DNA of 38,814 nucleotides from Rhodocyclales bacterium (GTDB lineage Bacteria; Pseudomonadota; Gammaproteobacteria; Burkholderiales; Rhodocyclaceae). The stretch covers positions 1-38,814 of the forward strand of contig JACRIX010000076.1 of NCBI GenBank assembly GCA_016215645.1. Reading direction: 5' to 3'. The notes below the pieces were generated by a model. That model saw only the letters and a list, made by a program, of their open reading frames with translations, had not been told where the DNA came from and made no database searches. A program made the translations under genes and the position numbers. Shown piece after piece: positions 1-38,814 of the stretch. Numbering within the stretch: the stretch's first letter is position 1; the number at the start of each line of letters is the position of its first letter.

Positions 1-1
1 C

Positions 2-868
<867 letters not shown>

Positions 869-904
869 ACCGGAGACTCATAGAATCCGAGTGCCGTTCT
901 AACT

Positions 905-947
905 GGCCGAGTTGAAGCGGGCGACTGTGTCGCCCCTTAACTCGGCC
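905..947 (+). promoter_or_regulatory. Long hairpin between dnaK and dnaJ with sigma-32-like promoter
   Basis: A two-part inverted repeat fills the dnaK-dnaJ gap. The outer arms are GGCCGAGTT (905-913) and AACTCGGCC (939-947), and the inner arms are GGGCGAC (919-925) and GTCGCCC (929-935). Only TTT follows, so it is a poor intrinsic terminator; it could attenuate dnaJ or protect the dnaK message end. The same bases hold GTTGAAG (911-917), 15 bp, then CCCCTTAA (933-940). This resembles the heat-shock consensus CTTGAAA/CCCCATNT and would start RNA about 30 bases before dnaJ. The hairpin is seen directly; either role is inferred. Confidence 0.5.
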
Positions 948-976
948 TTTGCACACAGCAGCCTGGACACATCAAC

Positions 977-2104
977 ATGGCAAAGAAGCGCGACTACTAC
1001 GAAGTCCTCGGCGTCAACCGCGACGCCTCGGACGACGAGATCAAAAAGGCCTACCGCAAGCTGGCCATGAAGCACCATCCCGACCGCAATCCGGACAACC
1101 CGAAAGCGGAGGAGCAGTTCAAGGAGGCCAAGGAGGCCTACGAGATTCTTTCCGACCCGCAAAAGCGCCCTGCCTATGACCAGTACGGCCATGCCGGCGT
1201 CGATCCGCAGGCCGGCATGGGCCAGGGCGGGGCGGGTGGCTTCGCCGATGCCTTCTCCGACATTTTCGGCGACATCTTCGGCGCCGGCGGCCAGCGTGGC
1301 GGCGGACGTTCCAATGTCTATCGCGGCGCCGACCTGCGCTACAACCTGGAAGTCACGCTGGAAGACGCGGCGCGCGGCACCGAGACGCGCATCCGCATCC
1401 CGACCATGGCCAGTTGCGAAACCTGTGGCGGCAGCGGCGCCAAGAAGGGCACCGAACCCAAAACCTGCCCCACCTGTGCCGGCCACGGCCAGGTGCGCAT
1501 GCAACAGGGCTTCTTCTCGATCCAGCAGACCTGCCCGAAATGTCACGGCACCGGCCGCTATGTCGCCGACCCCTGCGGCACCTGCCATGGCGCCGGCCGC
1601 GTCAAGCAGCACAAGACACTCTCGGTGAAGATTCCCTCCGGGATCGACGAAGGCGATCGGATACGCCTCACCGGCGAGGGTGAGCCGGGTGTCAATGGCG
1701 GCCCGCCGGGCGACTTGTATGTACAGATCCACCTCAAGGCCCACGCCGTGTTCCAGCGCGACCACGACGACCTGCATTGCGAGATGCCGGTGAGCTTTAC
1801 CACTGCCGCGCTCGGTGGCGAGATCGAGATCCCGACCCTAGATGGCGTGGCCAAGCTCAAGGTGCCGGCCGAAACCCAGACCGGCAAGGTCTTCCGCCTG
1901 CGCGGCAAGGGCATCAAGGGCGTACGCTCGATCGCCCACGGCGACCTGCTCTGCCACGTCGTCCTCGAAACCCCGGTGAGCCTCACCGACCGGCAAAGGG
2001 AACTGCTGCGCGAGTTCGAAGAAATCAGCCAGGGCAATGCCTCAAGGCACAACCCCAAGGCGCAGAGCTGGCTGGACCGCGTCCGGGATTTCTTCGGCAG
2101 TTGA
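977..2104 (+). CDS. dnaJ: Chaperone protein DnaJ (Hsp40)
   Basis: DnaJ is the cytoplasmic co-chaperone that delivers unfolded clients to DnaK and stimulates its ATPase. The 375 residues have the full type I layout. There is a J domain (about 5-70) with the HPD tripeptide at 34-36, then a Gly/Phe-rich stretch (about 75-110). Next comes a zinc domain with four CxxCxGxG repeats (about 147-210: [32 protein letters not shown]), followed by the C-terminal client-binding and dimerization domains. Length is normal for the family. The ATG at 977 is the only start that gives an intact J domain ([11 protein letters not shown]); the Shine-Dalgarno is weak. It follows dnaK on the same strand and ends 45 bp from the convergent acyltransferase gene, with a hairpin between them. 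Confidence 0.98.
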
Positions 2105-2114
2105 GTGGCGCCGC

Positions 2115-2142
2115 AAGAGTCGGCGCTGGTACCACGCCGACT
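2115..2142 (+). repeat. Dispersed repeat copy A, forming a hairpin between convergent genes
   Basis: AAGAGTCGGCGCTGG at 2115-2129 is shared with copy B at 3787. At this site it has become one arm of a perfect hairpin, AGTCGGCG (2118-2125) against CGCCGACT (2135-2142), with a GGTACC-containing loop. It sits between the stops of dnaJ and the minus-strand acyltransferase gene, so it may end or protect both transcripts. There is no long T run. Confidence 0.6.
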
Positions 2143-2149
2143 TCGCGTT

Positions 2150-3700
2150 TCAGGCCATGCGCTTCGCTGCGGCGGCGCGTTTCCGGGCAGTGATTGAGGC
2201 GGCCTTCGGTGCCGGCGGCGCGGCCGCAACGGGCTTCTTCGCTTTCGCCGCCGCGGCCTTCCCGGCTGGCGGCTTCGTGGCCTTCGCCTTGGCCGGCCTG
2301 GACTTCGGCGTCACCGCCGCTTCCAGCTCTGCCAGGGCCTCTTCGGCATACACCGCCAGGCGCTGCATGCTCGGCACCGAGGCATGGCAACCGGTGAAGC
2401 CGAAGTTCATCGCGCCGGCATAGCTTTCACAGGTGATGTTGAGCGCCTGGCCGTGGGTCACGATCGACGCCGGATAGATGGCGACGAGTTCGGCACCGCG
2501 GAAATACAGTGGCGTATCCGGACCGGGCACGTTCGAAATGGTGATGTTGAACATCGGCCGCGTGCGACCGCCGATGCCCGTCAGCAGCGTCAGGATGGTT
2601 GGCGCCATCAACAACACCGTGTATTGCAGCATCGCCTGCCTGGGCAGGCTCTGCACATGCTCCTTGGCATGACGCACCGATTCGCGGATCGCGGCGAGGC
2701 GTTCCCGTGCATCGGCGATGTCGGTGCCCAGCGTGGCGATGATGAAAGTGATGGCGTTGCCGCTGCCGGTGTCGTCTGCCGGCCGCACTGAAACTGGAAT
2801 GCCGGTGGTCAGCGATTGCGCCGGCAACGCGGCACGCTCGTCAAGGAAGCGGCGCAGCGCCCCGCCGCAGATTGCCAGCACCACATCATTGAGCGTGCAT
2901 TCCGCCGCCTTGGCCAGGTTGCGCAATCGTTCCATCGGAAACTGTTGCGTGGCGAAGCGGCGCTTTTCGCGTACCCGCCCGTTGAGCAGCGAACGCGGTG
3001 AGGTGAAGGGCAGGATCATGCCTTCGCCGGTGCCCAGGCCCTTGAGCATCTTGCCGAAGGCGACCACCAGTTGCGGCACCGTCCTGGCCTGGCCGCGCAG
3101 CGCCTCGACCGCCAGGGCCGCCGCATTGGCCACGGTGGGCAGTGGATTGTCATCGCCGGAACGGGGCGGGCGCGGCAGCCCGGAAGCCCAGAAGGGCGGC
3201 AGCTTGCGACTCTTTTCGCGATCGAGCGACATCGCGCGCTGCAACAGCTTCATGCCGCTGACACCGTCGATCAGCGAATGGTGCATCTTGATGAAGAGGG
3301 CGAAGCGGTCGCCCTCCAGGCCCTCGATGAGGGTGCACTCCCAGGGGGGGCGGCTCAGGTCCAGCGGTGTGCTCTGCAGGCGCCCCACCAGCTCGCCGAG
3401 TTCGCGTTCGCCACCCGGCCAGGGCAACGCCGCGTGGCGTACATGGTATTCGAGGTCGATCGCGTCGTCCTCGATCCACACCGGCAGCGGGTTCTTGTTG
3501 AAAGCGTATTTCAGGCGCCGGTTCCACGGCGCCGCAAACTCGCGATGGCCACGAAACTCGACCATCAGCTTGCGCATGTAATCCTTCGGCGCGCCCTCGG
3601 GCAGCCTGAACTGCAACAGCCCGCCGACATGGTTTGGGGTAGCGCGGCTCTCGGTAAACAACCAGGCGGAATCAAGCGGATTGAGACGAACGGAAGTCAT
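2150..3700 (-). CDS. Wax ester synthase/acyl-CoA:diacylglycerol acyltransferase (WS/DGAT)
   Basis: The predicted enzyme esterifies fatty acyl-CoA with a long-chain alcohol or diacylglycerol, making wax esters or triacylglycerol for storage. The 516-residue protein carries the condensing motif HHSLIDG at 140-146 (catalytic His141, Asp145). It also has the family blocks PLDxxxPxWE (about 112-121) and NDVVLAxxGGALR, and the late NVPGP segment. The ATG at 3700 (MTSVRLNPLD) matches the usual N-terminus; an in-frame extension upstream would run into the neighbouring lipoprotein gene. The last 55 residues or so form an odd tail rich in Ala, Lys and Pro with no acidic residue, resembling histone H1-like or phasin tails. 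It is on the same strand as the solute-binding protein upstream, after a 113-bp gap. Confidence 0.93.
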   Translation of the reverse strand: MTSVRLNPLDSAWLFTESRATPNHVGGLLQFRLPEGAPKDYMRKLMVEFRGHREFAAPWNRRLKYAFNKNPLPVWIEDDAIDLEYHVRHAALPWPGGERELGELVGRLQSTPLDLSRPPWECTLIEGLEGDRFALFIKMHHSLIDGVSGMKLLQRAMSLDREKSRKLPPFWASGLPRPPRSGDDNPLPTVANAAALAVEALRGQARTVPQLVVAFGKMLKGLGTGEGMILPFTSPRSLLNGRVREKRRFATQQFPMERLRNLAKAAECTLNDVVLAICGGALRRFLDERAALPAQSLTTGIPVSVRPADDTGSGNAITFIIATLGTDIADARERLAAIRESVRHAKEHVQSLPRQAMLQYTVLLMAPTILTLLTGIGGRTRPMFNITISNVPGPDTPLYFRGAELVAIYPASIVTHGQALNITCESYAGAMNFGFTGCHASVPSMQRLAVYAEEALAELEAAVTPKSRPAKAKATKPPAGKAAAAKAKKPVAAAPPAPKAASITARKRAAAAKRMA

Positions 3701-3786
3701 GGGTTCAAGCCTCGTGCCGGACGGTAAGAGTGCGCACCTTAGCCGATTTGCCAAGGGTTGTGCGAGGCGCCCTGCTCCTGGTCGGC

Positions 3787-3811
3787 AAGAGTCGGCGCTG
3801 GCGCGACGGCG
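3787..3811 (+). repeat. Dispersed repeat copy B
   Basis: AAGAGTCGGCGCTGG followed by CGCGACGGCG. It shares its first 15 bases with copy A and most of its 25 bases with copies C and E. It lies just beyond the stop of the solute-binding protein gene. A CGCCGAC on the far side of the stop (about 3836) could pair with it. Confidence 0.55.
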
Positions 3812-3813
3812 AT

Positions 3814-5955
3814 TCAGCGCGCCGTGGCGGTCTCGCGCCGACGGTACCCGCGCCATGCCGGCCAGATCGCCGCGGCGATCGCCAGCGCCACCAGCAGCAG
3901 CGGCCAGGCCACGGGGCGGTTCCATTCGGCGCGGCGCTGGTCGCGCAAGGCGGTATCGACGCGCTGGTATTTGAGCGTGTTGTGTCCCACCTTGCTTGGT
4001 TTGCGATTCAGTAGCCAGGCATGGCGCAGGCTGTAGTCCTTGGGGTGGAAGCCAAATACCCAGGGTGCATCGTGGCGCAGGATATCGGTCATGCGATCGA
4101 TGATCTCCTGCCGCTGTGGCCCGTTTTCCATGGTCTTCATGCGTTCGAAGTACCGGTCGTATTCCGGGTTCTGGTAGTTGGCGGCGTTCTCGCCGCTTTG
4201 CTTGACCTTGCTCTGCTTGCCATGCAGCAGGAACATGAAGTTTTCAGGGTCGGGATAGTCGGCATTCCAGCCCCAGTAGAAAAGCTGCACCGCACCTTTG
4301 CGCACCTTTTCCTGGAAGCGGTTGTAGTCGGTGCTGCGCACCACCAGTTGCACGTCGAGCTTGGCGAATTGCTTGTTGAGCCAGTCGATGCGCGCCTTGC
4401 CGCCGACGCCGGTCGCCGTGGTGTCGAGGTTGATGACCAGCGGCTCGCCGGTGGCGGCGTCGCGCCCATTGGGCCAGCCCGCCTCGGCCAGCAGGCGCTT
4501 GGCCTCGGCGACGGGTTTGCGCCTGGCCTGGCCGTCCACCCAGTCGTAGCTGTAGCGATTGATACCGGACTCTCCTTCGCGATTGCCAAAGATGCCCGGA
4601 GGAATCAGGCCCTGTGCGGCAACACCACGGCCGTTCTGAAAGATCGAGATAAACTCTTCCTGGTCGATGGCGATGGAAATCGCCTGGCGCAGCTTGCGCC
4701 CGCGCTCGGCGGTTTTGGGATCCGCACCGCCGACCACCGGATCGAGCCAGTTGAAGCCCATGTACATGCTTGACGTCGCCACCGAGGTGGTGAGCACGAT
4801 GCCCTGGGCCTGCATGCCGTCGGAGAGCGTGATCTCGCCGGCGGCAACCTGCACCGCCTGGTCGAAGGAGTCCGAGGAAATGCCCGAAGCATCGTAATAG
4901 CCCTGGAGGAACTTGTTCCAGTAGGGGATCTGCTCCTTCTCGCGGGTGAACACCACCTTGTCGATGAAGGGCAGCACCTGACCGCAATCCTTCAGCAGCC
5001 CCGCTGCCTTGTCTTCGGCCTCGCCTTCGCAGGGATAGGTCTCGCGATGGAAGTTGGGATTCTTCTCCAGCACCATGCGCGCGTTGGGATTGTTCTCGGT
5101 CAGCATGTAGGGCCCGGTGCCGATCGGATACCAGTCCAGCGTCAGGTTCTTCTGCGCCATGCCGGGCTGGCTGTGGAACTTGTCCGCCTCCCAGGGCATG
5201 GGGGCGAAAAAGGGCATCGCCAGCCAGTAGAGGAACTGCGGGTACTTGCCCTTGACGCGGATGCGGTAGCGGTAGCGGTCGATGGCTTCCACGCCGTCGA
5301 GCGTGTGCTGGCGCAGGTCGATCCAGGACTGGTCCTTTTCCGCCTGCAGGCGCTTGCCGTAGTCGCCCAGGCCGACGATGTATTCCTCCATCAGACCGAA
5401 GATCGGCGAGTGCAGGCGCGGGTGCGCCAGGCGTTTGATGCCGTAAACGTAATCCTCGGCGGTCAGCTCGCGGCTGTCGCGCTTGGCGAAGTCGCCGAGC
5501 ACATTGACGGCGTCCAGTTGCGCGGGGCTCAGTGAATGATAGGCATAAGCCCCACCCTCGCCGCGGGCGAAGGCGGGATGCGGCTGGTAGCGAATCCCCG
5601 GCCGGATGCTGACGACGTAGTCGGTGAAGGCAATCCTTGCCGGGTCGGCGTTGTCCGCGAGGCTGCGCCCCTGCGCATCCAGGTAGCGCGGCTGCGGCAC
5701 CGCCTCGGCGGTGGCGGCGATCAGCGCATAGGGACGCTTGAGATAGTGGTACTGCAATGGCGGCTCGTAGATTTGCGCCGTGAAGGTGATCTCGTCCTCG
5801 CTGTAGGACTGCACCGGATCAAGATGCTTGGGCCGGTCGGTAAAGGCACTGTAGAGGATGTTGCGGCCCCGGTCGGCCGCCGGATAGGGGTCGTTCCAGG
5901 CGCTGCCGCAAGCCGCGAGCAGCAGGGCGATAAGGCTGGAAAGCAGGCCGCGCAT
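3814..5955 (-). CDS. ABC transporter substrate-binding lipoprotein, family 5 (oligopeptide type), with C-terminal membrane anchor
   Basis: The product resembles periplasmic peptide- and nickel-binding proteins (SBP_bac_5), which deliver ligand to an ABC importer. The ATG at 5955 is chosen because it gives a clean lipoprotein signal (MRGLLSSLIALLLAACGS, lipobox LAAC); a frame extension of 15 residues upstream has no signal function. The mature part includes the family features LDPVQSYSEDE near the N-terminus and GTGPYML and the YPDPENF region later. At 713 residues it is longer than typical (about 500-600). Unusually, it ends with a predicted transmembrane helix (PVAWPLLLVALAIAAAIW) followed by a basic tail. 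No permease or ATPase partner gene is adjacent, so it is an orphan here. The ligand cannot be told from the sequence. Confidence 0.88.
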   Translation of the reverse strand: MRGLLSSLIALLLAACGSAWNDPYPAADRGRNILYSAFTDRPKHLDPVQSYSEDEITFTAQIYEPPLQYHYLKRPYALIAATAEAVPQPRYLDAQGRSLADNADPARIAFTDYVVSIRPGIRYQPHPAFARGEGGAYAYHSLSPAQLDAVNVLGDFAKRDSRELTAEDYVYGIKRLAHPRLHSPIFGLMEEYIVGLGDYGKRLQAEKDQSWIDLRQHTLDGVEAIDRYRYRIRVKGKYPQFLYWLAMPFFAPMPWEADKFHSQPGMAQKNLTLDWYPIGTGPYMLTENNPNARMVLEKNPNFHRETYPCEGEAEDKAAGLLKDCGQVLPFIDKVVFTREKEQIPYWNKFLQGYYDASGISSDSFDQAVQVAAGEITLSDGMQAQGIVLTTSVATSSMYMGFNWLDPVVGGADPKTAERGRKLRQAISIAIDQEEFISIFQNGRGVAAQGLIPPGIFGNREGESGINRYSYDWVDGQARRKPVAEAKRLLAEAGWPNGRDAATGEPLVINLDTTATGVGGKARIDWLNKQFAKLDVQLVVRSTDYNRFQEKVRKGAVQLFYWGWNADYPDPENFMFLLHGKQSKVKQSGENAANYQNPEYDRYFERMKTMENGPQRQEIIDRMTDILRHDAPWVFGFHPKDYSLRHAWLLNRKPSKVGHNTLKYQRVDTALRDQRRAEWNRPVAWPLLLVALAIAAAIWPAWRGYRRRETATAR

Positions 5956-5976
5956 GAAGTCCAGTTTAGCCGATCC

Positions 5977-6004
5977 GCTATAATCCGCCGCTGGTTTCAA
6001 CCAA
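5977..6004. promoter_or_regulatory. Divergent promoter with overlapping -10 boxes (solute-binding protein / fabI)
   Basis: A perfect TATAAT (5979-5984) faces fabI, though its -35 is poor. On the minus strand TATAGC (5977-5982) lies 16 bp from TTGGTT (5999-6004) and faces the lipoprotein gene. The two -10 boxes share four bases, so polymerase could serve only one direction at a time. fabI has a good ribosome-binding site, AAGGAAA, at 6003-6009. Confidence 0.4.
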
Positions 6005-6014
6005 GGAAATTGCG

Positions 6015-6815
6015 ATGGGATTTCTCGCTGGCAAACGCATCCTGATCACCGGCCTGATCTCCAACCGGTCGATCGCCTACGGCATTGCCAAGGCCTGCCA
6101 CCGCGAAGGCGCCGAACTTGCCTTCACGTATCAGAACGAACGCTTCAAGGAGCGCATGGCCAAGTATGCCGGCGAGTTCGACTCGACCGCCATCTATCCC
6201 TGCGATGTCTCGCAGGACGCCGAGATCGATGCCGTATTTGCCGAGCTGGGCAAGCGCTGGGACGGACTTGACGGCCTGGTGCATTCCATTGCCTTCGCCC
6301 CCAACGAAGCCATCGAAGGCGACTTCCTGGAAGGGATTTCGCGCGAAGGCTTCCGCATCGCCCATGACATTTCCTCCTACAGCTACCCGGCGCTGGCCAA
6401 GGCGGCGCGGCCATTGCTGCTGAAGGGCAACAAGCCGGCACTGCTGGCGCTGTCCTATCTGGGCGCCGTACGCACCATGCCCAACTACAACACCATGGGC
6501 CTGGCCAAGGCCAGCCTTGAAGCGGCCACCCGCTACCTGGCGTTTTGCCTCGGTCCGCAAGGCATCCGTGCCAATGCGCTCTCGGCCGGGCCGATCAAGA
6601 CCCTGGCGGCTTCCGGTATCGGCAACTTCGGCAAACTGCTGGCCTACAACGCCCACCATGCGCCCCTGCGGCGCAACGTTACCATCGAGGAAGTCGGCAA
6701 CGCCGCGGCATTCCTGCTTTCCGACCTCGCCAGCGGTGTCACCGGCGAGATCCTTTACGTCGACGGCGGCACCCACACCACGGCGATGGGCAACGCCGAC
6801 CCGCTGCCGGGCTGA
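6015..6815 (+). CDS. fabI: Enoyl-[acyl-carrier-protein] reductase [NADH] FabI
   Basis: FabI catalyses the last step of each fatty-acid elongation cycle, reducing trans-2-enoyl-ACP with NADH. The 266-residue sequence is close to E. coli FabI along its whole length. It starts [10 protein letters not shown], has the nucleotide-binding segment [14 protein letters not shown], and keeps the catalytic residues Tyr148, Tyr158 and Lys165, equivalent to E. coli Tyr146, Tyr156 and Lys163. Residue 93 is Ala rather than Gly. The ATG at 6015 has AAGGAAA six bases upstream. The gene is transcribed alone, from a promoter shared with the divergent lipoprotein gene, and ends at a strong terminator. Confidence 0.97.
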
Positions 6816-6830
6816 GGCCGCCCCAAAACA

Positions 6831-6860
6831 AAAAGCCCGGGGGTTCCCCGGGCTTTTTTT
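6831..6860. terminator. Strong bidirectional terminator between fabI and ppiD
   Basis: AAAAGCCCGGGG (6831-6842) pairs perfectly with CCCCGGGCTTTT (6846-6857) across a 3-base loop, followed by more T residues. The A-rich left flank supplies a U run for the opposite strand. It ends fabI and, from the other side, the minus-strand ppiD transcript. Confidence 0.93.
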
Positions 6861-6878
6861 GCAGCCACCGGCCGGCGG

Positions 6879-8777
6879 CTACTTTTCCTTGGCTTCCAGC
6901 AAGGCCTTGTTGATCTTGACCGGATGGGCACCCCTGAGATTGGATAGCCAGGCGGCGAATTCCTCTTCGGCCACGGCGCGGGCGTATGCCTGTTGCAAGG
7001 CCGCGGCACGCGGATCATCCTTGGCGATGGCGCCGGCCTTGATTGCACTGATACGGTACAGGGCATAGCCTTTGCCCGGATGCGGCGTTCCGACGTACGC
7101 CGGCAATTTCGCGGCATCCGCGCCGAAGATCGCCCGCACCGAGTCCGGAGCCAGGCCTTGCGGCTCGCTGCGCCGTACGGCGTGCGAGGGTGACCACTTG
7201 AGGTTGACGGCCTCACCTTTTTGCAGCTTCGCCAGTTTGGCTTCGCCGTCCTTGATGGCCAGGCCCGCGGCTTCCTCCAGCACCAGGCGCTTCTCGATAT
7301 CCGCCTTCACCGCCTCCAGCGACTGAACGGATGGCGGCTTGTGTTCCAGCACGCGCGCGGACACCAGGGCGCCCGGGGCGACTTCAACGGCTTCGGTATT
7401 GCGCTTGTTCTTCAGCGCGTCATCGGCAAACAGCGCCGTGGCGAGCTTGGCATTGTCGAAGGGTGGCGGGAGTTTGGCGCCCTTGGCCAGCCATGCCGTC
7501 TGTTTGACATCCAGCTTCCACTTCTCGGCCGCCGGCTTGAGGCTGTCCGACTGCTCATACACCGTATTGCCAAAGGCTTCGGCCGCTTCACTGTACTTCT
7601 TCATGCCGGCTTCGCGCCTGAGATCGGCGGCGATCTCCGCCTTGACTTCATCGAAGGGCTTCACGCGCTCGGGACGAATGCCGCTAACGCGAATGATGTG
7701 AAAGCCGAAATCGGAGCGCACCAGTTCCGAAATCTCGCCATCCTTCATGCTGAACACGGCATCCTCGAAGGCCTTCACCATCGCGCCGCGGCTGAACCAG
7801 TCGAGGTCGCCCCCCTTCTCGGCCGAACCGGGATCCTGCGAATGCTGTCTGGCCAGCTTGGCGAAATCGGCGGGCGCCTTCTTTACCTGGGCGAGTATGC
7901 CTTCGGCCTTTTCCCTGGCCGCCTTGGCCTCCGCGTCCGATCCGGCCTTGAGCAGGATATGGCTGGCGCGGCGCGACTCGGGTGACTTGTAGCGCGCTTC
8001 GTTGGCCTTGTAGGCGGCCTTGACCGCGTCCTCGGCCGGCGCCGCCTGGGTCGCCATTGCGTCGCGGCTCAGGATGACAAATTCGGCACGCACCTGTTCC
8101 GGCAGTTCGAACAGCTTGCGATTGGCATCGTAGTATTTCTGCACGGCATCGGCGGCCAACTTCACCTGGCTGGCATAGGCATCCGGGTACAGCGCCGCCT
8201 CGCTGACATCGCGCTGCTCCAGTTGCGTCTGCAGCCAGCGGCCCGCCGCCACCTGACCGGAAATGCCGCCTTCGCTTACCGGAAGTGCCAACTGCTGCAT
8301 GGCAATATCCTGGCGCAGTCGCGCCTCGAACATTTCCTTGCTCATGCCTTGCCCGGCAACCAGTGCCTCGTAGCGCTCTTTGGAAAACTTGCCGTTTTCC
8401 TGCAGCGACGGCACCGAGGCGATGAACTGTGCGAGTTGCTGGTCGCCGACCGACATCTTCGCCTTGCGTGCCTGCTCGGCAAGCAAGCGCTGGGTGATCA
8501 GTGAATCGAGCACTACGCGACGCATCGCGGGCGACTCGAACAAGACCGGATCGATCTTGCCGCCGAGTTGCGCACGGGCGCGGTCCTGCTGCTCGCGCAT
8601 CGCTCCCTGCAGTTCCTGCTGGCTGATCCTGGCGCTGCCGACCGTGGCAATCTCGTTGCCGCTATCCACGTTGCGCACGTACGACTCGACGCCCCAGAAG
8701 GCGAACGGAAGCGTGATCACGGCAAGAAAGATCTGGGTGATCTTCTTGTTGTTGCGGACGATGTCAAACAAGCTCAT
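6879..8777 (-). CDS. ppiD: Membrane-anchored peptidyl-prolyl isomerase/chaperone PpiD
   Basis: PpiD is an inner-membrane periplasmic foldase that acts on proteins leaving the Sec translocon. The 632-residue protein starts MSLFDIVRNNKK and has one transmembrane helix (about 12-32), giving the N-in, C-out anchor. A SurA-like chaperone region comes next, then a parvulin domain (about 265-365, RRASHILLK ... GGDLDWFSRG ... SDFGFHIIRV), then a second SurA-like C-terminal part. The length fits E. coli PpiD (623). The ATG at 8777 is chosen because an upstream extension in this frame would run into the tRNA-Val gene. It lies downstream of lon and tRNA-Val, as in other proteobacteria, but no hupB lies between. 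A terminator-like hairpin precedes it, so expression may depend on readthrough. Confidence 0.94.
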   Translation of the reverse strand: MSLFDIVRNNKKITQIFLAVITLPFAFWGVESYVRNVDSGNEIATVGSARISQQELQGAMREQQDRARAQLGGKIDPVLFESPAMRRVVLDSLITQRLLAEQARKAKMSVGDQQLAQFIASVPSLQENGKFSKERYEALVAGQGMSKEMFEARLRQDIAMQQLALPVSEGGISGQVAAGRWLQTQLEQRDVSEAALYPDAYASQVKLAADAVQKYYDANRKLFELPEQVRAEFVILSRDAMATQAAPAEDAVKAAYKANEARYKSPESRRASHILLKAGSDAEAKAAREKAEGILAQVKKAPADFAKLARQHSQDPGSAEKGGDLDWFSRGAMVKAFEDAVFSMKDGEISELVRSDFGFHIIRVSGIRPERVKPFDEVKAEIAADLRREAGMKKYSEAAEAFGNTVYEQSDSLKPAAEKWKLDVKQTAWLAKGAKLPPPFDNAKLATALFADDALKNKRNTEAVEVAPGALVSARVLEHKPPSVQSLEAVKADIEKRLVLEEAAGLAIKDGEAKLAKLQKGEAVNLKWSPSHAVRRSEPQGLAPDSVRAIFGADAAKLPAYVGTPHPGKGYALYRISAIKAGAIAKDDPRAAALQQAYARAVAEEEFAAWLSNLRGAHPVKINKALLEAKEK

Positions 8778-8797
8778 GCGGCATATACCCTGAATGC

Positions 8798-8827
8798 AAC
8801 AAAGGCGAACTGGGGTTCGCCTTTGTT
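8798..8827 (-). terminator. Hairpin directly after tRNA-Val, upstream of ppiD
   Basis: AACAAAGGCGAA and TTCGCCTTTGTT form a perfect 12-bp stem with a 6-base loop, starting one base beyond the tRNA CCA end. On the transcript the 3' arm reads UUCGCCUUUGUU, a U-rich but interrupted tail. It probably trims or ends tRNA transcripts and limits readthrough into ppiD, whose start is 20 bases further on. Confidence 0.75.
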
Positions 8828-8828
8828 C

Positions 8829-8904
8829 TGGTGGGTGCTGAGGGGATCGAACCCCCGACATTCGCCTTGTAAGGGCGACGCTCTACCAGCTGAGCTAAGC
8901 ACCC
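8829..8904 (-). tRNA. tRNA-Val (anticodon TAC)
   Basis: Read on the minus strand, this 76-base gene folds as a complete cloverleaf. The acceptor arms are GGGTGCT/AGCACCC, with D-arm AGCTCAGCTGGTAGAGC, anticodon loop TTACAAG, T-arm GGGGGTTCGATCCCC and an encoded CCA. The anticodon TAC reads valine GUA and related codons. It lies between lon and ppiD on their strand. Confidence 0.97.
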
Positions 8905-8943
8905 GTTGAACGGGGGCTGCCCAAGCCGGGCAACCGGGCCGTG

Positions 8944-8960
8944 ATTCTAACAGGTCTGTC

Positions 8961-8972
<12 letters not shown>
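8944..8972 (-). promoter_or_regulatory. Candidate promoter for tRNA-Val (and ppiD)
   Basis: On the minus strand GTGACC (8967-8972) is followed after 17 bp by TAGAAT (8944-8949). Both match sigma-70 boxes well and would start RNA about 33 bases before the tRNA. The -35 box lies inside the last codons of lon. Confidence 0.5.
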
Positions 8973-11378
<2,406 letters not shown>

Positions 11379-11410
11379 GGTGTCCTTTGGTTATGAGTCA
11401 CCCCGAAGAC

Positions 11411-11436
11411 ATTGGGGCGGCCGGCGGGGATTCAAG
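11411..11436 (-). promoter_or_regulatory. Sigma-32-like heat-shock promoter of lon
   Basis: On the minus strand CTTGAAT (11430-11436), a 12-bp spacer and CCCCAAT (11411-11417) fit the heat-shock consensus CTTGAAA-N11-16-CCCCATNT closely. Transcription would begin near 11403, about 25 bases before the lon start. lon is a classical sigma-32 target. Confidence 0.7.
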
Positions 11437-11470
11437 GCACGATTGCGGCAACAGGCGCCGCGACGACAGC

Positions 11471-12739
<1,269 letters not shown>

Positions 12740-12763
12740 CTTCGTCTCCGTCGGCGCGAAGGT

Positions 12764-13432
<669 letters not shown>

Positions 13433-13449
13433 GGACTTCTCCGTCAGAA

Positions 13450-14772
13450 TCAAGCAGCGTTACCCATCAGCGCGTCGAAGGCGACGGGAGCCTCGGTAAC
13501 CTTGGCCGTGGCAAGCACCCAGCTGACCACGTTGTTTTCCAGCGCCAGGGCCTCGGCTTCCGCCAAGCGTTGTGGCTGGGAATAGTACCAGCGCACCACT
13601 TCCTTGGGGTCCTCGAAGGTCTCGGCAAATTCGTCGACGATGGCGCGCACCTGCTCGGGTTTGACATGCAGGTCCCTGGCCTTGACCAGTTCGGCCAGCA
13701 ACAGGCCGAGCTTGACGCGGCGCGCTGCCTGATCAGTGAACCAGGTCGGCTCAACCGGCATATTCTTCATCATCATGCCGCGCTGCTCCATGTCGCGCTT
13801 GGCCGCCTCGGCCATCTGCTCGGCCTCCATCATCACCAGCGCCTTGGGCACCTCGATCGGATTGACCTTGAGCAGGGCGTTCATGACCTGTTCCTTGACC
13901 TTGGCCAGAAGGCGCTTCTTGACCTCGCGCTCAAGGTTGGCGCGCACTTCGGCACGCATCTTGACGGTATCGCCATCGGCAACACCCAGTTGCCTGGCAA
14001 ATTCGGCATCGAGCTCGGGGAGCTTTGACGCCTCCACGGATTTCACGGACATCTCGAACTGCACCGTGTTGCCGGCCAGTTCGGCGGCCTGGTAGTCGGC
14101 CGGGAATGCCACGTCGAAGGTTTTCTGGTCGCCCGCCTTGACACCGAGCAGTTGTGCCTCGAAGTCGGGCAGCATCATGCCGCCGCCGACCATGACGGTG
14201 TAGTTGTCCGCCTTGCCGCCGGGAAACTCCTCACCGTTCTTGCGGCCGATGAAATCGATGACCAGGCGATCGCCGCTTTCCGACGCGCGCTCGGCAGGGC
14301 TGTAGGTGGTGCGCTGCTTGCGCAGCACGTCGAGGGTCGTGTCGACTTCCGCCTCGGTCACCGCCAGCGTCGGCTTTTCGATGGCTTCGCCGGACACATC
14401 GCCGAGGCTGATCTCGGGATAGACCTCGAAGACCGCGGTAAAGCCAAGCTGGCCTTCGGCGGCGTCGGCCCTGGGCTCGATACGCGGGTAGCCGGCAACG
14501 CGCAGGTTCTGTTCGCGCACTTTTTCGCCGTAGGTCTTTTCCACGGCGGCGCCGATCGCGTCGGACCGCGCCTGCGACCCATACTGCTGGGCGACCATTT
14601 TCATCGGCACCTTGCCCGGACGGAAGCCCGCCATCTTCACCGTGCGCGACATCTGCTTGAGGCGCTGGTCGACATCCCTCTCGATGTCCGCCAGCACCAC
14701 CGTCATGTCGATGCGCCGTTCCAGCGTGCTCACCGCCTCGGTCGCCGCTACCGTCGTTGCCGTTTCCGTCAT
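13450..14772 (-). CDS. tig: Trigger factor (ribosome-associated peptidyl-prolyl isomerase)
   Basis: Trigger factor binds the ribosome exit tunnel and shields nascent chains. The 440 residues include the N-terminal ribosome-binding domain with the signature GFRPGKVP (the usual motif is GFRxGKxP). An FKBP-type isomerase domain follows (about 170-250, [10 protein letters not shown]), then the long helical C-terminal chaperone domain. The start is ATG 14772 ([10 protein letters not shown]): the frame stays open upstream into tRNA-Leu, which cannot be coding. A short extra N-terminal segment (about 15 residues) precedes the conserved STLERRI. It heads the tig-clpP-clpX block. A terminator hairpin separates it from tRNA-Leu, and a promoter must lie in or before the 27 bases after the hairpin unless readthrough is used. 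Confidence 0.96.
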
Positions 14773-14799
14773 TTCTGTATCCGTATCGAAAAGTTCGTC

Positions 14800-14832
14800 A
14801 AAAAAAACACGCCGGCCCCGGAAAACCGGCGT
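14800..14832 (-). terminator. Rho-independent terminator between tRNA-Leu and tig
   Basis: On the minus strand ACGCCGG and CCGGCGT form a 7-bp GC-rich stem with a 10-base loop, followed by a base and then eight T residues (14800-14807 on the opposite strand). It ends the tRNA-Leu transcript 28 bases beyond its CCA, and stops just before the tig leader. Confidence 0.85.
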
Positions 14833-14859
14833 ACATCGCCTGCGCCCGCGCCAACATGC

Positions 14860-14944
14860 TGGTGCCCAGGAAGGGACTCGAACCCCCACGCCTTGCGGCG
14901 CCAGAACCTAAATCTGGTGCGTCTACCAATTTCGCCACCTGGGC
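14860..14944 (-). tRNA. tRNA-Leu (anticodon TAG)
   Basis: Read on the minus strand, this 85-base class II tRNA has acceptor arms GCCCAGG/CCTGGGC, an anticodon stem CCAGA/TCTGG with loop TTTAGGT (anticodon TAG), a long variable arm GCCGCAAGGCG, a T-arm with GGTTCGAGTCC and an encoded CCA. It reads CUA and related leucine codons. Confidence 0.97.
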
Positions 14945-15069
14945 GCAGGTCATGGCCGAACCCTGCCGGGGCAGTCACGACACCGAGTGGAGGGACAATT
15001 TTACCTGCTTTCGGACCTCCCAGAATACCGGACCGAAGGGCAAAACTCGGCCAATGACGCCGCCGCCGG

Positions 15070-15075
15070 TACAAT
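15070..15075 (+). promoter_or_regulatory. Possible -10 box for hpnCDE
   Basis: TACAAT lies 33 bases before the hpnC start, in the 163-bp gap after tRNA-Leu. No convincing -35 box is found at the right distance, so this is a weak call. Nothing else is recognised in the gap. Confidence 0.25.
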
Positions 15076-15107
15076 TCAGGACACTGCCTTTGTGGCCCGT
15101 CCCGTGC

Positions 15108-15944
15108 ATGGCTGTCGACCATTACGAAAACTTCCCGGTGGCCTCCTTCCTGCTGCCGCCCGCCTTGCGCGAGCCGGTGGCGGCAATCTATTGGTTTGCG
15201 CGGAATGCCGACGACTTTGCCGACGAAGGCGACCACAGCCCGACGAAGCGCCACGAACTGCTGGCCGCGTACCAGTCCGAACTCGATGCCATCGCCGCTG
15301 ACCGGCCCACGGATCATCCGGTTTTTTTGCGCCTGCGGCCGATCATCAAGGCCTACGACCTGCCCCTCTCCTTGTTTCGCGACCTGCTCGATGCCTTTAT
15401 CCAGGACATCGACAAGGAACGCTACGCGGATTTCGCCGAATTGATGGCCTACTGCCGCCGCTCCGCCGATCCGGTGGGACGCCTGCTGCTGCATTTGTTT
15501 GGCCATGCCACGCCCGGGAACCTCACACGCTCCGACGCGATCTGTTCGGCGCTGCAGTTGATCAACCACTGGCAGGATGTCGGCATCGATGCCGGCAAGA
15601 ACGCCAACGGCCGCATCTACCTGCCGCAGGACGACATGGCGCACTACGGCGTGCGCGAGCGCGATGTGCTGGGCCGAACTGCGGATACCGAGTTCAAGGC
15701 CCTGCTGCGCTTTCAGGTCGAACGCGCGCGTGCGCTGATGCAGTCGGGCGCCTCGCTGGGCTGGGACCTGCCCGGTCGCATCGGCCTGGAAATCCGCGCC
15801 ATCGTTGCCGGTGGCCTGCGCATCCTCGACAAGATCGACGCCGTCGACTACGACGTCTTTGCCCGCCGGCCAAAGCTCATCGCTGCCGACTGGCCCCACA
15901 TTTTCTGGCAGTCGCTGGTCCGCCCCCTGGACATCCATCCGTGA
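15108..15944 (+). CDS. hpnC: Squalene biosynthesis protein HpnC (hydroxysqualene synthase)
   Basis: HpnC belongs to the squalene/phytoene synthase family. With HpnD and HpnE it replaces the eukaryotic-type squalene synthase: HpnD makes presqualene diphosphate, HpnC converts it to hydroxysqualene and HpnE reduces that to squalene. The 278 residues contain the first Asp-rich motif, NADDFADEGD (33-42), and the second region, HWQDVGIDAGKN followed by GRIYLPQDD. The ATG at 15108 gives the family's usual opening (VDHYENFPVAS); the frame is open further upstream but runs through tRNA-Leu. The stop overlaps the hpnD start as GTGA, so the operon is translationally coupled. The product probably feeds hopanoid or other triterpene synthesis; no cyclase gene is in the window. 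Confidence 0.95.
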   Translation: MAVDHYENFPVASFLLPPALREPVAAIYWFARNADDFADEGDHSPTKRHELLAAYQSELDAIAADRPTDHPVFLRLRPIIKAYDLPLSLFRDLLDAFIQDIDKERYADFAELMAYCRRSADPVGRLLLHLFGHATPGNLTRSDAICSALQLINHWQDVGIDAGKNANGRIYLPQDDMAHYGVRERDVLGRTADTEFKALLRFQVERARALMQSGASLGWDLPGRIGLEIRAIVAGGLRILDKIDAVDYDVFARRPKLIAADWPHIFWQSLVRPLDIHP

Positions 15945-16774
15945 CCCCCGACGAATACTGCCAGGAACGCGCCGCCGCCAGCGGTTCCAGCTTCTATTAC
16001 AGCTTCCTGTTCCTCGAACCGCGGCGACGTCAGGCGATCACCGCCTTCTACGCCTTCTGCCGCGAAGTCGATGACGTGGTCGATGAGTGTCCCGATGCGG
16101 CGCTGGCGCGAACCAAACTGACCTGGTGGCGCAGTGAAGTTCAGGCGCTGTATGAGGGACGCCCCACGCATCCGGTCACCCAGGCGCTGATCGAATCGCT
16201 GAAGCATTTTTCCCTGCCGCAGGAACAGTTGCAGGAAATCATCGACGGCATGGAAATGGACCTCGAACAGGTGCAGTACGCCGACTTCAAGGCCCTGCAC
16301 CTGTATTGCTATCGCGTCGCCAGCGTGGTCGGCCTGGTCGCCGCCGAAATCTTCGGCTACACGGATCGCCAGACGCTGAAATACGCGCATGACCTCGGAC
16401 TCGCTTTCCAGTTGACCAATATCATCCGCGACGTGGGCGAGGACGCGCAACGCGGCCGCATCTACCTGCCGCAGGATGAACTGCGCCGTTTCGGCGTCTC
16501 CGCCGATGACCTGCGGCACGCAAGCTACGGAGACAACTTCAGCCGCCTGATGGCCTTCCAGGTCGAACGCGCCAGCGACATGTACCGCCGGGCCTTCGCC
16601 CAGCTTCCGGCCGGCGATCGCAAGGCGCAGCGCGCCGGCCTGATCATGGCGGCGATCTACCAGGCAACCCTGGCCGAAATCGTTCGCGACAACTACCGGG
16701 TGCTCGACCAGCGCATCTCCCTGCCGCCCTTGCGCAAGCTCTGGCTCGCTGCCAAGACCTGGTTTTCGGCATGA
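15941..16774 (+). CDS. hpnD: Presqualene diphosphate synthase HpnD
   Basis: HpnD condenses two farnesyl diphosphates into presqualene diphosphate. The 277-residue protein shows both Mg-binding Asp motifs of the family, DDVVDE (44-49) and DVGEDAQRGRIYLPQDE, and the typical family opening (FYYSFLFLEPRRRQAI). The start is GTG, overlapping the hpnC stop by four bases, and the end overlaps the hpnE ATG by four bases. HpnC and HpnD are distant paralogues; the DVGEDAQRGR form of the second motif marks this one as HpnD. Confidence 0.95.
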   Translation: MTPDEYCQERAAASGSSFYYSFLFLEPRRRQAITAFYAFCREVDDVVDECPDAALARTKLTWWRSEVQALYEGRPTHPVTQALIESLKHFSLPQEQLQEIIDGMEMDLEQVQYADFKALHLYCYRVASVVGLVAAEIFGYTDRQTLKYAHDLGLAFQLTNIIRDVGEDAQRGRIYLPQDELRRFGVSADDLRHASYGDNFSRLMAFQVERASDMYRRAFAQLPAGDRKAQRAGLIMAAIYQATLAEIVRDNYRVLDQRISLPPLRKLWLAAKTWFSA

Positions 16775-18036
16775 AGTTCGCCGTCATCGGCGCGGGGTAT
16801 GCCGGCATGGCTGCCGCCGTGGAACTGGCCACGGCAGGCCGCCAGGTAGATGTTTTCGAAGCCTCGCGCATCGCCGGCGGTCGTGCGCGCGCCACGCAGA
16901 TCGAGGGTTTCACGGTCGACAACGGCCAGCACATCCTGGTCGGCGCCTACAGCGAAACCCTGCGCCTGATGCGCGCGGTCGGCGTCGATCCGGGGCGTGC
17001 CCTGAAGCGAACACCCTTGCGCTTTGAATTCCCCGGCGAGTTCCTGATGCAGGCGCCGCACCTGCCGGCGCCGTTGCATACCGCATTCGCCCTGCTGTTG
17101 GCGAAGGGACTCGACTGGAGCGAAAAATTTGCCGCGATCCGCCTCATGCGCGACCTGCAGGCAAATGCCTATCGCATCCAGCCGGATTGCAACGTCAGCG
17201 CCTGGCTGGACGCGCATGAAACGCCGTCCCGCCAGCGCCGACTCTTGTGGGAGCCGCTGTGCGTCGCCGCGCTCAACACCCCGGCGGATCGCGCGTCGGC
17301 GCAAGTGCTGGCGAACGTGTTGCGTGACAGCCTGGGCGGCACCCGCGCCGCCAGCGACATGCTGTTGCCGCAAGTCGACCTGAGCGCACTGTTTCCCGGC
17401 CCCGCCTGCGACTACATTCGCCAGCGCGGCGGCAGCGTGAGTTTCGGCACTCGCGTCACCACCCTGCGGCGCGAAGAAAATGCCTGGCGGCTCGATGCCG
17501 GCGGCCCCTATGCTGCCGTCGTGCTGGCGGTGGCGCCCTACCATCTCGCGGCGCTGCTGCCCGAGCTTGCACCCGACGTGGCCCACTTCGACTGGGAACC
17601 CATCGTCACCAGCTATTTCAGCTACCCGCCGGAGGCATGCCTGCCGCAGGCCATGCTCGGCATCGACGCCGGCCTCGCGCAATGGCTGTTCGACCGCGGC
17701 CGGCTCTGCGGCCAGCACGGCCTGATTGCCGCCGTCATCAGCGCGCACGGTCGCCACCTGGATCTCGCCACCGCTGAGATGGAGCGAGGCATACACGCCG
17801 AAATCGCCCGCATCGTGCCGGGGCTGCCTTTGCCCTTGCGGGTGCAGACCATCACCGAAAAGCGTGCCACCTTCGCCTGCGTGCCGTACCTGAAGCGCCC
17901 GCCGGCGCGCACCGCGCTTCCGGGAGTGTGGCTGGCGGGGGACTATGTCGCCGGTGACTACCCGGCGACGCTGGAAGGCGCGGTGAGAAGCGGTGTTGCC
18001 GCGGCGCGCGATATCATCGGCGCCGGCCTCAACTGA
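16771..18036 (+). CDS. hpnE: Hydroxysqualene dehydroxylase HpnE (FAD-dependent)
   Basis: HpnE is an amine-oxidase/phytoene-desaturase type flavoprotein that reduces hydroxysqualene to squalene. The 421 residues begin with the dinucleotide-binding fold (VIGAGYAGMAAAVELA, GxGxxG at 7-12), followed by the acidic FAD ribose site (VFEAS). The protein ends with the second FAD signature (PGVWLAGDYVAGDYPATLEGAVRSG without gaps in the protein). Start ATG 16771 overlaps the hpnD stop. The 3' end overlaps the stop of the convergent ATPase gene by 8 bp. Confidence 0.94.
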   Translation: MKFAVIGAGYAGMAAAVELATAGRQVDVFEASRIAGGRARATQIEGFTVDNGQHILVGAYSETLRLMRAVGVDPGRALKRTPLRFEFPGEFLMQAPHLPAPLHTAFALLLAKGLDWSEKFAAIRLMRDLQANAYRIQPDCNVSAWLDAHETPSRQRRLLWEPLCVAALNTPADRASAQVLANVLRDSLGGTRAASDMLLPQVDLSALFPGPACDYIRQRGGSVSFGTRVTTLRREENAWRLDAGGPYAAVVLAVAPYHLAALLPELAPDVAHFDWEPIVTSYFSYPPEACLPQAMLGIDAGLAQWLFDRGRLCGQHGLIAAVISAHGRHLDLATAEMERGIHAEIARIVPGLPLPLRVQTITEKRATFACVPYLKRPPARTALPGVWLAGDYVAGDYPATLEGAVRSGVAAARDIIGAGLN

Positions 18037-18700
18037 CGCGCTTGCCACCCGCCAGTCGCAGCGTCCTCCCGCAACGGAGCGCCAGCGCCTCGTCATGGGT
18101 GACCAGAATCAGCGTGGTGCCGCTTTCCGCGTTCATGTCGAACATCAGCTCGATGATCTGCGCACCGGTGGCAGCGTCGAGGTTGCCGGTGGGCTCGTCG
18201 GCCAACAGCAGTTGCGGCCGCATGGCAAAAGCCCGCGCCAGCGCCACACGCTGCTGCTCGCCACCTGACAGGTGTTTGGGATAGTGCCCAAGTCGTTCGC
18301 CAAGGCCAACGCGTTTCAACATCGCCTCCGCCGTGGCAGGCGCATCATCACGCCCGGCCAGTTCCAGAGGCAGCATGGTGTTTTCCAGCGCTGTCAGCGC
18401 CGGCAGCAATTGGAAGGACTGAAAAACGAAGCCCAGCATGCGGCCGCGCAATTCGGCGCGCGCATCTTCGTCGAGCGCCGCGAGGTTCTCGCCGCCAAGC
18501 AGCACGGCACCCGAGGTCGGCAGGTCCAGCCCGGCCATCAGCCCGAGCAGGGTCGATTTGCCGGAGCCCGAGGCGCCGACGATGGCTACGGCTTCACCGG
18601 CGGTCACGGAAAATGAAATCTCGTGCAGAATCGTGAGACTGCCTTCGCCGCTGGGTACCACCTTGCCCAGGTTCGCCACATCGATCACTGCATTTGCCAT
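18029..18700 (-). CDS. ABC transporter ATP-binding protein, LolD/YbbA type
   Basis: This is the ATPase of a MacB/LolD-class system, which drives lipoprotein release or export by mechanotransmission rather than solute import. The 223 residues have Walker A GASGSGKST (42-50), a Q-loop (FVFQSFQLLPALTALEN), the signature LSGGEQQR, Walker B LLLADEPTGNLD and the switch His (LVTHD). The ATG at 18700 is preferred; an ATG at 18712 would add four residues and overlap the tesA start codon. Position beside tesA matches E. coli ybbA, but the FtsX-like permease that should follow (ybbP) is missing: downstream lies the convergent hpnE. It therefore works with a permease encoded elsewhere, if it is functional. 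Confidence 0.9.
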   Translation of the reverse strand: MANAVIDVANLGKVVPSGEGSLTILHEISFSVTAGEAVAIVGASGSGKSTLLGLMAGLDLPTSGAVLLGGENLAALDEDARAELRGRMLGFVFQSFQLLPALTALENTMLPLELAGRDDAPATAEAMLKRVGLGERLGHYPKHLSGGEQQRVALARAFAMRPQLLLADEPTGNLDAATGAQIIELMFDMNAESGTTLILVTHDEALALRCGRTLRLAGGKRVS

Positions 18701-18710
18701 AGTCCCGTCC

Positions 18711-19325
18711 ATGTTGAAAAAGCTCGTTTCCTGCCTGCTGCTTGCGATCTTACTTGCCTTGCCCGCTTTCGCCGCCGAAAAACGCGTGCTCGTGTTCGGC
18801 GACAGCCTGTCGGCCGGCTTCGGCATTGCGCTCAAGGATAGCTGGCCAAGCCTGCTCGGACAACGCCTCGCCGAGCAGGGTTCCGGCTTTGCCGTGGCCA
18901 ACGCCAGCATCAGCGGCGAAACCACGGCGGGCGGACGCACCCGCTTCAGTTCCACGCTGTCCCGGTTCAAGCCCAAGGTGGTGATTCTCGCCCTTGGGGC
19001 AAACGACGGCCTGCGCGGCCTGCCGGTGGCGGCCATGAAAGAGAATCTCCAGGTCATGGTCAGGCAGGCCCGGCAACAGGGTGCGCGCGTGCTGCTGGTC
19101 GGCATGCGCCTGCCACCCAATTACGGGCCGCACTACACGCAGGATTTCGAAGCCGCTTTTCGCGATCTGGCGCGCAGCGAAAAGACCAGCCTGCTGCCCT
19201 TCCTGCTGGAGCCGATCGCCCTCGACAGCACTGCCTATCAGGCCGACGGCCTGCATCCCACGGCGGCGGCGCAGCCAAAGATCGTCGACCACGTCTGGGC
19301 AGCGCTGAAGCCCCTGCTCGGCTGA
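18711..19325 (+). CDS. tesA: Multifunctional acyl-CoA thioesterase I/arylesterase/lysophospholipase (TesA)
   Basis: TesA is a periplasmic SGNH hydrolase that cleaves acyl-thioesters, esters and lysophospholipids. The 204 residues begin with a signal peptide (about 1-22, cleavage after AFAA). They carry block I GDSLSAG with Ser32, the oxyanion Gly69 and Asn98 (GANDG), and block V with Asp179 and His182 (DGLHP). Length matches E. coli TesA (208). The ATG at 18711 directly precedes the signal peptide. It diverges from the YbbA-type gene with only 10 bp between the two starts, so each promoter must lie within the other gene. mnmH starts 3 bp after its stop. Confidence 0.94.
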   Translation: MLKKLVSCLLLAILLALPAFAAEKRVLVFGDSLSAGFGIALKDSWPSLLGQRLAEQGSGFAVANASISGETTAGGRTRFSSTLSRFKPKVVILALGANDGLRGLPVAAMKENLQVMVRQARQQGARVLLVGMRLPPNYGPHYTQDFEAAFRDLARSEKTSLLPFLLEPIALDSTAYQADGLHPTAAAQPKIVDHVWAALKPLLG

Positions 19326-19328
19326 ACC

Positions 19329-20390
19329 ATGTCCGAACGACCGATACGCGGCATGGCGACCGTGGACCAGATGGTCGGGTTCGACACCGTCATCGACGCC
19401 CGCGCCCCCGGCGAATTCGCCGAGGATCACCTGCCGGATGCCATCAGCATGCCGGTGCTCAACGACGAACAGCGCGCCCGGGTCGGCACGCTGTACAAGC
19501 AGGTCTCCGCCTTCGAAGCGAAAAAGCTCGGCGCGGCGCTGGTCTCGCGCAACGTCGCGGACCACATCGAGCGCCACCTGCTGGACAAGCCGAAAAGCTG
19601 GCGACCGCTGGTCTATTGCTGGCGCGGCGGCCAGCGCAGCGGCGCCTTCAGCCACATCCTGCGCGAAATCGGCTGGGATGCGCACCGCCTGCAGGGCGGC
19701 TACAAGGCTTGGCGCCGCCATGTGATCGAGCAACTGGCGCTGCTGCCGCCGCGTTTCGATTTCCGCGTGGTCAGCGGCGCCACCGGCAGCGGCAAGAGCC
19801 GGCTGCTCGAAGCCCTCGCCCGCCAAGGCGCGCAGGTGCTGCATCTGGAACAGCTGGCCGCGCACAAGGGCTCGGTGCTGGGCAATTTGCCGGAACTCGC
19901 CCAACCCGCACAGAAGGGCTTCGAGACCCGCCTGCTGGTCGAGCTGTCCCGCTTTGATGCCAATCGTCCGGTGTTCGTCGAGGCCGAAAGCCGCAAGATC
20001 GGGCGCCTGCAAGTGCCCGAAGCCCTGCTCGAAGCCATCCGCGGGGCACGCGGCCTGCGCATCGAGGCCACGCTCGCGGCACGCGTCGACTTCCTGCTCG
20101 GCGATTACGAGTATGCGGTGGCCGATCCTGCCTGGCTGCTGGAGCGCCTTGGCCAGCTCAAGGGCCTGCAGAGCAACGAAACCCTGGAACACTGGCGCAA
20201 ACTGGTCGACAGCGGAGATTTCGCGGCGCTGGTGGAAGCCTTGCTGACGCAACACTACGACCCGCACTACGAGCGCTCACAGTCACACAACTATGCATCC
20301 TTCGGCGATGCGGCGCGCTACGCCACCGACAGCCTTGCCCCCGGCGCGCTGGATGCGCTGGCGACCCGGATCCTGGCTACATCTGCTTGA
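19329..20390 (+). CDS. mnmH: tRNA 2-selenouridine synthase MnmH (SelU/YbbB)
   Basis: MnmH geranylates and then selenates 2-thiouridine at the wobble position of some tRNAs, using selenophosphate. The 353-residue protein has an N-terminal rhodanese domain with the catalytic Cys97 (YCWRGGQRSG), at the same residue number as in E. coli. A C-terminal P-loop domain follows (GATGSGKS, 150-157). It begins 3 bp after tesA and is probably co-transcribed; ybbB also lies near tesA/ybbA in enterobacteria. Its presence implies a selenophosphate synthetase (SelD) elsewhere in the genome. The 3' end overlaps the convergent response regulator by 14 bp. Confidence 0.94.
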   Translation: MSERPIRGMATVDQMVGFDTVIDARAPGEFAEDHLPDAISMPVLNDEQRARVGTLYKQVSAFEAKKLGAALVSRNVADHIERHLLDKPKSWRPLVYCWRGGQRSGAFSHILREIGWDAHRLQGGYKAWRRHVIEQLALLPPRFDFRVVSGATGSGKSRLLEALARQGAQVLHLEQLAAHKGSVLGNLPELAQPAQKGFETRLLVELSRFDANRPVFVEAESRKIGRLQVPEALLEAIRGARGLRIEATLAARVDFLLGDYEYAVADPAWLLERLGQLKGLQSNETLEHWRKLVDSGDFAALVEALLTQHYDPHYERSQSHNYASFGDAARYATDSLAPGALDALATRILATSA

Positions 20391-21126
20391 ACAGGTGGGC
20401 ATAGCCGCGGCTGACCGCAACGGCTTCCGGACGATCGCGCAGTTTCAGGCTGACGCGTCCCAGCGCATCGTGCCGCGCCGAAACGATCTGGCGCACGTTG
20501 ATCAGCGTTCCGCGATGCACCTGCCAGAACTGGTCCGGGTTGAGTTGCTCGCCCAGTTCCTTGATCGGCGTTCGTATCAGCAGTTCAGCGTCGCGGGTGA
20601 ATACCGCCGTGTATTTGTCGGCCGCCTGAAAATAGCAGACCTCATCGACGGCCACCAGGCGAACTTCGGCGCCGACCGATGCGCGTATCCAGGCCAGGTG
20701 TGCGGCGGACTTCGGCAGCAGCGCCTGCAGGCGCTGCATCAGATCATCCGCCTGCACGGATGTTGCCGGACGCCGCAGGCGCTCGATGGCCAGGGCGAGC
20801 CGATCATCGGCTACGGGCTTCAGCAGATAGTCGACCGCCTCGCGCTCGAAAGCCTGCACGGCAAACTCGTCGTAGGCCGTGACAAAGACCACGCGACAGG
20901 CCGCGCGCGCGGCCGGAGACAATGCCTGAACCACGTCCAGCCCCGTCAGCCCAGGCATGCGGATGTCGAGGAAGGCAATGTCCGGCTTCAGATCCTCGAT
21001 CATCTGCCTGGCTTCAAGGCCATTGGCCGCCAGCCCCGCGATTTCCAGATCCGGCCACAGGGCCGCCAGCCGCGTGCGCAGGTGTTGCGCCAGCAGCGGC
21101 TCGTCGTCGGCAATAACGGCTTTCAT
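20377..21126 (-). CDS. LytTR-family response regulator (AlgR/LytR type)
   Basis: The 249 residues have a receiver domain (1-120) with the acidic pocket Asp7/Asp8, the phosphorylation site Asp54 (LDIRMPG) and Lys in LLKPV. A LytTR DNA-binding domain follows (about 145-249: CYFQAADKYT, ELLIRTPIKEL, FWQVHRGTLINV). It is a transcription regulator partnered with the LytS-type kinase immediately upstream, whose stop overlaps its ATG by four bases. Targets are unknown; related AlgZ/AlgR pairs control surface and biofilm functions. Confidence 0.93.
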   Translation of the reverse strand: MKAVIADDEPLLAQHLRTRLAALWPDLEIAGLAANGLEARQMIEDLKPDIAFLDIRMPGLTGLDVVQALSPAARAACRVVFVTAYDEFAVQAFEREAVDYLLKPVADDRLALAIERLRRPATSVQADDLMQRLQALLPKSAAHLAWIRASVGAEVRLVAVDEVCYFQAADKYTAVFTRDAELLIRTPIKELGEQLNPDQFWQVHRGTLINVRQIVSARHDALGRVSLKLRDRPEAVAVSRGYAHLFKQM

Positions 21127-22118
21127 GAGGTGGTCGCCAGCGGTATTTCGAGTATCGCCGTGACGCCGGCGCCGACTCCCGAGCTGACCAGCATACGTGC
21201 CTGTGGCCCATACAGCGCCGCCAGCCGGGCGCGGATGTTGGACAGGCCGACACCCTCGCCCGGTGCTTCGGCGAAGCCCATGCCATCGTCGGCGACGCGA
21301 ATGCGCAACAGGCCGTCCTCCAGTGCGGCAGACACCTGCACGCGGCCCCCCGCCAGCTTGGGCTCAAGTCCATGGCGGATGGCGTTCTCGACCAGTGGCT
21401 GCAGCAGCATGGGCGGGAAATCCAGACCCAGAAGCGCCGGTGGAATCTCGAATGCATAAGCGAGTCGACTACCCATGCGTATCTTCAGCACATCCAGATA
21501 GGCGGTGAGCAGCGCCACTTCATCGCCCAGCGATCCGCCCTCGGCACGGGTGCGCTGCAGGCTGGAGCGCAGGTAACGGATCAGCGCATCGAGCAGGGTG
21601 CCGGCAAGTTTCGGATCTGCCTCGATCAGGGCGGCCACATTGGCCAGCGAGTTGAACAGGAAGTGCGGCTCGATCTGGGCCTGAAGCAAGCGCAATTGGG
21701 CGGCGAGGCTTTGCTTTTCCGCTTCCAGCCGCGCCAATTCACGCGCGCGAACCTCGGTTTCGAGTTTCGCGTTGCGCTCGCGCAGCCAGAAAAACCCGGC
21801 AGCGATGCCGCCGAACACCAGGCCGATCAGCAGCGACTGCGCCTCGTGACCGCCATCCATCGAGTTGCCGATCCCGGTCAGGAAACGTGCCAGCATGCCG
21901 CCCAGCGCAGCGCCGACAAGCACCCCGACACCGACCGCGACTCCGCGCGCGGCACCCGACAACGGCAGGCGGAGCACGATCTGCATCAGCGCGAGAATGC
22001 TGAAGCCGATGCACTGCGAGAAGACGAGGTTGAGCGTGAAATCGCCCCCCGCCCCGATAGCGGACAGGAAGCCCGCAATCAGGGTATTGAAGAGGAAGGT
22101 GCCGATCAGTACGCGCAT
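21123..22118 (-). CDS. Sensor histidine kinase, LytS/AlgZ (HPK8) family
   Basis: The membrane sensor of the pair has 331 residues with about four transmembrane helices in the first 112 and a linker coiled coil (about 115-145). A His_kinase domain follows, with the phospho-acceptor His152 in IEPHFLFNSLANV, then an HATPase region (LLQPLVENAIRHGLEP, VADDGMGF, GVGLSNIRARL). There is no periplasmic sensor domain of note, so the membrane part or a partner must sense the signal. It lies 7 bp after the small 2TM protein and overlaps the response regulator start. Confidence 0.92.
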   Translation of the reverse strand: MRVLIGTFLFNTLIAGFLSAIGAGGDFTLNLVFSQCIGFSILALMQIVLRLPLSGAARGVAVGVGVLVGAALGGMLARFLTGIGNSMDGGHEAQSLLIGLVFGGIAAGFFWLRERNAKLETEVRARELARLEAEKQSLAAQLRLLQAQIEPHFLFNSLANVAALIEADPKLAGTLLDALIRYLRSSLQRTRAEGGSLGDEVALLTAYLDVLKIRMGSRLAYAFEIPPALLGLDFPPMLLQPLVENAIRHGLEPKLAGGRVQVSAALEDGLLRIRVADDGMGFAEAPGEGVGLSNIRARLAALYGPQARMLVSSGVGAGVTAILEIPLATTS

Positions 22119-22125
22119 CGGGCGA

Positions 22126-22434
22126 TTATTTCACGCTCTTCGCCGCCATCAGCTCGCGCAGCTTGCGTTCTTCCCACTCGGCGCCGAGCCAACGGCCACG
22201 ACCGTAGGTACCGACGGCGTGCAGGGCCAGCCAGATCCCCCATCCCAGCAAAGGCCAATAGAACCACAGGCGCCCCGGCGAAGCGATCAGGTTGATCGCC
22301 AGCAAGCCGCTGTTGACTGCGGCAAAGACCAGCAGGTGGGAATAGAAGCCGCGCAGCATGCCCACCTGGCGGCGCGCATCGCGCTCGGCAACGGGCAGCG
22401 AGGGGTCATCGACATATCGGGAACGGCAGACCAT
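22126..22434 (-). CDS. 2TM-domain membrane protein
   Basis: A 102-residue protein with two hydrophobic helices (about 30-50 and 57-75) joined by a short Trp-rich turn (RLWFYWPLLGWGIW), and a basic/acidic C-terminal helix. This is the 2TM domain found beside or fused to LytS/LytTR systems. It starts at ATG 22434 with AAGGAG at a good distance and is followed after 7 bp by the sensor kinase, so it is the first gene of that operon. It may interact with the kinase's membrane part; no direct function is known. Confidence 0.82.
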   Translation of the reverse strand: MVCRSRYVDDPSLPVAERDARRQVGMLRGFYSHLLVFAAVNSGLLAINLIASPGRLWFYWPLLGWGIWLALHAVGTYGRGRWLGAEWEERKLRELMAAKSVK

Positions 22435-22475
22435 GATTTTCTCCTTGGAAGGGCCCGCAAGACGGGATGGCGGCA

Positions 22476-22512
22476 GTTTCCCCGGCGCCCCGCCTCACGC
22501 CCAGCGGGAAAC
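22476..22512. repeat. Inverted repeat upstream of the 2TM-kinase operon
   Basis: GTTTCCC (22476-22482) and GGGAAAC (22506-22512) enclose 23 bases of GC-rich sequence in the 110-bp gap between the methyltransferase and 2TM genes. It could be an operator for the response regulator or a leader hairpin. It has no T run. Confidence 0.35.
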
Positions 22513-22544
22513 GACGGACGACGATTTTCGGGTGACGAATTGCC

Positions 22545-23099
22545 TCAGGCGGCGACGATCGGCGGCGCCTCAGGCAAGGTTCGGGGGAATCCCCGCACCG
22601 CGCAGATACGCTGCACCACCGCCGGATGGGGAGTTTCGACCTCGCCTTGCTCGAAGGCCACGATGTTCAGCCGGGGCCGCAACACGTCCGGCAATTCCCC
22701 CTGTCGCAGCAGGAACGCGGGGTTGGATGGCTTGCCGAAGCGCTCGTTGCCGACCATGAAAGTTTCGTAGATCAACACGCCACCGACTTCCAAGGCATTC
22801 ATGATCTGCGGCAGGAGCGGCCGAAAAAGATAATTGGTCACGACGATGCCCTCAAAAACCCGACCGTAATACGGCCAGGGGCCGCCTTCGAGATCCGCCG
22901 CCCGCGTCGAAATCCCGGGCTCCTGCGCCGCCAGCTCGGCAATGGCGGCGGCGTCGCGATCCACGGCCTCGACCTGATATCCCTGCCGCGCCAGGAATAG
23001 TGAATGCCGGCCGGAACCGCAGGCAAGGTCGAGCACGCGCCCGCCGGGCACGATCAGCGGCGCAAATCGCCGCACCCACTGTGATGCATTTCCACTCAT
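22545..23099 (-). CDS. Class I SAM-dependent methyltransferase
   Basis: The 184-residue protein has the Rossmann-like SAM fold: motif I VLDLACGSGRHSLFLA, the acidic ribose-binding VEAVDRD and motif IV FEGIVVTNYLFRP. It resembles small stand-alone methyltransferases of the TehB-like group; the substrate is unknown. ATG 23099 (MSGNASQW) is chosen because homologues open close to WVRRFAP. ATG 23123 would add eight residues and has a more distant AAGGA. It is divergent from the cyclase gene and 110 bp upstream of the 2TM gene on the same strand. Confidence 0.85.
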   Translation of the reverse strand: MSGNASQWVRRFAPLIVPGGRVLDLACGSGRHSLFLARQGYQVEAVDRDAAAIAELAAQEPGISTRAADLEGGPWPYYGRVFEGIVVTNYLFRPLLPQIMNALEVGGVLIYETFMVGNERFGKPSNPAFLLRQGELPDVLRPRLNIVAFEQGEVETPHPAVVQRICAVRGFPRTLPEAPPIVAA

Positions 23100-23174
23100 G
23101 GCTCCAGCCTTGTCGGGTATCATTTTGAGTCGAATCCTTGTCGCCAGCGACTTTCCGGGTACCGCAACGCCTAA

Positions 23175-24515
23175 ATGTCCGTTCCATCCAGCATCCCGCC
23201 AGGATCCACCCCGGAGAACACGGACGCCCTGCGCGAACAGCTGAGCAACACGACCGCAGCCTACAGCCGCTTCGTGCCGCGGGAGTTCCTCAACCTGTTG
23301 GGGATCGAGGATATACGCAAGGTCGAACTTGGGCAGCAGGTCGAGCGCAAGATGACCATCCTGTTCTGCGACATCCGCAACTTTACCGCGCTGTCGGAAA
23401 CCATGAGTCCGCAGGAGAACTTCAATTTCCTGAATTCCTACCTGGTGCAGATGGAGCCGGTGATCACGGCCCACGGCGGCTTCATCGACAAATACATCGG
23501 CGACGCGATCATGGCGCTGTTTCCCGGCTCGCCGGATGAAGCCCTGCGCTGCGGCCAGGCCATGCTGCGCCAGCTCGAGGACTACAACGACGGGCGCCAG
23601 CGTGCCGGCTACCGACCCATCCGCATCGGCATCGGCATCAATACCGGCATCGTCATCCTTGGCACCATCGGCGGCGCCGCGCGCATGGACGGTACGGTAA
23701 TCGGTGACGCGGTGAATCTCGCCGCCCGCCTCGAACGCCTGACCAAGGAATACCGGGTCTCGATGCTGATCAGCGACTACACCCTGTATTCGCTGGACCA
23801 GCCCAGCGAGTGGGCCATCCGCTTTCTCGACCGCACCCAGGTGCGCGGCAAGCAGGGCTCGCACTCCGTGTACGAGGTGTTCAACAACGACCCGGCGGCA
23901 CTGCTCCAGGCCAAGAAACGAACCATCAAGCTATTCGAGCAGGCACTGGCCTGCTACCACATCGGCGATCACGCCGCCGCGCGCCAGCGCCTGGTCGATT
24001 ACGCCGCGGCCGTGCCCGAAGACACGGCCGTGCACGTGTATCTCGAACGCTGCAATCCCCTGGCGGAAAACTACGGCACGCCGCGGCCGGAACCGATGCC
24101 CCACTGGCACGAGGAATACTCCCACGGCCTGGCCACGGTGGACACCGTGCATCAGAACCTGCTGACCGACATGAATGCCCTGGCGAAGGCCCTCCACGAC
24201 AAGCAGCTCGACCTCTCCGGGACCTTGCTCGACCAGATTCATGTCTCGGCAGGCAAGGACTTCGCCATCGAAGAACAACTGATGCGCCAATCCTCGTATC
24301 CCTTCCTCGATCTGCACGCGCGCCAGCACCAGCGTTTTTTCGAATATTTCGACGAGCTGCGACGCGAGATCGAATCCCGCGAGGAAGACAGGATCTACCT
24401 GATCTTCCGCGTGAAGCGTTTCTTCACCGGCTGGCTGGTCAATCACATCGTCAGCGCCGATCGGCATTTCGGTCATTTCCGCAGATCTGCAAGCAGCCCC
24501 ACGACGTCGGCCTGA
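23175..24515 (+). CDS. Class III adenylate cyclase with C-terminal hemerythrin-like domain
   Basis: The predicted soluble enzyme makes cAMP and probably senses O2, redox or iron. The 446 residues hold a cyclase domain (about 58-235) with metal-binding Asp66 and Asp110, substrate-selecting Lys106 and Thr174 (class IIIb adenylate type), and transition-state Asn181 and Arg185. A TPR-like segment (about 245-300) ends in YLERC. A hemerythrin-like domain (about 311-435) closes the protein. Its diiron ligands line up as His326, Glu366, His381, His385, His424 and Asp429, but the His expected in HFxxEE is Asp362 (KDFAIEE). The start ATG 23175 gives the full cyclase. It stands divergent to the methyltransferase and 137 bp before the Pat-type gene on the same strand. 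Adenylate specificity is inferred from residues only. Confidence 0.9.
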   Translation: MSVPSSIPPGSTPENTDALREQLSNTTAAYSRFVPREFLNLLGIEDIRKVELGQQVERKMTILFCDIRNFTALSETMSPQENFNFLNSYLVQMEPVITAHGGFIDKYIGDAIMALFPGSPDEALRCGQAMLRQLEDYNDGRQRAGYRPIRIGIGINTGIVILGTIGGAARMDGTVIGDAVNLAARLERLTKEYRVSMLISDYTLYSLDQPSEWAIRFLDRTQVRGKQGSHSVYEVFNNDPAALLQAKKRTIKLFEQALACYHIGDHAAARQRLVDYAAAVPEDTAVHVYLERCNPLAENYGTPRPEPMPHWHEEYSHGLATVDTVHQNLLTDMNALAKALHDKQLDLSGTLLDQIHVSAGKDFAIEEQLMRQSSYPFLDLHARQHQRFFEYFDELRREIESREEDRIYLIFRVKRFFTGWLVNHIVSADRHFGHFRRSASSPTTSA

Positions 24516-24652
24516 GCCAAATCGCCGGGCAGGCCGGATGTTCCCCCTGGCTGAGATTTCTAGTGGCCTTCCCCCAAATAGTCGGGCCGAAAATGTTATG
24601 CTGCAACGCACCATCCCGACGCGCCGTCACGCGTAAACTGCTCACCCTGGCC

Positions 24653-27343
24653 ATGCACAACGAACGACATTACCTCCATACGCTTTTCGAGCCGGCATCG
24701 ATTGCCATCATCGGCGCTTCGGAGACGCCCAATTCAATCGGCGTAACCCTGGTCCGCAACATGCTCGACTCGGGCTACAAGGGCAAGCTGTTCTTCGTCA
24801 ACCCCAAACATGAAACCGTGTTCGGCCAGAAGGCCTATGCCACGGTCGACACCATTCCGCAGCGTCTGGATATTGCCGTGATCTGCACCAAGGCGGCAAG
24901 CATTCCCGAGATCATCGATGCCTGCGGTCGCGCCGGCTGCAAGAATGCCATCGTGATTTCCGGCGGCTTTGCCGAAGCCGGCCCGCGCGGCGCCTCGCTG
25001 GAACGCGCCGTGCTGGAAAACGCCCGCCGCCATGGCATGCGCCTGCTCGGCCCCAACTGCCTCGGGCTGATGCGCCCGGGCAGCCAGCTCAACCTGACCT
25101 TCGGCCACGGCTTCGCCCATGCCGGCACCATTGGCCTGATTTCCCAGTCGGGCGCGCTGTGCACCGCGATCCTCGACTGGGCGCTGGCGAAGAATGTCGG
25201 ATTCTCGAACGTGGTGTCGCTGGGCGCCGAAGGCGACATCGACTTCGGCGAAATCCTCGACTACATGGTCTCCGACCCGCGCACCGAGAACATCTTCCTC
25301 TACATCGAGGGCATCAAGAACGCGCGCCGCTTCATGAGTGCCTTGCGTGCGGCCGCGCGCTGCAAGCCGGTGCTGCTGATCAAGGTCGGCAAACATCCGG
25401 CCGGCGAGAAGGCGGCGCTGTCGCACACCGGCGCCCTGGTCGGCGCCGATGACGTCTTCGACGCCGCCCTGCGCCGCGCCGGCGTGGTACGCCTGGCCAA
25501 CGTCGGCCAGATGTACGCCGCGGCATCCGCACTCTTCTCGCACTTCCGACCGCGCGGCAAGCGCCTGGCCATCATCACCAACGGCGGTGGCCCCGGCGTG
25601 ATGGCCGCCGACCATGCCGCCGACATCGACATCCCGCTGGCCCAGTTGTCGGCCGCCACCCTGGCCAGGCTGGGCGAACAACTGCCGATCACCAGTTCGC
25701 GTACCAATCCGATCGACATCCTCGGCGACGCCGATCCCGAACGCTATGGCGCCGCGCTGCAGGCCTGCATCGACGATGACGGCGTGGACGGCGTGCTGGC
25801 GATCCTGACGCCGCAGGCGATGACCGATCCCACCCAGGCGGCGCGCACCGTCATCGAAATCGCGCGCCAATCCGACAAACCCCTGGTCACCTGCTGGATG
25901 GGCGAGGAGCAGGTCGGCGAAGCACGCAAGCTGTTTCAGGGCGCGGCGATACCGACCTTCAGAACACCGGAGCCGGCAGTCGACCTGTTCTCCCACATCT
26001 CCAACTACTACCGCAACCGCCAGTTGCTGATGCAGTCGCCGCCCTCGATTTCCGAGCAGGCGCCGCCGCGCCTCGAATCGGCGCGCCTGGTGATCGAAAC
26101 CGCACTGATGGAAGGGCGCAAGGTCCTCAACGAAATGGAATCGAAGGCGGTACTTGCCGCCTTCCGCATCCCGATCGCGCAAACCGTGGTGGCGCGCTCG
26201 GCCTCCGAAGCCATGGTGCTGGCCGAAGAACTGGGCCTGCCGGTGGTGATGAAGATCGACTCGCCGCAGATCGTGCACAAGGCCGATTCCGGCGGCGTGC
26301 GCCTCAACCTCAACAGCCTGGCGGCGGTGCGCGACTCCTGGCTGGAGATCATGGAGGAAGTGAAGAAGAACCGGCCCGATGCCCACATCAACGGCATCGC
26401 CATCGAGCCCATGATCCAGAAACCCAATGGCCGCGAACTGGTGGTCGGCATGGTACGCGACAAGATCTTCGGCCCGACCATCGTCTTCGGTCCCGGCGGG
26501 GCCGGCATCGAAGCCTTCGCCAGCGACCGCGCCGTGGCGCTGCCACCGCTGAACTCGGTGCTGGTCGCCGACATGCTGGCCTCGACCCGCACCACGGCCC
26601 GGCTCGGCGAGTTCCGCAACATGCCTCCGGTCAACATGAAGGCCATCGAAACCGTGCTGCTCAATGTTTCGGCCATGGTCTGCGAACTGCCCTGGATCTG
26701 CGAGATGGACATCAACCCGCTGATCGTGGATGAGAACACTGCGGTTGCCGTCGATGCCCGCATCACCATCGAAAACATGCCGCTCACCGCCGGTCGCTAC
26801 GACCACATGGCGATCCATCCCTACCCTTCCCACCTGCAGACCAGCTACCAGGCCAAGGACGGCACCCAGGTGACGATCCGGCCGATCCGCCCCGAGGACG
26901 TGCGCATCGAACAGGAGTTCGTCCGCGACCTGTCGGCCGAGTCGCGCTACCTGCGCTTCATGAACACCATCCGCGAAGTCTCGCCGGCGCAACTGGTGCG
27001 CCTGACGCAAATCGATTACGACCGCGAGATGGCCTTCGTCGCCACCATCGACGACCATGGTGCAGAAAAGGAAGTCGGCGTCGCCCGCTACGCCACCAGC
27101 CCGGACGGCGAATCCTGCGAATTCGCCATCGTGGTCGCCGACGACTGGCAGGGCAAGGGTCTGGCGCGACGCCTGATGGGCGTCATCATCGACACCGCCA
27201 GGAGCCGCGGCCTGCGCTACATGCACGGCGATTTCCTGTCCGAGAATTCGCGCATGCTGGCTTTTGTCGCCAGCCTCGGCTTCGTCCTCTCCGCGCACCC
27301 GGAAGACCCCGGCCTCAAGCGCGGCGTGCTGACGCTGAACTGA
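24653..27343 (+). CDS. ADP-forming acyl-CoA synthetase fused to GNAT acetyltransferase (Pat/PatZ-type protein lysine acetyltransferase)
   Basis: Pat-type enzymes acetylate lysines of metabolic enzymes, classically inactivating AMP-forming acyl-CoA synthetases. The 896 residues comprise a CoA-binding domain (about 10-135, SIAIIGAS), a succinyl-CoA-ligase-like region (about 150-460) with SHTGA, an ATP-grasp domain (about 490-715, PVVMKIDSPQIVHKADSGGV) and a GNAT domain (about 740-896) with the acetyl-CoA loop QGKGLA. Unlike E. coli PatZ, which as I recall it has Asn there, the phospho-His site is kept (His258), so the ligase half may be active. The frame stays open far upstream, but similarity begins at ATG 24653 (HYLHTLFEPASIAIIG). 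It lies between two adenylate cyclase genes. No cyclic-nucleotide-binding domain is visible in it. Confidence 0.92.
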   Translation: MHNERHYLHTLFEPASIAIIGASETPNSIGVTLVRNMLDSGYKGKLFFVNPKHETVFGQKAYATVDTIPQRLDIAVICTKAASIPEIIDACGRAGCKNAIVISGGFAEAGPRGASLERAVLENARRHGMRLLGPNCLGLMRPGSQLNLTFGHGFAHAGTIGLISQSGALCTAILDWALAKNVGFSNVVSLGAEGDIDFGEILDYMVSDPRTENIFLYIEGIKNARRFMSALRAAARCKPVLLIKVGKHPAGEKAALSHTGALVGADDVFDAALRRAGVVRLANVGQMYAAASALFSHFRPRGKRLAIITNGGGPGVMAADHAADIDIPLAQLSAATLARLGEQLPITSSRTNPIDILGDADPERYGAALQACIDDDGVDGVLAILTPQAMTDPTQAARTVIEIARQSDKPLVTCWMGEEQVGEARKLFQGAAIPTFRTPEPAVDLFSHISNYYRNRQLLMQSPPSISEQAPPRLESARLVIETALMEGRKVLNEMESKAVLAAFRIPIAQTVVARSASEAMVLAEELGLPVVMKIDSPQIVHKADSGGVRLNLNSLAAVRDSWLEIMEEVKKNRPDAHINGIAIEPMIQKPNGRELVVGMVRDKIFGPTIVFGPGGAGIEAFASDRAVALPPLNSVLVADMLASTRTTARLGEFRNMPPVNMKAIETVLLNVSAMVCELPWICEMDINPLIVDENTAVAVDARITIENMPLTAGRYDHMAIHPYPSHLQTSYQAKDGTQVTIRPIRPEDVRIEQEFVRDLSAESRYLRFMNTIREVSPAQLVRLTQIDYDREMAFVATIDDHGAEKEVGVARYATSPDGESCEFAIVVADDWQGKGLARRLMGVIIDTARSRGLRYMHGDFLSENSRMLAFVASLGFVLSAHPEDPGLKRGVLTLN

Positions 27344-27433
27344 CGCCCATGGCTTCGGTGACCACCAACGCATCATGAAACGCCCGCCCCCTTGCCCAGC
27401 CATGGGCCAGCAAACTCGACCCGCCCCCCTTTG

Positions 27434-27449
27434 CCCCCCTCACGGGGGG
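27434..27449 (+). repeat. C6/G6 hairpin downstream of the Pat-type gene
   Basis: CCCCCC, a 4-base TCAC turn and GGGGGG form a perfect stem in the 165-bp gap before tag. TTCCC follows, not a T run, so it may block RNA decay rather than terminate. The rest of the gap has simple CGCTTCGCTCG-like sequence. Confidence 0.5.
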
Positions 27450-27508
27450 TTCCCATTCGGCTCGCTTCGCTCGATATCACCAGCGACCCATCCGGTCGCT
27501 TCACCCTA

Positions 27509-28096
27509 ATGGCGAAAGTCGGCGCTGACGGCACGGCGCGCTGCCCCTGGTGCGGCGACGATCCGCTCTACGTCGCCTACCACGACCAGGAGTGGGGCGT
27601 CCCCTGCCATGACGAGCGCGCCCTGTTCGAGTTCCTGATCCTCGAAGGCGCCCAGGCCGGCCTGTCCTGGATCACCATCCTCAGGAAGCGCGAGAACTAC
27701 CGCCGCGCCTACCACGGCTTCGATCCGCGCAAGATCGCGCGCTACGGCGAGAACGATGTCGCCCGCCTGCTGGCCGATGCCGGCATCGTGCGCAACCGGC
27801 TCAAGGTCGCGGCGAGCATAGCCAACGCCCGCGCCACGCTGGAGCTTTACGAGCAGGGCGGCAGCCTCGACAGCCTGCTCTGGCAATTCGTCGACGGCCG
27901 GCCACGCCTCAACCGCTGGAAGGCGATGTCCGACGTTCCGGCCATCACGCCGCAGGCCGAAGCCATGTCGAAGGAACTCAAGCGTCGCGGCTTCCGCTTC
28001 ATCGGTCCGACGGTGATGTATGCGCACATGCAGGCCACCGGCATGGTCAACGACCATCTGGTCACCTGCCCGCGCCACCGGGACGTTTCGCGCTGA
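27509..28096 (+). CDS. tag: DNA-3-methyladenine glycosylase I
   Basis: Tag removes 3-methyladenine from alkylated DNA, starting base-excision repair. The 195-residue protein has the Tag signature throughout: RCPWCGDDPLYVAYHDQEWG at the N-terminus, LEGAQAGLSWITIL (helix-hairpin-helix region), FIGPTVMYAHMQATGMVNDH at the C-terminus, and the zinc ligands Cys and His near the N-terminus with the pair in DHLVTCPRH. The ATG at 27509 is the only close start. Its first codons (MAKVGAD) come from a dispersed repeat copy, so the N-terminal nine residues before CPWC look acquired. No good Shine-Dalgarno is seen. Confidence 0.94.
   Translation: MAKVGADGTARCPWCGDDPLYVAYHDQEWGVPCHDERALFEFLILEGAQAGLSWITILRKRENYRRAYHGFDPRKIARYGENDVARLLADAGIVRNRLKVAASIANARATLELYEQGGSLDSLLWQFVDGRPRLNRWKAMSDVPAITPQAEAMSKELKRRGFRFIGPTVMYAHMQATGMVNDHLVTCPRHRDVSR
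27514..27538 (+). repeat. Dispersed repeat copy C, at the start of tag
   Basis: GAAAGTCGGCGCTGACGGCA and the next five bases match copy E at 23 of 25 positions. It begins two codons into tag and encodes Lys-Val-Gly-Ala as residues 3-6. Confidence 0.6.
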
Positions 28097-28129
28097 GACT
28101 CCCGATCCGCGCCGCTGTCGCGTAAACCC

Positions 28130-28157
28130 TTGGCAGAACTGGGTTTCTGGTTACAAT
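28130..28157 (+). promoter_or_regulatory. Candidate sigma-70 promoter for the GAF cyclase gene
   Basis: TTGGCA (28130-28135), a 16-bp spacer and TACAAT (28152-28157) match sigma-70 boxes. RNA would start about 35 bases before the ATG at 28199. No clear ribosome-binding site follows. Confidence 0.5.
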
Positions 28158-28198
28158 AGCCGCATCCAGTAGCCACAGGCGTTCCGCTCCCGCCGCGC

Positions 28199-30556
28199 AT
28201 GCAGATCGGCTTCGAAACCATCCGCGAGATCCTCGAGCATCGCCTGCACCAGGATGACATCGAGCGCTTGCTCCACGGGCTGGACGAAACCGGCAAGGCC
28301 GAACTGTTCTACCGCATCACCGAAATGCTGCGCCGGACCACGGCGCTGGCCGACATTGCCAACCGGGTCAATGACAGCCTTTCTCTGGACGTGCTGTTTC
28401 CGCGCCTGATGGCGGTGGTGACGGAAGCACTCAACGCCGACCGCAGCACCCTGTTCCTGCATGACCCCGACAGCGGCGAGCTGTTTTCGCGCGTGCTCCA
28501 GGGCGACACCATCGGCGAGATCCGCTTCCCCAGCCATCTCGGCGTCGCCGGCTCGGTGTTCACCCGCGGTGACGCCGAGATCATCAGCGACGCCTATGCC
28601 GACACCCGCTTCAACCAGGAGGTCGACCGCAAGACCGGCTACCGCACGCGCAACATCCTCTGCGTGCCGATCCGCAACAAGAAGCGCGAGGTGATCGGCG
28701 TCACCCAGGTGCTGAACAAGCTCTCCGGCGACTTCGATGCCGAAGACCAGCGCTTGCTCGAAGGCCTGTCGCTGCAAGCCTCGGCGGCGCTCGAAAATGC
28801 CCGCCTGTTCGAGAAGGTGGAGCGCCAGCAGCGCGAGGAGGCGATGCTGCTCGAAGTCAGCATTTCCATCGTCTCGGAAATCCACCTCGATCCGCTGCTG
28901 GAAAAGATCATGGCGGCCGCGACCACGCTGTTGAGCGCCGACCGCGGCACGCTGTTCCTTTACGACCCGGACGCCGAGGAGTTGTACTCCCGCGTTGCCG
29001 GTGGCATCACCGCGGAAGGCATCCGCTTTCCGGCCAATGCCGGACTCGCCGGCGAATGCTTCAGCAATGGCAAGGTCATCAACCTGGCCGACGCCTACGC
29101 CGATCCGCGCTTCAACCAGGAGGTCGACCGCCACACCGGCTACCGCACCCACAGCATGCTGTGCATGCCCATCGTCGCCCGCGCCGAACGCAAGATCGGC
29201 GTGATGCAGATCCTCAACCGCCGCGGCGGCCCCTTCGGTGCCGCCGAGGAACGGCGCCTGCGCGCCTTTTGCGCCCAGGCCGCGGTGGCGATCGAGAACG
29301 CCCAGTTGTTCGAGGAGGTGCGCGCCGAGCGCAACTACAACGAGGCCATCCTGCATTCGATGAACAACGCCGTGTTGACGCTCGACGCGGCCGGCGTGGT
29401 GCGCAAGGTCAACGGCTCGGCGGCGCGCATCCTGCGCCGCGGCGCCGAGGAGCTGGTCGGCCGCGAGCTCGACGAGCTCTTCCCCGGTCGCAACCGCTGG
29501 GTGGTGAACAGCCTGGCCAAGGTGCGCGACTCGGGCCGCACCGACATCACCATCGATACCGACCTGATCATCGAAGGCAGTGAGGCCGTCTCGGTCAACC
29601 TGGTCACGGTGCCGCTGACCAGCATGCACGACGAGGCCATCGGCTACATGCTGATGATGGAGGACATCACGCGCGAGAAGCGCCTGCGCAACACCATGTC
29701 GCGCTACATGAGCAAGTCGGTGGTGGACAAGCTGATGGAAAGCGGCGAGGCCGAGCTCGGCGGCATCGGCCGCGACGTCTCGGTGCTGTTCTCCGACATC
29801 CGCGGCTTCACCTCGATCTCCGAGCGCCTCGGCGCCAAGGAGACCGTGGCGCTGCTCAACGAGTACTTCACCGACATGGTGGACATCGTCTTCGCCCACA
29901 ACGGCGTGCTCGACAAATACATCGGCGACATGATCATGGCGGTGTTCGGCTCGGTGCTGCAAAGCGAGGAGGACGCCAGCAACGCGGTGATCGTCGGCAA
30001 CAAGATGATGACCGGCCTGCATGCCCTCAACCGCCGCCGCGCGGCCCGTGGCGCCGAACCGATCCGCATCGGCGTCGGCATCAGCACCGGCAACGTCGTC
30101 GCCGGCAACATCGGCTCCCTGAAGCGCATGGAATACACGGTGATCGGCGACCGCGTGAACCTGGCCGAGCGGCTGGAGGGTGCGAACAAGTTTTATGGCA
30201 CCTCGATCCTGATCTGCGAGGCCACCTGGGCCGCCGTCAGGCACCACGCCGCGACGCGCGAGATCGACCTGATCCGGGTCCGCGGACGCAGCACCCCGGT
30301 GGCGATCCACGAAGCCCTGGGCCACCACTCCGAAGACAGTTTTCCGCATCGCCAGGACTTGCTCGGAGCATTTTCCGCCGGCTTGCAGTATTACCGGCGC
30401 CGCGACTGGTTCGGCGCCGAGCGGCATTTCGGCGACGCCCTGGCCGCGCATCCCGGCGACGGCCCGACCCGGATCTACCTCGAACGCTGCCGCTTCTACC
30501 GCGACCACCCGCCGCCCAACGACTGGGACGGCGTCTGGGAAATGAAAACCAAGTAA
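28199..30556 (+). CDS. GAF-GAF-PAS class III adenylate cyclase (CyaB-like)
   Basis: The 785-residue soluble cyclase has a short N-terminal helical region, GAF1 (about 52-203), GAF2 (about 219-372), PAS (about 380-492), a class III cyclase domain (about 525-705) and a TPR-like tail ending YLERC. The catalytic set is complete: metal Asp533 and Asp577, Lys573 and Thr647 for ATP, Asn654 and Arg658 for the transition state. GAF1 has a near-complete cyclic-nucleotide NKFDE motif (Asn173, Lys174, Phe179, Asp183, then Gln184). In GAF2 it is degenerate (Asn340, Arg341, Phe346, Glu350). The layout resembles cyanobacterial CyaB1, whose GAF domains bind cAMP and give positive feedback. The two GAF units share almost identical DNA locally. 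The acyl-CoA ligase gene follows 22 bp later and is probably co-transcribed. Confidence 0.93.
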   Translation: MQIGFETIREILEHRLHQDDIERLLHGLDETGKAELFYRITEMLRRTTALADIANRVNDSLSLDVLFPRLMAVVTEALNADRSTLFLHDPDSGELFSRVLQGDTIGEIRFPSHLGVAGSVFTRGDAEIISDAYADTRFNQEVDRKTGYRTRNILCVPIRNKKREVIGVTQVLNKLSGDFDAEDQRLLEGLSLQASAALENARLFEKVERQQREEAMLLEVSISIVSEIHLDPLLEKIMAAATTLLSADRGTLFLYDPDAEELYSRVAGGITAEGIRFPANAGLAGECFSNGKVINLADAYADPRFNQEVDRHTGYRTHSMLCMPIVARAERKIGVMQILNRRGGPFGAAEERRLRAFCAQAAVAIENAQLFEEVRAERNYNEAILHSMNNAVLTLDAAGVVRKVNGSAARILRRGAEELVGRELDELFPGRNRWVVNSLAKVRDSGRTDITIDTDLIIEGSEAVSVNLVTVPLTSMHDEAIGYMLMMEDITREKRLRNTMSRYMSKSVVDKLMESGEAELGGIGRDVSVLFSDIRGFTSISERLGAKETVALLNEYFTDMVDIVFAHNGVLDKYIGDMIMAVFGSVLQSEEDASNAVIVGNKMMTGLHALNRRRAARGAEPIRIGVGISTGNVVAGNIGSLKRMEYTVIGDRVNLAERLEGANKFYGTSILICEATWAAVRHHAATREIDLIRVRGRSTPVAIHEALGHHSEDSFPHRQDLLGAFSAGLQYYRRRDWFGAERHFGDALAAHPGDGPTRIYLERCRFYRDHPPPNDWDGVWEMKTK
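28607..29131 (+). repeat. Direct repeat inside the two GAF domains
   Basis: A 24-base stretch beginning CGCTTCAACCAGGAGG is identical at 28607-28630 and 29108-29131, exactly 501 bases (167 codons) apart, in matching positions of GAF1 and GAF2 (RFNQEVDR). The flanking bases are also close. This points to an internal duplication or gene conversion. Confidence 0.8.
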
Positions 30557-30578
30557 TCCCGTCCACGGCAGCCCGACC

Positions 30579-32150
30579 GTGCATCTCTCGACCCTGCTTG
30601 CCCACCATGCCCGCTACCGGCCGCAGGCCACCGCCGTGGTCTTCGATGACCAGCGCCTCGACTACCGCACGTTCAGTGCCCGCGTCGACCGCGTTGCATG
30701 GGCCCTGCTCAACCTCGGCATCGGCAAAGGCGAGCGCGTCGCCACGCTGCTGCCCAACACCCTGGAACTGCTGGAGCTCTATTGGGCCTGCGCCCGCTGC
30801 GGCGCCGTCATCGTCCCGCTCTCGCCACTGCTCACCGGCAGCGGCCTTGCCGGCCTGATCAATGACGCCGGCGCCGTCTGCCTGGTCACCCAGAAGAACC
30901 TGTTGCCGGTGGTGGATGCGGTGATCGGCGAATTGCCGACGCTCGGCACCTCGCGCGTGCTGCTGGTCGATGCGGATATTCCGCCCTGGGGCAGCTACCC
31001 GCAGCAGGTCGCCGCCGCGCCGGACGGCCCGCCTCCGGATGCCGGCGTCGCCGCGGACGACCTGTTCAACATCATGTACACCTCGGGCACCACCGGGCTG
31101 CCCAAGGGCATCATGCACAGCCACCGCATTCGCGCCAGTTACGCGCTGCTGCTGGGGCCGGCCTGGCGCATGACACCCGAATCGGTGGTGCTGCACACCG
31201 GCGCCATCGTCTTCAACGGCGCCTTCGTCACCCTGATGCCGGCCTTCCACCTCGGCGCCACCTACATCCTGCAACGCCAGTTCGACGCGCGCAGCATGCT
31301 CGCGACCATTGCCCGCGAGAAGGTCAGCCACATCATGGTGGTCCCGGCGCAGATCATCGCCCTGCTTGATTCGCCCGACTTCGATCCGGCAGGATTGCAG
31401 TCGCTGCACATGATTCTTTCGCTCGGCGCGCCGCTGACCCAGGCGCGCAAGGACCAGCTCAACGCCCTGCTGCCCGGCCGCTTCCACGAACTCTACGGCC
31501 TCACCGAAGGCTTCCTCACCATCCTCGACAAGACCGATGCCGTGCGCAAGTCAGGCTCGGTGGGTTGCCCGCCGGTGTTCAGCGAGGTGCGCATCGTCGA
31601 CGAGGGCGGCCATGACCTGCCGCCGGGCGAGGCCGGCGAAATCGTCGGCCGCGGCCCCTTCGTCATGCAAGGCTACTGGAACCAGCCCGAACTCACGGCG
31701 CAAACCGTGCGCGAGGGCTGGATCTTCAGCGGCGACATCGGCTACCTCGACGCGGAAGGCTACCTCTACCTCGTCGACCGCAAGAAGGACATGATCGACT
31801 CGGGCGGCGTCAAGGTCTATCCGCGCGACATCGAGGACATCGCCAGCCGCCACCCCGACATCGCCGAAGTCGCCGTGTTCGGCGTGCCGCACGAGACCTG
31901 GGGCGAAACGCCGCTCGCTGCTGTCGTACTGAAAGTCGGCGCTGGCTCGCTCTGCGCACCTGGGAATCCGCTTCGCGGGCAGGTGACGGCGACGGAGCTG
32001 CGCGACTGGATCAACGAACGCGTCGCCGCCCGCTACCAGCGCGTGCGCGAGGTGGTGATCCTCGACGCCTTCCCGCGCAACGCCGCGGGCAAGACCCTCA
32101 AGCGTGAACTGCGCGAACCCTATTGGGCGGGAAGGACTACCAAGATTTGA
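30579..32150 (+). CDS. AMP-forming acyl-CoA synthetase (class I adenylate-forming enzyme)
   Basis: The enzyme activates a carboxylic acid as acyl-AMP and transfers it to CoA. The 523 residues show the P-loop motif YTSGTTGLPKG (167-177), A5 YGLTEG, A7 SGDIGYLD, the hinge RKKDMIDSGGVKVYP and the catalytic Lys505 in PRNAAGK. That last segment is PX4GK, the sequence Pat acetyltransferases recognise. The acid cannot be assigned; medium- or long-chain fatty acids or aromatic acids are all possible. The start is GTG at 30579, 22 bp after the cyclase stop. An unusual insertion (about 452-467, KVGAGSLCAPGNPLRG) near the C-terminal domain begins exactly at a dispersed repeat copy. The 3' end overlaps the convergent MFS gene by 14 bp. 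Confidence 0.9.
   Translation: MHLSTLLAHHARYRPQATAVVFDDQRLDYRTFSARVDRVAWALLNLGIGKGERVATLLPNTLELLELYWACARCGAVIVPLSPLLTGSGLAGLINDAGAVCLVTQKNLLPVVDAVIGELPTLGTSRVLLVDADIPPWGSYPQQVAAAPDGPPPDAGVAADDLFNIMYTSGTTGLPKGIMHSHRIRASYALLLGPAWRMTPESVVLHTGAIVFNGAFVTLMPAFHLGATYILQRQFDARSMLATIAREKVSHIMVVPAQIIALLDSPDFDPAGLQSLHMILSLGAPLTQARKDQLNALLPGRFHELYGLTEGFLTILDKTDAVRKSGSVGCPPVFSEVRIVDEGGHDLPPGEAGEIVGRGPFVMQGYWNQPELTAQTVREGWIFSGDIGYLDAEGYLYLVDRKKDMIDSGGVKVYPRDIEDIASRHPDIAEVAVFGVPHETWGETPLAAVVLKVGAGSLCAPGNPLRGQVTATELRDWINERVAARYQRVREVVILDAFPRNAAGKTLKRELREPYWAGRTTKI
31931..31955 (+). repeat. Dispersed repeat copy D, inside the acyl-CoA synthetase gene
   Basis: GAAAGTCGGCGCTGG at 31931-31945 is identical to the first 15 bases of copy E. 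It is read in frame as Lys-Val-Gly-Ala-Gly (from residue 452), at the start of what looks like an inserted loop. Confidence 0.55.
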
Positions 32151-33372
32151 CTGGGTGCCGCGCCACCCGCCGCCCCATCGCCAGCACCGTCACCACCGCG
32201 AGGATCTGCAACAGTGCAATGCCCGGCAGGACGCCGTCGCGCCCGCCGGCATCGAGCATGATGCCGAACACCAGCGGTCCCAGCGCCAGCCCGACATCGA
32301 GACCGGAATAGACGAAGCCATACACGCGACCGAAGGCCGGCGACTCCTTGCCGCCGGCGATCGATTCGGTGGCGACACGGCGCACCAGCAGATCACGCGA
32401 AGGGCCGGCGAGGCCGACGCCGACGCCGATGCCGACCATCAGTGGCACCACGCTCCATGCCGGCGGCAGCCCGGTGGCCAGGGCGATGGCGAAGACGGCG
32501 GCGCCGACCAGCGCGGCGCCGACGGTGCGGTCATGGGCATGCACGCGCACGGCGATAAAGCCACCGGCCACCATGCCGGCGGCGGCGCCGAGCAGGTAGC
32601 CAGTCAGCGCGGCCACCGCCGCTGCCGCCGAAATGCCATAGATCCCGCCCAGTACCGGGACCGAGAAATTCTGCAAGCCGCTGAATGCCGAGGTGATCAG
32701 GAAGAAGAACAGGAAGGCCAGCCAGATTGCCGGCAGGCCCATGAAGCCGAAAACGCCGGCGCTCGCCGTACCGCCAGCGCCGACTTTCGGCCTGTCGTCG
32801 TCGATCAGGGGCCGCGCAAACTGCAATGCCATCACGGTGGCCGCCGCCACCAGTGCCGCCGCCAATCCCGCACCGCGCCAACCGGCCCAGGCCAGCGCCG
32901 TGCCCGAAATCGCGGCGCCGAGCGCCCAGCCGAGGTTGCCCGAGAGGCCGTGCACCGAAAACGCGTAGCCCAGCCGCGACGGCGACACCTTCTTGTTCAG
33001 CAGCGAGAAATCCGCCGGATGGAACACCGAATTGCCGATTCCCGCCAGCACCACGGTCAACACCAACATCCCGTAATTGGTGGCCGCCGCCAGCGCTAGG
33101 CCCGAGGCCGCGAGCATGCCGACGCCCGCCATCAGCACCCGGCGCGCACCGTAACGATCGACGACGATGCCGGCCAGGGCCTGGCCGATGCCTGAGATCG
33201 TGAAGAACATTGTCATCAGGAAACCGGCCTCGGTGTAGCTAAAGCCGAAATCAGGCATCAGCAAGGGAAACAGCGGCGGTAACAAAAGATGAAACAGGTG
33301 CGAGGTAGCGTGGGCAACGCCGACCAGCGCAATCACTGCCGCATCGCTGCGTATCGGGCGGGTATCGGGCAT
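32137..33372 (-). CDS. Major facilitator superfamily transporter
   Basis: A 411-residue inner-membrane protein with about 12 hydrophobic helices and the MFS loop signature after helix 2 (GIVVDRYGARRVLM). It resembles the fosmidomycin-resistance (Fsr) type of drug or small-molecule exporter (opening SHLFHLLLPPLFPLL; FHPADFSLLNKKV in the first half). The central cytoplasmic loop (DDDRPKVGAGGTASAG, near residue 196) contains repeat copy E. The substrate is unknown. It is convergent with the acyl-CoA ligase, overlapping it by 14 bp, and is separated by 133 bp from the secreted-protein gene transcribed the other way. Confidence 0.88.
   Translation of the reverse strand: MPDTRPIRSDAAVIALVGVAHATSHLFHLLLPPLFPLLMPDFGFSYTEAGFLMTMFFTISGIGQALAGIVVDRYGARRVLMAGVGMLAASGLALAAATNYGMLVLTVVLAGIGNSVFHPADFSLLNKKVSPSRLGYAFSVHGLSGNLGWALGAAISGTALAWAGWRGAGLAAALVAAATVMALQFARPLIDDDRPKVGAGGTASAGVFGFMGLPAIWLAFLFFFLITSAFSGLQNFSVPVLGGIYGISAAAAVAALTGYLLGAAAGMVAGGFIAVRVHAHDRTVGAALVGAAVFAIALATGLPPAWSVVPLMVGIGVGVGLAGPSRDLLVRRVATESIAGGKESPAFGRVYGFVYSGLDVGLALGPLVFGIMLDAGGRDGVLPGIALLQILAVVTVLAMGRRVARHPVKSW
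32764..32788 (-). repeat. Dispersed repeat copy E, inside the MFS gene
   Basis: On the minus strand GAAAGTCGGCGCTGGCGGTA and the next five bases match copy C at 23 of 25 positions. It is read in frame as Lys-Val-Gly-Ala (from residue 196), in the large cytoplasmic loop between the two transporter halves. Confidence 0.6.
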
Positions 33373-33505
33373 CGGTCGATGCTAACCGATATTGCGTGTC
33401 GAAATATCCGCTGACACTTGCTCACAGACGCGTTGCCCCGTGCTTGCCATGATCTTCGCCATGGACGACGCAGCTGCGCCGTCCGCCACCCCGAGGAGAA
33501 GGAAC

Positions 33506-33982
33506 ATGAAGCGAAACACACTACGCGCCAGGCTGATTGCGATCACGTTGCTGACGCTGGGCGCAAGCACGGCACAGGCGCAAGGCTGGGGCAGCGAAAT
33601 CCGCCAGGACAACCGCGAAATCCGCCAGGACCGGCAGGAACTGCGCAGCGACTATCGCGAACTCGAACGTGACCGCGCCGACTATGCGCGCGCCCATGCC
33701 AACGGGGACGTTGCCGCCATGTACCGCGAACGCAGGGAGATTCGCCAGGACATGGCCGAAATCAACCGCGACCGCGCCGAATTGCGCCATGACCTGCGCG
33801 AACGTCGTCAGGATAAGAGCGACCACCGCGGTCACGGCAGCAACTACCGTCGCGCCGGATGGGACCGGGATAGGCATGGCGCGTGGAGCAGAAGCAGCCA
33901 GGAGCGTCAGTGGGCCGGCCACGGCGACAACGGCCGGCACTTCGGTTGGGAGCGCGGACGCGGCAATCCGCACGGTAGTTAG
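33506..33982 (+). CDS. Secreted, highly charged heptad-repeat protein
   Basis: I do not recognise a named family. The 158-residue product has a clear signal peptide (about 1-25, cleavage after AQA). After it come two runs of four seven-residue units of the form E-(I/L)-R-x-D-x-x: from residue 31 (EIRQDNR, EIRQDRQ, ELRSDYR, ELERDRA), and after a 19-residue break (EIRQDMA, EINRDRA, ELRHDLR, ERRQDKS). This predicts two charged helices that could form a helical hairpin or coiled coil in the periplasm. The C-terminal 45 residues are rich in His, Arg, Gly and Trp and look disordered. ATG 33506 has GGAGAAGG just upstream. It is transcribed alone, between the MFS and alkB genes. Confidence 0.8.
   Translation: MKRNTLRARLIAITLLTLGASTAQAQGWGSEIRQDNREIRQDRQELRSDYRELERDRADYARAHANGDVAAMYRERREIRQDMAEINRDRAELRHDLRERRQDKSDHRGHGSNYRRAGWDRDRHGAWSRSSQERQWAGHGDNGRHFGWERGRGNPHGS
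33596..33631 (+). repeat. 21-bp tandem repeat coding for heptads
   Basis: GAAATCCGCCAGGAC occurs at 33596-33610 and again at 33617-33631, a 21-base period that matches one protein heptad. Later units have diverged. This suggests the helix grew by tandem duplication. Confidence 0.75.
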
Positions 33983-34032
33983 ACCGGGTATCGCCGGCGG
34001 GTGCCCGGTGGCGTTGGTGCTACATTGACAGC

Positions 34033-35133
34033 ATGACATCCGCCCCGTTTGACCGCACCCGCGCCTGGTTGATCCTGCTGCAATTCCTCAGCCTGCCCAT
34101 CCTCGGATGGTGTCTGGGGAATGCCATTGGCGCCGCCGGGCTGTGCAACCTGCTGACGCCCTTCTGGGTCTTCGTGGTTTTTCCGCTGCTCGATGCCTGG
34201 ATGGGCATCGATACCCGCAATCCCACGCCCGAGACTGACACGATCCTCGCCGCCAATGCCGGCTACAGATGGCTACCGCTGGTCGCCCTCCCGGCGTACG
34301 TCGCGATGCTGATCTGGTCCGGCCCCGCATACGTCACGCTGAGCGGCGAAAGCCTCGCCGCCGCATTGGGGCTGGCGCTTTCCGTGGGCATCATCGGTGG
34401 CGCCATCGGTATCACCTTCGCCCACGAACTGATCCACAAGCCGACCGCGCTGGAGCGCAATGCCGGCGGCGTGCTGCTCTCGCTCGTGGCCTATGGCGGC
34501 TTCAAGGTCGAGCATGTGTACGGCCACCACGTCGATGTCGCCACGCCGCGCGACACCTCGACGGCGCGCCTGGGACAGTCGGCCTATGCCTTCCTGCTGC
34601 GCTCGTTACTGGTGAATCCGCTGCGCGCCTGGCAGTTGGCCGGTGCGCGCCTGCGGGCGCGCGGCCTGCCGGCGTGGCACTGGCGCCACGAGATGTATCT
34701 TTGGCACGGGCTGACGCTGCTGTTCGCCGCGGCGATGACGGCCTGGCTGGGGTGGGCCGGGCTGGCCTTCTTCGTCCTGCAGGCCTTTGTCGCCATCACA
34801 CTGCTGGAGCTGGTGAATTACATCGAGCATTACGGCCTGCGTCGTCGTCGCCTGCCCGACGGCCGCTACGAACGGGTGACGCCGCGCCATTCCTGGAACG
34901 ACAGCCACCATTTGTCGAACCTGGCACTGCTCAACCTGCAGCGCCACTCCGACCACCATGCCTTCGCGGCGCGCCGATACCAGCTGCTGCGTCATCACGA
35001 CGACGCGCCGCAACTGCCCTGCGGCTATGCCTCGCTGGTCCTGCTGGCGCTGCTGCCGCCGCTGTGGCGGCGCTTCATGGACCCGCGGGTGGCGGCATGG
35101 GAGGCCGCCGAAATGGAACCCCAAAAGCCCTGA
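34033..35133 (+). CDS. alkB: Alkane 1-monooxygenase (AlkB family membrane hydroxylase)
   Basis: AlkB is an integral-membrane non-haem diiron enzyme that hydroxylates the terminal carbon of alkanes, using electrons from rubredoxin. The 366 residues have about six membrane helices and all the histidine boxes: HELIHK (131-136), EHVYGHH (160-166), LQRHSDHHA (302-310), and the AlkB-specific NYIEHYGL (263-270). The tail (DDAPQLPCGYASLVLLALLPPLWRR) is also AlkB-like. It is shorter than Pseudomonas AlkB (401) and close in length to XylM, but the boxes favour AlkB. The ATG at 34033 opens the conserved part. No rubredoxin or rubredoxin reductase gene is adjacent. The substrate (alkane or another alkyl group) is not proven by sequence. 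Confidence 0.9.
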   Translation: MTSAPFDRTRAWLILLQFLSLPILGWCLGNAIGAAGLCNLLTPFWVFVVFPLLDAWMGIDTRNPTPETDTILAANAGYRWLPLVALPAYVAMLIWSGPAYVTLSGESLAAALGLALSVGIIGGAIGITFAHELIHKPTALERNAGGVLLSLVAYGGFKVEHVYGHHVDVATPRDTSTARLGQSAYAFLLRSLLVNPLRAWQLAGARLRARGLPAWHWRHEMYLWHGLTLLFAAAMTAWLGWAGLAFFVLQAFVAITLLELVNYIEHYGLRRRRLPDGRYERVTPRHSWNDSHHLSNLALLNLQRHSDHHAFAARRYQLLRHHDDAPQLPCGYASLVLLALLPPLWRRFMDPRVAAWEAAEMEPQKP

Positions 35134-35156
35134 GCCAGATCAGCAAAGTTGCCACT

Positions 35157-35175
35157 GATACATTCGATGTGTATC
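35157..35175 (+). promoter_or_regulatory. Candidate operator palindrome upstream of the accessory genes
   Basis: GATACA (35157-35162) and TGTATC (35170-35175) form an inverted repeat with a 7-base spacer. GATAC recurs nearby at about 35178 and 35241. It lies in the 187-bp gap between alkB and the STM0539-like gene and may bind a regulator. Confidence 0.35.
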
Positions 35176-35227
35176 CAGATACGGTTTCGGCATAGCTGGT
35201 TCAGCATATTTTTCTGATTGACAGCGG

Positions 35228-35233
35228 TATAAT
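35228..35233 (+). promoter_or_regulatory. Consensus -10 box for the STM0539-like gene
   Basis: A perfect TATAAT in an AT-richer gap, 87 bases before the start codon. A TTGACA (35218-35223) stands too close to be its -35 and no other good -35 is found, so activation by a regulator is possible. Confidence 0.35.
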
Positions 35234-35320
35234 TGCCTCGGATACAAACGACGCGTGAAACTCACACGCGCACGTGAGCTTCTGTATCCCCTCAAACCAT
35301 TTGCCCCATGGGAGCACCTT

Positions 35321-35749
35321 ATGAAACGTCAACTCGCCGCGCTGTCCTTTCCCTTGATACTTGCGTTGGCTTCGCCTGCAATCGCCCAAGATTCCTCGCG
35401 TGCCTCTGGCAATGCATCAGCGGCGTCGGCAGCTTCATTGGCGGTTGTCTCCATCGCTACCGCATCGGTAGTTGTCGTTTCTGCGCATGCGGGCGGAGTG
35501 ATGGTTGTCGAATCGGTGCGCGCAATCGGGAATGTCGTCGAAATTGTATTGAAGGGAGCGGCAAATGCATCTCGCGCCGTGATCACGGTCACAGCCGCCG
35601 CAGCGAGCGGTGTTGCCATCGCCGCTGGACAAAGCGTGAAGGTGGTTCCCGAAGGAAATGGATACCTTCTGGTAACCGGGAACAAAGTGCTCTGCTACGT
35701 CCCTGCTGAAAGCGATCGTCAACTCGTACGTTCGACGCGCAGCAACTAG
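35321..35749 (+). CDS. Small secreted STM0539-like protein
   Basis: A 142-residue exported protein: signal peptide about 1-24 (cleavage after AIA), then an Ala/Ser/Val-rich mature part with a hydrophobic segment (SIATASVVVVSAHAGGVMVV). The remainder looks like a small beta-rich domain (VVEIVLKGAANASRAVITV, GYLLVTGNKVLCYVP). The pattern is that of STM0539-family proteins, whose function is unknown. ATG 35321 with GGAG upstream gives the signal peptide; the frame is open further upstream but adds an unlikely lead. It precedes the DUF2145 gene by 28 bp on the same strand, an association I recall from other proteobacteria, so the two probably act together. Base composition is less GC-biased than that of the neighbouring genes. 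Confidence 0.75.
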   Translation: MKRQLAALSFPLILALASPAIAQDSSRASGNASAASAASLAVVSIATASVVVVSAHAGGVMVVESVRAIGNVVEIVLKGAANASRAVITVTAAAASGVAIAAGQSVKVVPEGNGYLLVTGNKVLCYVPAESDRQLVRSTRSN

Positions 35750-35777
35750 TCCGGAAAACTCGACTCACACCACGACG

Positions 35778-37043
35778 ATGACCACCTATCTCACGCTCAC
35801 GCGAACGATTGCCGCAGCCGCGACCTGCCTTGCCATGCTTTTCCCGGCCTTTGCCAATGCAGGGCGCAATTGCGAAGACGCTGCGCCGGACGCCGCAAAA
35901 ACTCAAAAAGCGCTGCGATTCGCCACCCAAATTCGCGAGTCGCTCGAACTCAGCGGAGCAAATCTTGTTTTGATCGGGCGTGTTGGATCGGATCAATCCA
36001 AGCGCGGCATACGCTACACCCACGTCGGCTATCTGTTGCGTGAACATCCAGCCGGGGCCTGGACCGTGATACATCAACTGAATGCCTGCGGGACCGGATC
36101 CTCGGATCTCTTCGATGAGGGGTTGGCTAACTTTTTCATGGACGATCCCTTCGACTTCGAAACGAGATTCGTCGTACCTTCTCCAGCCTTGCAGGATGCC
36201 ATAAGCAAGGCGCTCTTAGGTTCGTCCAAGCGCGCGATGCATGAACAAACCTATAGCTCGATCGCCTATCCATGGTCTACCAAGCATCAGAATTCCAATG
36301 GGTGGGCACTGGAAATCTTGGCCGCCGCCATAGCCTCCCCAACGGAAATTTCAAATCGCGGTGCAGCACAAAAGTGGCTGAATGAGAACAGATATCAGCC
36401 TAGCCAGATCCGTATCAACGGCGGCGAACGCGCCGGAGCTCGCCTCTTTTCGCCGCACATACGATTTGGCGACCATCCTGACACGGCATGGCAAACGCAG
36501 ACCTATGAAGTCAGTACCGGCGACTCGGTTCTCGAATTTCTGCGGCGAACAGACCCGGGCTCCCGAATGGTCACCCAGCGCCTTGATTCCCGCCCGGTGC
36601 TTGCCTCACGGCCAAAATCCGACACTCGTATCAGCGCCGCGCGACTGGGCGTCGAGCCGACGAATCCTCCGCCTCCTGCCACGGTGGCGCCCCCCGTTCA
36701 ACCGGTAGCTCCGGATTCGAATAGCCAATCGCGCTCACAAATTCTCAAATCAATGCAAGGCCTGATAATTCCCTATGCCTGCCGTCCACAGGGCTATTTG
36801 AACCAATGCCGGCAACTCGAACGAGGCGCCTGCGAAAGACAAGTTAGCGATGCAGTACTGCGCTGCTTTGCAACGGTCTCCGACCAACAGTTGTTCAACG
36901 GATCGGAACAAGCGGCAATGCAGCAAATGCAGGAGGTTGGTTATTGCGCGGTTGAGTCAGTCGAAGCATCGTTGGCCGCTGGCGGCAGGCAAGCCAAAAC
37001 GGCTCAAGGCAAGGTTTGTCCGCCAGTGCGCAATTTCAAGTAG
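35778..37043 (+). CDS. DUF2145 family exported protein with Cys-rich C-terminal extension
   Basis: A 421-residue protein with a signal peptide (about 1-28, cleavage after ANA) and a DUF2145 domain (about 32-260). It carries the conserved elements THVGY (His82), LNACG (Cys104), FFMDDPF and HQNSNGWALE. A Pro-rich linker (295-315) follows. The C-terminal domain (about 325-421) has six cysteines (335, 344, 352, 363, 390, 414), which could form three disulphides in the periplasm. The function of DUF2145 is unknown; the His/Cys pattern would suit a hydrolase-like fold, but this is conjecture. It follows the STM0539-like gene by 28 bp, apparently as an operon. Codon use is visibly less GC-rich than in the flanking genes, suggesting transfer. 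Confidence 0.8.
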   Translation: MTTYLTLTRTIAAAATCLAMLFPAFANAGRNCEDAAPDAAKTQKALRFATQIRESLELSGANLVLIGRVGSDQSKRGIRYTHVGYLLREHPAGAWTVIHQLNACGTGSSDLFDEGLANFFMDDPFDFETRFVVPSPALQDAISKALLGSSKRAMHEQTYSSIAYPWSTKHQNSNGWALEILAAAIASPTEISNRGAAQKWLNENRYQPSQIRINGGERAGARLFSPHIRFGDHPDTAWQTQTYEVSTGDSVLEFLRRTDPGSRMVTQRLDSRPVLASRPKSDTRISAARLGVEPTNPPPPATVAPPVQPVAPDSNSQSRSQILKSMQGLIIPYACRPQGYLNQCRQLERGACERQVSDAVLRCFATVSDQQLFNGSEQAAMQQMQEVGYCAVESVEASLAAGGRQAKTAQGKVCPPVRNFK

Positions 37044-37065
37044 CGCCGACGGTACGGCGTTCCCG

Positions 37066-37464
37066 TCACACTTGCGGCCGGCGCGACTCGATATGGCCGC
37101 GCAACCAGGCGGCGAATTCGGCTTCCTCGAGTTCGCCGGCGGCAAGCGACAAGACGACAAGCACACATTCCGCATCGTCAACCATCAGGTCGAAGCCGTT
37201 CAATGCGAGAAACAGCTCGGTCGCTATCAGCGCGGCACGCTTGTTGCCGTCCACGAAAGGATGGTTGCGAACAATGCCAAATCCATACGCAGCGGCAAGC
37301 GACGCGACATCGGGGTCGCCATAGGCGGCAAGATTCTCGGCGCGTGCCAGCGCGGAATCCAGCAAGCCCGCGTCGCGAATCCCCGCCGCACCGCCATGCT
37401 CTGCCAGTTGCTCATGGTGCGCGGCGATCACCACGCTGCGCATGACCCATATCCAGTCGCTCAC
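37066..37464 (-). CDS. Type II toxin, death-on-curing (Doc/Fic) family
   Basis: Doc toxins are Fic-fold enzymes that modify elongation factor Tu and stop translation. The 132-residue protein carries the active-site loop HPFVDGNKR (68-76) with catalytic His68. The loop has the full Gly-Asn-Lys-Arg of AMP-transferring Fic proteins, whereas P1 Doc is degenerate there. No inhibitory helix motif is visible, so inhibition must come from the antitoxin. The ATG overlaps the antitoxin stop by four bases (ATGA). Length matches Doc (126). Confidence 0.9.
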   Translation of the reverse strand: MSDWIWVMRSVVIAAHHEQLAEHGGAAGIRDAGLLDSALARAENLAAYGDPDVASLAAAYGFGIVRNHPFVDGNKRAALIATELFLALNGFDLMVDDAECVLVVLSLAAGELEEAEFAAWLRGHIESRRPQV

Positions 37465-37685
37465 TTCGCCAACTCACGCAGCGCCGCGCGACGCTTTTTC
37501 ATGATGCGCTGCGCTTCGGTCATTTGCTGCTCGAAAGCCGGGTCGTGGGGAGTCACGACATAACCGTCCGGCGTCTCGGTGATAAATATCGAGTCGCCCT
37601 TTTCCAGCTTGAGGTTGGCCAGCACTTCCTTGGGCAGGATGACGCCGACGGAATTGCCGATCTGGGTAAGTTTGAGGACGTGCAT
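37461..37685 (-). CDS. AbrB/MazE-family antitoxin
   Basis: A 74-residue protein with an N-terminal swapped-hairpin AbrB DNA-binding domain (about 1-48, LKLTQIGNSVGVILPKEVL) and a charged C-terminal helix that should cover the toxin active site. ATG 37685 follows GGAG and gives the family's normal start; a longer frame runs back through the promoter palindromes. It is first in the operon and probably represses it through the nested inverted repeat just upstream. Confidence 0.9.
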   Translation of the reverse strand: MHVLKLTQIGNSVGVILPKEVLANLKLEKGDSIFITETPDGYVVTPHDPAFEQQMTEAQRIMKKRRAALRELAK

Positions 37686-37689
37686 GGCG

Positions 37690-37745
37690 GGCTCCGGCGA
37701 AGTTATAACAGTTGTTATACTACGCCGGAGCCGCGCGGCTTTCAA
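37690..37745 (-). promoter_or_regulatory. Nested palindromic operator and promoter of the toxin-antitoxin operon
   Basis: An inner palindrome TATAACA-GT-TGTTATA (37704-37719) lies inside an outer perfect 10-bp inverted repeat, GGCTCCGGCG (37690-37699) and CGCCGGAGCC (37723-37732). On the minus strand TTGAAA (37740-37745) and TAGTAT (37717-37722) are 17 bp apart, so the promoter overlaps the inner palindrome and its -35 covers the clpB stop codon. Repression by the AbrB-type antitoxin is the natural reading. The outer arms could also form a hairpin at the end of clpB RNA. Confidence 0.65.
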
Positions 37746-38814
37746 GCCTTGGTAAAGCTGATCTGCCCCTTCGTCACGCCGACCTTGACGCGGTCCTTCG
37801 GGCCCAGGGTGCCGTCGAGGATCAGCCGTGACAGCGGGTTCTCGATGCGTTCCTGGATCGCGCGCTTCAAGGGCCGGGCGCCGAACACCGGGTCGAAGCC
37901 GGCCTCGGCCAGCAGGGCCAGCGCCGCGTCGGAAACATCGAGTGCCATGTCCAGTTTCGCCATGCGCTTTTCCAGGTACTTGAGCTGGATCCTGGCGATG
38001 CCGGCGATGTGCTTTTCGTCGAGCGCGTGGAACACCACGATCTCGTCGATGCGATTGACGAACTCGGGGCGGAAGTGGGTCTTGACCTCGCCCATCACCG
38101 CCATCTTCACCACCTGGTAGTCCGAGCCGGCCATCTGCTGGATCATCTGGCTGCCCAGGTTGCTGGTCATCACGATGACGGTGTTCTTGAAGTCGACCGT
38201 GCGGCCCTGACCGTCGGTCATGCGGCCGTCGTCGAGCACCTGCAAGAGCACGTTGAACACGTCGGGGTGCGCCTTTTCGACTTCATCGAAGAGGATCACG
38301 CTGTAAGGCTTGCGCCGCACCTGTTCGGTCAGGTGGCCGCCCTCCTCGTAGCCGACATAGCCCGGCGGCGCACCGATCAGCCGCGCCACGGAATGCTTCT
38401 CCATGAACTCGCTCATGTCGATGCGGATCAGGTGATCCTCGGCATCGAAGAGGAACTCGGCCAGCGCCTTGCACAGCTCGGTCTTGCCGACGCCGGTGGG
38501 GCCGAGGAAGAGGAAGGAGCCGTAGGGCCGGCTTTCTTCGGACAGGCCGGCGCGCGAGCGGCGGATGGCATCGGCCACCAGGCGCACGGCCTCGTCCTGG
38601 CCGACCACGCGGCCATGCAGCTTGTCTTCCATCTTCAGCAGCTTGTCGCGCTCGCCCTGCATCATCTTGCTGACCGGAATGCCGGTGGCGCGTGAAACCA
38701 CCTCGGCGATCTCCTCGGTACCGACCTGGGTGCGCAGCAGCTTGTTCTTCACCGTGCCGCCAGCGCCAGCGCTCTGCGTTCCTGCGGACACTCCCGTGGC
38801 CACCGAATCGGCCG
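37742..38814 (-). CDS. clpB: Chaperone ClpB (Hsp100 disaggregase), C-terminal part
   Basis: ClpB is a hexameric AAA+ disaggregase that works with DnaK/DnaJ to recover aggregated protein after heat stress. The visible 357 residues cover the end of the linker before the second AAA domain ([18 protein letters not shown]) and that domain itself, with Walker A GPTGVGKT, Walker [10 protein letters not shown] and sensor VIVMTSNLG. The C-terminal oligomerization domain follows ([26 protein letters not shown]). The gene continues past the window end, so its start and first AAA domain are not seen. A variable Gly/Ala/Ser-rich stretch (about 15 residues) lies ahead of the conserved linker end. The stop at 37742 abuts the toxin-antitoxin promoter. 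Confidence 0.97.

Follow-up and report, generated by a model that had tools for sequence, protein, structure and literature searches.

A hemerythrin-adenylate cyclase pairing that survives reduction of Pat to a GNAT domain: a possible dedicated redox switch of protein acetylation

Two forms of cAMP control over protein acetylation are described in a review (PMC8556138): a cAMP-binding domain fused to the acetyltransferase (mycobacteria) and regulation of pat by CRP (E. coli). The same review reports that cAMP can prime Acs as an acetylation substrate, and that the synthetase half of type I GNAT acetyltransferases is inactive because it has no catalytic histidine. Hemerythrin domains are reported to gate cyclic-nucleotide enzymes by redox state in Bhr-DGC of Vibrio cholerae and Bhr-HD-GYP of Ferrovum (PMC9388753, PMC8846402). 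Here we describe a locus in a Rhodocyclales genome (a draft, 80% complete) in which the gene for a hemerythrin-fused adenylate cyclase, HrAC, lies directly upstream of pat. The window, the whole stretch of DNA that was analysed, is 38,814 nucleotides long.

Gene content and promoter-like elements

Open-reading-frame and domain searches confirmed the five genes named in the initial annotation (HrAC, pat, tag, a GAF-domain cyclase and a ligase), with correct coordinates and all on the + strand. The features are as follows.

22545..23123, - strand: TehB-like methyltransferase (class I, SAM-dependent), transcribed divergently to HrAC; a conserved neighbour (Pfam and synteny)
23175..24515, + strand: HrAC, with a class III adenylate cyclase domain at residues 57-228 and a hemerythrin domain at the C-terminus (about 310-435)
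24258..24260, + strand: codon for Asp362 of HrAC, at the position of the Fe2 histidine of HxxxE in canonical hemerythrins
24594..24610, + strand: extended -10-like element with a 9-bp palindrome, TGnTATGC...TGCANNGCA, upstream of pat (22-locus alignment)
24653..27343, + strand: Pat, an NDP-forming acyl-CoA synthetase-like half followed by a C-terminal GNAT domain
27509..28096, + strand: tag, DNA-3-methyladenine glycosylase I (domain match; likely start ATG at 27509)
28148..28157, + strand: promoter-like element TGGTTACAAT upstream of the GAF cyclase; conserved, with near variants in a few loci (19-locus alignment, rows listed)
28199..30556, + strand: GafAC, a class III cyclase with the domains GAF-GAF-PAS-cyclase, built like CyaB1/CyaB2
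30579..32150, + strand: AMP-forming acyl-CoA ligase (AMP-binding), 22 bp from GafAC
32137..33372, - strand: MFS transporter, convergent; right-hand border of the locus

Among the rows listed in the two alignments, pat and GafAC each have a separate conserved promoter-like element upstream. The two genes are therefore probably not in one operon, and a single operon for the locus is disfavoured. The ligase, given its spacing, probably shares a transcript with GafAC, and tag is a probable passenger. The pattern of the element upstream of pat has three matches in its own genome. The palindrome there, TGCNNNGC, resembles published PhaR boxes (PMC10888616), but related sites inspected by eye at six loci, one of them without a match, precede no recognised polyester-metabolism gene; PhaR is at most a tentative candidate regulator.

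Domains and catalytic residues of HrAC, GafAC and Pat

We take two metal-binding aspartates, lysine and threonine base selectors and an Asn/Arg pair to mark class III (IIIb-type) cyclases. Sequence alignment shows all six residues intact in HrAC (D66, K106, D110, T174, N181 and R185), and GafAC carries the same DKDTNR set, which places both proteins among adenylate cyclases of this class. The product of HrAC should be cAMP. The one exception named among HrACs is that of L055 (genome G004), which lacks the catalytic T, N and R.

The C-terminal half of HrAC passes the hemerythrin profiles TIGR02481 (71.0 bits against a cutoff of 51.75) and PF01814 (26.3 against 25.3) and falls under that of NF033749 (75.2 against 84). 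In an AlphaFold model (mean pLDDT 83.4) its helices form a bundle at residues 320-440. The 50 of 704 Foldseek matches listed were all cyclases and are thus uninformative on this half. Canonical hemerythrins have seven iron ligands, arranged as H, HxxxE, HxxxH and HxxxxD, the histidine of HxxxE being one of two histidines on Fe2, the O2-binding iron. Six of the seven are present in HrAC; at the remaining position Asp362, which phmmer aligns with the ligand histidine of the DcrH hemerythrin, replaces the histidine of HxxxE, so that HrAC departs from the ligand set of O2-binding bacteriohemerythrins. Histidine is retained at the equivalent position in only 27 of 76 HrACs. Other hemerythrins are canonical at the ligands in 33 of 34 non-window rows, the exception being a truncated match; this set, drawn from the best-scoring 30 loci and three Pat or HrAC regions, is biased to canonical domains, and two of its rows are one gene and one is itself a cyclase fusion. 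The initial annotation had assigned HrAC an O2/redox signal. Because this histidine of the O2-binding iron is replaced here and missing from most HrACs, a role as O2 sensor is doubtful; in the reading proposed below, the domain would sense redox state or iron and would not act by reversible O2 binding.

The catalytic residues of GafAC are intact in 22/22 loci. Its best PDB match is the GAF pair of CyaB2 (1ykd, E 9.6e-45), and it has the tandem GAF domains, cNMP-type, before a cyclase that define the CyaB1/CyaB2 type. GAF1 has N, K, F and D but not E of the NKFDE motif in 22/22 loci, and GAF2, in the window, reads N-R-F-E-E. Since GafAC resembles the cAMP-activated CyaB2, the ligand is probably cAMP; the ligand signal first ascribed to this cyclase would most likely be cAMP itself. 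Across the genus, family and extra-family loci compared, a second cyclase adjoining Pat was seen only in the source genus.

Profile searches find CoA-binding, Succ-CoA-ligase and ATP-grasp_5 domains in Pat, followed by a C-terminal GNAT domain, the domain order of type I GNAT lysine acetyltransferases. Pat retains alpha-His258, beta-His542 and the GNAT Glu823, and alpha-His258 is kept in all 65 aligned non-E. coli Pat rows of the order, whereas PatZ has a gap there. The histidine loss behind the inactive synthetase half of type I enzymes is therefore not shared, and we file Pat as PatZ-like by domain order only. No cNMP-binding domain was found in it (PF00027 profile, E 0.001), in agreement with the initial annotation, so that it does not fall into the type III cAMP-GNAT class.

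Conservation of the HrAC-Pat neighbourhood

Synteny is conserved within the genus and across further genera of the family, above all in the order HrAC-Pat, so the refuting condition named in the initial annotation, a neighbourhood not conserved in related genomes, does not hold. Among loci of the genus that carry both genes on a single contig, HrAC lies directly upstream of Pat in 23/23. In G014, G018, G013 and G007 tag or GafAC has been shifted by 4-11 kb, yet HrAC and Pat remain contiguous. Outside the genus, HrAC is the immediate upstream neighbour of a full Pat in five other genus codes, with G221, G214, G185 and G285 as named cases, and in L097. We did not count G260 and G205, in which one reading frame intervenes (DJ-1/PfpI-like by eye in G260, 503 residues in G205).

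In Rugosibacter and its kin (L095, L344, L348 and L351), HrAC is followed by a Pat reduced to its GNAT domain. The two genes share a 1-nt stop/start overlap in L095 and L348 and lie 24 nt apart in L344, and in the L095 genome this GNAT is the sole Pat match. The HrAC tree hinted at two independent reductions, which we do not claim because the AU test does not reject a single origin (p 0.50). Neither Pat nor GNAT follows HrAC in L338, L343 and L347; in the last two the sequence stops about 2.3 and 1.6 kb past HrAC.

The conserved order and its persistence with GNAT-only Pat support a functional pair, and we consider the chances about even that HrAC and Pat are dedicated partners, the hemerythrin-gated cyclase controlling the neighbouring lysine acetyltransferase. 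The proposal draws on gene order and its conservation, the catalytic residues, the GNAT-only pairing and the repeated loss of the Fe2 histidine; from these we infer every biochemical step. HrAC activity would change with the redox or metal state of its hemerythrin domain, and the cAMP made by HrAC would raise Pat-dependent acetylation, either through transcription or because AMP-forming CoA ligases would become better substrates once cAMP fills their nucleotide pocket, as reported for Acs. In the source genus only, the CyaB-like GafAC downstream could amplify the signal, its GAF domains binding cAMP. Several observations count against a dedicated pair. With 24 matches to HrAC in the host genome, cAMP may form a common pool. 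Pat is also widespread across the order with no cyclase beside it: none was found at 36 Pat loci outside the family with a profile that recovers 65/65 positive loci. Within the family, HrAC is missing from the methyltransferase-Pat arrangement of G091 and G135, a stand-alone hemerythrin takes its place in G044 and G173, and HrAC occurs without Pat or GNAT in 21 of the 30 fetched regions containing it. On the same side are the absence of a cAMP-binding domain from Pat, the separate promoter-like elements of pat and GafAC, the lack of a CRP site at the locus and the catalytic T, N and R missing from the HrAC of L055.

The main rival, a serious possibility though short of an even chance, is block inheritance: a single ancestral event would have brought HrAC next to pat, the arrangement would have been inherited ever since, and the cAMP from HrAC would serve other targets. 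In most loci the methyltransferase, an ABC gene and tag accompany HrAC-Pat, which means that the conserved order is partly that of a block inherited as a whole, and the empty extra-family loci fit this reading as well. All HrACs upstream of Pat or GNAT fall in one clade (45 rows, SH-aLRT 99), which counts for the pair but possibly reflects one event; within it lie three HrACs without Pat or GNAT in their regions and a Gln paralogue, which again weigh against the pair. Yet L344 and L348 have lost the synthetase half of Pat and show no methyltransferase match within the 20-kb region, and HrAC and GNAT still adjoin, with the 1-nt overlap in L348 as in L095.

That adjacency, together with the overlaps, could also reflect a physical complex, with HrAC touching the acetyltransferase directly to regulate it and cAMP playing a secondary part, as the HrAC without catalytic residues retained in G004 might suggest; we consider this unlikely, and the intact cyclase residues elsewhere count against it. 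For a functional pair, a bolder version is that HrAC would define a new sensor class, a bundle that keeps Fe1 while its O2-binding Fe2 site is lost or rebuilt and that gates, by redox state or iron, a cyclase serving a single lysine acetyltransferase. The overlapping HrAC/GNAT of the Rugosibacter type would then be the minimal two-protein redox-cAMP-acetylation module. We offer this as a speculative extension that is rather less than probable.

The neighbouring ligase, CRP and known systems

The ligase had been read as a likely Pat target. Its PX4GK motif is indeed at Pro499-Lys505, but the motif occurs in 19/19 AMP-binding_C matches of the draft genome and we rejected it as a pointer to a specific target. 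Nor is the ligase a fixed member of the locus: it is present in 17/22 loci and absent from 5/22, and among 18 genus genomes searched, G003, G004, G012, G015 and G017 have no match of at least 60% identity. For CRP, the window has two relaxed consensus matches against 9.2 expected, fewer than chance; neither stands out, one (28690) lying inside GafAC and the other (35578) outside the locus, and CRP control at the locus is unsupported. The full circuit of the initial annotation, with both cyclases acting through CRP on pat and Pat acetylating Lys505, is thus very improbable, even though the genome encodes a CRP-like protein (GE...RSAT cassette, HTH match) and has three Sir2-family matches.

Compared with known systems, Pat resembles the type I enzymes E. 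coli PatZ and Salmonella Pat in having a synthetase-like half before the GNAT (36% identical to PatZ across the aligned part), but it keeps the catalytic alpha-His and loop, absent in PatZ, and adjoins cyclases. With the mycobacterial cAMP-dependent Pat (type III) it shares a GNAT domain match and a putative link between cAMP and lysine acetylation, which here would run through the neighbouring cyclase and not through a cNMP-binding domain. GafAC is built like Anabaena CyaB1/CyaB2, which also have a PAS domain and are labelled class IIIb, with tandem cNMP-type GAFs before a class III cyclase; it differs in that GAF1 has NKFDE at 4/5 positions, and its cAMP binding is a prediction. The HrAC hemerythrin belongs to the same sequence family as that of DcrH (2avk and 2awc, E 3e-11 and 5e-11) but has Asp362 at the position of a ligand histidine. 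By analogy with Bhr-DGC and Bhr-HD-GYP it may gate a cyclic-nucleotide enzyme by redox state, but its output should be cAMP and the domain is C-terminal, without the Fe2 histidine. The repeated loss of this histidine provides a natural mutant series for what hemerythrin sensors need for signalling, and the HrAC-acetyltransferase proposal can be tested directly on the minimal, two-gene form of Rugosibacter. If it is correct, a cyclase gene adjoining or overlapping an acetyltransferase gene would be a third form of cAMP control, beside domain fusion and CRP, tying acetylation to redox or iron state.

Layout and conservation of the locus

The initial annotation placed two adenylate cyclases around a Pat-type acetyltransferase and an AMP-forming ligase and proposed a circuit from cAMP to acetylation. 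Checked against the ORF and domain calls of the window, its gene coordinates and domains are correct.

Genes of the locus, by window position
22545-23123, minus strand: methyltransferase, divergent
23175-24515: HrAC, class III adenylate cyclase with a C-terminal hemerythrin
24653-27343: Pat, NDP-forming acyl-CoA synthetase-like half with a C-terminal GNAT
27509-28096: tag, DNA-3-methyladenine glycosylase I
28199-30556: GafAC, GAF-GAF-PAS class III cyclase
30579-32150: AMP-forming ligase
32137-33372, minus strand: MFS transporter, convergent

A wax ester synthase/diacylglycerol acyltransferase gene lies at 2150-3925 on the minus strand. The genus is probably Sulfuritalea, because the HrAC-type protein of a Sulfuritalea sp. 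record (L096) nests within the HrAC paralogue clade of the window's genus and the Pat of that genome is 90% identical.

HrAC is found at 60% identity or more in all 25 same-genus genomes, the window's included, although it is partial in G001, G003 and G004; in G001 and G003 the contig stops at HrAC. It lies upstream of Pat on the same strand in 23 of 23 loci with both genes on one contig, with a spacing by hit ends of 105-201 bp in 22 loci and 773 bp in G004. The HrAC frame of G004 (L055) is open and lacks about residues 153-191, which carry the catalytic Thr, Asn and Arg.

In 21 same-genus genomes one contig carries tag and, downstream of it, GafAC. In G009 GafAC is on a different contig piece, and in G017 it was not found within 11 kb of tag. 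Of the 22 loci with GafAC, 17 have the ligase after it and five lack the ligase (G004, G012, G015, G020 and G021). A search of 18 genus genomes gave no ligase match of at least 60% in G003, G004, G012, G015 or G017, the best lower match among these five being 59% in G015. The ligase is therefore an optional member of the locus. Insertions of about 4 kb separate Pat from tag in G014 and G018, and insertions of about 11 kb separate tag from GafAC in G013 and G007. An additional HrAC, canonical and placed outside the Pat-associated clade, lies between Pat and tag in G016 and at locus L100. The Pat-tag gap of the window itself (27344-27508, about 165 bp; 16 of 21 relatives have less than 50 bp here and the other five have large gaps) contains a C-run/G-run inverted stretch and is perhaps a small insertion.

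Origin of the HrAC-Pat pairing

Across the order we examined the Pat loci of 40 genomes, of which 36 belong to other families; 33 of the 40 have at least 5 kb on both sides. A class III cyclase profile matched none of the 40; as a positive control, it recovered all 65 loci in which a cyclase was already known. G091 and G135, both of the family, carry the methyltransferase and Pat but no HrAC; in G044 and G173, also of the family, a stand-alone hemerythrin precedes Pat. The cyclase-Pat link is therefore lineage-specific. At L233 and L234 (genus code g18), the position before Pat that HrAC takes in other genera is occupied by a canonical stand-alone hemerythrin gene.

With an E-value limit of 1e-60, the HrAC of locus L097 matched 36 of 150 family genomes. 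We retrieved 30 of the corresponding regions, excluding two cyclase-only matches and four genomes of the window's own genus. A full Pat comes directly after HrAC in G221, G214, G185 and G285 and beyond an intervening frame in G260 and G205. In G319, G238 and G269 the frame after HrAC is GNAT-only; neither Pat nor GNAT was found in the other 21 regions.

In a Rugosibacter sp. locus (L095), HrAC is followed by a 180-residue Pat-type GNAT with 52% identity to the window's GNAT, the sole Pat match of a genome bin that may be incomplete. At L095 and L348 the TAG that ends HrAC overlaps the GTG that starts the GNAT by a single base; at L344 there are 24 nt between the two genes, and at L351 the GNAT frame begins ahead of the HrAC stop. 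The GNAT-only forms fall within the family's Pat clade (support 99/97), which indicates that they derive from this Pat and that the pairing with HrAC persisted after about 700 residues had been lost. G285, with the genus code of G319 and G238, retains a full Pat. The reduction may have occurred once or twice. At L306 (G177), by eye, an acyl-carrier-protein-like stretch is joined to a Pat-type GNAT domain; G178 has a similar GNAT match in a frame of similar length.

A quick maximum-likelihood tree was built from 76 HrACs, including one identical pair, and it places all 34 that lie upstream of Pat or GNAT in a single clade of 45 (SH-aLRT 99). The remaining 11 members are a dispersed Gln paralogue (7), L338, L343, L347 and the contig-end row L050. 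This topology fits one old association that has been inherited ever since, and as evidence it is less strong than several independent pairings would have been. The main rival, that the block is inherited without common function, is possible if somewhat doubtful. The functional reading, in which HrAC and Pat would form a pair and HrAC output would alter acetylation, we regard as evenly balanced.

Control and the proposed route to acetylation

Upstream of pat, at 24594-24610, an extended -10-like element with the 9-bp palindrome TGCANNGCA is conserved in 22 aligned loci. By eye, a similar element occurs elsewhere in the genome, before a NuoE/NuoF-like fusion gene. Upstream of GafAC, TGGTTACAAT or near variants occur in 19 loci. 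The genome encodes a CRP-like protein and has three Sir2-family matches; no CRP site stood out in our scan. In the functional reading of the HrAC-Pat pair, the least secure step is how cAMP would reach Pat. The route might run through substrate priming, which PMC8556138 describes for Acs, or through direct contact between HrAC and Pat.

HrAC, GafAC and Pat compared with known proteins

The hemerythrin motif positions are assigned to Fe1 or Fe2 after P. gouldii hemerythrin. According to PMC9388753, the canonical ligands are H-HxxxE-HxxxH-HxxxxD, with three His on Fe1, two on Fe2, and O2 on Fe2. The window's HrAC has Asp362 in place of the second Fe2 His, and phmmer aligns this residue with that His of DcrH. 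Among the 76 HrACs, which are related and so do not give independent counts, the position holds His (27), Asp (25), Gln (7), Leu (7), Ala (3), Arg (2) and, once each, Val, Glu, Ile, Gly and Asn. The tree requires six or more switches between His and a different residue, and the other six ligands are retained in 70 to 76 of the 76. The bridging Glu is kept in all 25 proteins with Asp and is Gln in the four with Ala or Gly. The likely reading of these patterns is that Fe1 is retained, whereas the Fe2 site has been modified in proteins with Asp or Gln and has disappeared in those with Ala, Gly or Leu. L353 (G222), an HrAC outside the Pat-associated clade, is a second, independent case of Asp at the Fe2-His position, and its sisters have His. 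PMC4919030 reports ligand variation in single-domain hemerythrins and lists 56 domain architectures, which may include the hemerythrin-cyclase fusion; among the open-licence papers listed by our searches, none concerned a hemerythrin-adenylate cyclase. The genome (G000), a 3.4-Mb draft, is hemerythrin-rich, with 23 TIGR02481 matches; 53 of 80 order genomes have zero.

The best solved relative of GafAC is the CyaB2 GAF pair (1ykd, E 9.6e-45), followed by the PDE5 and PDE2 GAFs. Of the NKFDE motif, GAF1 has N, K, F and D in each of the 22 loci. According to PMC4411481, cAMP on the GAFs of CyaB2 raises its cyclase activity. The ligand of GafAC is probably cAMP, and GafAC would then serve as an amplifier.

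In type I and II enzymes, according to PMC8556138, the synthetase half is inactive because it lacks the catalytic His. The window's Pat retains it as His258, and may therefore function both as a synthetase and as an acetyltransferase. This alpha His is present in all 65 other aligned Pats (24 from 21 genomes of the genus, a few of which are represented by two sequences; 5 from the family; 36 from the order), and the beta His in 58, with Tyr in five and Ser in two. Judged by this alignment, the retained His is common to the order's aligned Pats and not peculiar to the locus. E. coli PatZ, with 36% identity by alignment to the window's Pat, instead has a gap opposite the SHTGAL loop that carries His258.
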